A stretch of 64,000 nt of DNA from Hymenobacter cellulosilyticus (GTDB taxonomy: Bacteria > Bacteroidota > Bacteroidia > Cytophagales > Hymenobacteraceae): assembly GCF_022919215.1 (NCBI RefSeq), contig NZ_CP095046.1:2966501-3030500 (forward strand), read 5' to 3'. A program made the translations under genes and the position numbers. Positions 1 to 64,000 of the stretch are shown here, piece after piece (the first letter of the stretch is position 1; every line of letters starts with the position of its first letter). The notes beneath the pieces were generated by a model. That model saw nothing but the letters and a program-made list of their open reading frames with translations. It was not told the origin of the DNA and did not search any database.

Positions 1-665
1 ATGACAGCCTCCAACGTGGCCGCCTCCATGTCGGGCTGCGCGGGGCAGCGCTGCATGGCCGGCTCTACCATGGTGGGCGTTGGCCCGGTCGACCATATCG
101 TGGGCAAGCTGGTAGAGGAAGCCCGCAAGATCGTGCCCGGTCAGAACCTGGGCTCGGTTATCAGCAAGGAAGCCAAGGCGCGTATTGAGCAGCACATCAC
201 CGAAGCCGAAGCTGCCGGCGCTAAAGTGCTGCTCGACGGCCGTAACGCCGTGGTGCCCGGCCACGAAGACGGCTACTACGTGGGCCCCACAGTCGTGGAT
301 TACGTGACGCCCGACATGCGCATTGCCCAGGAAGAAGTATTCGGTCCGGTGCTGGCCATCCTGCGCACCAATACCCTGGACGAGGCCCTGGCTATTGAAA
401 ACGCCAACCCTTACGGCAACGCCGCGGCCGTATTTACCAGCAGCGGCAGCTCGGCCCGCTACGTCATGGACCACGCCAACGCGGGCATGATTGGCGTCAA
501 CATCGGCGTGCCCGTGCCGCGCGAGCCGTTCTCCTTCGGGGCTGGAACGAGTCCAAGTTCGGGGCCTGCGACATCACCGGCAAAAGCTCCATCGAGTTCT
601 GGACCCAGCTCAAGAAGACCACGACCAAGTGGAATCCCGAGTCGCGGGTGAACTGGATGAGCTAG
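1..665 (+). CDS. mmsA: CoA-acylating methylmalonate-semialdehyde dehydrogenase, C-terminal part
   Basis: Aldehyde dehydrogenase superfamily. MmsA-type enzymes oxidise malonate or methylmalonate semialdehyde with NAD and CoA to acetyl- or propionyl-CoA. Only about 221 C-terminal residues of a usual ~490 are present, so the ATG at position 1 is internal and the N-terminus lies left of the window. Visible are the catalytic-cysteine motif GCAGQRCMA near residue 18 and EEVFGPVL. The frame breaks at the G run 538-541; one extra G restores SFGGWNESKFGACDITGK and the family-like end KWNPESRVNWMS at the stop 663-665. It is followed by the genes making its likely substrate, which suggests the last step of pyrimidine catabolism. 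Family call firm; substrate inferred from context. Confidence 0.88.
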
Positions 666-669
666 GACA

Positions 670-951
670 GTGACAAAGCTGGCAACTGATTTGAAAACAG
701 GGATTTCGATACGAAGGCAAATGGCGGGGTTCGGTTGGATAACAGTAGTAGCAGCCATTGTTGCGCTTTGTTGCTACCAGTATTTTGGCGGTATTCAGTG
801 TGAGCCCTGTCTTGCTGATACTTTCTGTCCGCCATGCCCTTCCGAAAGTCGCCATTACGTACTGCCCGCTTTCCTTGGTGTTGAGTCAATTGCAATAGCG
901 TTGTTTTTTGTCAGGCGAGGGCTGCAAAAGCGCAGCGCTGTTTCGCGCTGA
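670..951 (+). CDS. small cysteine-containing membrane protein, function unknown
   Basis: Unrecognised 93-residue protein. It has two hydrophobic segments, about residues 20-40 (ending ALCCYQYF) and 66-81, separated by a loop rich in cysteine (CEPC...CPPC). Four loop cysteines in CxxC pairs could form disulfides or bind a metal if the loop faces the periplasm; that is inference. The longest frame starts at GTG 670, five bases after the dehydrogenase stop; an ATG at 721 would give 76 residues that still keep both hydrophobic segments. It sits between two pyrimidine-catabolism genes, but nothing in it suggests an enzymatic role. It may be a real small gene carried in the operon or a chance frame. 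Confidence 0.45.
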   Translation: MTKLATDLKTGISIRRQMAGFGWITVVAAIVALCCYQYFGGIQCEPCLADTFCPPCPSESRHYVLPAFLGVESIAIALFFVRRGLQKRSAVSR

Positions 952-981
952 CTTCCTCCTAATAAAAAAGTTAGCCATTCT

Positions 982-2336
982 GTGGAAACCTACACCGACA
1001 CCGACAAAGACCAGATTCTGCAGGACAACCTGGAGCACACGCTTTTTTCCTGGTCGAAGCAGGCCGGCCTGAACCCGATAAATGCCGAGCGGGCCGAGGG
1101 CGTGTATCTCTGGGACCGGGACGGCAAGCGCTACATCGACTTCTCATCCCAGCTGATGAACGTCAACATCGGCCACGGCGACCAGCGCGTTACCGAAGCC
1201 GTAGCGGCCCAGATGCGGGAGCTCAGCTACGTGTATCCGGGCATGATTACCAAGGCCCGCGGCGACCTGGGCAAGAAGCTGGCAGAAATTACGGCCCCGA
1301 ACCTGACCAAGGCCTTTTTCACGCTGGGCGGGGCCGAGGCCATTGAAAACGCCATCAAGCTGGCCCGCGTCTATACCGGCCGCCACAAAATAGTGACCCT
1401 GTACCAGTCGTTTCACGGCGCTTCCTACGGGGCCATCAGTGCCGGCGGCGACCCGCGCAAGTTTGCCGTGGATAGCCAGGCTATGCCCGGGGTGGTGCAT
1501 GTAGAGAATCCGTACTTCTACCGCTGCCCCTGGTACAGCAGCACGCCGGAAGGGTGCGCCGAGCGGGCCGCCGCGGCTATGGAGCGCATCATTCAGTATG
1601 AGAATCCGGGCAGCGTGGCCGCTATTATTCTGGAAGGCGAGTCGGGCACTTCGGGCTGTATCAAATATCCGCCGACGTACTGGCAGCGGGTGCGCGCCAT
1701 CTGCGACAAGTACGGTATTCTGCTGGTGGCCGATGAGGTGATGAGCGGCTTTGGCCGCACCGGCAAGTGGTTTGGCTCCGACCACCACGGCGTGAAAGTG
1801 GATCTGATGTGCATGGCCAAGGGCATTACCGCCGGCTACCTGCCCCTGGGCGCGGTAATGGTGGATGAGGCCATTGCCAAATCTTTCGACGACAAGCCCT
1901 TGCCGCTGGGTCTTACCTACTCGGCCCACCCGGTGTCGTGCGCCGCTGCCGTGGCCGTGCTGAACATCTACGAGGAAGACAACCTGCTCGAAAATACCGT
2001 GACCCTGGGCCACTACCTCGACGAGCAGATGGCCCAACTGATAGCGCAGCACCCCAGCATCGGCGACTGGCGCAATACGGGCTTGTTTGGCTGTATCGAG
2101 CTGGTGAAAAACCGAGCTACCAAGGAGCCCATGGCCCCTGGAACGCCACTCCGGCGCAGATGGAAATCATGAACCAGGTGGCGGCCAAAATCAAGGAGCT
2201 GGGCATGTACACCTTCGTGCGCTGGAACTACATTTTCGTGGCCCCGCCGCTGAGCATCACCAAAGATGAACTCGAAGAAGGCCTCGACATTATTTCCCAG
2301 GCCATCAGCGTCGCCGACGAGTTCGTAAAGGGGTAG
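982..2336 (+). CDS. class III PLP-dependent aminotransferase (beta-alanine/omega-amino acid type)
   Basis: About 451 residues. Fold-type I, class III aminotransferase, a family including beta-alanine:pyruvate, taurine:pyruvate and GABA transaminases. Visible: TLGGAEAIENAIKLAR (cofactor phosphate region), SFHGASYGA, VADEVMSGFGRTGKWF (PLP-ring Asp) and CMAKGITAGYLPLGAVM, whose Lys should hold PLP. The frame breaks at the C run 2135-2138; one more C gives EPMAPWNATPAQMEIM and continues to VADEFVKG at 2336. Start is GTG 982 (METYTDTD). Between the semialdehyde dehydrogenase and dihydropyrimidinase genes it most likely converts beta-alanine (or beta-aminoisobutyrate) to malonate (or methylmalonate) semialdehyde. 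The exact substrate is inferred from position. Confidence 0.87.
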
Positions 2337-2365
2337 GCTTCCTGGCGAGAACAAAACAAAAACTG

Positions 2366-2440
2366 AACGTCATTCCGAGCCCAGCGAGGAATCCCGCGTG
2401 CTGACGTTGGCAGAGTAATCTGATTAGCATAGCACGCGAG
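2366..2440. repeat. intergenic gtcattc-gag type repeat with short inverted arms
   Basis: Inside the 414-bp gap between the aminotransferase and dihydropyrimidinase genes. It begins with gtcattccgagcccagcgag, resembling the elements at 38829-39042 and 48693-48790. It also holds inverted arms cgcgtgct (2395-2402) and agcacgcg (2431-2438). The rest of the gap (2441-2750) shows no convincing gene, RNA or terminator; 2650-2735 is AT-richer and may hold a promoter for the next gene, though no clear Bacteroidota -7 element was found. Confidence 0.5.
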
Positions 2441-2750
2441 ATGTTTCCCTCTGGTCGACATGAAGTCGTAGAGTCAATAACTTGAGAGGTGAAATGCCTT
2501 CCGCTTCTTGGGGTGAATGATTGTTGAAGCTACGCCCACATAAAAACAGGACGAAACTGAGCCGCTGACTGCGCTGAGGGCAAGGCTGGTTTCGAGGTGT
2601 ACTTCCATTTTCTGGGTTGCTTGCCCACCGGGTTAACCGGCTTTGGGACACTGTTTTCCTTTCTGAAAAATAAGCCGGGTCTGGGGCTTGTTTTTAGGTC
2701 GATAAAAGTCTATTTTTTCCAACTAAACTTCTTTCACTTTTCCCATCTGC

Positions 2751-4127
2751 ATGGCGTCTTTGCTACTTAAAAATGGCCGCGTCGTAACGGCCGATTCCGA
2801 TTCCGTGTGTGACGTGCTGGTGGAAGGGGAGACAATAGTGGCCATCGGCCTCAACCTGCCGGTGCAAGCCGACCACACCATTGACGCCACGGGCAAAATC
2901 ATCGTGCCCGGCGGCATCGACCCGCACGTGCATCTGGACATGCCGTTTATGGGCACCTTTAGCTCCGACACCCACGAAACCGGCACCCGCGCCGCCCTGC
3001 ACGGCGGCACCACCACCGTCATCGACTTCGTGCTCCAAAAGCAGGGCCACAGCCTGCGCGAAGCCCTGACCGAGTGGCAGGGGCGGGCTACCGGCACGGC
3101 CGTCGGCGACTACTCGTTTCACATGGCCGTGACGGATTTCAACCCCGGCACCAAGGAAGAAATCAAGGACATGATAGCCGAGGGTATCACCTCGTTTAAA
3201 ACCTTCATGGCCTACAAGGGTGCCCTCATGATTGACGATGCCCAGATGGTGGGGCTGATGCAGGAAGTAAAAAAGCACGGCGGCCTGGTAACGGCCCACG
3301 CCACCAACGGCGACATGATTGACACGCTCATTGCCCAGCACCGGGCCGCGGGCAAGCTCACGCCGCTCTACCATTATTTGTCGCAGCCCGAAGTAACGGA
3401 GGCTGAAGCCTCGGGCCGCTTCGCCGACATTGCCAACTACACTGGCGTGAATGCCTACATCGTGCACCTGACCTGCGAGGGCGCTTTGAACCAAGTACGG
3501 CGGGCCACGGAGCGCAACCAGCGCGTGTTCGTGGAAACCTGCATTCAGTACCTAGTGCTCGACGCCTCGCTGTACGAAGACGAGGTAAATGGGGCCAAGG
3601 TGGTGATGTCGCCGCCGCTGCGGGAGAAAAAGGACCAGGCCACGCTCTGGGCCGGCATCAACCAGGGCCTGGTGCAGGTAGTCGGCACCGACCACTGCCC
3701 CTTTATGTGGGAGCAGAAAATGATGGGCAAGGACGACTTCAGCAAGATTCCCAACGGCCACCCCGCCATTGAGCACCGCATGGAGCTGCTGTTTTCGGAA
3801 GGCGTAACGACCGGCAAAATCAGCCTGCAGAAGTTTGTGGAAGTAACCAGCACCAACGCGGCCAAAATCTTCGGCATGTTTCCGCGCAAAGGCACCATCA
3901 GCATCGGCGCCGACGCCGACCTGGTGCTGTTCGACCCGGCGAAGAAGCACACGATTTCGGCCGCCACCCACCACATGAACTGCGACTACTCGGCCTACGA
4001 AGGCTGGGAGCTGACCGGCAAAATCGACACCGTAATCCTTCGCGGGCAAGTGGCCGTGCACGAAGGCGAAACCAAAGTCGGCCGCGGCTACGGGCAGTTT
4101 ATCAAACGCGGCAAAACAGCTTTTTAA
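2751..4127 (+). CDS. hydA: dihydropyrimidinase (D-hydantoinase family)
   Basis: 458 residues, normal for the family. Binuclear-metal amidohydrolase that opens dihydrouracil or dihydrothymine to the N-carbamoyl-beta-amino acid in the cytoplasm. Metal ligands are visible in order: GGIDPHVHLDMPF (HxH), SFKTFMAYKG (carbamylated Lys), GGLVTAHATNGD (His), AYIVHLTCEGAL (His) and GTDHCPF (Asp). Start ATG 2751 places the short beta-strand domain SLLLKNGRVVTADSD at the N-terminus. It lies between the aminotransferase and the beta-ureidopropionase gene, so its product feeds the next enzyme. Intact frame. Confidence 0.95.
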   Translation: MASLLLKNGRVVTADSDSVCDVLVEGETIVAIGLNLPVQADHTIDATGKIIVPGGIDPHVHLDMPFMGTFSSDTHETGTRAALHGGTTTVIDFVLQKQGHSLREALTEWQGRATGTAVGDYSFHMAVTDFNPGTKEEIKDMIAEGITSFKTFMAYKGALMIDDAQMVGLMQEVKKHGGLVTAHATNGDMIDTLIAQHRAAGKLTPLYHYLSQPEVTEAEASGRFADIANYTGVNAYIVHLTCEGALNQVRRATERNQRVFVETCIQYLVLDASLYEDEVNGAKVVMSPPLREKKDQATLWAGINQGLVQVVGTDHCPFMWEQKMMGKDDFSKIPNGHPAIEHRMELLFSEGVTTGKISLQKFVEVTSTNAAKIFGMFPRKGTISIGADADLVLFDPAKKHTISAATHHMNCDYSAYEGWELTGKIDTVILRGQVAVHEGETKVGRGYGQFIKRGKTAF

Positions 4128-4130
4128 ACC

Positions 4131-4284
4131 CGTGTCATTGCGAGGCGCTAGCCGAAGCAATCCGTCCTCTGCGCAGTACGACCTGACCTTTACCCCGAAG
4201 GCCCCGCGCCTGAGCTTATCAAGAAAGAAAGCTCGGCACATTTCAGAGGACGGATTGCCACGGCTGCGCCTCGCAATGACACGC
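4131..4284. repeat. imperfect inverted repeat element between hydA and the amidohydrolase gene
   Basis: Arms 4131-4170 (cgtgtcattgcgaggc..., ending ccgtcctct) and 4245-4284 (agaggacgg..., ending gcctcgcaatgacacg) pair over most of 40 bp around a ~74-bp centre. It starts 3 bp after the dihydropyrimidinase stop, so transcript from this operon would carry a long hairpin here. It looks like a REP-like mobile palindrome related in its gtcatt-gag ends to other gaps in this window. Confidence 0.7.
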
Positions 4285-4348
4285 GCCTAGCCGCCTTCAA
4301 CACTCGAAAATCAACATACTCCCACACCCTTTTCTCCTCTCTTTCCCA

Positions 4349-5215
4349 ATGCCAAGAATTGTTAAATCCGGGTTGATTCAGATGAGTCTGCCCATCAGTG
4401 AGGGCGAAGGCACCATGGCCGAAATTATGGAAGCCATGGTGCAGAAGCATATTCCGCTAATTGAAGAAGCCGGCCGGCAGGGCGTGCAGATTCTGTGTCT
4501 GCAGGAAATCTTCAACACGCCTTATTTCTGCCCCGGCCAGGACAAAGCCTGGTACGCCTCGGCCGAGTCGGTTCCCGGCCCCACCACGGACCGCATGGCC
4601 GAGTACGCCAAGAAGTACAACATGGTGATGATTGTGCCGATTTACGAGCGGGAAGCTGCAGGTTTCCTCTATAACACGGCCGCCGTTATTGACGCCGACG
4701 GCACTTACCTGGGTAAATACCGCAAGAACCACATTCCCCACACCTCCGGGTTCTGGGAAAAGTTCTTCTTTAAGCCCGGCAACCTGGGGTACCCCGTGTT
4801 CCAGACCAAGTACGCCAAAGTGGGCGTCTACATCTGCTACGACCGGCACTTCCCCGACGGGGCCCGGGTGCTGGGCCTCAACGGAGCCGAAATCGTGTAC
4901 AATCCCTCGGCCACAGTAGCGGGCCTCTCGCAGTACCTCTGGAAGCTGGAGCAGCCGGCCCACGCGGCGGCCAACGGCTACTTCATGGGCTGCATCAACC
5001 GCGTCGGGACCGAGAAGCCCTGGAACCTGGGCAAATTCTACGGCGCCTCCTACTTCGTGGACCCGCGCGGGCAGATTTTCGCCCAGGCCTCGGAAGACAA
5101 CGACGAGCTACTGATTTCCGAGTTCGACCTCGACGAAATTGACGAGGTGCGCGCCACCTGGCAGTTCTTCCGCGACCGGCGCCCCGAAACCTACGAGAAG
5201 CTGGTCGAGCTGTAA
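4349..5215 (+). CDS. nitrilase-superfamily beta-ureidopropionase
   Basis: 288 residues. Carbon-nitrogen hydrolase that would cleave N-carbamoyl-beta-alanine to beta-alanine, CO2 and ammonia. The Glu-Lys-Cys triad is visible: Glu in LCLQEIFNTPYF (about 53), Lys in GKYRKNHIPH and Cys in VGVYICYDRHFPDGAR. The relative N-carbamoylputrescine amidase has the same architecture, but placement directly after dihydropyrimidinase and before preT/preA favours beta-ureidopropionase. Start ATG 4349 (MPRIVKSGLIQMSLP) gives the usual N-terminal strand. Intact frame. Confidence 0.9.
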   Translation: MPRIVKSGLIQMSLPISEGEGTMAEIMEAMVQKHIPLIEEAGRQGVQILCLQEIFNTPYFCPGQDKAWYASAESVPGPTTDRMAEYAKKYNMVMIVPIYEREAAGFLYNTAAVIDADGTYLGKYRKNHIPHTSGFWEKFFFKPGNLGYPVFQTKYAKVGVYICYDRHFPDGARVLGLNGAEIVYNPSATVAGLSQYLWKLEQPAHAAANGYFMGCINRVGTEKPWNLGKFYGASYFVDPRGQIFAQASEDNDELLISEFDLDEIDEVRATWQFFRDRRPETYEKLVEL

Positions 5216-5240
5216 GCCGCCGATATGATAAGTGCTTGAA

Positions 5241-5276
5241 AAGCAAGGATTGGTGGTCAAAGGCCAATCCTTGCTT
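5241..5276 (+). terminator. 13-bp perfect hairpin between the amidohydrolase and preT genes
   Basis: Arms aagcaaggattgg (5241-5253) and ccaatccttgctt (5264-5276) pair perfectly around a 10-nt loop, 25 bp after the upstream stop. No U-run follows, so it may be a weak terminator, an RNA-stability hairpin or part of a repeat rather than a strong intrinsic terminator. Confidence 0.5.
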
Positions 5277-5372
5277 ACGCTTGTAGTGCCCAGTAGGTAG
5301 CCTCCGGTCTACTTATTACCCGACATTTTTCCTGCTGCTATTGCCCCACCATTACCCTCTCCCTCCAGTACC

Positions 5373-6704
5373 ATGGCCGAGTACAAAACCCCTACTTCCG
5401 AGCCGGAATTTCACGCCAATTTCGCCCAGATCAAGCCCCGGATGAACAAGTCTGAGGCCCTGTTCGAAAGCTCGCGCTGCCTGTTCTGCTTCGACGCCCC
5501 TTGCATCAAAGCCTGCCCCTCCGGCATCGACATTCCTCAGTTTATCCGCCAAATCAACACGGGCAATACCACTGGCGCCGCCCGTACCATTTACGAGGCT
5601 AACTACTTCGGCAACGCCTGCGGCAAAGTGTGCCCCACCGAAGTACTCTGCGAAGGCGCCTGCGTGTACAATCTGCAGGACGTGAAGCCCATCGAAATCG
5701 GGCGGCTGCAGAGCTTCGCTACCCGCGAGGCTATTGAGCAGAATAAACCGCTCTTCGGACCCGGCCCGGCCAACGGCCGCAAGGTGGCCATAATAGGAGC
5801 GGGGCCGGCTGGTATTTCGGCGGCTTGCGAGCTGCGCAGCCTGGGCTATGAAGTCGACGTGTTTGAAGCCAAGTCCCAGCCTTCGGGCCTGACCGTGTAC
5901 GGCGTGGCGCCTTACAAAATCACCAACGAGGAAGTGCTGGCGGAAATGACGTATCTGGAAAACCAGTTTGGCTTCCGGGTGCAGTACAACCAGCCCATTG
6001 CCTCCCGCCGGGAGCTGGAAGCCCTGGAAGAGTCTTACGACGCTATTTTCCTCGGTATTGGCCTGGGTGCTACCAATCCGCTGCTGCTGCCCGGCGAGGA
6101 GCGCAACAACTGCGTGGGGGCCGTGGAGTTCATCGAGCAGCTGCGTGTGCAGCACCACCGCACGGCTGTGGGCCGCAAGGTTATTGTGCTCGGCGGCGGC
6201 AACACGGCCATGGACGCCGCTTCGGAGTCGGCCCGGATGGGAGCGGAAGACGTAATTCTGGCCTACCGCCGCGGCAAGGAGGAAATGGGCGCCTACGAGT
6301 TTGAGTACGACCTGGCCAAGGGCGTGGGCGTGAAGGGGCTATTCAACGTGGCTCCGGTCGAAATCGTGGGCAACGGCAAGGTCGAAGGCGTCCGGTTTAT
6401 TCGCACAGCCACGCTGCACGGGCAAGTGCAAGTAGTGCCCGGCAGCGAGTTTGTCGAGCCCTGCGACATGGTCATCAAGGCCACCGGCCAAGCCAAGCAG
6501 ACCCAGCTGCTGAGCCTCATTCCCGGCCTGCAGGTCGATAATAAAGGGCGCATCGTGGCCGATGAGCGCACCGGCCAGACCACCAACCCCAAGTATTTCA
6601 CCTCCGGCGACGCCCGCAACGGTGGGGCTGAAGTAGTCAACGCTGCGGCTGAAGCCAAAGCCACGGCCCGCGGCATTCACGCCTTTTTAAGCGGTGGTTT
6701 CTAG
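5373..6704 (+). CDS. preT: NAD(P)-dependent dihydropyrimidine dehydrogenase, flavoprotein subunit PreT
   Basis: 443 residues. Electron-input subunit that takes electrons from NAD(P)H through FAD and Fe-S clusters to PreA. The N-terminal cysteine domain shows CLFCFDAPCIKACPSGIDIP and GNACGKVCPTEVLCEGAC, typical of the GltD/PreT helical Fe-S domain. FAD-binding VAIIGAGPAGISAACELR is near residue 138 and the NAD(P)-binding motif VIVLGGGNTAMDAA near residue 273; GDARNGGAEVVNAAAEA lies at the C-terminal flavin site. Start ATG 5373 (MAEYKTPTSEPEF). preA follows after 62 bp. GltD-like proteins share this fold; the adjacent preA settles the call. Confidence 0.93.
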   Translation: MAEYKTPTSEPEFHANFAQIKPRMNKSEALFESSRCLFCFDAPCIKACPSGIDIPQFIRQINTGNTTGAARTIYEANYFGNACGKVCPTEVLCEGACVYNLQDVKPIEIGRLQSFATREAIEQNKPLFGPGPANGRKVAIIGAGPAGISAACELRSLGYEVDVFEAKSQPSGLTVYGVAPYKITNEEVLAEMTYLENQFGFRVQYNQPIASRRELEALEESYDAIFLGIGLGATNPLLLPGEERNNCVGAVEFIEQLRVQHHRTAVGRKVIVLGGGNTAMDAASESARMGAEDVILAYRRGKEEMGAYEFEYDLAKGVGVKGLFNVAPVEIVGNGKVEGVRFIRTATLHGQVQVVPGSEFVEPCDMVIKATGQAKQTQLLSLIPGLQVDNKGRIVADERTGQTTNPKYFTSGDARNGGAEVVNAAAEAKATARGIHAFLSGGF

Positions 6705-6766
6705 CTGTTGGCCTTGTTAGCCTGCACATTACGAACAACCAGCAATTACTAACCAACAGCAAATCC

Positions 6767-8173
6767 ATGCCAGATCTGTCCATAAATTTTGCCGGTATTA
6801 AGTCGCCCAACCCGTTCTGGCTGGCTTCGGCGCCGCCCACCAACTCGGGCTACCAGGTAATGAAAGCCTTCGACGCGGGTTGGGGCGGGGCCGTGTGGAA
6901 AACCCTGGGCGTGCCCGTCGTCAACGTGTCGAGCCGCTACGGGGGCGTCAATTACCGCGACAAGCGCCTGGTCGGTTTCAACAACATTGAGCTGATTTCG
7001 GACCGGCCATTGAGCGACAACCTGCGCGAGATTGAGGAAGTGAAAAAGCGCTTCCCCCACCACGCCGTCATTGCCTCCCTGATGGTGCAGAGCCGGCAGG
7101 AGTGGCACGACATCGTGCGCGACGTGCAGAACGCCGGCTCCGACGGTATTGAGCTCAACTTCGGCTGCCCCCACGGCATGTGCGAGCGGGGCATGGGCTC
7201 GGCGGTAGGGCAGGAGCCTGAAGTGCTCCAGACCATTGTGGAGTGGGTGATGGAAGTGGCCAAGATTCCGGTGATTGTGAAGCTCACGCCGAACATCAGC
7301 GACATTACCGAGCCGGCCATGGCTGCCCGCCGCGGGGGCGCCGACGCCATTTCGCTCATCAACACCATCCAAAGCATTGTAGGCGTCGACCTGGACCTGT
7401 TTGCGCCCTACCCGATAGTGGATGGCAAAGGCTCGAATGGGGGCTACTGCGGCCCGGCCGTGAAGCCCATTGCCCTGAACATGGTGAAAAACTGCGCCCA
7501 GCACCCCGAGGTGCAACTGCCTATTTCGGGCATCGGGGGCATCGAAAACTGGCGCGACGCGGTGGAGCACATCTTGCTGGGCGCCAGCAGTGTGCAGGTA
7601 TGCACGGCGGCCATGCATTTCGGCTTCGGCATCATTCGCGAAATGACCAGCGGCCTGGAGCAGTATATGACCGACAAGGGCTTCCACACGATATACGACA
7701 TGGTGGGCAAGGCCCTGCCCAACGTCAAGCACTGGGAAGATCTAAACCTGAAGTACAAAGTCACGGCCCACATCAACGAGGACAAGTGCATCGGCTGCCA
7801 GCTCTGCTATACGGCCTGCGAAGACGGAGCCCACCAGGCCATCCAGCTGCAGGAAGGCACCCGCGTGCCCGAAATCATCGACGAAAACTGCGTGGGCTGC
7901 AACCTGTGCTCCTTGGTGTGCCCCGTGGAGCAGTGCATCACGATGGAGCGCCGCGACGATGGCACCGAGCACCTCACCTGGAAGGAGCGCACCACGGCCG
8001 GTACCATTCCCACGGAGTTTAACGATGAGCGCGCCGGTGGCCGCCACCACTGGGTTCCTGAGCCCGCTGCCGCCCTGGGCAAGGAGCAGCACAAAACCTT
8101 GCCCGGCAAAGCCCGGCAGTACGCCCGCGCCGACGCGGCGGCTCTGCAAGCAACGGCTGCCAGCTCCGAGTAA
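6767..8173 (+). CDS. preA: dihydropyrimidine dehydrogenase, catalytic subunit PreA
   Basis: 468 residues. Reduces uracil or thymine to the dihydropyrimidine (or the reverse) using FMN. A DHODH-like barrel covers about residues 1-320, with PNPFWLASAPPTNSGYQV at the start, ELNFGCPHGMCERGMGSAVG (family active-site loop with Cys) and ISGIGGIENWRDAVEHIL at the FMN phosphate site. A 2x[4Fe-4S] ferredoxin domain follows: CIGCQLCYTACEDGAH and CVGCNLCSLVCPVEQC. A basic, Ala-rich tail of about 60 residues extends beyond the ferredoxin domain and looks disordered. It is the last gene of the cluster before a terminator. Confidence 0.95.
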   Translation: MPDLSINFAGIKSPNPFWLASAPPTNSGYQVMKAFDAGWGGAVWKTLGVPVVNVSSRYGGVNYRDKRLVGFNNIELISDRPLSDNLREIEEVKKRFPHHAVIASLMVQSRQEWHDIVRDVQNAGSDGIELNFGCPHGMCERGMGSAVGQEPEVLQTIVEWVMEVAKIPVIVKLTPNISDITEPAMAARRGGADAISLINTIQSIVGVDLDLFAPYPIVDGKGSNGGYCGPAVKPIALNMVKNCAQHPEVQLPISGIGGIENWRDAVEHILLGASSVQVCTAAMHFGFGIIREMTSGLEQYMTDKGFHTIYDMVGKALPNVKHWEDLNLKYKVTAHINEDKCIGCQLCYTACEDGAHQAIQLQEGTRVPEIIDENCVGCNLCSLVCPVEQCITMERRDDGTEHLTWKERTTAGTIPTEFNDERAGGRHHWVPEPAAALGKEQHKTLPGKARQYARADAAALQATAASSE

Positions 8174-8210
8174 CATACAGTTTAGCAAAGTCCTGCCCGG
8201 TGGCAGGCCA

Positions 8211-8267
8211 ACAGCGCGGCTCGATACCGAGGGTTTTCCCTGGTTTCGGGCCGCGCTGCTGTGTTTT
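8211..8267 (+). terminator. probable terminator after preA
   Basis: Arms cagcgcggc (8212-8220) and gccgcgctg (8250-8258) close an inner imperfect stem (ccgaggg / ccctggtttcgg), followed by tgttttag. It lies about 40 bp after the preA stop and separates the pyrimidine genes from the exopolysaccharide locus. Confidence 0.55.
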
Positions 8268-8289
8268 AGGCGCAGCAACAGTAAGGGTA

Positions 8290-8479
8290 GAGTGAATTGC
8301 AAGTAAATTTTTTATTGACTAAATACCATACAATGAAGTATTAGAAACTTTATTAGAACAAAAGTCATATTTATTATTGCTTAAATTCTAAAATATACGT
8401 TACTTGTTCCAGTTATCCTTCTACATCCCACCTACTGTTAAGTCTCACTTTTCTTCAGCTCTCTCACCTACAGTAGTCT
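8290..8479 (+). promoter_or_regulatory. AT-rich promoter region upstream of the exopolysaccharide arm
   Basis: Strongly AT-rich stretch in otherwise GC-rich DNA, between the preA terminator and the first exopolysaccharide gene. Such islands usually carry promoters in high-GC Bacteroidota. I could not identify a good TTG-N19-TAnnTTTG pair, so no exact start is claimed. Confidence 0.4.
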
Positions 8480-9875
8480 ATGGAACGGTACAGACACTAC
8501 TCCGACGCCTCGCGCCTAGTACTGCCCGTGATGGATGTTCTCCTGATATATGGAGCCTTCCGCCTGGCCGGTCGCATGGTCTGGGGAACCTGGCAGTTTA
8601 CGGGCTATGCTCCTTTCTGCTTCGTGATTTTTGGCCTGCTCTGGTGGTTGCTTTCCGGGCAGTTTGCCAACATCTACCGGGTCGATAAGCTTATTACCTA
8701 CCCGAGAAGCTGCTGTATCTGATGCGTACCTTCCTGCTCCACGCCTGCCTGGTGCTGGCCGTGGTGCTGACGCTGGAGCTAGATTGGCTGTCACTGCGCT
8801 TCATTTTTGGCGTGTACAGCTTCTCGGTGGCTGGGGTGGTAGGAGCGCGGTTTCTGACCACGTTCTGCTACCGCGCCTATCATCGGCACATTGCCCGGCC
8901 TCATTCGCGCTTTATCATCGTAGGAGCCGGGGAAAGCGGGCAGGAGCTCTACCGCTTTCTGGCTTCCCACGACCCCATTGGCAACCAGTTCCAGGGCTTT
9001 TTTGCCGATGAGCCCGTGGCGGAGGGGCTGCGTCCCTACGTGCGGGGGCCGTTGTCGGAGCTGAAAAGCTACTGCCTGCGCACCACCATCGACGAAATCT
9101 ACTTTACCCTGCCGCTCGACCGGCACGAGCTCATCGAAGAGCTTTCTCAGTTTGCCGACGACCATTTTCTCTCGTTCCGCATCGTGCCCGATTTCCGCGG
9201 CACCGTGCGCCGGGAAGTGAATGTGTACTTCTACGACCATATGCCTATTCTTACCATCCGGCACCAGCCTTTGGGCATGCGGACCAATCAAGTACTGAAG
9301 CGCATGTTTGATATTGTCTTTTCCCTGGCCATTATCGGACTGATATTTCCCTTTATTCTACCCGTGCTGGCTTTGCTGATCAAGCTCGACTCGCCCGGGC
9401 CCGTGTTCTTCAAGCAGATGCGGCCGGGCAAGCGCAACCACCTGTTTCCCTGCTACAAGCTGCGCACCATGACGGCCGACCATCGTCAGACTGAGCTGCA
9501 GGCTACTTTTGCCGACCCGCGAGTAACCCGCGTGGGGCGCTACCTGCGCAAGTACAATCTGGATGAGCTGCCCCAGTTTTTCAACGTACTGCTCGGGCAT
9601 ATGTCGGTGGTGGGACCGCGGCCCAACATGGTGTCGCAGCTGGAAGAGTATTCCAAGCACATCCGCACTTACCAAATGCGCCACGCCGTGACCCCCGGCA
9701 TCACCGGGTATGCCCAGGTAAACGGCTACCGCGGCGAAACCCGCGCCCCCAGGCCATGCGCAAGCGGGTGGAGTACGACCTGAAGTACATGGAAACCTGG
9801 ACGTTTGGCCTCGACATGAAAATCATCGGCAAAACGGTCTGGAACATGATTCGCGGCGAGAAAAACGCCTACTAA
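8480..9875 (+). CDS. exopolysaccharide-initiating polyprenyl-phosphate hexose-1-phosphate transferase (WbaP/WcaJ type)
   Basis: About 465 residues. Starts repeat-unit synthesis by moving a hexose-1-phosphate from UDP-sugar onto undecaprenyl phosphate. Order of parts: four N-terminal membrane segments, a Rossmann-like middle domain starting FIIVGAGESGQELYRF, a re-entrant membrane helix (KRMFDIVFSLAIIGL), then the bacterial sugar transferase core with KLDSPGPVFFKQMRPG, CYKLRTM, RYNLDELPQ-like RKYNLDELPQFFNVL and SVVGPRPNM. Two frame breaks lie at C runs 8701-8703 and 9746-9750; one C in each restores KLITYPEKLLYLMR and RAPQAMRKRVEYDLK, with stop at 9873-9875. Sugar specificity cannot be read from sequence. 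Confidence 0.9.
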
Positions 9876-9877
9876 CG

Positions 9878-10011
9878 GTGAGATGGTGAAATCGTGAGGT
9901 GATGAGTTTTCGTTCTTCTGGCGCAGCTCAGCTCAATTTAGAGTCTAGACTCACTATTTGACCACTTCAGCACTCTACCATTCTACCACTTCACGCTTCA
10001 CTATTTGACCA
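9878..10011. repeat. inverted array of degenerate octamers, copy 1
   Basis: Left side: consecutive 8-mers gtgagatg, gtgaaatc, gtgaggtg, atgagttt from 9878. Right side from about 9951: reverse-complement-type 8-mers (tcactatt, tgaccact, tcagcact, ctaccatt, ctaccact, tcacgctt...) reaching the wecG start. The centre has a perfect 12-bp palindrome gagtctagactc (9941-9952). A second array of the same design lies at 20020-20147. Confidence 0.65.
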
Positions 10012-10791
10012 ATGCTACCCAAACGCCTAGTGCTGGATTCGTGGATTTCTACCGGAACCCCGGCTGAGTTCGTAACGGCTATTCTGGCGTTAGGAGCGGC
10101 CCGCTCGTCGGCTTACGTGTGCTGTGCCAACGTGCACATGGTGGTGGAAGCCCATCAGCACCCCGATTTTCGCCGCATTCTGGATGAGGCCGATATTGTG
10201 ACGCCTGATGGCAGCCCAGTGGCGGCCGCCGTGGGCTGGTTTCATCAGCAGGCCCAACCTCGCATTGCCGGGATGGATTTGCTCCCGGTTTTGCTGGCCG
10301 AGGCCGCCCGGCGCGGGCAGTCGGTGTACTTCTACGGCACTACCGAAGAAGTGCTGGCCGCCATGGTGGCCCGGGCCCGGCGTGAGCTGCCCGACCTGAA
10401 GATTGCGGGCACCCATTCCCCACCGTTTCGGCCGCTTACGCCCGAGGAGGATGCTGCCGAGGTAGCCACCATCAACGCGGCCGACCCCGATTTGCTGTTT
10501 GTGGCCCTGGGCTGTCCGCGGCAGGAACGCTGGATGGCGGCCCACCGCGGCCGTATTCGCAGCTGCATGCTGGGAGTGGGCCAGGCCTTTCCGGTGTATG
10601 CCGGCCTGGAGCGGCGCCTGCCCGCCTGGGCCCGCCGTCTGTGGCTGGAATGGGCTTACCGCCTGTATCTGGAGCCCAAGCGCCTCTGGAAGCGCTACCT
10701 GCAAACCAATACGACCTTTCTCTACCTGCTGGGCCGCCGCCTGCTAACGTATGCGGCCGACCGACCACCCGTATCCGTCGCGGGCAAGTAA
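10012..10791 (+). CDS. WecG/TagA/CpsF family glycosyltransferase (GT26)
   Basis: 259 residues, normal for the family, which typically transfers an N-acetylmannosamine-type or other sugar to a polyprenyl-linked acceptor at the inner membrane face. Visible: CCANVHMVVEAHQ, the catalytic region TPDGSPVAAAVGW, RIAGMDLLPVLLAEAARRG, and FVALGCPRQERWMAAHR; the C-terminus is basic (WLEWAYRLYLEPKRLWKRY), as expected for membrane association. Start ATG 10012, abutting the octamer array. It probably adds the second sugar after the upstream initiating transferase. Intact. Confidence 0.92.
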   Translation: MLPKRLVLDSWISTGTPAEFVTAILALGAARSSAYVCCANVHMVVEAHQHPDFRRILDEADIVTPDGSPVAAAVGWFHQQAQPRIAGMDLLPVLLAEAARRGQSVYFYGTTEEVLAAMVARARRELPDLKIAGTHSPPFRPLTPEEDAAEVATINAADPDLLFVALGCPRQERWMAAHRGRIRSCMLGVGQAFPVYAGLERRLPAWARRLWLEWAYRLYLEPKRLWKRYLQTNTTFLYLLGRRLLTYAADRPPVSVAGK

Positions 10792-10799
10792 AGCAGGGC

Positions 10800-10994
10800 A
10801 CTACTGCTTGATTGGGTTATACTGGATAATATTTATTGGCAATTGATCTATTATAAAAAATATTCATAAAAATTATAAGCAATATTATAATAGTTTAGTA
10901 TATTTCTGCAAGTAAGACATAACCAGTAAGCACAGACTTACTCCCGACATCGTCTTCTCTCCCCCGTCTCTTTTCTAACCAGTATCCACACAGC
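10800..10994 (+). promoter_or_regulatory. AT-rich gap with probable promoter for the CDP-sugar module
   Basis: Roughly 120 bp of very AT-rich sequence (10815-10925) between wecG and the cytidylyltransferase gene, contrasting with the GC-rich flanks. It likely holds a new promoter for the four genes that follow; no exact element is assigned. Confidence 0.4.
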
Positions 10995-11885
10995 ATGAAA
11001 GCAGTAATTCTTGCGGGCGGCTATGGCACCCGAATCAGCGAAGAAAGTGGCGTCCGGCCCAAACCCATGGTGGAAATCGGCGGCAAGCCTATCCTGTGGC
11101 ACATTATGAAAATCTATTCCCACCACGGTATCCGGGATTTCGTTGTGTGCTGCGGCTACAAAGGCCATATGATAAAACAGTATTTCTCGGATTATTTCCT
11201 ACATAATTCCGATGTGACTTTTCGGATGGACCGCAATGAGATGCAGATTCACCGCAGCAATGCCGAGCCCTGGACGGTAACGCTGGTGGATACTGGGCAG
11301 GAAACCATGACCGGCGGCCGTTTGCGCCGGGTGCGGGAGCATCTCGACAACGAAACCTTCTGCCTGACTTACGGCGACGGGGTCGGGAACGTGGATATTC
11401 AGGCCGCCATTCGTCACCACCGGCAGGAAGGCGCCCTGGCCACGCTCACGGCCGTGCGGCAGCCGGGCCGCTTCGGGGTTTTCTCCCTTGGCGACGAGTC
11501 TAGCCGCATTTCCAACTTCATGGAGAAGCCCGAAGGCGGCGAAACGCCCTGGATTAACGGAGGCTTTTTCGTGCTCGAGCCCGCCGTGTTCGACTACATC
11601 GACAATGACGACACGGTGTGGGAAAAAGGCCCTCTGGAGCGCCTGGCCGCTAATGGAGCCCTGGCCGCCTACCGCCACACCGGCTTCTGGCAGCCCATGG
11701 ACACGCTGCGCGACCGGAACATGCTGGAGGAAATGTGGAGCACTGGCAAGGCCCAGTGGAAAATCTGGGGGAACACCGCGGACGTGCCCGCCCCGGACCC
11801 CGTGCTGACCGACATTATGACGTCGGCAGTGGCTGCCCCGGCCGGGCAGCGCGTAGCGGCTCCCACGCTGCTGCCCAACGTATAA
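10995..11885 (+). CDS. rfbF: glucose-1-phosphate cytidylyltransferase
   Basis: 296 residues. Makes CDP-glucose from CTP and glucose-1-phosphate. Nucleotidyltransferase signature [19 protein letters not shown], then [29 protein letters not shown] carries a metal-binding Asp, and [16 protein letters not shown] and [15 protein letters not shown] are typical of RfbF. It is about 40 residues longer than the usual ~257; the extra is a C-terminal Ala/Pro-rich tail after the core. Neighbours are sugar-modifying enzymes, but no recognisable CDP-glucose 4,6-dehydratase (rfbG) is in the window. Confidence 0.92.
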
Positions 11886-11973
11886 CTGATTCTTTTTCTG
11901 GCAAGTGTGCTTTTCCGCCCTGGCGCGGCCGGACCCCTCTTGCCTTGTATTTCTTCTTTCACTCCCTGCTTTT

Positions 11974-13076
11974 ATGCAACGCATTCTGATAACTGGTAAC
12001 ATGGGCTACGTGGGGCCCGGCGTGGTACGTCACCTGCGGCGCACCTTTCCCAAGGCCGAGCTTATCGGCTATGATATGGGCTACTTCGCCCAATGCCTGA
12101 CTGGCGCCGAGCGCCTGCCTGAGTCGCGCCTCGACCGGCAGCTGTTCGGCGACGTGCGCCACCTGCCCGACTCCCTGCTGCAGGAAGTAGATGCCGTGGT
12201 ACACCTGGCCGCTATTTCCAACGACCCCATGGGCCAGACCTACGAGGATGTGACTCTGGAAATAAATTACCGCGCCGGCATCGGGCTAGCGCGCCGGGCC
12301 AAGGCGGCGGGCGTTACCTCCTTCGTGTTTGCCAGCTCCTGCAGCATGTACGGGGCCGGGGAGAGGGAGCCAAAACCGAGCAGTCGGAACTGAACCCGCT
12401 GACGGCCTACGCACGCTCCAAAGTGCTGAGTGAGCAGGAACTGGCCCCGCTGGCCACAGAGAATTTCCGCGTGACCTGCCTGCGCTTTGCCACGGCTTGC
12501 GGCTGGAGCGACCGGCTGCGGCTGGATCTGGTAGTGAATGACTTCGTGGCCGGGGCTGTGGCTACGGGCCGCATCAGCATCCTGAGCGACGGCTCGCCCT
12601 GGCGCCCCCTGATTCATGTGCAGGACATGGCCCGCGCTATCGAGTGGGCCATTGGCCGGTCCGCCGATTGCGGCGGTAACTTCCTGGCCATCAATGCCGG
12701 CTCGGAGGAGTGGAACTACCAGGTGCGCGACCTGGCCGCGGCTATTGCCGACATCATTCCGGGTACCAGTGTGGAACTCAACCCCAGCGCCCCGCCCGAC
12801 AAACGCTCCTACCGCGTCGATTTCAGCCTCTTTCGGCAGCTGGCTCCGCATCACCAGCCCCAGCGCACCCTGGCCGATACCATCACCGAACTGCGTGACG
12901 GCTTGATCCGGATGGGCTTCCGCGACCCCGAGTTCCGCTCGTCGCAGCTGATGCGCCTGCGGGTGCTGACGGCCCTGCGGGACAGCGGGCAGCTAAACGA
13001 AGCCCTCACCTGGGCTCCCGAAAAAGTGGCTGCGGCGGTCCATGTGCCGGAGCCTGCCGAGCTGGCCCTGTCGTAG
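11974..13076 (+). CDS. NAD-dependent epimerase/dehydratase (extended SDR)
   Basis: About 367 residues. N-terminal Rossmann motif MQRILITGNMGYVGPGVV, DAVVHLAAISNDPMG, and the extended-SDR catalytic region: SSCSMYGAGGEG then YARSK (YxxxK). The frame breaks at the G run 12358-12361; one G restores MYGAGGEGAKTEQSEL and reads on to the stop at 13076. ATG 11974 is chosen over an in-frame upstream start because it puts the Rossmann strand at the N-terminus. Downstream GSPWRPLIHVQDMARAIEW matches sugar-nucleotide epimerases. Its substrate is probably a CDP-linked sugar because rfbF precedes it and a 3,5-epimerase gene follows; this is inference. Confidence 0.85.
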
Positions 13077-13136
13077 TGCCGCGACGCTTTTTTCCCTGCC
13101 TGTTTCCTTTTCCACCACCGCTACACCTCTTTCACT

Positions 13137-13696
13137 ATGATTTTTACGGAGACCGAACTTGCTGGCGCTTACATCATTGACGTAGACCGCATGTCCGACG
13201 AGCGGGGCTTTTTTGCCCGTTCCTGGTGCGAAGACGAGTTTGCCGCCCACGGTATTCTGATGCCCCGGTACAAGCCAACCTGTCGTCGAACCCCAAAAAA
13301 GGCACCCTGCGCGGAATGCATTTCCAGCTGCCGCCCCACGAGGAAACCAAGCTGGTACGCTGCACCCAGGGCGCCATCTACGACGTCATCGTGGATTTGC
13401 GGGAAGAGTCGCCCACCTACGGGCAGTGGCTGGGCGTGGAGCTAACGGCCGCCAGCTTCCGGATGCTGTTTGTGCCGGGCCGCTTTGCCCACGGTTTCCT
13501 TACTCTCGCTGACAATACCGACGTGAGTTACCAGGTGTCGGCTAAATACGCGCCCGGCGCCGAGCGGGGTCTGCGCTGGAACGACCCGGCCATCAATATT
13601 CAGTGGCCCTTCGAGCCCAAGCTGGTGTCGGAGAAGGACAGCCACCACCCGGATTTTCAGCTCCTGGTGCCTGAAATTCAAGTAGAAGCCAAATAA
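13137..13696 (+). CDS. rfbC: dTDP-4-dehydrorhamnose 3,5-epimerase family protein
   Basis: About 186 residues, cupin-fold RmlC family; epimerises a 4-keto sugar nucleotide at C3 and/or C5. Visible: DERGFFARSWCEDEF, KKGTLRGMHFQLPPHEETK (catalytic His in GMHFQ), QGAIYDVIVDLR, LFVPGRFAHGFLTL and DVSYQVSAKYAPGAERGLRW. The frame breaks at the C run 13263-13266; one C gives ILMPPVQANLSSNPKKG. No rmlA, rmlB or rmlD is nearby, so it probably acts on the product of the adjacent rfbF/SDR module rather than on dTDP-rhamnose precursors. Family firm, substrate inferred. Confidence 0.88.
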
Positions 13697-13793
13697 AAAA
13701 CCTGTCTGTCCGGACCGAGTTGCGGCATTTTCCCGTCAGCTCGGTCCGCCGATTTTTCCAGGCTGCATTGCTCACCTTCCATTTCTGAATTAC

Positions 13794-15149
13794 ATGATAC
13801 TAGTAGATAAAGCGCTGGCTGAGCGGCAGCGCCTGGGCCAGCCCATCCGCGTGGGTATGGTCGGAGCCGGCTTCATGGCCAAGGGCGTGGCCCGGCAGAT
13901 TTGCCGCTACGTGGCCGGTATGGAACTCGTCGCCATTGCTAACCGCACCCTCGACAAAGCCCGGGCGTGCTACGAGGAAGCCGGTACGCTGGCCCCGCGG
14001 GAAGTGGCTTCCGTGGCTCAGCTCGAAGCCTGCATTGCCCAGGGCCTGCCCGCCATTACCGACGACGCCCTGCTGCTAAGCCGGGCCGAGGGCATCGACG
14101 CCATCATTGAGGTAACCGGGGCCGTGGAGCACGGGGCGCGGGTGGTGCTCGAAGCCATCCGGCACGGCAAGCACATTGTGCTGCTCAATGCGGAGCTGGA
14201 CGGCACCGTGGGCCCGATTCTGAAGGTGTACGCCGACCGGGCCGGGGTTATCTACACCGTGGCCGACGGCGACCAGCCGGGCGTGACGCTTAACCTGGCC
14301 CGCTTCGTGCAGGGCATCGGGGTGAAGCCCGTGCTGTGCGGCAACATCAAAGGCTTGCACGACCCCTACCGCAACCCGACCACTCAGGAGGGCTTTGCCC
14401 GGCAGTGGGGGCAGAACCCAAGCATGGTGACCAGCTTCGCCGATGGCAGCAAAATCAGCTTCGAGCAGGCCGTCATTGCCAACGCCCTGGGCATGCAGGT
14501 GGCCCGGCGCGGCATGCTGGGCCCCACCGTGGCGCCCGGCACGCCCATCAGCAAGGCCGCCGAATGGTATCCGCAGGAAGAGCTGCTCAGCGGCGGCCCC
14601 GGCATTGTGGATTACGTGGTGGGTGCCGAGCCCGGCCCGGGCGTTTTCGTGCTGGGCACCATCGACGACCCGGTGCAGCAGCACTACCTCAAGCTCTATA
14701 AGCTCGGCCCCGGGCCGCTGTACTGCTTCTACACGCCCTACCACCTGTGCCACTTCGAAACCCCGACCACCGTGGCCCGCGCCGTGCTGTTCAAGGACGC
14801 GGCCCTGGCCCCGGCCGGCCCCATGCGCGTGGAGGTTATAACAGCGGCCAAGATTCCGCTTTTTGCCGGGCAGACTCTGGACGGCATCGGGCACTACCAC
14901 ACCTACGGCCTGGCCGAAAACGCGCCGGTAGCCGACCAAGAGCGGCTGTTGCCTATCGGGGTGGCGGAAGGCTGCATCCTGCGCCACGACATAGCCAAAG
15001 ACCAGGCACTAACCTACGACGACGTGATTCTGCCCGAAGGCCGCTTGATAGACCAGCTGCGCCAGGAGCAGGCCGCGTATTTCGGCCGCTCCAACTCCGA
15101 CAGGACAACTGCCGTGCCCACGGCCGAAGTAGCAGCTAACCTCGGTTAG
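13794..15149 (+). CDS. NAD(P)-dependent homoserine-dehydrogenase-like oxidoreductase (COG4091 type)
   Basis: 451 residues. N-terminal Rossmann fold VGMVGAGFMAKGVARQI, then DAIIEVTGAVEHGARVV and HIVLLNAELDGTVGP, as in proteins labelled predicted homoserine dehydrogenases. The C-terminal part (AKIPLFAGQTLDG..., AKDQALTYDDVIL) resembles a SAF-like domain. These proteins recur in surface-polysaccharide clusters beside cytidylyltransferases and epimerases; their reaction is not settled as far as I know. It closes the plus-strand arm, before a strong bidirectional terminator. Function in unusual sugar synthesis is inferred. Confidence 0.8.
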   Translation: MILVDKALAERQRLGQPIRVGMVGAGFMAKGVARQICRYVAGMELVAIANRTLDKARACYEEAGTLAPREVASVAQLEACIAQGLPAITDDALLLSRAEGIDAIIEVTGAVEHGARVVLEAIRHGKHIVLLNAELDGTVGPILKVYADRAGVIYTVADGDQPGVTLNLARFVQGIGVKPVLCGNIKGLHDPYRNPTTQEGFARQWGQNPSMVTSFADGSKISFEQAVIANALGMQVARRGMLGPTVAPGTPISKAAEWYPQEELLSGGPGIVDYVVGAEPGPGVFVLGTIDDPVQQHYLKLYKLGPGPLYCFYTPYHLCHFETPTTVARAVLFKDAALAPAGPMRVEVITAAKIPLFAGQTLDGIGHYHTYGLAENAPVADQERLLPIGVAEGCILRHDIAKDQALTYDDVILPEGRLIDQLRQEQAAYFGRSNSDRTTAVPTAEVAANLG

Positions 15150-15181
15150 AACTTCCGCCAATAACAAGCTATGAAACAAAC

Positions 15182-15222
15182 AACCGGGCCGCTCTTCTAT
15201 ACGAGGAGCGGCCCGGTTATTT
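15182..15222. terminator. strong bidirectional terminator between convergent operons
   Basis: Perfect 13-bp arms aaccgggccgctc (15182-15194) and gagcggcccggtt (15206-15218), 11-nt loop, followed by attta. It lies between the convergent ends of the oxidoreductase gene (plus) and the GT2 gene (minus). Confidence 0.8.
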
Positions 15223-15274
15223 AGGTGGAGTTGACGAAGCTTAAGTTATAAGGTAAGGGTTGGCAGAGCCTCGA

Positions 15275-16291
15275 TTAGTGAAACGCCGGAGCACCGACAC
15301 CAGCGGGGCGAGCGGGCCGCTCCACGGCTTGCGGGGCCGGAGCCGCCCAGCCGCGGCGGGCCCGGGCCTGGATAAGCTTCCGGCTTTCCACCGCCTCCCG
15401 CCAGTGCTGCCACACATACCGGTATGCCGGCAGGGAGCTGCGCTCAAATAGTACCGAGTAGGCCATAATGGCCAGCTGCCGCGGAATGGCCTGCAGCAGC
15501 AGCCGTGGAGCTTGGGCCGGAGTCGTGTTTTTAATCAGCAGCAGCCACTGGTTTTTCACCGCGTCGGTTTTGATGGCGCTGGCCAGGCGGTTGCGCAGGC
15601 GTAAGTTGGCGGGCAAAAACTGTCGGGGGTGCAACGCGCGGCAGGACGGCTCAAACCAGGTGCGCCAGCCGTAGAGCCGCCCGCGCCAGGCCACGTCCCA
15701 GTCTTCCTTGTGAGCAAAAAAGCGGGGGTCGAAGAAGTGGTCTTCCACCCGCAAGTCATCAATAAAGCGGCGACGAAATAGCGGTAAGGCCCCGTCGGCC
15801 CCGTCTACGTAGCCCGGCGTAAGGTCCGCTTCACTGACGCGCTGCCGGTGCAAACGCAGGCCAAAGCGGCCGTCGGGCAGGGCATTCATGCCGGCGCTGT
15901 CGATGTAGGGGTCCGCTTCCAGGCTTTGCACCAGCAGCCCGCACACCGTCCCGATTTGCTCGTCGCGCTGCATGGCTGCTACGGCCTGGGCCAGGTAGTC
16001 GGGCTGCATTTCCACGTCGGGGTTCACCAGCAGCACGTAGTCCGACTGGGTGCGGTCCAGGGCGTAGTTGTGGCCGCCGCAGAAGCCGGTATTTTGTGGC
16101 AGGCGGTGCAGCTTCAGCCGGGCATCGGTAGCGGCCAGGGCTTCAACCCGGGTGCAGGTATCGTCGCGGGAGGCATTATCGACCACCCAGAGCTCAAAGT
16201 CGGAGTAGGTCTGGGCCAGGGCCGAGCGCAGGCAGGCCTCCACCGAGTCGGCACTGTTCCAGGTGACGAGCGAAAGCAGAACGGAAGGCAT
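15275..16291 (-). CDS. family 2 glycosyltransferase (rhamnosyltransferase-like)
   Basis: 338 residues from ATG 16291. GT-A fold: MPSVLLSLVTWNSADSVEA at the N-terminus, WVVDNASRDDTC, RLPQNTGFCGGHNYAL, and LLVNPDVEMQPDYL with the DxE-type metal motif; a later PLFRRRFIDDLRVEDHFFD resembles the acceptor/catalytic loop. An upstream in-frame ATG at 16336 would add 15 unlikely residues and overlap the previous gene. It is last in the minus-strand arm, 37 bp after the GT61 gene. Sugar specificity unknown. Confidence 0.88.
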   Translation of the reverse strand: MPSVLLSLVTWNSADSVEACLRSALAQTYSDFELWVVDNASRDDTCTRVEALAATDARLKLHRLPQNTGFCGGHNYALDRTQSDYVLLVNPDVEMQPDYLAQAVAAMQRDEQIGTVCGLLVQSLEADPYIDSAGMNALPDGRFGLRLHRQRVSEADLTPGYVDGADGALPLFRRRFIDDLRVEDHFFDPRFFAHKEDWDVAWRGRLYGWRTWFEPSCRALHPRQFLPANLRLRNRLASAIKTDAVKNQWLLLIKNTTPAQAPRLLLQAIPRQLAIMAYSVLFERSSLPAYRYVWQHWREAVESRKLIQARARRGWAAPAPQAVERPARPAGVGAPAFH

Positions 16292-16328
16292 AGGCGGAAG
16301 GGGAGAAGTGAAACGGAAAATGGTGGGC

Positions 16329-17545
16329 TCAGGCAAGGACCAGCCGGGGCAGGGCCCGGCGCAGCGTGTGCTGCAGGGCCTGAATATCCACCGTCAGGTC
16401 GGCGCGCCGGTTAGCAAAGGCCTTTTGCCCGGAGGCCGCTTCGGGGCGGCTGATCAGCGGGTAATGCGGCATGTCGAGGCGGGAAGTCAGATCCAGGTAG
16501 TCGGGCACCACAAAATTGCGGGGCAAAAATTCAATCAGCGGAGTGCCCGGCGGGCAGAACAGGATGTTGGCTAAACCGGCGCTTACGGGGCCCACGACGG
16601 CCCGGGCTCCGGCAAAGAGGGCTATTTTTTCCCGCACGCTCAGCGGGCTGAGCTCGTAGCTGCGGAAGCCGAAGGTGTTGAGCATCTTCTCCACTTCCGT
16701 CTCGTTGCGCACGTGGCGGAAGTCCGCGTCGCGGCGGCTCACGTACACCAGCGGGCTAAAGGAGTAGGCTTCCGAAGCGGGCAGAAAGGCTTGGTGCATA
16801 AACCGTCCGGCCCAGAGCGGGGCATGCTGGCTCCGCCCCCGCACGGCCGACGTCACGACCAGTCGTTGGGCCTGCAAATGGGCATTGCCCTGCATGTCGA
16901 TTATTTGCTCGTCGCGGATGCCCAGCTCAAGCAGCGTTTCCACCGCGAAGCGGTGCCCCCGGTCATAAATGAGAAAGTAGTCGATGGAGTCCCAGAGGCC
17001 GGCTTCCTGTATCAGGTGCAGGCGCGGCACGGAGTCGAGCAGCCAGTGGTAGTAGTTGCCAATGGCCGCGCCACCGCCGGCCAGCAAGCTGCACACCGTT
17101 CCTTGAATGTAGCGGGGCGTCGAGAAGTAGCGCTGGTGGAAAATTGGGTTGGCGGTAGAAGCTTCCAGGGCAAAGGAAATCCGCGAAAACTGCAGCGAGG
17201 CGTCGCCCACCAGGTAGTTGTCCCGGGTAATGACGGCCAGGCTGTTGATGTGGTCGGTGTTGATGCGTCCTTCCTCCAGGGTTAGCACGAAGGCGGGGTC
17301 AACTAGTTCGCGGGTAGGAATTGCCTCGCAGTGCGCCGGCTTCAGGATTCGATAGGCTTCTGGTACTTCCAGATACGATTCGTAGACGGGGTATACTTCG
17401 GTGTACGTGGCCCCGCTGCGGGGCGGGCGGACAGTTCCCGGCTGGAAGCATAGATTCCTGCCGGCCGCAGGTGACGGTTGTGGGGAATAGTTTCGCGCAG
17501 TACTACGCCGGCTCGTCGCTGAGCTCGGGCAAAAAGGTCATGCAT
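16329..17545 (-). CDS. glycosyltransferase family 61 protein, paralogue A
   Basis: About 405 residues. Visible GT61-like motifs: GGGAAIGNYYHWLLDSVPRL, YFLIYDRGHRFAVETL, SPLVYVSRRDADFRHVRNE, and the C-terminal VGPVSAGLANILFCPPGTPL. The frame breaks at the C run 17411-17414 (plus strand); one base joins the N-terminal part starting MHDLFARAQRRAG at 17545 to the main body as AAGATYTEVYPVYESY, which then matches paralogue B throughout. GT61 enzymes add xylose, N-acetylglucosamine or other sugars; here they are presumed to decorate the repeat unit. The paralogous neighbour ends 229 bp upstream. Confidence 0.85.
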
Positions 17546-17718
17546 AACAGAGCAAGGTTGGAAGAAGAGCGGCTCATCAGCGAGAATTCAACCGGGGGCG
17601 CCTGGCTGAAAACAAAGACATCAGGCAGGGTGTAACTGCACGACCATACCCCGTTTGGGTTGGTAGCAATTGTTGGTGAAAGTGTGGCGTAGGGTGTGGC
17701 AAAGGCCGTTGGACTTCG

Positions 17719-17758
17719 TACGCCGCTTATCCGGAGCGGGCCCCGAATAAGCGGCGTA
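17719..17758 (-). terminator. palindromic hairpin after GT61 paralogue B
   Basis: Perfect 12-bp arms tacgccgcttat (17719-17730) and ataagcggcgta (17747-17758), 16 bp beyond the stop of the upstream minus-strand gene. No clear U-run on the minus strand, so termination efficiency is uncertain. Confidence 0.45.
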
Positions 17759-17774
17759 GCACCGCAAGGCCCGG

Positions 17775-19019
17775 TTAGGCTTCCAACTCAAGCTCCCGCT
17801 GCTGCGAAGAGCTTTTAACGTGGCTCAGCAGTAGGCTCACCCGCTCCCGGAGCGTGGTCAGATCTACTGTCAGGTCTTCGCGGCTGGCATCGTTGTGGTT
17901 GTCAGCTTGTTCTGGACTCTCGCACACCAGCCAGTCGTAGTGCTTGCCCAGGCGGGCGCACACTTCGCAATAGTCGCCCAGGGCAAAGCTGCTGGGCAGC
18001 AGCTCCAGCAGGGGAGCAGCCCGGGGCGAGAAGATGATATTGGACAGACCAGCCCCGATGGGCGAGATTACCGCTTTGGCCTGACTGAAAAGGGCCACTT
18101 TCTCAGCAAAGGAAAGCTCCGATAAAACGTAGGTAGCAAAGCCAAACTCCTGGGCCAGCATGGCCTCTACCTCGGCGGCCGGCTGCACCCGGCGGCCCGG
18201 GGCGTCGCGGCGACTGATGTAGATGTAGGGGTTGAATTCGCGGGTGCAGGTGGCCGGCAGGTAGGTGTCGCGCAGAAACTGGAAGGCCCAGTCGGGTGTG
18301 TGCACGCCCTTGCCGCGCACCGGTGAGCTCAGCAGCAGCCGGTCGGCCTGCAGGTGGCGGTGGGTGGTTACGTCAATAATCCGCTCGGGCCCGATACCCA
18401 GTGGCGCCAGCGTTTCCAGCATAAAGCGCAGATTGCGGTTGTACACCAGAAAGTAATCGATGGAGTCGAGCAGGCCGGCTTCCCGTATCAAGTGTAGCCG
18501 CGGCAGCGAGTCAACCAGCCAGTGGTAGTAGTTGCCCAGCGCGGCCCCGCCGCCCGAGAGCAGGCTGCACACGGTGCCTTTGACGTGGATGGGCGGCAGA
18601 AAAAAGCGCTGCTGGAAGATGTTGTTGTCGGCGGGCTGAGTCAGCTGCCACTTGCCGCGGGCATACTGAAACGACACATCCCCAATCAGCTTATTATCGG
18701 CTGATATCACGGCCTCGCTGTTGAAGTTGTCGGCGTAGAGGCGGCCGTTGAGCACTTCCAGCGTGAAAGCCGGCGGTACCTCCTCCCGGTGCGGAAACTT
18801 GTTGTAGCTGGGACCGGCCTCGTAGAGGGCCGGCGGAATGTCCAGCGTAGAAGTATAAGCCGGATATATTTCCTGGTAAAAAACGCCGCTTCCTATCTGG
18901 TGGGCTAATTCCTTACTGGTCGGATGAATACCGGTTGGCCGGAAGCGGCTGTTGTAGGGAACGATTTCGCGCAGCAGCCGACCGGCACGCCTGCGGGCCC
19001 GGAGTAGCATATCGTGCAT
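17775..19019 (-). CDS. glycosyltransferase family 61 protein, paralogue B
   Basis: 414 residues from ATG 19019 (MHDMLLRARRRAGRLLREI), chosen because paralogue A starts the same way; the longer frame to 19112 adds 31 unmatched residues. Shared features with A: GGGAALGNYYHWLVDSLPRL, DYFLVYNRNLRFMLETL, NPYIYISRRDAPGRRV, AVISPIGAGLSNIIFSPRAA. The two proteins align over nearly full length at roughly half identical residues by eye, so they arose by tandem duplication followed by divergence. Situated between fcl and paralogue A. Intact frame. Confidence 0.88.
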   Translation of the reverse strand: MHDMLLRARRRAGRLLREIVPYNSRFRPTGIHPTSKELAHQIGSGVFYQEIYPAYTSTLDIPPALYEAGPSYNKFPHREEVPPAFTLEVLNGRLYADNFNSEAVISADNKLIGDVSFQYARGKWQLTQPADNNIFQQRFFLPPIHVKGTVCSLLSGGGAALGNYYHWLVDSLPRLHLIREAGLLDSIDYFLVYNRNLRFMLETLAPLGIGPERIIDVTTHRHLQADRLLLSSPVRGKGVHTPDWAFQFLRDTYLPATCTREFNPYIYISRRDAPGRRVQPAAEVEAMLAQEFGFATYVLSELSFAEKVALFSQAKAVISPIGAGLSNIIFSPRAAPLLELLPSSFALGDYCEVCARLGKHYDWLVCESPEQADNHNDASREDLTVDLTTLRERVSLLLSHVKSSSQQRELELEA

Positions 19020-19053
19020 AAAACATGGGGAATGTGTGGTTGGTAACGTGTGG

Positions 19054-20013
19054 TTAGGCCAAAGCCTGGAGTGGAGTGAAACGAACTGCCTGCCGCCAGT
19101 CGGCCGCGGCAATTACAGATTGCAGGCCTTCGGTAAGCCCAATCTGATGCTGCCAGCCCAGGGAATGAAGGCGGCTGACATCGAGGAGCTTGCGGGGCGT
19201 GCCATCGGGGCGCGAGAAGTCATAGATAATTTCGCCGACGTAGCCCGTCAGCTCGGAAATAAGCTCGGCCAGCTCCTGAATGGAGATGTCGCGGCCGGTA
19301 CCCACGTTCACGGGCGCGGCTTCCTGGTAGTGCAGCATCAGGTGCAGGCAGGCATCGGCCAGGTCGTCGACGTGCAGAAACTCGCGCCGCGGCGTGCCCG
19401 TGCCCCAGATGGTGACGCGGGGCAGACCGCGCTCCACGGCTTCGCCAAACTTGCGCAGCATGGCCGGCAGCACGTGGGAGTTGGCCAGGTCGTAGTTGTC
19501 GCCGGGGCCGTAGAGGTTGGTCGGCATCACCGAAATGAAGTTGCTGCCGTACTGCGCCCGATAGGCCTCGCAGAGCTTGAGGCCCGCAATTTTAGCAATG
19601 GCGTAGGGCTCGTTGGTTGGCTCCAGGGCGCCAGTCAGCAGGTATTCCTCCTTGATGGGCTGAGGGGCCATTTTGGGGTAAATACAGGAGGAACCCAGAA
19701 ACAGCAGCTTCCGGACGCCCTGCTCGTGGCTTTGGCCCAGCACGTTGGCCTGTATCATCAGGTTGTCGTAGAGAAAATCGGCGCGGTAGGTGTTGTTGGC
19801 GTGAATACCGCCCACTTTGGCGGCAGCCAGAAAGACGTATTCGGGTTTTTCCTGGGCAAAGAAGTCGGCCACGGCAGCCTGGTCGCGCAGGTCCAGCTCG
19901 CCCGAGGTGCGTACCACCAGGTTGTCGTAGCCGGCGCGGTGCAGGCGGCGCATAATGGCCGCTCCCACCATGCCCCGGTGCCCCGCTACGTAGATTTTCG
20001 CGTGTTTGTCCAT
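19054..20013 (-). CDS. fcl: GDP-L-fucose synthase
   Basis: 319 residues from ATG 20013. Bifunctional 3,5-epimerase/4-reductase that makes GDP-L-fucose from GDP-4-keto-6-deoxymannose. Motifs: [19 protein letters not shown] (Rossmann), [39 protein letters not shown] with catalytic Ser, [20 protein letters not shown] (YxxxK) and [12 protein letters not shown]. The longer frame to 20109 reads into the octamer array and is rejected. It follows gmd by 132 bp; together they supply GDP-fucose, matching the fucosyltransferase-like gene at 26478-27353. Confidence 0.95.
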
Positions 20014-20019
20014 TAGGGA

Positions 20020-20145
20020 AGTGAAATGCTGAGATAGTGAAATTGTGAGGTAGCAGGATGGTGATTTGGTGGGTTTTATAGTCCGGCCGCACAGATAGTG
20101 CAAGTCCAACGGCGACTCACCAGTTCACCAGTTCACCATCTCACC

Positions 20146-20147
<2 letters not shown>
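20020..20147. repeat. inverted array of degenerate octamers, copy 2
   Basis: Seven consecutive 8-mers from 20020 (agtgaaat, gctgagat, agtgaaat, tgtgaggt, agcaggat, ggtgattt, ggtgggtt) face reverse-complement-type 8-mers from 20116 (ctcaccag, ttcaccag, ttcaccat, ctcacctt). They fill the gap between the gmd stop and the fcl start. Same architecture as 9878-10011. Confidence 0.65.
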
Positions 20148-21257
<1,110 letters not shown>

Positions 21258-21289
21258 ACAGATGTAGAAAAAGACAAAGTGGATCAAAA

Positions 21290-21485
21290 GGAGCAGAACA
21301 GTCCGCAGCCGCCCAACGCGTGCTTTATAGAACTATAGTATCAAATTATTGTATTTAAAATGTGATTCGCAAGACTTGTGATAAAAATATTTATTTTAAT
21401 TATAAGTAAAGTTAAAAATGTGTGCTCTGCTGTTCTGCTGCACCCACCGTCTGTATCAAGTGCCGTCGGGACTGTAGTAAAAGCT
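21290..21485 (-). promoter_or_regulatory. AT-rich probable promoter region for gmd-fcl-GT group
   Basis: AT-rich island at 21325-21420 upstream of gmd, between its start and the terminator of the next minus-strand gene. Presumed promoter by composition and position only; no exact element is assigned. Confidence 0.4.
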
Positions 21486-21519
21486 AAAAGCCTGACCCTC
21501 TGACGAGGACCAGGCTTTT
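21486..21519 (-). terminator. terminator after the T9SS beta-helix gene
   Basis: Arms aaaagcctg (21486-21494) and caggctttt (21511-21519) flank a loop with additional pairing. On the minus strand the hairpin ends in a short U-rich stretch. It lies 30 bp after the stop of the 21549-24608 gene. Confidence 0.65.
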
Positions 21520-21548
21520 GCCAAAAAAGAAGGGAAGCTAGTGCCGAG

Positions 21549-24500
21549 CTATTTGCTGATTTGAATGCTCTTGCCAGTCAGGGAGCCGCTGGTGAAGCGC
21601 AGGAAATAGTTTCCGGCGGGCAGGTTGCTTACGTTGAGCTTGTCTTTCGACAGGCCCTTCTCAAACGCTACCTCCGAGTTCTGCATTACCGCGCCGCTCT
21701 GGTTGAGAATGGCCACGCGCATGGTCTCGGTCTGGGCCTGATTCAGCTCGATGCTCAACTCATTGGTCATGGGCGAGGGGTAAGCCGAAACGCTGCCCAC
21801 CTTGGCCGTCGAAGAGCCAACGCCCGTGCGGGCCTGGGTGGAAGTGGCCGTGCCGGTGGCCGCCTTCCAGACTTCCACGCCGGAGAGGTTGGCCGTGCCG
21901 CCCGACGTCGACATGTTCAGGGTGCCGTCGGTGACGTTAGCCGTAAACGGGCCTACTTTTTCCCACTTGCCAGCCGAGCCGCTGTTGTAGCCCGAGCGGA
22001 CCGTCTGACCTTCTAACAGGATGTTGAAGGTCTCGGCATTGTTGTCTTCCCACACGTAGAGGTATACCTGGTACGTGCCGTTGGGTACGCTGCTGATGTT
22101 AACCCCCGTCGTGTTGCCATACACTGAGGAGCGAATCATGCTGGCGCGGGTGGCATCGGTAGCCGGGTTGAGCGTCACGCCTTGGTTGGCGAAGGGCGTA
22201 CCAATAACCTGCACGCCACTGGCCCCGTTGCTGGCCTGCCAGGCGTTGCCGTCAAGCGTAATGGCCGGACCGTTGATGTTGATAGCCCGGTAGAAAGAGG
22301 CTGCGGTCGGTGTAGTTGCGGTGGTTACCGTAACGGTTACGGAAGCCGAGCTGGCGGCAGCACCGGCGTTATCCGTAGCGCGGGCCGAGAGCGTCAGGGT
22401 GCCGGCCGAAGCGGCGGTGTAGCTGAGTTGGTACGGAGCCGAGGTGTCTTCGCCGAGCTTAGTGGCGCCGTTGAAGAATTCTACTTTGGCCACCGAGCCA
22501 TCCGCGTCGGCGGCCGTGGCCGTCAGGTTCAGGACCGTGCCTACGGGTACGCTCGAAGTGCCGGGCGAAGTCAGGCTAACCGTGGGCGCTGCGTTGGTTG
22601 GAGCCGTTGCCGAGCCAGCCCAGATTTCTACGCCGGAGAGGTTGGCCGTGCCGCCCGACGTCGACATGTTCAGGGTGCCGTCGGTGACGTTAGCGGTAAA
22701 CGGGCCTACTTTTTCCCACTTGCCAGCCGAGCCGCTGTTGTAGCCCGAGCGGACCGTCTGGCCTTCTACCAAGAGGTTGAAGGTCTCGGCATTGTTGTCT
22801 TCCCACACGTAGAAGTACACCTGGTAGGCGCCGTTGGGCACCGTAATGGCCGCGCCGGTCGTGTTGCCGTACACCGAGGAGCGAATCATGCTGGCGCGGG
22901 TGGCGTCGGTAGCCGGGTTGAGCGTCACGTTTTGGTTGGCGAAGGGCGTACCGATGATCTGCACACCACTGGCCCCGTTGCTGGCCTGCCAGGCGTTGCC
23001 GTCGAGCGTAATGGCCGGGCCGTTGATGTTGATGGCCCGGTAGAAGCTGCCGGCCGTGGGCGGGGTGATGATGACCGTAGAGGAGGTAACGGTAACCGTC
23101 GCTGTGCCGGAGTTGGCAGTAGCGCCGGCGTTATCCGTAGCACGGGCCGAGAGCGTCAGGGTGCCAACGGTAGCGGCCGTGTAGCTCAACTCGTAGGGAG
23201 CCGAGGTGTCTTCGCCGAGCTTAGTGGCGCCGTTGAAGAATTCCACCTTGGCCACCGAGCCATCCGCGTCGGCGGCCGTGGCCGTCAGGTTCAGGACCGT
23301 GCCAGTAGCTACGCTCGAGGTAGCGGGCGAAGTCAGGCTAACCGTGGGCGCTGCATTGGCTGGAGTGCCACTGCCGCTGCCGCCGTTGGTATTCGTGCCG
23401 GTGCCAATGGTAATGCCGTTGGCTTTTAGTTTGTTATTCCAGCGGGTCCACTCGTCCTGCTCGGTCTGCAGGGTGATGGGGTTGGGCAGGTGCTGGGTGT
23501 TGGTGTGGATGGGAAAGCCGTAGTCGCCGTTGTCGTTGCGGTTGGGGAAGGGGTTATTGGCGCCCCACTTGACCATGCCCATGGTGTTGTTGTCGACCAG
23601 GTGGTTGCCGAACTGGGCCTGCTGGTAGAAGTTGAAGACGGCGATGCCGCAGTAGGTCGCGTTGAGCTTGGTGCCGTTGGGCAGCAGGCCGCTGGTGACC
23701 ATGCGGTTCTGGGTGTAGCGCACGTGGTGGCCGCCGGCGATGTTCATGGCCGAGTTACACGTCGACACAAACTGGTTCTGCGTGGCGTCGAGGTAGCCCT
23801 GCTGCGAGGTGCCGTCGCCGTCGACGATCATGCCCGTGCCGGTAAACTTGGTATCGGTGGCGGGGAAGGGGTAAGCCCCCTGCACGTAGTTGTCGTGCAC
23901 GCTCATGGGGCTGCCAGCCGTGCCGCCCGAGTTGTAGAAGTTGATGTTGTCTTCCACCAGCGAGTTATTCGGCTCATTGATGATCTGGTTCCAGGCCACC
24001 TCTACATTGCTGAGGGCTTTCACCTGATTAAGACCCAGGAAGTTGCAGAACGTGCCGCCGCCGTTGCGGTAGCGGCCATCCATATTCTTAGCCACGTTGC
24101 GCCGCACTTTCAGCGTCTGCGAGGCCGAGCCGTCGCCGCTCCACTGGTAGATGGCGATACCGGTCGTGTGTTCAAAGTAATTGTTCTCGATGGTTACCGA
24201 GCGGGCCCCGTTTACTTCCAGGAAGCGGCCGTGACGCTCGTTGTCGAGGCTTTGCTGCAAGCCGTAGCCGCGGTTGTTGCGCACGGTCAGGTTGTAGCCG
24301 CCGGCATTGGCCAGAATCAGGTCGCCGGCACCCGCCAGAATGCAGTTCTCAATGATTACTGGCTGGGTAGTTTGAATGAGGATACAGGGTACCCGGGAAT
24401 TGGTACTCTTGAAATTGCCCGTGTAAGTACCACCCTGAGTGATAGTGATGGGACCGGAGTACGTCACATTGGGCGCTTGGCCCTGAGCCCGGAGTGACAC

Positions 24501-24608
24501 GGGGAAAAAAGATGAAACCAACAGCACGAGCGCCAACAGGGGCAGAAAGTGTGTACCAGAGGAGGCGTTCCGGTTAGAACGGAACTGGAGTCCAGAGGTG
24601 TTTTGCAT
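21549..24608 (-). CDS. secreted multidomain beta-helix protein with two Ig-like/malectin-like units and a T9SS sorting domain
   Basis: About 1019 residues from ATG 24608 (MQNTSGLQFRSN); a hydrophobic signal segment LLALVLLVSSFFPVSLRAQ follows. Domains: right-handed beta-helix with repeated short strands (coded ~24450-23400); Ig-like domain 1 (~23370-23070, PTVSLTSPATSSVATG); malectin-like carbohydrate-binding-type domain 1 (~23055-22610, FYRAININGPAITLDGNAW); Ig-like 2; malectin-like 2; and a C-terminal T9SS type A sorting domain (~21790-21552, AYPSPMTNELSIEL...NLPAGNYFLRF). The Ig/malectin unit is duplicated with a 753-bp period. Export through the Por system and a carbohydrate-related surface role are inferred. 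No catalytic residues can be assigned. Shares a 363-bp near-identical block with 25261-26478. Confidence 0.88.
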   Translation of the reverse strand: MQNTSGLQFRSNRNASSGTHFLPLLALVLLVSSFFPVSLRAQGQAPNVTYSGPITITQGGTYTGNFKSTNSRVPCILIQTTQPVIIENCILAGAGDLILANAGGYNLTVRNNRGYGLQQSLDNERHGRFLEVNGARSVTIENNYFEHTTGIAIYQWSGDGSASQTLKVRRNVAKNMDGRYRNGGGTFCNFLGLNQVKALSNVEVAWNQIINEPNNSLVEDNINFYNSGGTAGSPMSVHDNYVQGAYPFPATDTKFTGTGMIVDGDGTSQQGYLDATQNQFVSTCNSAMNIAGGHHVRYTQNRMVTSGLLPNGTKLNATYCGIAVFNFYQQAQFGNHLVDNNTMGMVKWGANNPFPNRNDNGDYGFPIHTNTQHLPNPITLQTEQDEWTRWNNKLKANGITIGTGTNTNGGSGSGTPANAAPTVSLTSPATSSVATGTVLNLTATAADADGSVAKVEFFNGATKLGEDTSAPYELSYTAATVGTLTLSARATDNAGATANSGTATVTVTSSTVIITPPTAGSFYRAININGPAITLDGNAWQASNGASGVQIIGTPFANQNVTLNPATDATRASMIRSSVYGNTTGAAITVPNGAYQVYFYVWEDNNAETFNLLVEGQTVRSGYNSGSAGKWEKVGPFTANVTDGTLNMSTSGGTANLSGVEIWAGSATAPTNAAPTVSLTSPGTSSVPVGTVLNLTATAADADGSVAKVEFFNGATKLGEDTSAPYQLSYTAASAGTLTLSARATDNAGAAASSASVTVTVTTATTPTAASFYRAININGPAITLDGNAWQASNGASGVQVIGTPFANQGVTLNPATDATRASMIRSSVYGNTTGVNISSVPNGTYQVYLYVWEDNNAETFNILLEGQTVRSGYNSGSAGKWEKVGPFTANVTDGTLNMSTSGGTANLSGVEVWKAATGTATSTQARTGVGSSTAKVGSVSAYPSPMTNELSIELNQAQTETMRVAILNQSGAVMQNSEVAFEKGLSKDKLNVSNLPAGNYFLRFTSGSLTGKSIQISK
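21881..23386. repeat. in-frame 753-bp tandem duplication inside the T9SS gene
   Basis: The sequence cggagaggttggccgtgccg at 21881 recurs at 22634, exactly 753 bp (251 codons) away. Long stretches around both positions are almost identical in DNA, covering one malectin-like and one Ig-like domain per unit. The high DNA identity points to recent duplication or ongoing homogenisation. Confidence 0.85.
23424..23786. repeat. 363-bp block shared with the downstream-numbered beta-helix gene, copy 1
   Basis: By eye differs at about five positions from 25330-25692 and has the same length. It encodes the last coils of the beta-helix (from FVSTCNSAMNIAGGHH to WTRWNNKLK). Flanking sequence of the two genes is clearly more diverged. 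Confidence 0.85.
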
Positions 24609-25182
24609 TCTGTGAGTTTTTAGAAAAGTAAACCCTATAGAGGGATGTTGTGAAAAACCCGGCATATGAACAAATCGTTTCAATTGCCGTACTTGTTTTT
24701 TTACAATTGGTCTGTGGGGGCTGCCCTGGCGGTTCTTTTAGCAACGGCATCTGTTATGCAATCCGTGCCTGCTTTCGATACGTTCTTTTTGGGGCTGACC
24801 ACGCGTATCGCCGTTCCCAAAAAATAAGTATTAAAAGCCTTTAATCACCAAAATGAGTGCTTTCGCAGCTACTCAAGACCAACATCATCCAGCGGCACAA
24901 AACTGGCGTCCCGCTTTACAACTCTTTTTTGGGTGCAATTAGAATCGTAGTGTGCACGTCTAATTAGAGCACTTATGAAAAAGTTAATCAGTGATTGACT
25001 TGGTAAAGTCCTAAAACTGATATCGAGGTTCAATGCAAATGTATAAAATTGATTTGTTATGCAAGACGCATGACAAAATATTATGTATTGCATTAAATCT
25101 ATAATAGACTTGTTTTATCGTATGTCGTTTTATGTATATAGAACGTTCGTCTACTGTAAAGGTGGTTTGGTCATACTAAAGC
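24609..25182. other. AT-rich non-coding gap upstream of the T9SS gene
   Basis: Nearly 600 bp without a convincing gene. 24840-25140 is markedly AT-rich. The short frames present have no recognisable domain or start signal. It probably contains the promoter for the T9SS gene (minus strand). No RNA gene or repeat recognised. Confidence 0.5.
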
Positions 25183-25212
25183 CAAAAAAAAGCACCCATG
25201 ATGGGTGCTTTG
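25183..25212 (-). terminator. intrinsic terminator of the large exopolysaccharide operon
   Basis: Arms agcacccat (25191-25199) and atgggtgct (25201-25209), extended by A-T pairs, then on the minus strand a run of eight U. It lies about 50 bp after the stop of the last gene (25261) of the wza-to-beta-helix operon. Confidence 0.85.
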
Positions 25213-25260
25213 GTTAGCAGGAAATAAAAAATTCTTCGGGCGCCGGGCGCTTTATGGGTT

Positions 25261-26478
25261 TTACCGGTTGTCGGAGCGGGCAGTTGAGAGCGAAAGGGCA
25301 GCTGTGGGGCCTACCTGCACGCCGTTGATTTTTAGTTTGTTATTCCAGCGGGTCCACTCGTCCTGCTCGGTCTGCAGGGTGATGGGGTTGGGCAGGTGCT
25401 GGGTGTTGGTGTGGATGGGAAAGCCGTAGTCACCGTTGTCGTTGCGGTTGGGGTAGGGGTTGTTGGCGCCCCACTTGACCATGCCCATGGTGTTGTTGTC
25501 GACCAGGTGGTTGCCGAACTGGGCCTGCTGGTAGAAGTTGAAGACGGCGATGCCGCAGTAGGTCGCGTTGAGCTTGGTGCCGTTGGGCAGCAGGCCGCTG
25601 GTGACCATGCGGTTCTGGGTATAGCGCACGTGGTGGCCGCCGGCGATGTTCATGGCCGAGTTGCACGTCGACACAAACTGGTTCTGCGTGGCATCCACAT
25701 AGGCGGTCATGGTCAGGGCCGAGGCGTTGTCGCCATCGGTAATCATGCCCGTGCCGGTAAACTTGGCCGCGGTGGCCGGATACGGATAGGCTCCCTGCAC
25801 GTAGTTATTGTGCACCCGAATGGGGCTGCTGGCCGTGCCCGAAGAGTTATAGAGGTTAATATTGTCTTCTACCAGGGACTGGTCGGGCTCGTTGACAATC
25901 TGATTCCAGGCTATTTCCACATTGGCCAAGCCATGCACCTGGTTCAGGGAAATGCACGACACGGTGGTGCTGCCTCCGTCGCGGTAGCGCCCGTCGATAT
26001 TTTTAGCCGAGTTGCGCAGGATTTTCAGGGTCTGGGACGCCGAGCCGTCGCCGCTCCACTGGTACACGGCAATGCCGGTCGTCTGGGTGAAGGAGTTATT
26101 GAGCAGGCGCAGGTTGCGGGCCGAGTTGATTTCCAGGAAACGGCCCCGGCGCGTTTGGTCGCGGCTGGGGCGCAGGCCCACGCCGGTACAGTTTTCCACG
26201 GTCAGATCAGCTCCACCGTTGAGGGCCTCAATCAGATTACCGGCCCCACTAAGCCGGCAGCCCCGTAGCGTGACGGGCTCGGTGGTGACAATACGGATGC
26301 AGGGTACGGTAGAGTCGGTGCTGCGGTAGTCGCCGGTATACACGCCACCCTTGCGAATAACGATGCTGCCGGCCTGGGCCGGAGCCGTCAGCTGGGAGCC
26401 TGGCACCAGCAGACAAGTGCCGCTGCACAGCCAAGCCAGGCGCAAGGATATATAGGACAGCATGGTGGAGGTTAGCAT
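25261..26478 (-). CDS. secreted right-handed beta-helix protein without sorting domain
   Basis: 405 residues. N-terminal signal-like segment (MLSYISLRLAWLCSGTCLLV...PAQA), then a beta-helix homologous to the N-terminal part of 21549-24608: GGVYTGDYRSTDSTVPCI, ITTGIAVYQWSGDGSASQT-like TGIAVYQWSGDGSASQTLK, EDNINLYNSSGTA. It lacks Ig, malectin and T9SS domains and ends soon after the helix. Start ATG 26478 overlaps the preceding stop as TAATG, implying translational coupling; ATG 26463 is an alternative. Beta-helix proteins in polysaccharide operons can be lyases or epimerases, but no active site can be assigned. The C-terminal third shares the 363-bp near-identical block with the paralogue. Confidence 0.82.
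   Translation of the reverse strand: MLTSTMLSYISLRLAWLCSGTCLLVPGSQLTAPAQAGSIVIRKGGVYTGDYRSTDSTVPCIRIVTTEPVTLRGCRLSGAGNLIEALNGGADLTVENCTGVGLRPSRDQTRRGRFLEINSARNLRLLNNSFTQTTGIAVYQWSGDGSASQTLKILRNSAKNIDGRYRDGGSTTVSCISLNQVHGLANVEIAWNQIVNEPDQSLVEDNINLYNSSGTASSPIRVHNNYVQGAYPYPATAAKFTGTGMITDGDNASALTMTAYVDATQNQFVSTCNSAMNIAGGHHVRYTQNRMVTSGLLPNGTKLNATYCGIAVFNFYQQAQFGNHLVDNNTMGMVKWGANNPYPNRNDNGDYGFPIHTNTQHLPNPITLQTEQDEWTRWNNKLKINGVQVGPTAALSLSTARSDNR
25330..25692. repeat. 363-bp block shared by the two beta-helix genes, copy 2
   Basis: Counterpart of 23424-23786: same length, about five mismatches by eye, same orientation. The sharp drop in similarity at both edges suggests gene conversion rather than whole-gene duplication alone. 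Confidence 0.85.
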
Positions 26479-27353
26479 TACTGGTCCAGAAAAACCTGAA
26501 AGTCAGATAACGCTACGGGCTGATTGGCCTGCGCCAGGTGCAGCAGCGGCACCTGACCGTAAAACGAAGCCCACATGGAGTATGAGCTGGGCGGACCCAG
26601 CACGTAGTTGCAAGCGGCCAGGGCGTAAAGGTCTTCCACAAAATGATTGGTAGCCAGATGCACCCGCAGGCCCGCAAAATCAGCGAGGTTTAGTTCTTCA
26701 TTCGAGCACAGCAGAAATGCTACCCGCTGCCCGGCTGGCAATTGCTCCTGCACCGCCCGCATGGCCCGGGCATAGGTAGCATTATCGTAGAAATAGGCCC
26801 CGTTATTATAGGTAGCATAGTCGCCGCGCCGGATGTGGACGCCCACCACCACGTCGGCCGACGCGCGCAGGCCAGCCAGCAGCGCAGCTACGGCCCGGCG
26901 ATGGGGCTCAATGGGGGCAAAAAGCTGCCGCAGCAGCGCGCCGTGGCGGGAGAAGTTGCGCTTATCCCGAAACTGCCAGCCGTGCGCCAGCACCAGCCCA
27001 CCACGGGCCGCGGCCAGATAGGCGGGCTGGTTGAGGTCGTAATCCTGGTCGGGCAGGTCGGTGAGCAGGGCCGGGCGGCGGGGCAGCAGGCGGCTGGCCT
27101 GCCGCAGCAGCCCGAAGGCCCGCGGGTGCTGCACCAGGTCGAGCATTCGGTCGAGGCGGGGCTGGCGGAAGGCGTGCAGGCGCACCGGCAGGCCGCCAAA
27201 GTTGCCGGTGGCCGTGGCTTCAAAGAAGGGCGCGTACCCGCCGAAGCTGGGGTTGGCCAGCTCGTAGCCGTACTCGGCCGCGTTGGCCAGAAAGTGGGCA
27301 AACAGAAACAGCCGGTTGCCCAGCTGCCCGGTACGTTTAACGAGAATAACCAC
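26478..27353 (-). CDS. alpha-1,2-fucosyltransferase-like glycosyltransferase (GT11-like)
   Basis: 291 residues. N-terminal VKRTGQLGNRLFLFAHFLA resembles the GT11 start; GVHIRRGDYATYNNGAYFY matches the HxRRGDY GDP-fucose-binding motif; LAACNYVLGPPSSYSMWAS matches the late S-x-(F/Y)-x-W-W-type motif. It would transfer fucose from GDP-fucose to the repeat unit, consistent with gmd and fcl in the same locus. Stop overlaps the next gene start (TAATG). Divergent enough that another 6-deoxyhexose donor is possible. Confidence 0.8.
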   Translation of the reverse strand: MVILVKRTGQLGNRLFLFAHFLANAAEYGYELANPSFGGYAPFFEATATGNFGGLPVRLHAFRQPRLDRMLDLVQHPRAFGLLRQASRLLPRRPALLTDLPDQDYDLNQPAYLAAARGGLVLAHGWQFRDKRNFSRHGALLRQLFAPIEPHRRAVAALLAGLRASADVVVGVHIRRGDYATYNNGAYFYDNATYARAMRAVQEQLPAGQRVAFLLCSNEELNLADFAGLRVHLATNHFVEDLYALAACNYVLGPPSSYSMWASFYGQVPLLHLAQANQPVALSDFQVFLDQ

Positions 27354-27401
27354 GGGGCGCAGAAAAAGGGAGGGAAAAAGACGAATTAGAGGGGCGACGG
27401 C

Positions 27402-28244
27402 TTAGCCGTGCAGGAAATAGCCGGTAAGGCGGCGGGCGTAGCCGTTAAGCAAGAACAGTGGTACGAGCGGCGTGGGGCAGTTTTTGAGCGCGAAGTGCGT
27501 GAAGTTGCGCAGGTTGCCGCCGCCCCGGATACCGAACAGATGCTGGTAGTAGCCCTGCAGGCTGCGGTGGCGGCGCGTCTGCTCCTGCCCGCTTTCCTCG
27601 GGGTAGGTCAGCAGGTGGGCGTCGTAGTTGACGAAGACCGGGAAGCCGTGCCGGCGCGCGACGCTGGTAAAGTCGAAGTCGGCCAGGTAGTGGGGCAGGC
27701 GCTTCTCGTCGAACAGGCCGATGGTTTCGAACACGGCTACTGGTATCAGCAGGCCGCGGCCGGGCAGGTAGGTTACGGGGTGCAGGCCGTGGCGCTGGTC
27801 GGTGGGCAGGGTTTGTAGCAGGTCGCGGCGGGAGTGGGTCAGCCAGCTGAAGACCTCCCCGCCGTAGACCGGCTCCTTGGTGTGGGCATCCAGCTCGAGC
27901 GGGCCCAGCAGCGCCCGGGGCTGGCGCCGCGACCAGAGCAGCATGCGCTCCACGAAATCGGGGGCGGCCACCACATCGTTGTTGAGGGTCAGAATTCGGT
28001 CGGCTCCCTGCGCCAGAGCCCGCCGGATGCCGGCATTCACGCCCGCCGTCCAGAACAGCTGCCCTGTGCCGTCCACGACTTCCACTTCCGGAAACTCCTG
28101 GCGCAGCCGCTCCCCAGTGCCGTCCGTCGAGCCATCGTCGACCACAATAACGCGGAAGCTGGGCTGAGTTTGCTGGCGCAGGGAAAGCAGGCAGGCCTGG
28201 GTAAAGGCCCAGCGGTTGAAAACGGGAATTACGATGAACAGCAT
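27402..28244 (-). CDS. family 2 glycosyltransferase
   Basis: 280 residues, GT-A fold. MLFIVIPVFNRWAFTQACL, IVVDDGSTDGTGERL, GTGQLFWTAGVNAGIRRAL and LTLNNDVVAAPDFVERML (metal motif NND) are visible; GLFDEKRLPHYLADFDFT looks like the catalytic loop, followed by a C-terminal hydrophobic stretch. The GxxLFWTAGVNAG arrangement resembles rhamnosyl/galactofuranosyl-type members. Seventh in the run of exopolysaccharide genes starting at wza, 48 bp upstream of the fucosyltransferase-like gene. Donor and linkage unknown. Confidence 0.85.
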   Translation of the reverse strand: MLFIVIPVFNRWAFTQACLLSLRQQTQPSFRVIVVDDGSTDGTGERLRQEFPEVEVVDGTGQLFWTAGVNAGIRRALAQGADRILTLNNDVVAAPDFVERMLLWSRRQPRALLGPLELDAHTKEPVYGGEVFSWLTHSRRDLLQTLPTDQRHGLHPVTYLPGRGLLIPVAVFETIGLFDEKRLPHYLADFDFTSVARRHGFPVFVNYDAHLLTYPEESGQEQTRRHRSLQGYYQHLFGIRGGGNLRNFTHFALKNCPTPLVPLFLLNGYARRLTGYFLHG

Positions 28245-28276
28245 AATGAAAGGAGTAAAAGGGCGGCTGGGCGAGG

Positions 28277-29329
28277 TCAGGAATAGGTGAAAGGAGCCGC
28301 CGGGTCAGCGTGCGTGGGGGCTTCTTCGGGCTCCGGGGAGTAGGGTGGGTCGAGGGGCACGGAGCCCTGCTCCCGAAACCACTGGGGCACACGTTGCAGC
28401 AGGCGGCGGGTTTTGGCCGCTACCCGGCCGCTCAGGAATTCGCGGAAGTACTGTTGGTCGCGGCGCGCGTCGCGCAGCACCGCGGGCGGGTGCCGGAGCG
28501 GAAAGGCAAACTGTTCGGCCGCCGGGCGGGCAAACTGCTCATCGGCGGCCGTGGTGTGGGTGGCATCCTGCCCAAAGCCAATGTTGCAGACCAGGTTTAC
28601 TGCTGGCAGAATAGTCAGGCCCGAGTTGGCGGCCACCGCAAAATGCCACTGATAGTCCCAGATGCTGGGCGCCTGCCGGGCCTTATAGATGGCCTGGAAG
28701 CGTGGCAGCCAGTACTGGCGCTCCAGCAGGCTGGGGTAGAGGCTGCCGAGCAGGCGGCGGCGGCGCAGCTCGGGCAGCAGCTGGAGCTTAAAATCGAAGT
28801 GCTGCCAGGCCCGGCGCCAGGAAGCCCAGCCCCAGCTTTGCACCTGCCCCGAGAAGTAATAGGAGTCGGCGGCAGGCGCTTGGGGGCGCAGGGCTTCGCG
28901 GGAGAAGTTGCAGCCCCCGATGTGCATCACGCGGGCGTCGTGGCGGTAGCGGGCCAGCAGCTCGTGGCAAAACCGGAAAAAGTGCGGACTGGGTAGGCAG
29001 TCATCTTCCAGGATTATGCCCTCGGGCTCGTGCTCAAAAAACCAGTCGATGGCCGCGGCCGGGTTGAGGCCGCAGCCCAGGTTGGTTTCCCGAAACCGGG
29101 TGTGCACCTCACAGGGCCAGTCAATATGGTCGGTAACCAGGGCCCGCACCTGGGCGCACAGCGCGGCTTCCGTCGGCCGGCCGGGGCGCGGACCATCGGC
29201 GGCCACGTAGAGCCGGGCCGGGCGGGCTGCCCGAATGGCCTGCAGCACCTGCCGGGTCGACTCGGGGCGGTTGAAAATAATGAACAGCACCGGTGTAGAC
29301 AGGCCGGTAGCACTATCAGAGGGAAGCAT
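28277..29329 (-). CDS. nucleotide-diphospho-sugar transferase (GT-A, GNT-I/GT2-like)
   Basis: 350 residues from ATG 29329, which overlaps the wzy-like stop by 14 bp; the longer frame to 29473 is rejected because its extra residues are read out of frame within the upstream gene. TPVLFIIFNRPESTRQVLQ, RLYVAADGPRPGRP, FRETNLGCGLNPAAAIDWF, GIILEDDCLPSPHFFRFC (EDD metal motif) and SWGWASWRRAWQHFD are typical of Bacteroidota capsule transferases of this group. C-terminal 60 residues are Pro/Arg-rich. Specificity unknown. Confidence 0.85.
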   Translation of the reverse strand: MLPSDSATGLSTPVLFIIFNRPESTRQVLQAIRAARPARLYVAADGPRPGRPTEAALCAQVRALVTDHIDWPCEVHTRFRETNLGCGLNPAAAIDWFFEHEPEGIILEDDCLPSPHFFRFCHELLARYRHDARVMHIGGCNFSREALRPQAPAADSYYFSGQVQSWGWASWRRAWQHFDFKLQLLPELRRRRLLGSLYPSLLERQYWLPRFQAIYKARQAPSIWDYQWHFAVAANSGLTILPAVNLVCNIGFGQDATHTTAADEQFARPAAEQFAFPLRHPPAVLRDARRDQQYFREFLSGRVAAKTRRLLQRVPQWFREQGSVPLDPPYSPEPEEAPTHADPAAPFTYS

Positions 29330-30656
29330 GGGCGGGAGCGGTTGGCGACGGAGCGGGCGAAAATTGGGGAAGAATGGCCGCCTCCGGGTGGGAAAGAAGG
29401 TCCGGTAGTTGCGCCGTTTCCGGCACCGGAGCAGATGGAGCCGGCTCCAGAACGGCCAGCTCGGCGGCGGCAAAGGCTAGGCCTAGCAGACCGAAAAAGT
29501 ACAGGGGCCAGTCGTAGGACACGCCGTAGAGCAGGCCGCTGCCGGCGTAGGCCACCAGCGCAATGGTTTCCAGGGGCAGCGGCCGGGGCGGCGACAAACT
29601 CCGCACGACCAGCAGCAGCACCGGCAGAATAGCCAGCAGCACGCCAATCAGGCCGAAATAGAACATCCGGTCGACGTAGAAGCTGTGGAAGTGGTGGCCC
29701 GTGTAGTCGGGCCACACCGGCTCCCCAGATTCCTGGTGGAAAAACTGCATGGGCAGCTCAAAGCCTTTCAGGCGCATGCCGGCCACGGGATATTCCCACA
29801 GAAACTGCTCGTAGGCCTGAAACTGCTGCAGGCGCCAGCTGCCCGTGCCCTGACTGTCGCTGTTGGAAATGTCCTCGATGTTGCTGTTGAGCTTTTTGAG
29901 CACGTCGGGGTTGTTCAGCACCACCGTCAGGCCCCCGAGCAGGCCAAAGAACAGCGGAATGAGCACCACCGGCAAAAAGCGCAACAAGCCCAGGCGGGTA
30001 GTGCTGGCCCGGGCCACCAGGATCAGGTTGAGAAACAAAGCCAGGCCGGTGCTCAGCCACACGGTGCGGTGCTGCAGGAAGATGATAATGCCCACATCCA
30101 CAAAGAAGTAAAGCAGGAAAAACAGCGACTTGCCGACCAGGTAGCGGTTCAGGAAATACACGGCCGGCAGCACCAGCAGAAAAGCCGAAGTCGTGTTGAC
30201 GCCCCGGTTGTGACTCAGAAAGCCGGCAATGGTAAAGGCCTCGGGGTGAAAGACCAGAATGTTTAAGGACACCAGCACCGGCAGGGCCACCATGACGAAG
30301 CCCAGGGGCGGAACGCCGTGGCGGCGGTAGTAGGCATACACGCCAAACAGCACCAGATACGGCGTGAGCTTGCTGAACACGTGCGGATACACTACCCAGG
30401 TGCCCCAGCCCGCATACGACTCCAGGGCCAGCGCCGCCAGACTCACCAGCACCAGCAGCAGCCAACGCCACATGCCGCTCGAAAACCAGCGCCAGGAGCG
30501 CACAATCAGCCACGACGCCAGACCCAGCAGGGCGTAATTGTACACCCGCAGCATTGGGTCATCCTCGGCCTCCCATACGAAGCTGGAAAGCGCCGCGTCG
30601 GTAAACAGAACGACCAGCAGAACAAGCAGGTAGCGGAAGCGCAGACTAAGTTTCAT
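29316..30656 (-). CDS. O-antigen ligase/Wzy-like polysaccharide polymerase
   Basis: 446 residues from ATG 30656. Polytopic: about ten hydrophobic segments, e.g. YLLVLLVVLFTDAALSSF, LGFVMVALPVLVSLNILVF, LGLLRFLPVVLIPLFFGLL. A long soluble loop (about residues 265-350) contains GTGSWRLQQFQAYEQFLWEYP and TGHHFHSFYVDRMFYFGL, the placement typical of Wzy/WaaL loops, where His/Arg residues matter. In a locus with Wzx and Wzc it is the natural candidate for repeat-unit polymerase. Start chosen 24 bp after the upstream GT4 stop; the longer frame to 30980 is antisense-like filler. Assignment rests on topology and context. Confidence 0.75.
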   Translation of the reverse strand: MKLSLRFRYLLVLLVVLFTDAALSSFVWEAEDDPMLRVYNYALLGLASWLIVRSWRWFSSGMWRWLLLVLVSLAALALESYAGWGTWVVYPHVFSKLTPYLVLFGVYAYYRRHGVPPLGFVMVALPVLVSLNILVFHPEAFTIAGFLSHNRGVNTTSAFLLVLPAVYFLNRYLVGKSLFFLLYFFVDVGIIIFLQHRTVWLSTGLALFLNLILVARASTTRLGLLRFLPVVLIPLFFGLLGGLTVVLNNPDVLKKLNSNIEDISNSDSQGTGSWRLQQFQAYEQFLWEYPVAGMRLKGFELPMQFFHQESGEPVWPDYTGHHFHSFYVDRMFYFGLIGVLLAILPVLLLVVRSLSPPRPLPLETIALVAYAGSGLLYGVSYDWPLYFFGLLGLAFAAAELAVLEPAPSAPVPETAQLPDLLSHPEAAILPQFSPAPSPTAPAHASL

Positions 30657-30679
30657 AGGAGAGGCGGCAAGGCAAAAGG

Positions 30680-31792
30680 TCAGATCAGGACGGGCTGCGG
30701 CTGCTCCTGGGCGGCGCGGTACACCTCGTGGGTAAGGGCGGCGGTTTGGCCCCAGGTAAAGTCGCGCAGGCGCAGGGAGCCCAGCTGGGTCAGCTGCCGC
30801 CGCAGGTGCGGCTCGCGGAGCAAGAGCAGCAGCTGCTGGGCTAGGTCGGCGGGCTGCTGCGGATCGAAGTAGAGGGCCGCGTCTTGGGCCGTTTCCGGAA
30901 AGCAGGAGGCATTGCTGAGCACCACGGGGCAGTGCTGGGCAAAAGCTTCCAGAATCGGGAAGCCGAATCCTTCGTAGCACGAGGGAAACACAAAAGCCGC
31001 CGCGCCCCGGTACAAACTGGCCAGCTCGGCTTCCGAGACCAGCCCGGCAAACTGCACATTAGCCGTCAGGCCCAGCACCTGCAGGCGGTCCTGCTCGGCT
31101 TCTGTGGCCCAGCCGCCGCCGGCGCACACTAGGCGCAGGCTGCGCTGCCCGGGCTGGCGCACCAGTTGGGCCAGAGCCTGAAGCAAGCAGTCGAAGTTCT
31201 TGTAGCCCTGGCGGGTACCCACGTACAGCAGGTAGCCCTCGGGCAGCGTAGCGGGCCCAGCTATGGCGGGCGTGTAGCCATGCGGCACCACTGTCACCCG
31301 GTCGGGGCTTACGGGCAACAGGCGCAGAATATCGGCGCGGGTATGTTCCGAAACGGCAATAATCTGATTAGCCCGCTGCGCAATGCGGCTCATCAGGGGC
31401 AAGTCCGTCAGCGGATATTGCTCCCCAAACAGCACCGGTATCATGTCGTGAATGGTAATAACCAGGGGCTTGTCTTGAATTTCAGGCAGGAAATAAGGGT
31501 CATCAGTCAGCGTGGGGTGAAACACATCGAACTTGCCCTGGCGCAGGGCCCGGCGGGAAGCAGAGCGATTCAGGCTCAGCATCAGGGAGAAACGGCCCCG
31601 AAAGCTTAGGTTCGGGAAGAAGCTGGAGTGCCGGGAATGCTGCCGGTCTTTCAGGTACACGTTGTTGGATAGCACAACGGGCACGTGGGAGTGGATGTCC
31701 GGGGCCGCGTGGTCGAGCAGGGCCCGGTAGTAGCGCGAGACGCCACCGACGTCTTGCACGGTAAAGGCCTGGTGGTCGTAGAGAATGTTCAT
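30680..31792 (-). CDS. family 4 glycosyltransferase
   Basis: 370 residues, GT-B fold. N-terminal MNILYDHQAFTVQDVGGVSR; LVITIHDMIPVLFGEQYPL; IIAVSEHTRADILRL; GYLLYVGTRQGYKNFDCLL; and the donor-binding SCYEGFGFPILEAFA (E-x7-E). Start ATG 31792 overlaps the stop of the preceding GT4 gene by 4 bp, indicating translational coupling. It resembles mannosyl/glucosyl transferases of the WbaZ/MtfB type, but donor cannot be deduced. Intact. Confidence 0.9.
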   Translation of the reverse strand: MNILYDHQAFTVQDVGGVSRYYRALLDHAAPDIHSHVPVVLSNNVYLKDRQHSRHSSFFPNLSFRGRFSLMLSLNRSASRRALRQGKFDVFHPTLTDDPYFLPEIQDKPLVITIHDMIPVLFGEQYPLTDLPLMSRIAQRANQIIAVSEHTRADILRLLPVSPDRVTVVPHGYTPAIAGPATLPEGYLLYVGTRQGYKNFDCLLQALAQLVRQPGQRSLRLVCAGGGWATEAEQDRLQVLGLTANVQFAGLVSEAELASLYRGAAAFVFPSCYEGFGFPILEAFAQHCPVVLSNASCFPETAQDAALYFDPQQPADLAQQLLLLLREPHLRRQLTQLGSLRLRDFTWGQTAALTHEVYRAAQEQPQPVLI

Positions 31793-33006
31793 GCAAGGGA
31801 GGATGCAGCGTGTGTGGACGACAGGACAGAAGCGGGCTCAGCCTGGTGGGAAGGAGAGAGGGCGCGGAAATGAGCCAGGGTTTCCTGGTAAAAGCCGACC
31901 GTCTGCGCGGCCATGTGCGGCAGGGTAAAGCAGGCGGTAGCGTGGGCGTATTGACGAGAATGCAGCACAAGACGGGCCGCCTCATCGGCGAGCAGCAGGT
32001 GGAGGCGCCGGGCCAGCAGCGCTGGCTCGGTAGTGGGAGCAAACAGGGCCTCGGGCGTGGCTTCCAGCACTTCGGGAATGCCGCCGGTAGCGGGAGCCAG
32101 CACAGGCACGCCGGCCAGCACGGCTTCTACCAGCGCCAAACCCAACGATTCGAGCCGGGCCGTGTGCACGTACAGCGTCGCCTGTTGCAGCAGAGACAAT
32201 ACATCCGTTCGGTAGCCCAGCAGCAATACATGGTCGGTCAGGTCGTAGTCGGCAATGAGCTGGCGCAGGGCGGCTTCCTCGGGGCCTTTGCCTACCAGGG
32301 CCACCACAAAGTCGGGGCGGAGGCGGCGCAGCTCCCGGGCCACTTCCACGAGGTAGCGCTGGTTTTTGTTGGCATCCAGAAACCCCACGTTGAGAATAAC
32401 CGGCCGGCCCGCAACTTCGGGAATGACTGGCGCGGGCAGGGCCGAGTCGGCATTTGCCGGCAGCGGGCTGCCGCCGTGAATGCGCCGGGTTACACAATCG
32501 TCGGGCAGGAAAGGCCGGAAGCAGTTCAGCAGATAATCGGAAACGCCAATGAAGTACTGGGTCTGGGGCAGCAGCCAGGCGTAGAGGCGGCGGATAAGCC
32601 CGGCCCGAAACCCGGCGAGCTGGTTGCGGCGGATGATTTCCTCGGCCGGATGCTCACTGGCGTGCCCGGTCACGACCACCGGAATCCGGCCTTGCAAGGC
32701 CCGGCGCACGGCGGCTCCGCTGCCTACATCGTGGGCATTTACCAGGTCGTAGTCGGCCCCACGGGGCGCGGCGGTGTAGAGCATGGCAAAATACCACAGG
32801 TCCAGTGCCACCTCGGGCCCGGCCACCTGGGCTACCAGCCGCTGCAGGCCGCTGAGCAGGCGGCGGCGCGGCCCGCGCAGAGTGTTGGGCGTAAGGATAT
32901 CCACAGTGTGTCCCTGCCGGCGTAGCTCGGCTGCCAGGGACATATAGTGCACCCGCACGCCGCACGGTGCTGTTTCGCCCCAGTAAGAAGCAAACAGAAT
33001 CTTCAT
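31789..33006 (-). CDS. family 4 glycosyltransferase
   Basis: 405 residues, GT-B fold. MKILFASYWGETAPCGVRVHY, ADYDLVNAHDVGSGAAV, ILNVGFLDANKNQRYLVEVA and VEAVLAGVPVLAPATGGIPE (donor domain). Overlaps wzx by 4 bp upstream and the next GT4 by 4 bp downstream, so the three are tightly coupled. A Ser/Ala/His-rich tail of about 25 residues ends the protein. Donor unknown. Confidence 0.9.
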   Translation of the reverse strand: MKILFASYWGETAPCGVRVHYMSLAAELRRQGHTVDILTPNTLRGPRRRLLSGLQRLVAQVAGPEVALDLWYFAMLYTAAPRGADYDLVNAHDVGSGAAVRRALQGRIPVVVTGHASEHPAEEIIRRNQLAGFRAGLIRRLYAWLLPQTQYFIGVSDYLLNCFRPFLPDDCVTRRIHGGSPLPANADSALPAPVIPEVAGRPVILNVGFLDANKNQRYLVEVARELRRLRPDFVVALVGKGPEEAALRQLIADYDLTDHVLLLGYRTDVLSLLQQATLYVHTARLESLGLALVEAVLAGVPVLAPATGGIPEVLEATPEALFAPTTEPALLARRLHLLLADEAARLVLHSRQYAHATACFTLPHMAAQTVGFYQETLAHFRALSPSHQAEPASVLSSTHAASSLA

Positions 33007-34591
33007 GGCAGCACCGGGTTAGCCGTCGGATAAGCAGCCGGACCAAACCCGGCGGGGTTAAGAAAGCGCACGTAGCGGGCCAGCAGCCGGCCCAGCACGC
33101 CGGAGTGGGTTTGGGGCTCCAGCCGGTCGAGGAAGGCGCACAGCTCGCGGCGCAAACCGGGCAGCGGCACCAGCAGAATCAGGCTGCTCAGCACCAGCCC
33201 GCCCACCAGCATCAAAATAAGCAGGGTCCCGACCGGCGGCAGCTGCCAGGAGCTCAGCAGCAGCCGCACCCCGATAAACACGCAGGCAATGACGGCCGCG
33301 TTGAACAGGCCCGGCACGTAGATGCTCAGCAACTGGCTGTAGCTGATCGTTAGGTCGTTATGCAGCAGGCGCATAAACAGGCCCGCATACAGCAAGGCGC
33401 CCAGGTTCAGGGCCAGGGCATAACCCATCAGGCCCCAGCCGTGCAGCAGCCAGAACAGCCCGGGCAGAATCAGCAGGTACTGCAGGATGATGATGGTTTT
33501 TTCGCGCAGCCGGGCCCGGGCGTCGCTCACAATGCCGCCAAACATGGTCAGCAGCATCAGGCCCGAGGTAAAGCTCATCACCCGCAGCAGGGGAATCGAC
33601 TCGCCCCACTTCGGACCCAGCAGGCTGTAGACCAGCTCGGGGCGGCCACCATCATGCCGGCCGCGGTGGGCAAAATGAAGGCGGCCACCAGCGTCACGCT
33701 CGACAAATACACTTTGCGCAGCCGAACCGGGTCGGCCTGCACCTGGCTGAAGGCGGGAAAAATCACCTTCGATACGCTGGTCGTGAGCATGTACATGGGC
33801 AGGGATACTAGCATCCAGGCGCGGTTGTAGACGCCCAGCAGGGCCGTGCCCAGCACCCGCCCGATGATGAGCGTATCGAGGGAACTGCCGATGAATTCCA
33901 GGAAGCTGATCAGGGAAATGCGGCTGCCGTAATTCCACAGCGGCTGGTAATGCTCCCAGCTCAGCAGCGGCACTACCGAGTGGCGGGTCACCATATACGC
34001 CAGCAGGCCTACCAGCAGCCCCTGGGCCACGCTGGCCGCTACCAGGCTCCACACCCCGTAGCCGTTCAGCGCCATGCTCACGCCCACGCCGCCGTAGGAT
34101 ACTATATAGGAGCTGACTTCTACCAGCGCCAAAGTCCGGAACTGCATGCCGCGGCGCAGCAGGCTCAGGGCCGTGGCCGACAAGCCCGTCAGGACCAGGC
34201 TCAACGCCAAGGCCTGGGCCACGGGCACCACTTCGGGCTCGTGGAAGACGTAGACAGACGCCGGCGCCAGCAGAATCAGCAGGCCGCCAAACACGACGCC
34301 CAGCACCACCGAGGCCGTGAAGGCCGCCCGGATGTCTTCCTTGGTCAGCTCCTGCTTCTGGATAATGGCTTGTTCCATGCCCATTTGGGCGAAATAGCCG
34401 CCGAAGCGCAGCACCACGTTGGCCAGGGCCACCACCCCAAACGCAGCGGGGGTGAGCAGGCGGGCCATAATGGCGGTGTAGCCCACCTGCATCAGGGCCG
34501 TGAGGATAGTAGCCGCCGTACTCCATTTTACGCCCTGCACCGTGGTCATGGTAAGACTGCGGCGCGGCTGATTGACCGTCGAGGTAGACAT
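33003..34591 (-). CDS. lipopolysaccharide/exopolysaccharide flippase (WzxC-like, MOP superfamily)
   Basis: About 529 residues from ATG 34591 (MSTSTVNQPRRSLTMT). Some 12-14 hydrophobic segments; N-terminal VKWSTAATILTALMQVGYTAIMARLL and LANVVLRFGGYFAQMGMEQAIIQ match the WzxC/RfbX group, which flips undecaprenyl-linked repeat units across the inner membrane. The frame breaks at the plus-strand G run 33639-33642; one base restores GMMVAAPELVYSLLGPKWGE and the C-terminal half. Lies between wzc and two GT4 genes. N-terminal longer reading (to 35107) is antisense to wzc and rejected. Confidence 0.9.
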
Positions 34592-34632
34592 TGGATACCG
34601 AAAAAAGAGGGAGAGAAGCGCTGCCGGGGCTA

Positions 34633-37019
34633 CTATTGATGGTAGGCGTAGGCGTTTTTCTTGTAGCGGTATTCGTAGGTCTTGGTGAAGTGCATATCGT
34701 TGATAATCATGTAGAGCTGCTTCACCTTTTTCTCGTCGTAGAGTTCGTTGATCTGGCTGACCAGGCCCCGGTCGGTGTAGTTCTGTCGCACCACGTAGAT
34801 GTTGGCGTCGAGGTGGCGCACCAGCACGAAGAACTCGGCCACGTAGCCCACCGGCGGGGTGTCGAGCAGCACGTAGTCGTACTGCTGGCGCAGCTGCTGC
34901 AGCAGCTGGTCCATGCGGGCACTTTCCAGCAGCTCGGTGGGGTTGGGCGGAATCGGGCCGCAGCAAATCACGTCCAGATTGGGCACGCTGGTTTTCAGGC
35001 GGCAGTCGTCGAGGGTGCTCAGGCCCATCAGGTAGCTCGACAGCCCGTGCTCGGCGTTGGTTTCCAAGCCAAAGTAGCCGGCTACGGTGGGGCGGCGCAG
35101 GTCGCACTCGAGTACCAGTACTTTGCGGCCACTTTGGGCCATTTCCGCCGCCAGGTTCACCGTGCAGAAGGTTTTTCCTTCGCCCGGCACCGAGGAAGTC
35201 ACCCCAATCAGCTTCTTGTCGAGGCCGGCCGAGAGATACTGCAGATTCACCCGAATCGAGCGGAACGACTCGGCAATAGGGCCTTTTACTTCCTTGAGCA
35301 TGTTTTCCTTGTCGGCGCTGGAGCCGTGGGCCACCACCCCCAGCAGCGGAATGTTGGTGATGCGCGACAAGTCCTCCTTGCTCTGAATGCGGCGGTTCGA
35401 CTTATCCATCAGCAGCACGATGCCAGTCGGAATCAGCAGGCCGGCCACCAGGCTGATGAGGCCCACCAGGCCCGGCTTGGGTGCCGAGGGCCCGCTGCCC
35501 ACCAGCTCGGTTTTGTCGATAACCTTTTTGTCGGTGGCGTTGGTGGCCAGGGCAATGGCGGCCTCGGAGCGTTTCTCCACCAGGAAGTTGTATTTCTTGT
35601 CGTTAAAGTCCGACTCTCCCTTGAGGCGGGCCAGCTGCCGCTCGTTTTCGGGCATGGCACTGATGGTGCCGCGCACCCGGGCCAGTTGGTCGTTCAGGTC
35701 GCGCAGGGCAATGTCGGTGGCGCGGTTCATGTTGACCAGGGTCTGAATCAAGGACTGCTTGGCCGTGTGAATCCGCTCATCAAGCACCGTCACCAGCGGG
35801 TTGTTGGTGCTGGCATTCACGCCCAGGGCGGCCCGCTGGCTGTTCAGGTCGGTCAGCTGCAGAATCAGGTTGTTCACTACCGGGTCCTCAATGCCTACGC
35901 TGCTGGGCGTGGCCATCTGGCTGGCGTTCTGGTTGGCCCGCAGGTAGCCGAGCATGTTGGCGTAGTACTTCCGGTTGGTGGCTACCTTGGCCTGCATGGC
36001 TTCCAGCTCGCTAAGCTGCCGGATTCCTTCCCCCGACTGTGCCCCCACGTCCACCACGCCCCGCGACGAGCGGAACGAGCTCAGGGCCGCGGCCGAGCGG
36101 CGCAAGGAGTCGGAGAGCTTGCTGATTTCGTTGTCGAGGAAGGCCACCGTTTTAGCGCCGGTCAGGTTCTTTTCGCGCAGGTCGTCTTCCACAAACACGG
36201 CCATCAGCGTATCCAGAAACTGCACCTGTTTGGCTGGCACCGAGCCCTTGGTGGTCAGCTCCACAATGCGCGACTCATGGTCGATGGGCTTCACCGTGAG
36301 TTGGCCCTGAAAGTCAGCCGTGGTGCCGGCCAGGGTGTTGAGGGTAAAGTAGTAATACTCATCGGCTTCGCCCATCGGAAAGCCCGCCTCGGGCTGATGA
36401 CGACCGTAAGCAGGGGGTGGCGCAGCGTGTCGCCGGCCGCTACGGTCTGGTCCAGATTTACATCTAGCACCTCGCGCACCAGCTCACTCGTAGGCAGGCT
36501 GTAGAGCATGCCTTTCTCAGCCTCGGCGTGCACCCGGAACCGCCCTTCGCCGGCGGGCTCCACGTAGATGCGCACGCCCGAAAGCTGGGGCGCCTGCAGG
36601 TCGGGCACCACCCGGAACGGCACCGAGCCGGCCGGCCGCTCCCGCACCTGCAGGTCGCGCATGGAGTTGAGCCAGGAATCTGGGGCGGCAAAGTACGACA
36701 CGGAGTAGGGCAGGCGGGCCACGGCGCGCTGCACCACGTCCACGGACTTGAGCAAGCCGATTTCATCCTCCATTTTCACACCCTTGTTCTGCACTTCCAG
36801 AATCTGGAGCAGTTCCTGGGCCCGCTTGGAGCCCGAGCTCTGGTTGCCCAGCAGCATCGTAGCCCGGAAATCGTATACCGGGGCCTTCAGCTGCAGATAC
36901 ACGTAGCCGATAAAGCCCGCCAGCAGCAGCGAGGCCAGAAACAGCGGCCACCGGTTGCGCAGCTTAAAGAGCAGGGCGTGCAAATCAATTTCGTCGGTTG
37001 TAGTAGGGCGTGTATCCAT
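34633..37019 (-). CDS. wzc: polysaccharide co-polymerase/BY-kinase (Wzc-like)
   Basis: About 795 residues. N-terminal Wzz domain with membrane helix WPLFLASLLLAGFIGYVYL (about 23-41), a long periplasmic coiled-coil region, a second helix LVGLISLVAGLLIPTGIVLL, then a cytoplasmic tyrosine kinase: Walker A VPGEGKTFCTVNLA, Walker A' VLVLECDLRRP, Walker B YDYVLLDTPPV. The C-terminus holds a tyrosine cluster, YEYRYKKNAYAYHQ, the usual autophosphorylation region. The frame breaks at plus-strand ggg 36391-36393; one base gives ISPEAGFPMGEADEYYYF. It partners Wza 46 bp upstream and controls chain length and export. Known family role; regulation by phosphorylation inferred. Confidence 0.93.
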
Positions 37020-37065
37020 GCTCGTGTGGGTAAAAAAGGTCGGAAGAAGAGGTCAGAAGGTCGGT

Positions 37066-37854
37066 TTAGAACACCTTTAAGTAGCTAAGAATCAGAACCA
37101 GGGAGGAAACACCGGCGAAGACTAGCCCCAGGTTGTTGGCGTTGCCGCGGCTGGCGCGGGCCGGTAGCGGCTCCACGTAGATTGCGTCGTTGGGCAGCAG
37201 GTAGTAGTATTTCGACTTGAGCAGGTTTGGGTCGGTCAGGTCCAGCAGCACTACTTCCGAGCCGCTGTTGGTCTGCCGGATCAGCTTCACGTTCTGGCGG
37301 TTGCCAAACTCGGTCAGGTCGCCGGCCAGGCCCAGGCCTTCGAGCAGCGTGGCCTGGGTGTTGTAAATAAAGTAGCGGCCCGGGCTGCGCACCTCGCCCA
37401 GCACCGTGACCTTGAAGCTGAGCAGCTTCACCAGCACGTTGGCGTCGCGCACATATTTGCCCACCTCTTTCTGCACCAGCGCCTGGGCCCCGTCGAGGGT
37501 AAGGCCCGCCACTTTCACCTTGCCCACCGTGGGCAGGTTGATGTTGCCGGCTTCATCGACGGAGTAGCCGGAGAGAAACAGGTTGCTCGGGTCGCCGGAA
37601 AACATGGCCCGGCTGTCGGTAATGTTGAAGATGTCGTTTAGGGCCGGCTGCACGCTCTGCACCCGAATGCTGAGCACGTCGCTGGGCTGAATGCGGTAGG
37701 TGAGCCGCTCATTGGGCACGTTTACCGCGTTTTTGGTCGTGTATTCCTTACTCTGCAAATACGGCAGCCGCTGCTGCGCCACACATCCACTAAGCCACCA
37801 CACTGCAGAACACAACACGACACGAATCAGAGTACTCAGGGTAGAAGGGCGCAT
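37066..37854 (-). CDS. polysaccharide export outer-membrane lipoprotein (Wza/BexD-like)
   Basis: 262 residues. Lipoprotein signal with lipobox LSGC (MRPSTLSTLIRVVLCSAVWWLSGC). Poly_export domain around YRIQPSDVLSIRVQSVQP, then VDEAGNINLPTVGKVKVAGLT and SLBB-type VTVLGEVRSPGRYFIY. It ends in a hydrophobic segment LGLVFAGVSSLVLILSYLKVF, as in Bacteroidota members that anchor differently from E. coli Wza. First gene of the ten-gene minus-strand operon running to 25261, with its promoter in the AT-rich gap to the response regulator. Forms the outer-membrane exit for the polysaccharide. Confidence 0.92.
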   Translation of the reverse strand: MRPSTLSTLIRVVLCSAVWWLSGCVAQQRLPYLQSKEYTTKNAVNVPNERLTYRIQPSDVLSIRVQSVQPALNDIFNITDSRAMFSGDPSNLFLSGYSVDEAGNINLPTVGKVKVAGLTLDGAQALVQKEVGKYVRDANVLVKLLSFKVTVLGEVRSPGRYFIYNTQATLLEGLGLAGDLTEFGNRQNVKLIRQTNSGSEVVLLDLTDPNLLKSKYYYLLPNDAIYVEPLPARASRGNANNLGLVFAGVSSLVLILSYLKVF

Positions 37855-38138
37855 GATTAACGGGGCTAAAGAGGCAGAAGAAGCAGCTCCTCAAAGCAGT
37901 CTATCCGGGGGAAGAGCGGCTAAAAAGGGAACTGAACGAGGGATTTCCAGTAAATCTTGCTATTGAAGATTTCCATAAACATATTGGATTGATTTCATAA
38001 AGTCAAGGTTAATTTAAATAATTCTCATAAATAATTGTATTGCATTAGGATGCATTTTTTGTCTTCAAACCTGAACCTGCACGGGGTCCGGGTCGAACAT
38101 CTTACCTTGCTCAACTGTAGTAGCTGAAACAAACGCGT
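37855..38138. promoter_or_regulatory. divergent AT-rich promoter region (wza operon / response regulator)
   Basis: 284-bp gap between divergently transcribed wza and response-regulator genes; 37960-38060 is strongly AT-rich. It should contain promoters in both directions. The adjacency raises the possibility that the response regulator acts on the exopolysaccharide operon, but no operator repeat could be identified by eye. Confidence 0.5.
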
Positions 38139-38816
38139 ATGAAAATTCTGCTGGTCGAAGACGAGCCCAAGGTGGCTTCGTTCCTCCACAAGGGGCTTAC
38201 CGAACAAACCCACGCCGTGGATATTGCCACCGACGGCGTGACGGGGCTGCGGCTGGCCCTGAGCAACCCCTACGATCTGCTGATTCTGGACAACCTGCTG
38301 CCCGGCCTTAGCGGGCTGGAAGTGTGCCGGCAGGTGCGCACCCAAAACTCCTCGGTGCCCATTCTGATGCTCACGGCCCTGGGCGAAACCGACGACAAAA
38401 TCCGGGGCCTCGACGCCGGCGCCGACGATTATCTGGTCAAGCCCTTTGCCTTTCAGGAGCTACTGGCCCGCATTCGGGCTCTGGTGCGGCGGCGCCACGA
38501 AGGCCCAACCAGTGAGGCGCTGCTGCGCCTGGCCGACCTCACCCTGGATCCTTCCCGCAAGCTGGTGCAGCGCGCCGGCCAGCCCATTCAGCTCACCGCC
38601 CGCGAGTTTGCCCTGCTCGAATACCTGCTGCGCAATCAGGGCCGGGTCGTGTCGCGGGTCGATATTCTGGAGCAGGTCTGGGAAACCAGCTTCGACACCG
38701 GCTCCAACGTCATCGACGTGTACATCAACTTCCTGCGCAAAAAAGTAGACAAGGATTTTACGCCCAAGCTGATTCATACTCTGGTGGGCATGGGCTACGT
38801 GCTGCGCGAGGAGTAG
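38139..38816 (+). CDS. OmpR/PhoB-family response regulator
   Basis: 225 residues. Receiver domain MKILLVEDEPKVASF with phosphoacceptor Asp in DLLILDNLLPGLSGLEV (about 51), Thr in ILMLTALGE and Lys in DYLVKPFAF; C-terminal winged helix (DLTLDPSRKLVQR, LTAREFALLEYLLRNQGRVV, SNVIDVYINFLRKKVDKDF, HTLVGMGYVLREE). Closest in style to CusR/heavy-metal-type regulators. The likely partner kinase is at 41162-42558, separated by dinB and an antisense-oriented sce7726 gene. Divergent from wza. Confidence 0.92.
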   Translation: MKILLVEDEPKVASFLHKGLTEQTHAVDIATDGVTGLRLALSNPYDLLILDNLLPGLSGLEVCRQVRTQNSSVPILMLTALGETDDKIRGLDAGADDYLVKPFAFQELLARIRALVRRRHEGPTSEALLRLADLTLDPSRKLVQRAGQPIQLTAREFALLEYLLRNQGRVVSRVDILEQVWETSFDTGSNVIDVYINFLRKKVDKDFTPKLIHTLVGMGYVLREE

Positions 38817-38828
38817 GCGTTAGATAGA

Positions 38829-39042
38829 ACGTCATTCTGAACGCAGTGAGGAATCTCGTATGCTGACTTTGTTATACTTTGTCATCCTGAGTGCAGCGAA
38901 GGACCTGCCTCCATGTTCTGACAAAGCTTAGTTAAATGTAAAAAGCCCTTTACCGCGGCGGTGGTAAGGGCTTTTATGCGTTGAGACAATCTGAAGTGGG
39001 CTAAGAGAGGAAGATCCTTCGCTGCACTCAGGATGACAACCG
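38829..39042. repeat. inverted REP-like element containing a terminator
   Basis: Starts gtcattctgaacgcagtgag, followed by an arm gtcatcctgagtgcagcgaa (about 38881-38900) that pairs with ttcgctgcactcaggatgac at about 39019-39038. Same family as 48693-48790 and related to 2366-2440. It occupies most of the 344-bp gap before dinB; no gene is visible there. Confidence 0.75.
38941..38975 (+). terminator. intrinsic terminator after the response regulator
   Basis: Arms aaaagccctt (38941-38950) and aagggctttt (38966-38975) with a GC-rich inner loop; the U-rich end follows directly. It is nested in the centre of the larger inverted repeat and lies about 125 bp after the response-regulator stop. Confidence 0.75.
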
Positions 39043-39160
39043 AAATGTTGATGAGGCTTTAAAAGGCTAAGCGGCAAACTCCGTAGCAGGTTCTGACCGT
39101 GGCATACATTTCTGCGCCGGCAGCGCGTAACTTGCGGGGAGAAAAAGGAGCAAGAGCAGC

Positions 39161-40240
39161 GTGCAGGCAGCAGAAACCCGGAAAATCATTCACCTCGACA
39201 TGGATGCCTTCTATGCCTCGGTGGAGCAGCGCGACAACCCCGAGCTGCGCGGGCAGCCCGTAGCGGTGGGTGGCTCCCGGCAGCGGGGCGTGGTGGCGGC
39301 GGCCAGCTACGAGGCCCGGCAGTTTGGCGTCCGCTCGGCCATGGCCTCGGTCACGGCCCAGCGCAAGTGCCCCAGCCTGATTTTCGTCAAGCCGCGCTTT
39401 GAGGTCTACAAGGCCGTGTCGCGCCAGATTCGGGAAATCTTTGCCGACTACACGCCCCTGATTGAGCCCTTGTCGTTGGACGAGGCCTACCTCGATGTGA
39501 CCCACAACCTGAAGAACATGCCCTCGGCCACCCGCATAGCCGAGGAAATCCGGGCCCGAATTCTGACCGAAACCGGGCTGACGGCCTCGGCGGGCATTTC
39601 CTACAATAAGTTTCTGGCCAAGCTGGCCTCCGACTACCGCAAGCCCAACGGGCAGTTCGTCATCAAGCCCCACGAGGGTCTGGCTTTCGTTGAGACCTTG
39701 GAAGTGGGGCAGTTTCACGGCATCGGCCACGTAACGGCCGCCAAGATGAACCAGCTGGGCATCTTCACCGGCCTCGATTTACGGCAGCAGACCGAGCTGT
39801 TTCTGCAGCAGCACTTCGGCAAGGCCGGCCGCTACTACTATGCCATTGCCCGGGCCCAGGACCACCGCCCCGTGGAGGCCGACCGGCTGCGCAAGTCCAT
39901 CGGCTCCGAAAACACCTTCGAGCGAGACCTGACCACCTTCGAAGAGCTGGTGGCCGGCCTGCAGCCCGAGCTGGAATCGGTGTGGGAGTACTGCCAGCGC
40001 ACCGACGTGTGGGGCCGCACCGTAACGGTAAAAGTTAAGTACGACGACTTTCAGCAAATCACCCGCAGCCGCACCACGCTGCTGCCCGTGAGCAGCAAGG
40101 AACTGCTGGCCCAGGTGTGCCGGGAGCTGCTCACCCCACTCTTGCCCCTGACCAAGGGTGTGCGGCTGCTAGGCGTGTCGGTGTCGAACCTGAACACGGT
40201 GGAGGCAGTGGCCGGCCAGCAGCTCACCCTTATTTTTTAA
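39161..40240 (+). CDS. dinB: DNA polymerase IV (Y family)
   Basis: 359 residues. Error-prone translesion polymerase. Palm motif IIHLDMDAFYASVEQRDNP, steric region GVVAAASYEARQFGVRSAM, second catalytic motif SLDEAYLDVT, and helix-hairpin-helix-associated GISYNKFLAKLASDYRKPNGQF; little-finger domain ends LGVSVSNLNTVE. GTG 39161 is preferred: an AGGAG-like site sits about 10 bp upstream, unusual for this phylum. No C-terminal beta-clamp motif could be confirmed by eye. Ends overlapping the convergent sce7726 gene by 11 bp. Confidence 0.93.
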   Translation: MQAAETRKIIHLDMDAFYASVEQRDNPELRGQPVAVGGSRQRGVVAAASYEARQFGVRSAMASVTAQRKCPSLIFVKPRFEVYKAVSRQIREIFADYTPLIEPLSLDEAYLDVTHNLKNMPSATRIAEEIRARILTETGLTASAGISYNKFLAKLASDYRKPNGQFVIKPHEGLAFVETLEVGQFHGIGHVTAAKMNQLGIFTGLDLRQQTELFLQQHFGKAGRYYYAIARAQDHRPVEADRLRKSIGSENTFERDLTTFEELVAGLQPELESVWEYCQRTDVWGRTVTVKVKYDDFQQITRSRTTLLPVSSKELLAQVCRELLTPLLPLTKGVRLLGVSVSNLNTVEAVAGQQLTLIF

Positions 40241-40898
40241 ACAGCGTGCTGCGCGGCTTGGCGGCTTTTTTACGGCGGCGCTTGCCGGCCGTGGCGGCCC
40301 GTTTTTGCTTCAGCTTGCGCCGGAGCGGGGCCAGGCGCTGCCGCTCCCGCTTCCGCTCGGCCCGGTCGAGCAGGCGCTGGGGCATGCGCAGAATCAGCCG
40401 CTCCCGCACGTGCTGGGCCAGGTGGGAGAGGGGAATAGCGCGGGTGGTGCGCAGCAGGTGCTGCACCTCGGCTTTACGCATCTGACTGACGCCGTGCAGG
40501 CCGCGGGACAGCAAAAACTGCTTTACTTCCTCCAGCAGCAGCAAGGCCGCCAGCGGAGCCGGCTCCACGGTAGCATTATACAGGGCCGGCCGGTGCTGGC
40601 GCAGGTCGGTGGCAGAGGCCACCAGCACGCCCACCCACTCGGGCAGCAGGGGCAGCAGCTTGCTCACGTGCTTCTCGGTGACGACAAACGTGACGAAATC
40701 GTAGACCTCGGCGTAGCAGCGCAGCTGGTTTTCGACCCGCTGCAGGGTGTCGCCGTCGCCCTTTACCTCATAGCCGTGCATGAAGTGGGGCGTGATGTGC
40801 ACCACGTCGGCGCGGGTGGTGCCGGTGGGTAGCTCATCCACGTAAATGCCGTCCTGGAGCAGCGGGTACAGTAGGGTGCGGATTTCCGGGTCGTTCAT
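40230..40898 (-). CDS. sce7726-family protein
   Basis: 222 residues. N-terminal MNDPEIRTLLYPLL, YVDELPTGTTRADVVHI and MHGYEVKGDGDTLQRVENQL followed by YDFVTFVVTEKHV match the sce7726 family, whose D-x..-E-x-K arrangement resembles a restriction-endonuclease-like nuclease core. The C-terminal third is strongly basic (RKLKQKRAATAGKRRRKKAA), suggesting nucleic-acid binding. Usually found near mobile or repair genes; here it converges on dinB, overlapping its end. Nuclease function is inference from motif layout. Confidence 0.8.
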   Translation of the reverse strand: MNDPEIRTLLYPLLQDGIYVDELPTGTTRADVVHITPHFMHGYEVKGDGDTLQRVENQLRCYAEVYDFVTFVVTEKHVSKLLPLLPEWVGVLVASATDLRQHRPALYNATVEPAPLAALLLLEEVKQFLLSRGLHGVSQMRKAEVQHLLRTTRAIPLSHLAQHVRERLILRMPQRLLDRAERKRERQRLAPLRRKLKQKRAATAGKRRRKKAAKPRSTLFKK

Positions 40899-41161
40899 GG
40901 CAAGAAGAGGGCCGCCGGAGCGGGCACTTCAAAAGTAAACCGCGGCGCTTGTTTTTGCTTCTATATAGTCCGTCAAGAATAGAAGGGCCGGCTGGTGAAC
41001 AATTCCGGGGCCCGTGGTTTAAGGCGTAGCGTTTGAGGGCCGTTACCCGGTGGCGGGGCAACTAAGGTTAGCTTTGCCGCCTCATTCTCCTTTTCTAATT
41101 TACCCTCAGCTCAACCTTGGCGGCCCCACGTCCTTCTGTCTCACTCTCAACGCTCCGCTCC

Positions 41162-42558
41162 GTGACCATCCGTACGCGTCTGGCTTTGCAGTTTGCCGCC
41201 ATTCTGGCCGTTACGCTGCTGTTGTTTTCCCTGGTAATCTATTTTTTTACCTACCAGTCGCGGCGCAACTACTTCACGGAAAACCTCTTTGCCCGGGCCC
41301 GGGTGGTAGCCCACGTGTATCTGGATGGGGCCAACCGCGGCGACGAAGCCAGCCGCGCCACCTACCGCCGCTACCTCCGGCAGTTTTACCGCACCCTGCC
41401 CGCCGAGGAAGTCCAGGTCTACGATTCGCAGAACCGCGTGGTGTTTCGGGAAGGCCAGCAAACGGTGCAGCCCGTGCCCCAGAGTCTGCTCAACAGCGTG
41501 CGGCAAACGGGCAGCGTGGTGGAAATGCGGCCCGGCAATGCCCAAACCGTGGGCCTGCTCTACCGCGACCCGCACCGCGGCGACTTCGTGGTTATGGCCT
41601 CGTCGGTGGATACCGACAGCCAGGTAGAGCAGCGCACCTTGCGCACCATTCTGGCCGGCGGTCTGCTCATCAGCTTCGGCATTGTGGGCGTGGGGGCTGG
41701 TTTTTTGCCCGTCAGGCCCTGCGGCCCATGCAGCGCATCGTGCAGGAAGTTGATACCATTACGGCTTCCGACCTGCACCGTCGCCTTTCCCAGGCCGACG
41801 GGCAGGATGAGGTGTCGCACCTGGCCCAGCGCTTTAATAGTCTGCTTGACCGGCTCGAAACGGCTTTTGCCGGGCAGCGCACCTTCGTGCGGGATGCTTC
41901 CCACGAACTGCGCACCCCGCTCACAGTCCTGACCGGTGAGCTGGAAGTGGCCCTGCTGCAGGAGCGCAGCCCTACCGAATACCGGCGCGTGCTGCAAAGC
42001 ACCCTCGACGCGGCTCGCATGCTCACGGCCCTTACCAACGGGCTGCTGCAGATTGCCCGCGCCTCCGACGACCCATCCCAGGTGCCCATGGCTCCGGTGC
42101 GCCTGGATGAGCTGCTGCTGCAGGCACACGAGGAAGTTCTGCGCCGCCAGCCCACCTGCCGCATCGACCTGGAGTTTGGGGAGCCTACCATGCCGGGTTC
42201 TGCCTTCGAAGTGCTTGGCAATGAGCCGTTGCTGCTCTCGGCGGTGCTGAACGTGCTGGAAAACGCCTGCAAATTTTCCAAAGACAGCCAGGAGCCCATC
42301 ATGGCCATTATCACCTGCTTGGGGCGGGAGGTACAGCTGCAGGTGCGCGACCGGGGCGTGGGCATGACCGAAGCCGACCGGCAGCAGGTGTTCGTTCCCT
42401 TCTTCCGGGCCGAGGCCATTCGTACCGTGCCGGGCCACGGTATCGGGCTGCCGCTCACGGCCAAGATTATGGCCCTGCACAGCGGCAGTATCCGGGTCGA
42501 CAGTGAACTGGGCACCGGGACGCAGGTCACGTTGCGGCTGCCGCTGGTTCGATCCTAG
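41162..42558 (+). CDS. sensor histidine kinase with HAMP domain
   Basis: About 465 residues from GTG 41162 (a TTG at 41117 is possible). TM1 LALQFAAILAVTLLLFSLVI, a periplasmic domain of about 120 residues, TM2 ILAGGLLISFGIVGVGG, HAMP, then HisKA with H-box VRDASHELRTPLTVL, N-box NVLENACKFSK, G1 VRDRGVGM and G2 GHGIGLPLTAKIM. The frame breaks at the G run 41692-41696; one base restores GGGWFFARQALRPMQRI. Likely partner of the regulator at 38139-38816. Signal unknown; CusS-like layout hints at envelope or metal stress, which is inference. Confidence 0.9.
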
Positions 42559-42684
42559 GAGTAAAAAAGGCTTTTAATGCCCTTTTAATTCTCTTTTAAC
42601 CCCGTCTTAACTACTCGGAGCTAGTATTGCAGGGTATCGTAGCCAAGTTCTGCCTGATAGGGTAGTCGGTCTTCTACTGATACC

Positions 42685-44302
42685 ATGTACTATGATCCAA
42701 ACAGCTCCGGCCCCAAGGCTAATCCCACAACTTCTTCCGGCCCGATGCCGCCGTCGGGCAATTATTTCAGCACGCTCGGCAAGGATGCCCCGTCCGGCCT
42801 GGTCGTTTTTCTGGTGGCTCTGCCCTTGTGCCTGGGTATCTCGCTGGCCTCCGGCGCTCCGTTGCTGGCGGGTGTTATTACGGGCATCGTGGGCGGGTCG
42901 TGGTGTCCTGGCTTAGCGACTCGCCCCTGAGCGTGAGCGGGCCCGCCGCCGGCCTCACGGCCATTGTGCTGGCCGCCATTCACACCCTGGGCTCGTTTGA
43001 GGCTATGCTGGCGGCTACCGTAGTAGCGGGCATTCTGCAGCTGGTGCTGGGCTTTCTAAAAGCCGGTATTATCGGTATGTATTTTCCTTCCTCGGTTATC
43101 CGCGGAATGCTGGCCGCCATTGGCTTGATTCTGATTCTGAAGCAAATTCCTCACTTCCTCGGTGCCGATACCGACTACTTCGAGGACATGGACTTCCTGC
43201 AGTTCAACGGCCAGAACACGTTCAGCGCCATTCTGCAGGCCAGCAACGCTATCAGCTGGGCTCAGCCCTGATTGGAGTCGTGTCGATTATCGTGCTGTTG
43301 CTCTGGGATAGTAAGCCCGTTAAGAGCATTGCGGCCCTGAAGCTGGTGCCCGGCGCCCTGATTGTCGTGGTGCTGTCTATTCTGCTGAACCTGCTGCTGA
43401 GCAACGTGGCTCCCGACCTGCAGGTACGCCCCGAGCACCTTGTGAAGCTGCCCAACATTTCCTCGTTTGCCGACCTGACCAAGGAACTGCGCCTGCCCGA
43501 CTGGTCGGCCCTGACCCGCGGCTCGACTTACGTGGTGGCCTTCACCATTGCCATTGTGGCCTCCCTCGAAACCCTGCTCAGTGTAGAAGCCGTGGATAAG
43601 CTCGACCCGCACAAGCGCCATACTTCCCAGAACCGGGAGCTCAAGGCCCAGGGTGTTGGTAACCTGGTCAGCGGTTTGATTGGCGGCCTGCCCCTGACGG
43701 CCGTAATCGTGCGTAGCTCGGCCAACATTCATGCTGGTGCCCAAACCAAGATGTCGTCGTTTATTCACGGCCTGCTGCTGCTGGGTAGCCTGTTGTTTTT
43801 GTCGTCGGTGCTGAACCTGATTCCGCTGTCGGCCCTAGCCGCCGTGCTGCTCACCGTTGGTTTCAAGCTCACCAAGCCGGCTCTCTACCGCACGCAGTGG
43901 CGTCTGGGCTGGGGTCAGTTTCTGCCCTTCATTGTGACCATCGTAGCCATCCTGTTTACCGACCTGCTCAAGGGCGTGTGCGTGGGCCTAGCCGTTGGCA
44001 TCTTCTTTATTCTGAAGGCTAACCTGGAATCGGCTTACTACTACCACAATGAGCCGACCCGGGACCCGGGCGTGGTGCACCTCAAGCTCAGCGAGCATGT
44101 CTCGTTCCTGAACAAGGCCAGCATCGTTACTACCTTTGAAAAGCTGGCTCCCGGCTCCCACGTCATCCTCGACGGCTCTGAGTCCGAGGTTATCGACTAC
44201 GACGTGCTGGAGGCCATTGAAAACTTCCGCGTCACGGCTGCTGAGCGCAACATTAAGTTAGAGTTGCGCGGTATTCCTCAGGTCGAAGTATTGGGCCACT
44301 AA
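42685..44302 (+). CDS. SulP-family anion (probable bicarbonate) transporter
   Basis: About 539 residues. SulP signature near the N-terminus, [20 protein letters not shown] then [19 protein letters not shown] and [11 protein letters not shown]; ten or more membrane segments; a degenerate cytoplasmic STAS domain at the C-terminus ([18 protein letters not shown]..., [20 protein letters not shown]). Two breaks, at ggg 42895-42897 and ggg 43258-43260, each need one G ([25 protein letters not shown]). Followed 56 bp later by a beta-carbonic anhydrase, which favours bicarbonate as substrate; sulfate or other anions remain possible. Confidence 0.88.
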
Positions 44303-44358
44303 GCGGCTCACCCTCGTATTACCACCCGTTTCCAACTTTCTGCAAAATTCCTGTTCCC

Positions 44359-45066
44359 ATGAGAGACAACCAGTCTGACGCCTCGTCGTCGCTGCAAGAA
44401 ATACTGCAAAACAACCGTAAGTGGGTTGAAGAGAAGAAGTCGAATGACCCCGACTTTTTCGATAAGCTGTCTAAAGGCCAGCAGCCCCGCTACTTGTTTA
44501 TCGGCTGCTCCGACTCGCGCGTGCCGGCCAGCGCCATTACCGGCACCGGCCCCGGCGAAATGTTTGTGCACCGCAACATTGCTAACCTGGTCGTAAACAC
44601 CGACATGAACCTGCTGGCCGTACTGCAGTACGCTGTGGAAGTACTGGGTGTAAAAGACATCATGGTAGTGGGCCACTACGGCTGCGGCGGCGTGGCCGCG
44701 GCAGCTTCCAACAAGCAGTATGGCCTGATCGACAATTGGCTGACGAACATCAAAGATGTGGTGCGCCTGCACGAGACTGAGTTCACGAGCATTACCGACC
44801 AGGAAAAGCAGCTCCGGCGCCTGGTGGAGCTGAACGTTATTGAGCAGGTGCGCAACCTGACCAAGACCAACATCATCCAGAATGCCTTGCAGGGCCCCAA
44901 CCCGCCCCGTCTGCACGGTCTGGTGTACGACATTCAGGACGGTATCCTGCACGACTTGAACGTGGAGACTGATGCTCTCAACGAGTTCCAGCACATCTAC
45001 GGCATTGAGGACATCAAGCACGCCGAAGAAGTAGCTGAGCAAGCGCAGCAGGGCAAAGTTTCCTAA
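44359..45066 (+). CDS. beta-carbonic anhydrase
   Basis: 235 residues. Interconverts CO2 and bicarbonate. Zinc ligands and dyad: LFIGCSDSRVPAS (Cys, Asp-Arg dyad) and VVGHYGCGGVAAA (His, Cys); MFVHRNIANLV is also conserved. Start ATG 44359, 56 bp after the SulP gene, suggesting one transcript; a strong terminator follows. C-terminal acidic/Gln tail is variable in the family. Intact. Confidence 0.95.
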   Translation: MRDNQSDASSSLQEILQNNRKWVEEKKSNDPDFFDKLSKGQQPRYLFIGCSDSRVPASAITGTGPGEMFVHRNIANLVVNTDMNLLAVLQYAVEVLGVKDIMVVGHYGCGGVAAAASNKQYGLIDNWLTNIKDVVRLHETEFTSITDQEKQLRRLVELNVIEQVRNLTKTNIIQNALQGPNPPRLHGLVYDIQDGILHDLNVETDALNEFQHIYGIEDIKHAEEVAEQAQQGKVS

Positions 45067-45170
45067 CCGGACAACTGCAAAGCAAAACCAGCTTTGGCTG
45101 GAAAATTACGGGCAGCTGGTAAATGCCAGCAGGCCGCCTAGCTGCCCGATATATAGTCTATGTGTGGTTG

Positions 45171-45205
45171 AAAAGGCCGCAGCCCTTGGCTGCGGCCTTT
45201 TTTTG
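45171..45205. terminator. bidirectional terminator after carbonic anhydrase
   Basis: Arms aaaggccgcag and ctgcggccttt around cccttgg, followed by a run of T on the plus strand and preceded by A on the other. Serves the plus-strand SulP-carbonic anhydrase pair and possibly the convergent DUF922 gene. Confidence 0.8.
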
Positions 45206-45230
45206 GGTTATAAGCTTCAACTTTCGCCCC

Positions 45231-46409
45231 TTATGGCTCGGGTATTCGGGGCGTGAGTGGGGCCAGCGCCTCACGGCGGCGGGCCAGCCCGTACTGGTTG
45301 AGCTCAGCCTCAATCCGCTGGTTCCAGCGTTCCTGCTCGGCTTCGTTGAGCCCGTGCTGAGTTTCCCCGTCGTACTGTTCCTGGATTCGGTTCATTTCCT
45401 GAAAGGCCATTAGGTACTCGTACTGCAGGATACTGTCGTAGTCTTTGAGCGTCATGCGGGTGGGGGTGAGCCGGCGCTTAAACCGCTCGGCCACCAGCTT
45501 AACCAGGTCGAAATGGCGCTGCTCGTGGTTGAGGTCGTAGGCCCGCGCGCCGCCGCCGATACCCAGGACGAGCTGCGTACCACAAACACTTTCAGGCGCA
45601 GATTGAGCTGGAGCACGCCGTTTACCACCCGGGGCTGCCCGGCATAGGCGAAGCTCGGAAACACGGCCGCCGCGTGGGGGCCGGGCCGGGGAGCGGCAGT
45701 AAAGTCGGCCCAGGTAAGCGGCCGGGCTGGGTCGTAGAACACCGTGTCAGGCTCGGTCTGGTCCCGGTAATCGGTAAAGCGCAGGCGCAGACTCGTGGCC
45801 AGCTTCAGATTCGTGGGAGCCTGGGCTACTACCCAGGAATGCAGGTAGCGCAGCCCTTCGGTGAGGCCCTGCCGCAGGGCGGGCTCCACGGCTGCCGTTT
45901 GCCAGAGTGCCCGGCGGTAGCGGGCCGTGCCCCGGTACTCGGTTAGGGAGACAGTTTCCCCTCGCGCTGCCAGTCCAGTACCAGGTGCAGGGCCAGGTTG
46001 CCATCCGCGTACTTCGGCTGGCCAGGCATCGGGGTTTCCGTAAGCCGGCATTCCCGCACCCGCAGCGTCAGGGGCCGCCGACTTCCCCGTGGGGCAGGCT
46101 TTGAGTTACAAACTGCCGTAGCGCCGCCAGCGTCCCGCCTTGCAAGTCTAGCTGCCGCAACACCGCGGGTTGGTCGGGCTTAGCACCGGGTATCAGCATT
46201 CCGGCCACGGTAGTGCGACTGGGGCGCTCATCTACCACCCGGGCAATGTAGTATTCGGAGCTGGCGAATGTAGCGCCGGGGGCCTGCAAGGTCAGAACCG
46301 GCGGGGCTGGTGGGGTCTGGGCCAAGAGGCTGTCGGACAGCCCAAAAAGGGCAAACATCAACAGCCCCGGCAAGAAGGTGCGGAGGCGGGCAGGCCGGAG
46401 AGAAGGCAT
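45231..46409 (-). CDS. exported DUF922-type protein (metalloprotease-like HExxH-related motif)
   Basis: About 393 residues from ATG 46409. Signal peptide LPGLLMFALFGLSDSLLAQ. The C-terminal DUF922-like part contains the WADF motif (PLTWADFTAAPRPG) and, after repair, AYDLNHEQRHFDLVKLVAER, the HExxHFD-type motif that suggests metal binding. Three frame breaks, at plus-strand runs 46071-46074 (g), 45958-45961 (c) and 45542-45544 (c), each need one base; this gives PLTLRVREC, EGETVSLTEY and RGAYDLNHEQ. Protease activity is predicted for the family by fold only. Convergent with carbonic anhydrase. Confidence 0.78.
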
Positions 46410-46548
46410 TGCAGACACTAGCAGAGCAAAGGGAATAGCGGACAGAAGCCAGCCCCGGGCAAGCAGCTACCGGCCGGCATACAGCAGACACCAAACGGCG
46501 GTAAATAGTGCGTCTGGTATGTCCCGCTGGTGCTACGGCAGGGCAGGC

Positions 46549-47387
46549 TTAGCGGGCACCCAGGCCCCGCAGAATGGGGAAGCGGGCCTGTACCAGCATA
46601 TACGCCCCGTACGCTAGCAACCCCAGCGCCACCACGCCCAACACCCCGGGACCCATGGCCTGCAGTGCGTTGAAGGTGCCGGCTGTATCCCGGATTTCGT
46701 TGGCGTTGGCGTGCTGGGCGGCCACCAGGCAATAGTAGCCCATAATAGCAATAACCACCCCCGGGCGCTGTAGCCAATCTGGCCGGTGCGGTATACCAGC
46801 CGGCACTGGGCGTCGGTTAGCTCCCGGCCATTCACGTCGGTGTCGAACTTGCCCGACCAGGCCCGGTAGATCTGTATCAGGCCGGCAACGAGAACGGTAA
46901 GGCCCACCAGACCCAGCAGCCACTGCCCGTAGCCGTGCTGCAGGGCCTCGCGCAGCATGGGCTTGGTGCTGTCAGCTTCCCGCACCCGGTGACCGTACCA
47001 GGCCATTTTGCCGGCGTAGTAGGCCAGCACGGCATACAGCAAGCCGCTGAAGATGTAGAACCCCCGCACTGCCAGGCCCGCCGTACCCGTGCCCTTATGC
47101 TCGGTGTCGCGCAGGGCCTGGGTGAAGCGCCATATCACGTAGCCCGCCAGCCCAGCCGCCACCAGCCACAGCAGCACCTGGCCCAGCGGCAACCGCTGAA
47201 TGGTCTGGAATACCTGCTGTTGGTCGGCGGGGGCCATGCCGCGCACCCCGATGGCGGCCATGCTGGTCAGCACCCCCAGTACGATATACACCACCCCGAT
47301 AGACAGAAAGCCCAGGCGGGCCAGGGCTCGGATACCGGCCGAGGTAGCAGGCAGAATGGGGGCAGCAACGGAGGCAACGGAAGTCAT
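46549..47387 (-). CDS. DUF1206 membrane protein
   Basis: About 279 residues from ATG 47387. Six hydrophobic segments in three pairs, the DUF1206 pattern: ALARLGFLSIGVVYIVLG, VLLWLVAAGLAGYVIWRF, VRGFYIFSGLLYAVLAYYAG, YGQWLLGLVGLTVLVAGLIQ, and after repair IGYSARGVVIAIMGYYCLVA. The frame breaks at the C run 46758-46762 (plus strand); one base restores the last pair and the end LVQARFPILRGLGAR. Function unknown. Divergent from the flavoprotein gene at 47658, sharing a gap that contains a perfect palindrome. Confidence 0.82.
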
Positions 47388-47550
47388 GGAGCGCAACACT
47401 AGAATGGTTTCTACGCGGGCAGCCCCGGCTCTGGTTATGTCGAGCTGCGGAACCGGGTTTTTCGACTCATGCGCAAGCTAAGCAGATAAACGGATGAGGA
47501 CGCCAGAGGCAGCGGCAACCAAGGGCTGCAGACCGTAAGCGCGGTAATGC

Positions 47551-47582
47551 AATTGCAACATTGTTGCAATTACGTATCTTCG
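47551..47582 (+). promoter_or_regulatory. perfect 10-bp-arm palindrome overlapping a promoter-like element
   Basis: Arms aattgcaaca (47551-47560) and tgttgcaatt (47562-47571) around one base. The ttg at 47553-47555 is followed after 19 bp by tatcttcg (47575-47582), close to the Bacteroidota TTG-N19-TAnnTTTG promoter. A dimeric repressor or activator bound here would cover the -33 element of the flavoprotein gene that starts 76 bp downstream. Confidence 0.65.
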
Positions 47583-47657
47583 TTTGTTTTTCACCCGGGC
47601 CAGCCGGCTCTGCAGGAAGTAGCTGCGGGGTAGGAGGCCCTTTCAACAGCAGGCACT

Positions 47658-48565
47658 ATGGAACAGCATCGGCACACAGAGGTCATTATCATTGGGGCAG
47701 CTACGCGGGGTTGGCGGCGGCTATGGCGCTGGGGCGGGCCCGGCGCCGGGTTGTCGTGCTCGACAGCGGCTTGCCCTGCAACCGGCAGACTCCGCACGCC
47801 CACAACTTCCTTACCCAGGATGGGGAAACGCCCGACACCATCCGGGCCAAGGCCCGGGCCCAGGTTTTGGCGTATCCTACGGTAGAACTATTAGCCGGTG
47901 AGGCCGTGGTGGCGGTCCGGGAAGGGCCAGGCTTTGTGGTAACTACCGCCGCCGGCGCCACCCTGCAGGCCGATAAGCTAATCTTTGCCACCGGCGTGAA
48001 AGATCTGCTGCCGGCCACGCCGGGCTTTGCCGAGGCCTGGGGCATTTCGGTGCTGCACTGCCCGTACTGCCACGGCTACGAAGTGCGCGACGAGCCCCTG
48101 GGCGTACTCGGCAACGGCGACCTGGGATTCGAGTTTGCCCGTCTCATTCACCACTGGAGCCCCAACCTGACCTTGTTTACCAACGGCCCCGCCACCCTAA
48201 GCCCTGAGCACATCCAGCACCTGCAGCAGCGCGGGGTACGGATTGAAGAAGGGGAAATCCTGAGCCTGGAGCACGAGGCGGGCTACCTGCGGCAACTGGT
48301 GCTGGCCGGTAAAGCACCGGTGCCGCTTACCGCCCTGTTTGCCCGCGTGCCCTTCGAGCTACACTGTACCCTGCCCTTGAGCCTGGGCTGTGCCGTAACC
48401 GAAACCGGCCTGCTGCGGGTAGATGAGATGCAGCGCACTTCCGTGCCTGGCATCTTCGCGGCCGGGGATGCCACCACGCCCATGCGCGCCGTAGCGGCGG
48501 CCGTAGCAGCCGGCACCAAGGCGGGCGCCATGCTAAACCACGAGCTGATCGGGGAGCAATTCTAG
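47658..48565 (+). CDS. thioredoxin-reductase-like NAD(P)/FAD oxidoreductase
   Basis: About 302 residues. N-terminal FAD motif, after repair VIIIGGSYAGLAAAMALGRA; VVLDSGLPCNRQTPHAHNFL; redox-active CPYC in VLHCPYCHGYEVRD; and the second FAD motif GIFAAGDATTPMRAV. The frame breaks at the G run 47694-47697; one G restores GGSYAG. The NAD(P) region is LGVLGNGDLGFEFARL, lacking the classic GxGxxA, so cofactor choice is uncertain. Similar proteins reduce small disulfides or act in thiol-dependent detoxification. It is preceded by a palindromic operator-like site. Confidence 0.87.
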
Positions 48566-48692
48566 CCCGGCTGGGATGGGCGTGGATACAATAGGCGGCC
48601 CGCTAAAGTAGGCCAAGTAACTCATTTTATGTACTAATGTCATAGGAGCGGCTGGTAGGCTAAGCGTTTAGCCAATGCTTTCCTTCTTGTCT

Positions 48693-48790
48693 GTCATCCT
48701 GAGCGTAGCGAAGGACCTTATCACGTTCGAACGAGTCTTAACCACGATGGTCGTGCCGAGGGATAAGGCCCTTCGCAAGCTCAGGATGAC
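48693..48790. repeat. inverted REP-like element
   Basis: Arms gtcatcctgagcgtagcgaa...ccttat (48693-48721) and ataaggcccttcgc...aggatgac (48763-48790) pair with few mismatches. Same family as 38829-39042. It lies in the gap between the flavoprotein and DMT-transporter genes, which end facing each other, so it may also act as a terminator. Confidence 0.8.
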
Positions 48791-48811
48791 CGATACTTTT
48801 GCAGCTGCGCC

Positions 48812-49243
48812 TTAGCTGGCTTCGGGCTTGGAGAAGGCAATGAGAATGGCCCCGCCAGCCATGAGCACGGCGCCTACGACCAGCTGCCAGGTTACCTTCT
48901 CCTTGAGAAACACCACCGCCAGAATGATGGCAAACACCAGGGAAACCTTGTCGAAAGAAGACGTTTGGGAAGCCTGGCCCAGCTTCAGGGCTTGAAACGA
49001 GAACAGGGACGAGAGGCAGGTAATAATGCCGGCCGCCACCAGAAAGCCCCAGGTGCGGCCCTCAATCTGGGCTACGGTAGGCAGCAGGCCCTTCCAGGCC
49101 ACCACGCCCCAGGCCACAATGATGATCAGCACCGACTGCACGGCGAAGGCCACGCTGGGCTCCACGTTTTTAACGCCAATCTTCGACAAAGTCACCACCA
49201 CGGCGGCCGACATGGCGGCCAGCAACGAAAACACAATCCACAT
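48812..49243 (-). CDS. EamA-like DMT-family transporter, single-domain
   Basis: 143 residues with five hydrophobic helices and only one EamA unit, versus the usual two (about 300 residues), so it probably works as a dimer. MWIVFSLLAAMSAAVVVTLSKIG, VLIIIVAWGVVAWKG, FLVAAGIITCLSSLFSFQALKLG, VSLVFAIILAVVFLKEKVTW and AVLMAGGAILIAFS are clear. Substrate unknown. Intact; ends 22 bp from the REP-like element. Confidence 0.85.
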   Translation of the reverse strand: MWIVFSLLAAMSAAVVVTLSKIGVKNVEPSVAFAVQSVLIIIVAWGVVAWKGLLPTVAQIEGRTWGFLVAAGIITCLSSLFSFQALKLGQASQTSSFDKVSLVFAIILAVVFLKEKVTWQLVVGAVLMAGGAILIAFSKPEAS

Positions 49244-49402
49244 ATACGCTGAACAGAAAAGAAGAAATACACTTATTGCTTGATACTACGAGGGTTAGGG
49301 TCCCGACGGATAGTAATTGTTGATGCCAATTCTTCTATATTCCGGCTCAGCTCCGGGGTTCGGAGCTGGCATTATCTATCCATCTTTTCCCTTTATGCGC
49401 CC

Positions 49403-50104
49403 ATGGCAAAGTATGAATCCCGGTTCGACAATTTCTTTCTTAACCTGCGCCTGAACCGCGCCCAGTTTGGTGATATGGCCGGCTTTACGCTTCAGGCCCT
49501 GCGCCAGAGTACCGAAGCGGCCCGCTATGAAGAGCTGATCAAGGACCTCGACGCAGCCCTGACGGCCTACTCCGCAGCCCACACCGGCCAGCTCTCCGGC
49601 GAGGCCCAGGGCGCCACCGTCACGGTGGCCCAGGCCCTGCTCGACTTTCGGGCCTATGTCAAGCGCGTGGAGCGCCGGCACGTGACGCCCACCTACGATG
49701 AGTTTTCGGCCGATATAGCCGCCATCTTCCCCAAGGGCCGGGCCGCGCTGACCAACAGCATTCAGGCCCGGGTGCTCGATGCCTTCGGGGCCTTCCTCAT
49801 TGCGCTGGCCTCCCGGCCCGCCGCCTTCCCGGCCGCCGTGCGCGCTGAGGGGCAGGAGGTGTACCGCAACCTGAAAACGGCCCTGGAACTGGCCGACGCG
49901 GCCCACGCCACGTCCTCCACCCACCGCACCGACCTGCACGACGGCCGCGAGGCCACCTGCCGGCAGCTGTTCCGGGCCTACGCCACGCTGCTGCTCACCC
50001 ACTACGAGTACCCCACGCGCGTGGCCGGGTACTTTGATCTGAGCCGGGCCCTGATATCGAAATCGGGCAAGAAGGCTCCGGCAGCCCTGCAGCCTCAGGC
50101 CTAA
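49403..50104 (+). CDS. hypothetical helical cytoplasmic protein
   Basis: 233 residues from ATG 49403 (MAKYESRFDNFFLNLRLN); the frame is open upstream to 49280 but those residues look like translated promoter DNA. No recognised domain. Predicted mostly alpha-helical with regular Leu/Ala spacing, no signal or membrane segment, basic tail KSGKKAPAALQPQA. The gene ends 25 bp before the palindrome array, whose first copy forms its terminator-like hairpin. Function unknown. Confidence 0.75.
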   Translation: MAKYESRFDNFFLNLRLNRAQFGDMAGFTLQALRQSTEAARYEELIKDLDAALTAYSAAHTGQLSGEAQGATVTVAQALLDFRAYVKRVERRHVTPTYDEFSADIAAIFPKGRAALTNSIQARVLDAFGAFLIALASRPAAFPAAVRAEGQEVYRNLKTALELADAAHATSSTHRTDLHDGREATCRQLFRAYATLLLTHYEYPTRVAGYFDLSRALISKSGKKAPAALQPQA

Positions 50105-50128
50105 GTAGAGAGCCGGAGTCAGACTAGC

Positions 50129-50165
50129 AAAAAGCCCTTGGTACGCCCGTACCAGGGGCTTTTTA
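50129..50165 (+). terminator. terminator-like hairpin formed by array copy 1
   Basis: Arms aaagcccttggtacg and cgtaccaggggcttt pair over about 15 bp with one mismatch/slip and are followed by tttt. It is 25 bp after the 49403-50104 stop and is built around the first 14-bp palindrome of the array. Confidence 0.6.
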
Positions 50166-50365
50166 GTGCCAAATCAGGCATGGTACGCGCGTACCACGCC
50201 CACTTGTGTCGTTTGGGAGGGCTCAGTACGGGCGTACCAAGGCCTTCCCAAAGCCGAAAAGCCTTCGGTACGGGCGTACTGAGGGGTATTTGGGGGCGGG
50301 ATGGCCTTGGTACGCCCGTACCGAAGGCTTTTATTATTACCACCCGGCCCTGGCACGCGCGTACT
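50140..50365. repeat. phased array of six 14-bp palindromes (consensus GGTACGSSCGTACC)
   Basis: Copies start at 50140, 50182, 50225, 50267, 50309 and 50352, a period of 42, 43, 42, 42, 43 bp. Copies: ggtacgcccgtacc, ggtacgcgcgtacc, agtacgggcgtacc, ggtacgggcgtact, ggtacgcccgtacc, ggcacgcgcgtact. The 28-29-bp spacers differ from each other, but several begin or end with ccttgg/aaggctttt-like arms that extend individual palindromes. It fills the 405-bp gap before the small membrane protein gene; the rest of the gap holds nothing recognisable. Confidence 0.85.
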
Positions 50366-50509
50366 GGACTCAATTTGGCTGCATGACATTGAGGGCCAGA
50401 AGCAGGCAGGCACTCACGGTTACGGGCCCGGCTGGCAAGCGCCACCATAACCTTGCGGGCCCAACCCGGGTACTTTCTACCAGACACTTGTATCCTTAGA
50501 CAACCCGCT

Positions 50510-50879
50510 ATGAACCAGCCCATCTCCCGGAAGCAGCACGGCTTCACCGACTTCAGTTATATTCCCCTGGCCTTGAGCATGCCCAAGCTGGCCGGGTTTG
50601 AGCACCACAAAAAGGCCGCTCTGCTCACGCAAGTCCTAGCCGGCAACGTGGCCCTTTCCAGCCTGTTTACCCGCGCCGAGTGGGGCGGGCTCAAGAAGAT
50701 GCCCTTCAAAGCCCACCTCGCCCTCGACGTGGCCAACGGCGTGCTGGCGGCCGGGGCGCCCTGGCTGTTTGGGTTTGCCCGCAACAAGGCCGCCCGCAAC
50801 GGCTTCCTTGTGCTGGGGCTGTCGGTCTGCTGGCCGGCCTGCTGACCCGCCCGAGGAAATGCCCGCCGCGGGCAAGTAG
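50510..50879 (+). CDS. small four-helix membrane protein (SPW-repeat-like)
   Basis: About 123 residues from ATG 50510 (MNQPISRKQHGFTDFSYIPL). Four hydrophobic stretches, including VLAGNVALSSLF, HLALDVANGVLAAGAPWLFGF and, after repair, GFLVLGLSGLLAGLLTRPEE. The HLALDVANGVLxxxxPWLFGF arrangement resembles SPW-repeat-type proteins. Two base losses are inferred: gg 50824-50825 and ccc 50850-50852; the first is well supported by the helix it restores, the second less so (it adds PEEMPAAGK). Function unknown. Confidence 0.65.
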
Positions 50880-50896
50880 CTGAAGCAGAAACTTTG

Positions 50897-50939
50897 CCGG
50901 CCCGGCGCCGCCCCTGTAGGGGTGGGGCCGGGCCGTTTT
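50897..50939 (+). terminator. GC-rich terminator before topB
   Basis: Arms cggcccggc...gcccc and gggg...gccgggccg, closed by tgta, followed by tttt. It lies about 20 bp after the small membrane protein gene. Confidence 0.75.
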
Positions 50940-51060
50940 GCGTCCGGCCCCATGCGTGGATGCCTGCGGGAAACGACCTTTTTGCGCCGTATCTTTGTTG
51001 ATTCCCTGCCGGCTTTTCGTCGGCGTACTCTGTGTTTCCACCCAGCGAGAATCTGCGATT

Positions 51061-53585
51061 TTGAAAGTTTGTATTGCCGAAAAGCCCAGCGTAGCCCGTG
51101 AAATTGCCCAGGTCCTGGGTGCCAGCCGCAAGATGGATGGTTACTTCGAGGGCAACGGCTACCAGGTCACCTGGACGTTTGGGCACTTCTGCCAGCTGCG
51201 CGAGCCCGAAGACTACCGCCCCGAGTGGAAGCGCTGGAGCATTCACGACCTGCCCATGGTGCCCGACAACTTCGGCATCAAGCTCATGCGCCGCGACGAC
51301 GGGGTGGTGCGGCAATTCAACGTGATTAAAAACCTGCTGGCCGGGGCCGAGGAAGTCATCAACTGCGGCGACGCGGGCCAGGAAGGGGAGGTGATTCAGC
51401 GCTGGGTGCTGATGGAAGCCAAGTACCGCAAGCCCTTCAAGCGCCTCTGGATTTCGTCGCTCACCGAAGACGCCATCCGCCAGGGCTTTGCCAACCTGCG
51501 CGACGGCTCGGAGTTCGATAACCTCTACCAGGCCGGCAAAAGCCGGGCCGCCGGCGACTGGCTGCTGGGTTTGAACGCCACACGGTTGTTCACGCTTAAG
51601 TACGCCGCCGGGCAAAAGCAGGTGCTCAGCATCGGGCGGGTGCAAACGCCCACGCTGGCCTTGCTCGTGGACCGCTACCACGAAATTCAGAACTTCCGGC
51701 CCGAGCCCTACTGGGTGCTGCGCACCGAGTACCGCGGCACCATGTTCAGCCACGTGGCCCTGGTCAAGAAGGGCAAGGACGACGACGAGCCCGACGAAAA
51801 GGCCCGCCTGAAAGCTCGCGGCTATTTCGTAAGCCAGGAAGAAGCTGATGCCGCTATGGCCGCCGTGAAAGACGTGCCCCTGACCGTGACGGGCGTGGAA
51901 ATCAAAAAGGCTCTGGAGTCGCCGCCCTCCCTGTTTGACCTGACTTCCCTGCAGGTGCAGTGCAACAACCAGCTGGGTCTCTCCGCCGACGACACGCTCA
52001 AGACTGTGCAGGCCCTCTACGAGAAGAAAGTAGTGAGCTACCCCCGCGTGGATACCACCTTCCTGCCCGACGACCAGTACCCCAAAATTGCCGGCATCAT
52101 GCAGGGGTTGGGCGCGTATCATAGCCTTACGCAGCCCCTGCTGGCCACCAAGATCCGCAAGAGCACTAAGGTTTTCAACAACAACAAAGTCACCGACCAC
52201 CACGCCATTATTCCCACCGGGGCCAGCGCCGGCGGTTTGGGCGGGCACGAGCACAGCGTCTACGACATCATCGTGCGCCGCTTTCTGGCCGCGTTTTACC
52301 CCGACTGCGAAGTTTCGAACACGACCGTAACGGCCGAAGCCGCGGCGCACCCGTTCCGCGTGCGGGGCCGGCAGATCCTAAACCCCGGCTGGCGCATCGT
52401 CTACGGGGACCCGACCCAGCAGCAGGCCCCCAGCACCGCCAAGCCCGGCGAAGGCGACGACGACGTGGTAAGCACCGTGCTGCCCTCGTTTGAGAAAGGC
52501 GAGAGTGGCCCTCACAAGCCCCGCCTCGACCAGAAGCAAACTCAGCCCCGCGCGACTACACCGAGGCTATGCTGCTGCGCGGCATGGAAACGGCCGGCCG
52601 CAACGTGGACGACGAGGAACTGCGCCAGGCCATGAAGGAAAACGGCATCGGCCGGCCTTCCACCCGCGCCGCCATCATCGAAACCCTGTTTAAGCGCGGC
52701 TACATCCGCCGCGACAAAAAGAAAATCGTGCCCACGCCCACCGGCGTCGAGCTTATCGGCCTGATTCGGAACCCCACGCTGAAGTCGGCCGAGCTGACGG
52801 GGCAGTGGGAGCGGAAGCTGCGCCAGATTGAGTCGGGCAACCTCGACTCAGGCCTGTTCCTGGACGAGCTCAAGATGCTGGTGCGCGAGATGGTGCAGGA
52901 AGTAAAGCAGGATGGGTCCCGCCGCTCCATCACAGTGCCCGGCGCGGGTATTTCGGCGGCTACGCCGGCGGCCGTGCTGCCCATCAAGCCCGCGGCGGCT
53001 ACCCCGGCCGTACCCGGTAGCCTGGGTTCGTGCCCGGCTTGTAAGTCGGGGCATATCCTAAAGGGCAAAACGGCTTTTGGCTGCTCCCGCTTCCGGGACA
53101 ACTGCCAGTTCCGCCTACCTGCGCAGTACGAGGGCAAAAACCTGACCGACAAGCAGGTTTCGGCCCTGCTCACCAAAGGCCGCACCCCGGTTATCAAGGG
53201 CTACGTGGACGAAATGGGCAATAAGTTTGACGCCGCCGTGCGCCTTACGCCCGAGCACGCGCTGGAACTGGTGCGGGCCGCCGAAAGCAAGCCCACCACG
53301 CCCGTCGACCCCGGCATCATTCCCTGCCCGGTGTGCAAGCTCGGCACCATGCTGCGCGGCAAGGCGGCCTGGGGCTGCTCCCGCTTCCGCGAGGATTGCC
53401 AGTTCCGGGCCCCCTTCGAGTGGGGCGGCAAAACCCTGACCGAAACCCAGATGAACCAGCTGCTGCGCAAAGGCAAAACCAGCGTTATCCGCGGCTTTGT
53501 GTCGACTAAGACCGGCAACCGCTACGAGGCCGCCCTGCAAGTGAACGGGGAAGGCCGGATTGAGCCCGTGTTTGATAAGGGGTAA
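51061..53585 (+). CDS. topB: DNA topoisomerase III (type IA)
   Basis: About 841 residues. Relaxes and decatenates DNA by single-strand passage. Toprim domain: KVCIAEKPSVAREIAQVLG and NCGDAGQEGEVIQRW; gate domain: AGKSRAAGDWLLGLNATRL, QVLSIGRVQTPTLALLVDR; active-site Tyr in KKVVSYPRVDTTFLP. The C-terminus carries two Cys-containing units, CPACKSGHILKGKTAFGCSR and CPVCKLGTMLRGKAAWGCSR, likely duplicated zinc-finger-like DNA-binding modules. The frame breaks at the C run 52546-52549; one C restores QTQPPRDYTEAMLLRGME. Start is a TTG at 51061, since homologues begin at the KVCIAEKPS strand; the ATG at 50938 would add about 41 unmatched residues. Confidence 0.92.
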
Positions 53586-53610
53586 ACCAGTCATTCAGCT
53601 TATAGATTAG

Positions 53611-53934
53611 ATGTCCAAACGCCCGCCGAAACTTCAGCCTCAGCCGCTCCCACCTCCGCCGCCCCCGGCCGGAGCCTTATTTAAGGCGCGCTTCCTGGGC
53701 TATGCCGTGGGGCTGCTGCCCATTTTCGGGATGCTGCTGCTGTTTCGGCGGGCTGGGCCGCAGTGGGTAGGCCTGCTGCTGAGCGCGGCAGGGTTTTACC
53801 TCTCGGTGCAATTGCAACAGTCAGCCCGGAAGCGGTTTCCCTACGACTTTAAAAACCGGGAGGAATGGCTGGCGCTGGGCTTGTACACGGCCTTGGTGCT
53901 GGCCGTGGTGGTTGGTATTTCTTACTGGAGCTAG
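53611..53934 (+). CDS. small membrane protein, function unknown
   Basis: 107 residues. Proline-rich cytosolic N-terminus (QPLPPPPPPAG) then three hydrophobic helices: FLGYAVGLLPIFGMLLLF, PQWVGLLLSAAGFYLSV and LGLYTALVLAVVVGISYW, with a basic/aromatic loop RKRFPYDFKNREEW. No family recognised. Begins 25 bp after topB and may be cotranscribed with it and with the hydrolase gene that follows. Confidence 0.7.
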   Translation: MSKRPPKLQPQPLPPPPPPAGALFKARFLGYAVGLLPIFGMLLLFRRAGPQWVGLLLSAAGFYLSVQLQQSARKRFPYDFKNREEWLALGLYTALVLAVVVGISYWS

Positions 53935-53990
53935 GCCCCAATGGATGAACAGCTGGCTCAGCAATACGTTCGGGCGCAACGCTACTTAGT

Positions 53991-55401
53991 ATGTCTGATT
54001 CTCAGCTCTTGCCCTGGATTCAGGTGGCTCCCGGAGTGCCCTATTTCCAGACCGAGCAGGGCCAGGACTGGACGCCCATTGGGCAAAACGACGCCGTAAC
54101 CTGGCCGGACTTTGCCAGCCTGTTTCGGCGCCGGGATATAGCGGCTGTCGACCGGCACCTGGCCTGGCTGGCGGCCCACGGCGTCACCTGCCTGCGCTTT
54201 ATGCTGGAGTACTGCCAAACGGAAAACCGCTACCTGGAACGGCCGGTGGGCCACTTTCAGCCCAACATGGTGCGGCTCTGGGACGACCTGTTTGCCCTCT
54301 GCCAAAGGCATGGGCTGCGCCTGCTGCTCACGCCCTACGACACCTTCTGGATGTGGCGGCGCTGGGCCCGGCATCCCTACAATCAAGCCTTGGGCGGACC
54401 GTGCCAGCGCCGCTCCCAGTGGCTGCTGTGCCCCAGGATGCGGCAGGCAATCAAAAACCGGCTGAGCTTTGCTACCGAGCGGTGGGGCGGGAGCGGGACC
54501 CTGTTTGCCTGGGACCTGTGGAATGAAATCCACCCGGCCCACGCCGGCAACGACACGGCCGTATTCCACGAGTTTATCAGCGACATCAGCAGCCACCTGC
54601 GGCAGGAGGAATTGCGGCTGCACGGGCGTAGTCACCCCAGACCGTGTCGTTGTTTGGGCCCGTGCTTGGTCAGCACCCGGCCGTGTCGGAGGTGATATTC
54701 CGGCACCCGGCCCTGGATTTCGCCTCCACCCACTTCTACGATAAGGCCACTATCGACAACCCGCGGATACGGTGGCTTCGGCCATCTGCACCGGCCAGCT
54801 GGTGCGCGAAGCCCTGGCTCACCTGAGTCCGGCGCGGCCTTTCTTCGACTCCGAGCACGGGCCGATTCACGCCTTTAAAGACCGGAAGCGCACCTTGCCC
54901 GAGCCGTTCGACGATGAGTATTTCCGCCACATGCAGTGGGCCCATCTGGCCTCGGGCGGGGCGGGCGGCGGCCTGCGCTGGCCCAACCGCCACCCCCACG
55001 TGCTGACGCACGGCATGCGGGCTGCCCAGCGTAGCCTGGCCCGTTTCACCGCCCTTATCGACTGGGACCGGTTTAGGCGGCGCAACCTAAACGCCGAGAT
55101 TCACCTCTCGACGCCCGCTTTTGCTGGCTTTGCCTGCGGGGATGACAACCAAGCGGTAGTATGGCTGCTGCGTCAGGACCAGCGCGACAAGCAGCGGCTG
55201 GTACGCAAAACTGCCGGGGCGTTGCCCGTGCAGCTGGTGGTGCCGAGTTTGTCAGCGGGGCCGTACGTCATTACTCTCTGGGACACCGTAGCCGGCCAAG
55301 TAGCGGGGCAGGTTTTGGCTGCTGCCGATGCCGCGGGAAACCTGCTGGTGGAGCTGCCGCCCGTGGTTACCGATATTGCCCTGGCCATTACGCCGGCCTA
55401 A
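53991..55401 (+). CDS. GH5-like (cellulase/mannanase clan) glycoside hydrolase
   Basis: About 470 residues. (beta/alpha)8 fold features: HGVTCLRFMLEYCQTENR, RLLLTPYDTFWMWRRW, the acid/base Glu in FAWDLWNEIHPAHAG and a candidate nucleophile Glu in RPFFDSEHGPIHAF. A C-terminal beta domain of about 90 residues follows (VVWLLRQDQRDKQRL..., GPYVITLWDTVAGQV). Two breaks, C runs 54635-54638 and 54760-54762, each need one C (SHPQTVSLFGPVLGQ; IDNPADTVASAICTG). No signal peptide is visible at ATG 53991, so it may be cytoplasmic; substrate unknown. Confidence 0.78.
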
Positions 55402-55533
55402 GGATACTTCGGGCGGCAGATATTTTGCCGACACGGGCCCGAAGTTCTTCCACACACCCTGCCTACAGCTTGCGTATAGCTCTGGGTTTCGCGCTTGTTT
55501 TGTTCACCATACCTTACTTCACCTCGCCTTTTT

Positions 55534-55763
55534 ATGTCGCCGCAACTGGGTAAGTTATTCGTCCTGCTGGGGTTGGGTCTGGCGCTTATCGGGGAGTTCT
55601 GTGGCTGGGTGGCGGCAGCTTATTCAGCTGGTTTGGGCGCCTGCCCGGCGACATCCGCATCGAGCGGCCCGGCTTCCGGCTGTATTCCCCGCTGGTGTCG
55701 ATGCTGCTGGTGAGCCTGCTCTTTAGCCTGATTATGTGGCTGGTGCGGCGGCTGGGCACTTAG
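55534..55763 (+). CDS. DUF2905 family membrane protein
   Basis: About 76 residues. Two helices flanking the conserved motif: KLFVLLGLGLALIGGVLWLG, then FGRLPGDIRIERPGFRLYSP and VSMLLVSLLFSLIMWLVRRL. GRLPGDIRIER is the DUF2905 signature. The frame breaks at the G run 55591-55594; one G restores IGGVLWLGGGSLF. The stop overlaps the convergent Lgt-like gene by 4 bp. Function unknown. Confidence 0.85.
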
Positions 55764-57634
55764 CGTGTCCGGGAGGGCAGGCGGTAGCGGGTTTGCAGGG
55801 AAAACCGGTATACGTCGGTCAGGTTAGTAACAAATAGAGGCTCCAGCTCCCACTGCTGGTTCAGCAGCACCGACGACTGAAAGAAGCCGAGGATAGCATC
55901 GTTTCTGGTATCGGCCCCTTTAACTCCTTGCCACTTGCTATTGCTCAGGGCCAAACCGCCCGTCAGCCGGAAGTTTTCTTGCCCAAAGCCCGAGCCAACG
56001 CCCATTGTGTTGGTGCCGTCGCCCAGGCCCAGCAGGCCATAGTTCATACTGGTGTGAAAATATAGCACGGAGGGCTTTCCAATCTCGAATAGAAACTGCG
56101 GGCGGGCCTGACTTAGTTCTCCTGGTCTGTACGCAAAGTCATAGGCAACATTACCCAGGTGCATTCCTAAGCCTATGCGCATATAGGGTGATGTAACCAG
56201 CTCCACATAAGGGCTGACGGCGTACAGGCGGGCCTGGCCCTGTTCGAAGGGCTGGGTATTGAAGTTGCCCTGGCTGTTATAAAGAACGATGGTGTCCTGC
56301 AAAGAGCGAAACTGACTGCGGCCGATGCTGGCACTCAGGCCTAGGGTGAGCGTGCCGGCCCGGCCCACGGGCAGGGTGTGAGCCACGCCCAGGGAACCAA
56401 GAGTATAGCGTTGCCGGTACTTGCTTACCGGGTAAGGAGTGCCGGAGCAGCCGTAGTAAGGTGTTTCGTAGTACTGGGTGGAGCTGCCTGCCGAGCCGCC
56501 CAGGCTAATGGAGGTATAGGCGCGGCGCGGGGCCGCAACCGTTGAATCAGGAGGGGCTGGGACCTGGCTGGTGAGCAGCATGAACAGCGCGGCCAGCCCA
56601 CCCCGCACCACAAGCTGGCCCCAACCACCGTTGGCGGAGAAAAGCAAAAAACAGGCTTCCAGGGCTACTACCGGTAGTAGGAGCGCCTGTACAACCAACT
56701 GCTCGGGCAAGGACAGCCACTGTTCGCCCAGTCCGGCCGTGAGGGCCAGCAGAGCCACTGCCCCGGCCAGGGTGCGGGCCGGTCGGCTGGCCGAAACTGG
56801 CTCCGCTGCTACCCCAGCCCGGGGGCGGCGTACCACCCAGGCCCAGAATCCAAGCAGACCCGCAGCTACGAGTAGCAGCGCCAGTTGCACCGGCTTCACC
56901 CCGTGCCAGCTGCCGGCTCCGATAACGTCGCCGAGCGGGGCGCGCCAGAATTCCAGGCCAAACCGGCCCGCGGCATACAGCCCCAGCATAAGTAGAAAAC
57001 GGGTTCCGGCCGGCCACGACTGGCGACGCGTGCGGAAGAGTACCGCAGCAATGCCCAGACAGAGCAGTATTTGGTAGAGCTGACTCGGGTGCACCGCGGC
57101 GGAGTGCGCGGCGCCGACGGAAAGCAGGTCTTGTTCTACCTGGGACACAAAAGGCAACGTGCCCGGAGCGTACTGAACGGCCCACGGCAGATGGTCGGGG
57201 GCCGCCGTACCAAAGCAGCAGCCAGTAAGCAGGCACCCCAGGCCTTGCACGGCCAGCCCGATTATAAAGGGAAGAGCAAAGGCATCGAATACACCGCGGC
57301 CAAAACCAAGCCAGCGCCGCAGCCCGGCCAGCCCGAGAGTGGCCCCGAGCAGGCCACCCAGCACCGAACGCTGCCCCTGGCTCTGACTAAGTCCGTGCTG
57401 CCACAGCTGCTGCCAGTCGGCCCCGGAGAGGGTGACGAGCTTGGTGCCCAGAATCAACAGCAGCGAAGAGCCGGCTACCACCAGCAGCCAGGGCCGCAGC
57501 GGATACTGGCGGCGCTGGCCTTCCCAGAGCAGCAGCGCCCCGGCCACCCCAAAGCCGAGCAGATAGAATACGGAATAATAATCGTGCGCCAGGGGGGAGG
57601 GCAGCAGAATAGTCGCGAGTACAGCAGGGTTCAT
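55760..57634 (-). CDS. Lgt-like membrane domain fused to a C-terminal outer-membrane-barrel-like domain, member 1
   Basis: 624 residues, intact frame. Residues ~15-270 resemble the prolipoprotein diacylglyceryl transferase family: VQGLGCLLTGCCFGTAAPDH, AVHPSQLYQILLCLG, GRFGLEFWRAPLGD, with about seven helices. Three or four more helices follow (~290-370), then from ~385 a non-helical region with alternating strands rich in Tyr/Gly: YTSISLGGSAGSSTQYY, YRQRYTLGSLGVAHTL, ARLYAVSPYVELVTSPYMRI, GLGDGTNTMGVGSGFG, ending FSLQTRYRLPSRTR, like an outer-membrane barrel. Classical Lgt residues (HGGL, GRxxNFxNxE) are not seen, so enzymatic activity is doubtful. Paralogues lie at 57668-58484 (barrel part only) and 58769-60657 (both parts). 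Confidence 0.75.
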   Translation of the reverse strand: MNPAVLATILLPSPLAHDYYSVFYLLGFGVAGALLLWEGQRRQYPLRPWLLVVAGSSLLLILGTKLVTLSGADWQQLWQHGLSQSQGQRSVLGGLLGATLGLAGLRRWLGFGRGVFDAFALPFIIGLAVQGLGCLLTGCCFGTAAPDHLPWAVQYAPGTLPFVSQVEQDLLSVGAAHSAAVHPSQLYQILLCLGIAAVLFRTRRQSWPAGTRFLLMLGLYAAGRFGLEFWRAPLGDVIGAGSWHGVKPVQLALLLVAAGLLGFWAWVVRRPRAGVAAEPVSASRPARTLAGAVALLALTAGLGEQWLSLPEQLVVQALLLPVVALEACFLLFSANGGWGQLVVRGGLAALFMLLTSQVPAPPDSTVAAPRRAYTSISLGGSAGSSTQYYETPYYGCSGTPYPVSKYRQRYTLGSLGVAHTLPVGRAGTLTLGLSASIGRSQFRSLQDTIVLYNSQGNFNTQPFEQGQARLYAVSPYVELVTSPYMRIGLGMHLGNVAYDFAYRPGELSQARPQFLFEIGKPSVLYFHTSMNYGLLGLGDGTNTMGVGSGFGQENFRLTGGLALSNSKWQGVKGADTRNDAILGFFQSSVLLNQQWELEPLFVTNLTDVYRFSLQTRYRLPSRTR

Positions 57635-57667
57635 AGCAATAGGGCAGAGGAAACAGGCAAGTAAGAA

Positions 57668-58484
57668 TTAGCGGGCCCGTTCAGGGAGCTGATAGCGGGC
57701 CTGGAGCCGAAACTGGTGCACGTTGTCGAAGTTGCTGGCAAAGTGGGGCTCCAGCAGCCAGTTGGGACTTACCCAGAGCTGGGCCTGCACCACCGGAATA
57801 AAGGAAGAGGTAGTGCGGGTCAGGATGCCCGCGTTAACTTCACTATTAACCAGCGCTGACCCCAGCATCAGACGCTGCCGCTTACTGCCGAAGCCTGAGC
57901 CCACGCCCACGATGCCGGTGCCATTACCCAGGCCGAGCATGTTGTGGCCGTAGCTCATATGCAGATAAAGTGCGGGTAGGATGCCTAATTCCAGCAGTAC
58001 CTTTGGCCGGTATTTGCCCAGCTCCATTGGGCGGTACACAAAATCATAACCCAGGTCGCCCAGGTCGGCACCCAGGCCGAAGCGAATGTAGCGGGGCTGG
58101 CTGATTTCCAGGTAGGGACTAAGGGCGTAAAGCCGAGCCGTGGCGCCGGGCTCCACGGTAGCCCCGAAAAGCGGGTGTTGCCCACGGCTGCCTGCAGCTC
58201 CAGGGTGAGCAAACTTTTCTTCATAATCGGCCAGGTGCGGGCCACCCCGATAGAAGCCAGGCGGTAGCGTTGCTGATATTGCCCCTGCTCATATCCTGCC
58301 GGATTGGCATACGAGGAGAAACTGTAGTACTGCCGGGAGCTACCGACCATACCGCCTAAGATGAAAGTAGTAGTGGCCCGCCGCACAGTCGTTGTGCTAA
58401 CGGAGTCGGGCGGGGCCGCCTGCGCGGGGCCGTAAAAGGCAGAGCCATAAACAGGCACAGGCAAAATTGGTGGTAGTAGCGCAT
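57668..58484 (-). CDS. secreted barrel-like protein, homologue of the C-terminal domain of its neighbours
   Basis: About 272 residues from ATG 58484. After repair the N-terminus is a signal peptide, MRYYHQFCLCLFMALPFTAP AQA. The body parallels the C-terminal part of 55760-57634: TTTFILGGMVGSSRQYYSF, YQQRYRLASIGVARTWPI, ARLYALSPYLEISQPRYIRF, LGLGNGTGIVGVGSGFG, ending FRLQARYQLPERAR. Two breaks, plus-strand runs gggg 58426-58429 and cccc 58162-58165, each need one base. A free-standing, Sec-exported version supports an outer-membrane barrel for the shared domain. Function unknown. Confidence 0.75.
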
Positions 58485-58768
58485 CGGGTTGAATAAGGAA
58501 TAGTAAGCGCCAGTGCTTACTGATGCTAACATAGCTGGTCCTGCATCCCTTGGCGCGACGAACTTTTTGAAACGCCGGACTTTATAAAATGACAGTATTG
58601 TTAGTTTACTATCTGTTTTATAGGGCTTTAATATTACTTCAGTTGACTTTAAAAGCAGGGTAAGTACGCTGAAAACAGACCAGGCACAAATCCTGAATAA
58701 TACTTCCGGGGTAAGGAAAACTCAGACGGCTTAGGCCAGGATTCTCGCAGCCATCAGCAGTCCTTCAC
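58485..58768. other. intergenic gap between barrel genes
   Basis: 284 bp; 58570-58700 is AT-richer and probably contains the promoter for the 57668-58484 gene (minus strand). No repeat, RNA or terminator recognised. Confidence 0.45.
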
Positions 58769-60657
58769 TTACCTGCAACGGGCACAGCCACAAGCGCCGC
58801 CGCTATTTCGGCCCGGAATTCGGTGGCTTATCCGGAGCCCGATCTGCTGCTGACCCGGTTGGCCCAGCGTCAGGAAGGTGCCAGCCTGCCACCGGGGCGT
58901 CAGCAGGGCCTGGGCCTCCACAAAGCCCGACCAGAGATTTACGCCCGCCGGCAACTCATAGCTTTTTGACCTGGCTGCGCCGACCCGTAATTCCCAGCGG
59001 CTGCCGCCAAAGCCCGTACCCAGGCCCAGCCGCTGCTGGGGGTTGCCGGTGCCGTAGCCCAGGTAGTTGTAGTCGGCTTGGGCATACAGCGTTTTGCGTG
59101 GGCCAATTCGCAACGACGACTGCACATCGAGCATGCTGATAGAGTCTCCAAAGGTTAGCCTATGATACCCCAGGGTGCCTACCAGCAGGCCTGCCCCAGG
59201 CCAAACCAGGGCCGGTCAATTTGGGCATAGGGGTTGATGCTGAGCAACAAGGTGCTTTTCCGCATGCCGGACCCTAGCAGCGGGTCACTGAACTGCGGCG
59301 TTTGGCGGTCAGTGCCCACGTGCAGCCGCATGCCCGTTGTTATTTCCGCTTTGTGCACCCGCCCGTCGGGGCCAGCGCCTGGCAGCAGGGTGCGCGACAC
59401 ATCCAGACTAGCCAGCCGGTAACGGTGCCGATACTCGAGCAGGGGAGTGCTGCCCCCGCAGCCCCCATCGGTGTTTTGCAGCCGCTCGAAGGAGCCCGCA
59501 CTTACGCCCAAGCCCAGGGAGGTGTAAGACGGCCGAGCAGTGCCCGCCGAGTCGGCCGGCGCCTGGCTGCTGAGCACCAGCACCACGCCCACCAGCCCCA
59601 GCGGCAGCACCAGTCGCGCCGGGCGAATACCAGCCAGGGAATCAAGCAGAAACCGGCCGGCTTCCAGGGCCAGCACCGCTAGCAGCAGGGTTTTTATTAC
59701 CAGCACTTCGGGTAACGTCAGGGCGCGGGGGCCCAGCCAGGCAGTGAGGGCCAGCATCAGGGCTACGGCCAGCAAATTGCGGACTGAGCGTTGGCCCGGG
59801 ACCCGCTCGGGTTGCGGCTCTACGTTCCGGGCCCGGTACAGCAGCCACGCCCACCAGCCCAACGCCAGCGGAGTAAGCACCAGCAGTGTCCACTGCACCT
59901 GCTTGAGGGCCAGGCCGCCGTGCCAGCGCATAGCGGAACCGACCTGTTCGCCGGCCGGGTCGCGCCAGAACTCAATGAGGAAGCGCCCAATCAGCAGAAG
60001 CCCCAGGTGCAGCAGCCGGCGGCTGCCGCCGGGCCAGTTGCGGTGCCGGGTCAGCAGCAAAATGGCGCCCACCGCCGCGCATACCAGCAGCGTATAAAGC
60101 TGGGTGGGATGCACCGGTAGGGAGTGGGCCGCGCCTATCGGAATCAGGCCCCGGTCGGCCTGCACCAGGTAGGGCAGGGTATCGGGGCGGTAGGTAACGC
60201 CCCAACTGCTGGCGGTAGGGTGGCCAAAGCAGCAACCCGTAATCAGGCAGCCCACGCTTTGCACCATCAGACCCGCGCACATGGGCAAGACGAAGGCATC
60301 GAATACGTGCCAGCTGAAGCCGAACGGCCGCCGCAGGGCCAGCAGCGTGAGTGTGCAGGCCACCGCTCCACCCAGCACGGTGCGGGCCTCCGAGGCCGGC
60401 CACTGCCCGGTGCCTAGAAACTGCCGCCACTCCGGGCCGGAAAAGGCCAGCATTTTGGTGCCCAGAATAAAGGTTAGGGTGGTGCAGGCAAGCAGCACCA
60501 GCCAGGCCCGCATGGGGTAGCCGCGGCGGTGGCCTTCCCACACCAGCCACACCAGGTTTACGGTGAAAGCCAGCACGTAAAATAACGTGTAGGAATCGTA
60601 GCTTGCATGGGCCGGTACCATCCAGGAGAGCAGCGGCAGCAGTAGAAAGTTTGGCAT
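58769..60657 (-). CDS. Lgt-like membrane domain fused to a barrel-like domain, member 2
   Basis: About 629 residues from ATG 60657 (MPNFLLLPLLSWMVPAHAS). Same layout as 55760-57634: VQSVGCLITGCCFGHPTASS, SLPVHPTQLYTLLVC, GRFLIEFWRDPAGEQ in the Lgt-like part, further helices, then YTSLGLGVSAGSFERLQN, YRHRYRLASLDVSRTLLP, YLGYGTGNPQQRLGLGTGFG and the strand-rich end. The C-terminus is extended with a cysteine pair (GACGCARCR). The frame breaks at plus-strand cccc 59194-59197; one base restores [17 protein letters not shown]. First gene of the three-gene minus-strand group; no classical Lgt catalytic motif seen. Confidence 0.75.
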
Positions 60658-60937
60658 CGGGGAGGGAAAGACGGTGGACGGCCGTTGCCCGTAGCGTCGT
60701 GCCGGCAACTCAGCCAATCAAGCTACTTGCTTGAGTCCGAACTTACTGAAACCCCGCCGCTCATTCCTTGCCTAAAACAAAAAATAGTAGACTTTGCCTT
60801 ATAGTTATGCCTGATTCAATGATTTTATTATCAGTAGTTTACCCTGGAATTATAGGATATTTAAATTGCCGATATAAGCTTGCTAACGTGTAAGCTCAGC
60901 TCATTAGCCAACCGCTGCTTCAACGGGCCTTCCAGGT

Positions 60938-62418
60938 TTAGGCCGACTGTTCCGCAGCTGTAGCCGGGGCCTTGCCATACTGCACGATGTTCTCCACCAT
61001 GCCTTTGAAAATCACGAAGTGAAACGGGACCAGCGAATACCAGTACAGGCGCCCGGCCAGGCCCTGGGGGCGGAAAGCGGCCAGCTGCTCCAGGGTGTGG
61101 GAGCCGTCGGCATTGTCGAGGATGCGGAATTGCAGCCAGGCCTCGCCGGGTAGCTTCATTTCGGCATAGAGCAGTAGGCGACGCCCGGCGCGGTCGGCCA
61201 CCAGTACCCGCCAGAAGTCGAGCGGGTCGCCGGGGTGCAGGCTAGACGGGGAACGGCGGCCCCGGCGCAAGCCCACGCCGCCCACGGCCTTGTCCATAAA
61301 GCCCCGCACCCGCCAGAGCCAGTCGACTTTGTACCAGCCTCGTTCCCCGCCGATGCTCCAAATGTTTTGCAAAACCTCCTCCGGGGCCGGGTAAAACGCA
61401 GGGCCTGCCGGTCGGTGAGCATGCCGTGCTGCGGAATCTGGACAAAGTCCATGTAGTTTTTCTCGATAACCCCGCTGCTCACCGCGTCGCTCCAGCTGCT
61501 GATTACCTCGTTCTGCTCGATGCGGCTGAAGGCCAGGGCCAGGGCGGCCCGGTAGCTCATGCACTGGTGGGGCAGCACCTGGGTAATGCTGCGCTTGAGC
61601 GAGACAATCGTGTCGTTGCGCAGGCTTTCCACCAGGCTCTGGGCCAGGGAAAACGTGGTGCGCGTCACCAGATACAGCCACCACGACGAAAGCCGCGGCG
61701 TGAGCACCGGTACCGTGACAATGTAGCGCTGGTAGCCCCGTTCAGCGGCTAGGCCCAGTAGCATCTGCTTGTAGGTCAGCACGTCGGGCCCGCCGATATC
61801 GAAGGTTTCGCCCAGGCAGTCGGGGTGGTCGAGCACGGCGAGGAGGTAGTGCATCACGTCGCGGATGCCGATGGGCTGGCAGCGGGAGTTAAGCCAGCGG
61901 GGCGTCACCATCACGGGCAGCTTTTCCACCAAGTCCCGGATTATCTCAAACGAAGCCGAGCCCGAGCCAATGATAATGCTGGCCCGCAGCACCGTGACGG
62001 TGGCTTGCCGGGCCGTGCGCAGCACCTTTTCCACTGCCTTGCGGGAGCGGAGGTGGGCCGACAGGTTCCGGTCGTTGGCAATGCCGCTGAGGTAAATTAC
62101 CTGCCGGGCGGTGGTTTGGGCGAGGTAATCGGTGAAGTGGCGGGCAGAAAGCTGCTCGGCGCGGAAAAAGTCTTGGTCGTGCCCGCTCATGGAGTGCACC
62201 AGGTAATAAGCCGCCTCAATGTCGCGGGGCAGACTGTGCAGGCTCTCGGGCTGCAGCAGGTCGCAGGCGGCCACCGTTACCTTGGCCAGTAGCCACTCAG
62301 GCAGCTCGAAGCGACGTGGGTCGCGCACCAGGCACACCACCTCATGGCCGGCTTCCACCAGCAGGGGCAACAGCCGGCGGCCAATGTAGCCGTTGGCACC
62401 AGTGAGCAGGATTTTCAT
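60938..62418 (-). CDS. SDR-type NAD(P)-binding protein with C-terminal DUF2867 domain
   Basis: About 493 residues. N-terminal atypical [78 protein letters not shown]-terminal ~150 residues resemble DUF2867: [59 protein letters not shown], ending in a hydrophobic stretch [17 protein letters not shown]. The frame breaks at plus-strand gggg 61383-61386; one base joins the halves as RFTRPPEEVLQ. This domain pair is common in Bacteroidota and Actinobacteria; reaction unknown. Divergent from the GT39 gene. Confidence 0.85.
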
Positions 62419-62541
62419 AGGGCGGGGCTAGATGGAGGACGGAGTACTCAACTACAACCCCGGCGGCGGGCTTTGGTTAGAGCTAGCGGCCCGGGCTTTC
62501 CGGCTACCTTTGCATTTCCTGCTTTTCTCTGCTCCCCCGTT

Positions 62542-64000
62542 ATGCCCGCTTTGCTTTCTTCCCGTGTCTGGCTTTGGTTATTTGTTCTGGCGCTGGGCGC
62601 GGGCCTGCTGGTAGGCCTAGGCAGCTGGGGCGTGGTAGAAAGCAGTGAGGCCCGCTACGCCGAAATCAGCCGGGAAATGCTGGCCTCCGGCGACTGGCTG
62701 CACCCGCGTCTGCTCGGGATTCAGCACTTTCACAAGCCCCCGTGACGTACTGGCTGACGGCGGCCGGCATTGCCGCCTTTGGGCCCACAGCCCTGGGGGT
62801 GCGGGTGCCGGCGGTGCTGGCCGTGCTGGCCCAGGTGGTGCTGGTGTTTGGGCTGGGCAAGCTGCTGTTTCGGGGAGATGCCCGCCACGCCCTGGCCGCG
62901 GCCATTCTCTACGGCACCTTTCCCGTGGTGCTGATTTCGGCCCTCAACGTCACCACCGATGCCTACCTGATGCTCTGGGAATTGCTGGCGGCCTATGGCA
63001 TATTGCGCTACCTGCACGGGGCGGCTGGCGGTGGTTTTACCTGTTTTGGGTGGGCCTGGGCTTGGCCTTTCTTACCAAAGGGCCCGTGGGCGCAGTGCTG
63101 CCGCTGATGGTCGTGGCCGGTCATTATTTCCGGCAGGCTCAGCCCCGGCGGCCTTTTACGGTGCACCACGTCCTGGGGCTGGCGCTGCTGCTGGGCATCG
63201 GGCTGAGCTGGTATCTGTATCTGGTGGCCGAAAACAAGGCTTTTCTCGACTATTTCCTGTGGAAGCAGACGGCCGAGCGGTTTGCCAACGCCGACGCCTT
63301 CAAGCGGGCCAAGCCGTGGTGGTTTTACCTGGTGCTGGTGCCCGTGGGCAGCCTGCCCTGGATAGTGGCCCTGCTGGTGCAGGCCGGGCGCACGCGCTGG
63401 ACCGCCGTGCCCCGGCAGTGGCGCAACGTGCTCATTTTCTGGGTGCTGGTGCCGCTGGTGTTTTTCTCGTTGGCCAAGTCCAAGCTGCTGCTTTACCTGC
63501 TGCCTATTTTTCCCGGCCTGGCCCTGCTCACGGTCTACTACCTGGGTCAGCTGACCGACGCCGTCCTATACCGCTGGTACGTGGTGATGAGCGGGGTGCT
63601 GGCCTTGCTGATGGCCGGGCTCTGTATGCTGCCGGCCTTATCCGTGGCACTAGGCATAACGCTGGAAATCAAACCGCTGACCTCCTTATGGCCCGCTGCC
63701 GGCATCGTGGCGCTGGTGCTGCAGCAAATGCTCTGGACCCAGGTGCGGGTGGCGCCCCGGCTGCTGGCTCTCACCGTTATTTTCACCCTCACGCTGCTGC
63801 TCACCGCCAAGCCCCTGCTCCACCAAAACCAGCTGGCGGCCAGCAGTACGAGCCCGGTGGCTCAGTGGCTGCAGGAGCATCACCTCGACCAGGGCCAGGT
63901 GCTGGTCTACGACGAAATGCTGCCTTCCCTGTCGTTTGAGCTTAATAAAACGCTCATCACCTTGCAGCACGACAACGACGACATCAAGCGCGAAACGCAG
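62542..64000 (+). CDS. GT39/ArnT-like dolichyl-phosphate-mannose-type glycosyltransferase, truncated at window end
   Basis: At least 486 residues; the C-terminus lies beyond the window. Multi-pass GT-C enzyme that uses polyprenyl-phosphate sugars on the periplasmic side. First helix [20 protein letters not shown], then the loop with catalytic acidic residue [17 protein letters not shown], and after repair [13 protein letters not shown], a hallmark of the ArnT/PMT family; later [20 protein letters not shown] and [20 protein letters not shown] (PMT_2 KLPxYLLP-type). Two breaks: C run 62737-62741 and gg 63023-63024, each needing one base. Could modify lipid A or a surface glycan; target unknown. 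Confidence 0.87.

Follow-up and report, generated by a model that had tools for sequence, protein, structure and literature searches.

Palindrome arrays at four-turn spacing beside a Hymenobacter gene family, with the palindrome sequence tracking the C-terminal tail of the protein

In Hymenobacter, a family of genes is associated with arrays of short palindromes at a fixed spacing; the palindrome differs between the members, and a short C-terminal tail of the protein tracks it even when the remainder of the protein is corrected for. The analysis started from a 64,000-nucleotide stretch of Hymenobacter cellulosilyticus (NZ_CP095046.1, positions 2,966,501 to 3,030,500), which is called the window and to which all unprefixed coordinates of gene, tail and units refer. 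The founder of this two-part system is the gene of a 233-aa protein at 49403-50104 on the + strand, which belongs to an unnamed, mostly helical family, and its array occupies 50140-50365. We consider it probable that gene and array constitute one unit, that is, a DNA-binding protein with its private cooperative platform. Judging from the sequence comparisons, it is equally probable that the protein binds its own array and that its specificity is set by the tail.

The original prediction described six phased 14-bp palindromes in one intergenic gap, and its coordinates proved to be exact. The palindromes start at 50140, 50182, 50225, 50267, 50309 and 50352, with steps of 42, 43, 42, 42 and 43 bp, and no strand is assigned to them. 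Palindrome 1 (50140-50153) and palindrome 5 (50309-50322) both read GGTACGCCCGTACC, while palindromes 2 (50182-50195), 3 (50225-50238) and 4 (50267-50280) read GGTACGCGCGTACC, AGTACGGGCGTACC and GGTACGGGCGTACT, respectively; palindrome 6 (50352-50365), which reads GGCACGCGCGTACT, is the weakest of the six. When fitted to GGTACGSSCGTACC, three copies are exact, two have one mismatch and one has two. The complementary 16-nt arms at 50257-50272 and 50317-50332 that had been pointed out earlier are also present, as read by eye. The array starts 35 bp 3' of the stop codon of the gene. With the period left free between 24 and 70 bp, the best period in the 420 bp 3' of the gene is 42, with a score of 8.6, compared to a maximum of 4.0 for the same search over 37 shuffled 3' regions. 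A census of periods covered 864 kb of sequence from the genome of the window (the window and 40 stretches of 20 kb). At period 42, two chains score at least 6, the window array and one in L338; period 43 returns the window array again, periods 38 and 58 give one chain each, and the remaining periods from 30 to 60 give none. Chance is ruled out by the shuffled regions together with this census. A coding 14-aa repeat was considered as another candidate, with reading frames that are open in places, but it was rejected because a step of 41 or 43 bp shifts the reading frame.

An alternative ORF of the gene has an earlier TTG start, from 49280. The AlphaFold2 model of the protein (pLDDT 81.5, pTM 0.49) is helical, with a tail that is predicted to be disordered from residue 222; the tail codons that concern us (LISKSGKKAPAA, residues 217-228) lie at 50051-50086 on the + strand. 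The window protein has no Pfam match, and among 26 family members tested the best E value was 0.005, in one member. Searches of the protein against NCBIfam, PHROG and PADLOC gave nothing of note (the best PHROG match, of unknown function, has an E value of 0.05). Sequence search gave no relative of known structure for the window protein, and the folds listed by the fold searches resemble it at the level of a common helical bundle only, with no recognised DNA-binding fold among them. There is no transposase match in the window protein, and no plasmid homologue was found at E 1e-3. The neighbouring genes are EamA-like, SPW-repeat (below the cut-off) and topoisomerase-like, all assigned by eye except SPW. 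Relatives occur in 38 of the 120 genomes of the genus, with 94 matches listed and a maximum of nine per genome. The genome of the window has five family genes, two of which (L243 and L258) show no array by the criteria given below.

We examined 88 distinct loci of the 94 listed matches, which is one fewer than the 89 rows obtained before L262, the same locus as L191, was removed. A 3' array was counted if it had three or more copies, a period of 41-43 and a score exceeding the best of the shuffled regions. Such an array was found at 56 of the 88 loci, and four more (L247, L255, L257, L259) have a 5' array. The array is absent by these criteria from the other 28, two of which lack downstream sequence at contig ends (L217, L260); L209, with a 5' score of 5.3 and a non-palindromic consensus, was left out of the counts. 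After near-identical proteins were dropped, 54 of the 56 arrays remained for the layout counts and the covariation analysis. Their steps comprise 174 of 42, 34 of 43 and 19 of 41 bp, where the chain permits only ±1 around the best period and the arrays were pre-selected at 41-43, the period having been free in the original search. The number of counted units is mostly five (28 arrays) or six (14 arrays), and the median start is 25.5 bp 3' of the stop codon. The palindromes vary among the members, for example GGTACGCGCGTACC, TTGCAACCGGTTGCAA, TTCCGGAGCTCCGGAA, CTGCACCGGTGCAG, TTGCCACCGGTGGCAA, GCCGCATGCGGC and GGGACTTGTCCC, and more were seen. In G068, two palindromes (AGTACGCGCGTACT and GGGACGTACGTCCC) are mixed in a single 42-bp phase (L156:9872-10356 and L158:9699-10090).

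The association also holds on the level of whole genomes. When four array types were sought in the 120 genomes, 15 were positive and all of them were among the 38 genomes with a family gene, compared to 0 of the 82 without it (Fisher 3e-9, with genomes treated as independent). A two-copy pattern search found arrays in 9 of the 120 genomes and its reversed control in none; these arrays have 41-43 bp steps and usually fill the intergenic gap. The original prediction had taken single copies at random spacing as the sign of an ordinary REP or terminator cluster. This check came out in favour of the prediction: further copies, both here and in relatives, are also 41-43 bp apart and not randomly spaced, and the window array is more than a simple REP or terminator cluster. 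Lone GGTACGSSCGTACC matches in other Hymenobacter genomes (L005-L013) are without an array and chance-like, mostly within reading frames as judged by eye.

We then compared palindrome similarity with protein similarity in sliding windows of 12 columns, corrected for the remaining protein, over the 54 arrays. The C-terminal tail is the single peak, with a partial r of 0.337 (0 of 2000 permutations), while the best protein window outside it gives 0.152. When the permutation was restricted to body clusters, r was 0.552 within clusters (0/2000) and 0.238 between them (7/2000), and two of six control windows had a weak signal inside clusters (0.183, 44/2000; 0.238, 88/2000); as the rows are kin, these permutation counts are not strict probabilities. 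Tails of the ALISKSGKK type go with TACG, AGRxSxGPK with TTGCAA, and ADTGGGKK or AEMGGGKK with CCGGAGCTCCGG. A tree built from the bodies alone of 17 members requires seven or more changes of palindrome class, and sister pairs with good support (L166/L167 and L178/L182) differ in both palindrome and tail.

Such a pattern could also arise by hitchhiking, in which the recombination that brings a new array brings the neighbouring tail codons too, and no recognition takes place. The tail codons are close to the array (about 60-90 bp in the window), so one recombination tract could carry both, and tail and array do switch together between the close relatives L171 and L172. However, the DNA between them is nearly free of signal: the correlation with the palindrome is 0.050 for the last 10 residues, 0.057 for the last 30 nt of the gene and 0.042 for the leader DNA, and the spacer consensus inside the array has none (r -0.053). 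Moreover, a tail and a palindrome are held in common by proteins whose bodies are 30-44% identical and whose spacers are unlike (L229/L238 with L190/L212; L239 with L189/L224). Since there is little signal between tail and array, and distant bodies share both, recognition fits better, and we regard hitchhiking as very unlikely. The earlier suggestion of phased protein binding therefore survives as a reading of the sequences, now tied to a neighbouring gene family whose tail co-varies with the palindrome; neither the gene nor the distant arrays described below had been noticed, and the same holds for the differences in palindrome from member to member. As a separate observation, long inverted repeats resembling small mobile repeats lie near the arrays 3' of the L168 and L172 genes (GAGACGCA...TGCGTCTC and TGTCATCCTGAGC...GCTCAGGATGACA).

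Transcribed hairpin clusters, with terminators or stem-loops of RNA under selection for folding at the 3' end of genes, were weighed against DNA dyads. Unit 1 of the window is lengthened to a long symmetric stem at 50129-50164, without an assigned strand, which folds at -25.7 kcal/mol (z -6.2) and, with its runs of A and T, resembles an intrinsic terminator acting in both directions; a simple terminator scan flagged it on the - strand only. The folds of units 3 and 4 are likewise more stable than those of shuffled sequences (z -3.1 and -4.1), first units are generally richer in outer stem pairs (4.04 of 7 vs 2.88 in later units), and most arrays stand directly 3' of a stop codon. On the other hand, unit 6 of the window did not fold in this test, and there is no hairpin arm covariation beyond unit 1 in 51 arrays. 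With the first unit dropped, core arm pairing in these arrays is 0.887 across units and 0.886 within, and outer arm pairing is 0.407 and 0.404, respectively. Arms centred on the spacers find no support either (0.379-0.383 vs 0.398-0.419 for other spacers). Dyad symmetry reaches 0.87 at the second-innermost pair, where a hairpin loop would sit, and 0.55 at the innermost, in arrays whose selection gave equal weight to all seven pairs. In addition, terminators need neither the 42-bp spacing nor the link between tail and palindrome, and the array is 5' in four members and at the DUF6261 genes discussed below. We thus find the hairpin explanation quite unlikely. As the arms fit the arms of other units as well as their own, the halves match a shared half-site and not each other, which favours symmetric half-sites of a putative dimeric DNA-binding protein over compensated stems.

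Arrays of the same palindrome also occur at a distance from the gene-linked ones. In the genome of the window, GGTACG, the type of the window palindrome, has one gene-linked array and a distant one at 5765120; CAGAACTCTG has a gene-linked array at 3069155 and distant ones at 1045354 and 3597870; and GCACCGGTGC has a gene-linked array at 2134615 and distant ones at 662791 and 3653939. A profile search at 12 loci with distant arrays detected no remnant of a family gene next to them, and the genes neighbouring them differ. One distant GCACCGGTGC array (L384, G000:C1:662700-662930) has TTGCCACCGGTGGCAA as its first unit instead. Distant and gene-linked arrays of one type are found together in 6 of 16 genome-type combinations, while 9 of the 136 family-positive combinations have an array but no gene-linked one with that palindrome (post hoc p 0.0015; G060, whose array is mostly GGGACGTACGTCCC, was assigned to TACG). 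These nine unaccompanied combinations are evidence against a strict dependence of arrays on a gene-linked array; for example, G068, G061, G011, G088 and G025 have TACG arrays without a gene-linked one.

The gene-array association, the spacing, the differing palindromes, the covariation with the tail and the distant arrays are computational results; from these patterns we infer binding, dimerisation, cooperativity and bridging alike. The protein, probably as a dimer, would read each 14-bp palindrome, and the short basic C-terminal tail would choose the palindrome sequence that is read. The sites are four helical turns apart and share one face of the DNA, so neighbouring dimers could touch each other and fill the array cooperatively. 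One or two distant arrays of the same palindrome might also be bound, and the loci would then be bridged or marked in a private address system similar to partition or looping. Bridging of the array loci is a guess that we would back only with reserve, and local regulation follows close behind. In the latter, the array would be an operator through which the protein controls nearby genes by repression or activation; this is compatible with binding and differs in the outcome only. Arrays in intergenic gaps, including those 5' of DUF6261 genes and of four Hymenobacter members, are in keeping with an operator, but the array is mostly 3' of its gene and far from the gene's own promoter, and the genes near the distant arrays differ. 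We judge local regulation possible but doubtful.

A selfish tandem repeat that colonises the ends of genes, with a protein that aids its amplification or movement, would also account for one array type at several places, for the patchy distribution of the gene and for arrays of variable length (L158, for example, has 10 copies and L056 has 14). Growth by unit duplication, as proposed earlier, is plausible in view of the alike spacers in some arrays (e.g. L163/L164), but it leaves the link between tail and palindrome unexplained. Against a selfish repeat, arrays are kept at orthologous places in several species: the array after the window gene is at the same place in G081, G082 and G086, another lies in the gap between bcp (peroxiredoxin) and transketolase in G011, G088 and G025, and a third lies between permease and TonB-type receptor genes in G000 and G068 (gene names of the last two by eye). 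There is only a handful of arrays per genome and the protein lacks a transposase match. We consider a selfish repeat unlikely, and a protein that binds its own array remains our preferred reading.

When compared to known systems, the two-part system would work like a partition or operator-array system, but the defining features of the classes tested are either lacking or not evident in it; no description of such a system was found in open-licence full-text papers. In ParB-parS and related partition systems of plasmids and chromosomes, the gene of the partition protein stands beside a cluster of palindromic sites, and more sites are located elsewhere in the chromosome; ParB has an HTH DNA-binding domain, and its gene is accompanied by that of the ParA ATPase. 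The likeness lies in the gene beside a palindrome cluster, the private specificity and the further chromosomal sites. In contrast, no ParA or ParB family match, HTH fold match or plasmid homologue was among the matches listed, no ParA ATPase gene is among the neighbours seen at the window locus, the 42-bp phasing here is strict, and specificity tracks a short tail. In type III toxin-antitoxin systems (ToxIN), RNA antitoxin repeats lie upstream of a ToxN-like toxin, and the pairing of a protein gene with some 5-6 tandem units of 30-50 bp resembles the present layout. However, the array here is 3' in 56 of the 60 array-bearing loci, there is no match to ToxN or another Pfam family, and the units are DNA dyads without arm covariation within the unit. 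CRISPR arrays consist of identical repeats with unrelated spacers and are accompanied by cas genes; the repeat core here is 14 bp long and varies, and the spacers are partly alike in some arrays. A cluster of intrinsic terminators, with a stem and a T run in each unit, is matched by only some of the window units.

REP elements are likewise short palindromes outside genes that lie close to gene ends and can be arranged in tandem; they carry a GTAG or CGTC tag at one end (PMC3733652). The differences from REP/RAYT are a window protein without a tyrosine-transposase match, a low copy number, a fixed period and a palindrome that changes from gene to gene. No linked Y1 transposase was found, the adjacent protein having no Pfam or notable PHROG match, and in place of a high copy number the whole 6.09-Mb genome of the window has four exact copies of the palindrome pattern, and two period-42 arrays were counted in 864 kb.

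In other Bacteroidota, 42-bp arrays with the same core occur in named genomes among the matches listed, one of them 5' of a DUF6261 gene in Parabacteroides faecalis. We collected 78 DUF6261 loci, two of which were found via their arrays. Upstream, 33 of the 78 score above 4 and 19 of these 33 choose 41-43 bp; downstream, 12 of the 78 score above 4 and none chooses 41-43, on a scale where AT-rich shuffles reach 5.0. Examples of 5' arrays of 42-43 bp in Parabacteroides are L122:3762-3989 and L048:2918-3100, and in another genus about half of the scoring DUF6261 loci have upstream arrays of 41-43 bp. As in the window family, the proteins are uncharacterised, and palindrome arrays of 41-43 bp period can stand next to their genes. 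The differences are the 5' position of the array, the lack of detectable profile homology and the lack of a covariation peak in the tail, for which 23 of the 78 loci, strongly clade-bound, were usable. The DUF6261 model (PF19775) has no match in the window protein and none in G000, and no homology between the two families was detected (hhalign probability 0.6%).

We tentatively suggest, as something that may well prove otherwise, that orthogonal DNA address systems form a large class in Bacteroidota, in which uncharacterised helical proteins, with short C-terminal tails as exchangeable determinants of specificity, would bridge or mark a few distant chromosomal loci through private four-turn dyad arrays, and that DUF6261 would be a second branch, independently recruited or very distant. 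If binding is confirmed, the genus offers a natural library of dozens of orthogonal protein-palindrome pairs, with the choice of DNA sequence apparently made by about twelve residues and a recognition code that could be read from a short tail; the system would also be a candidate for a new level at which Bacteroidota organise their chromosomes. There would also be a lead to the function of two uncharacterised families, the window family and DUF6261.

Some further arrays were noted in other genomes. A Chitinophagaceae contig (L056:4690-5250) has 14 TTCTACGTGCGTAGAA palindromes at 42-43 bp between leuC-like and deacetylase-like genes, and no family gene was seen there. In a Tannerellaceae MAG, 42-bp TACGCGCGTA arrays are on three contigs (L058, L117, L142), none of them beside a recognised family gene. 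A 42-bp repeat in Limisphaerales (L112:3114-3450) looks like a coding repeat of seven residues. A different layout, TACGNNCGTA at 22-bp steps, is present in rumen Prevotellaceae and Treponema (L047, L066, L092, L120, L134).
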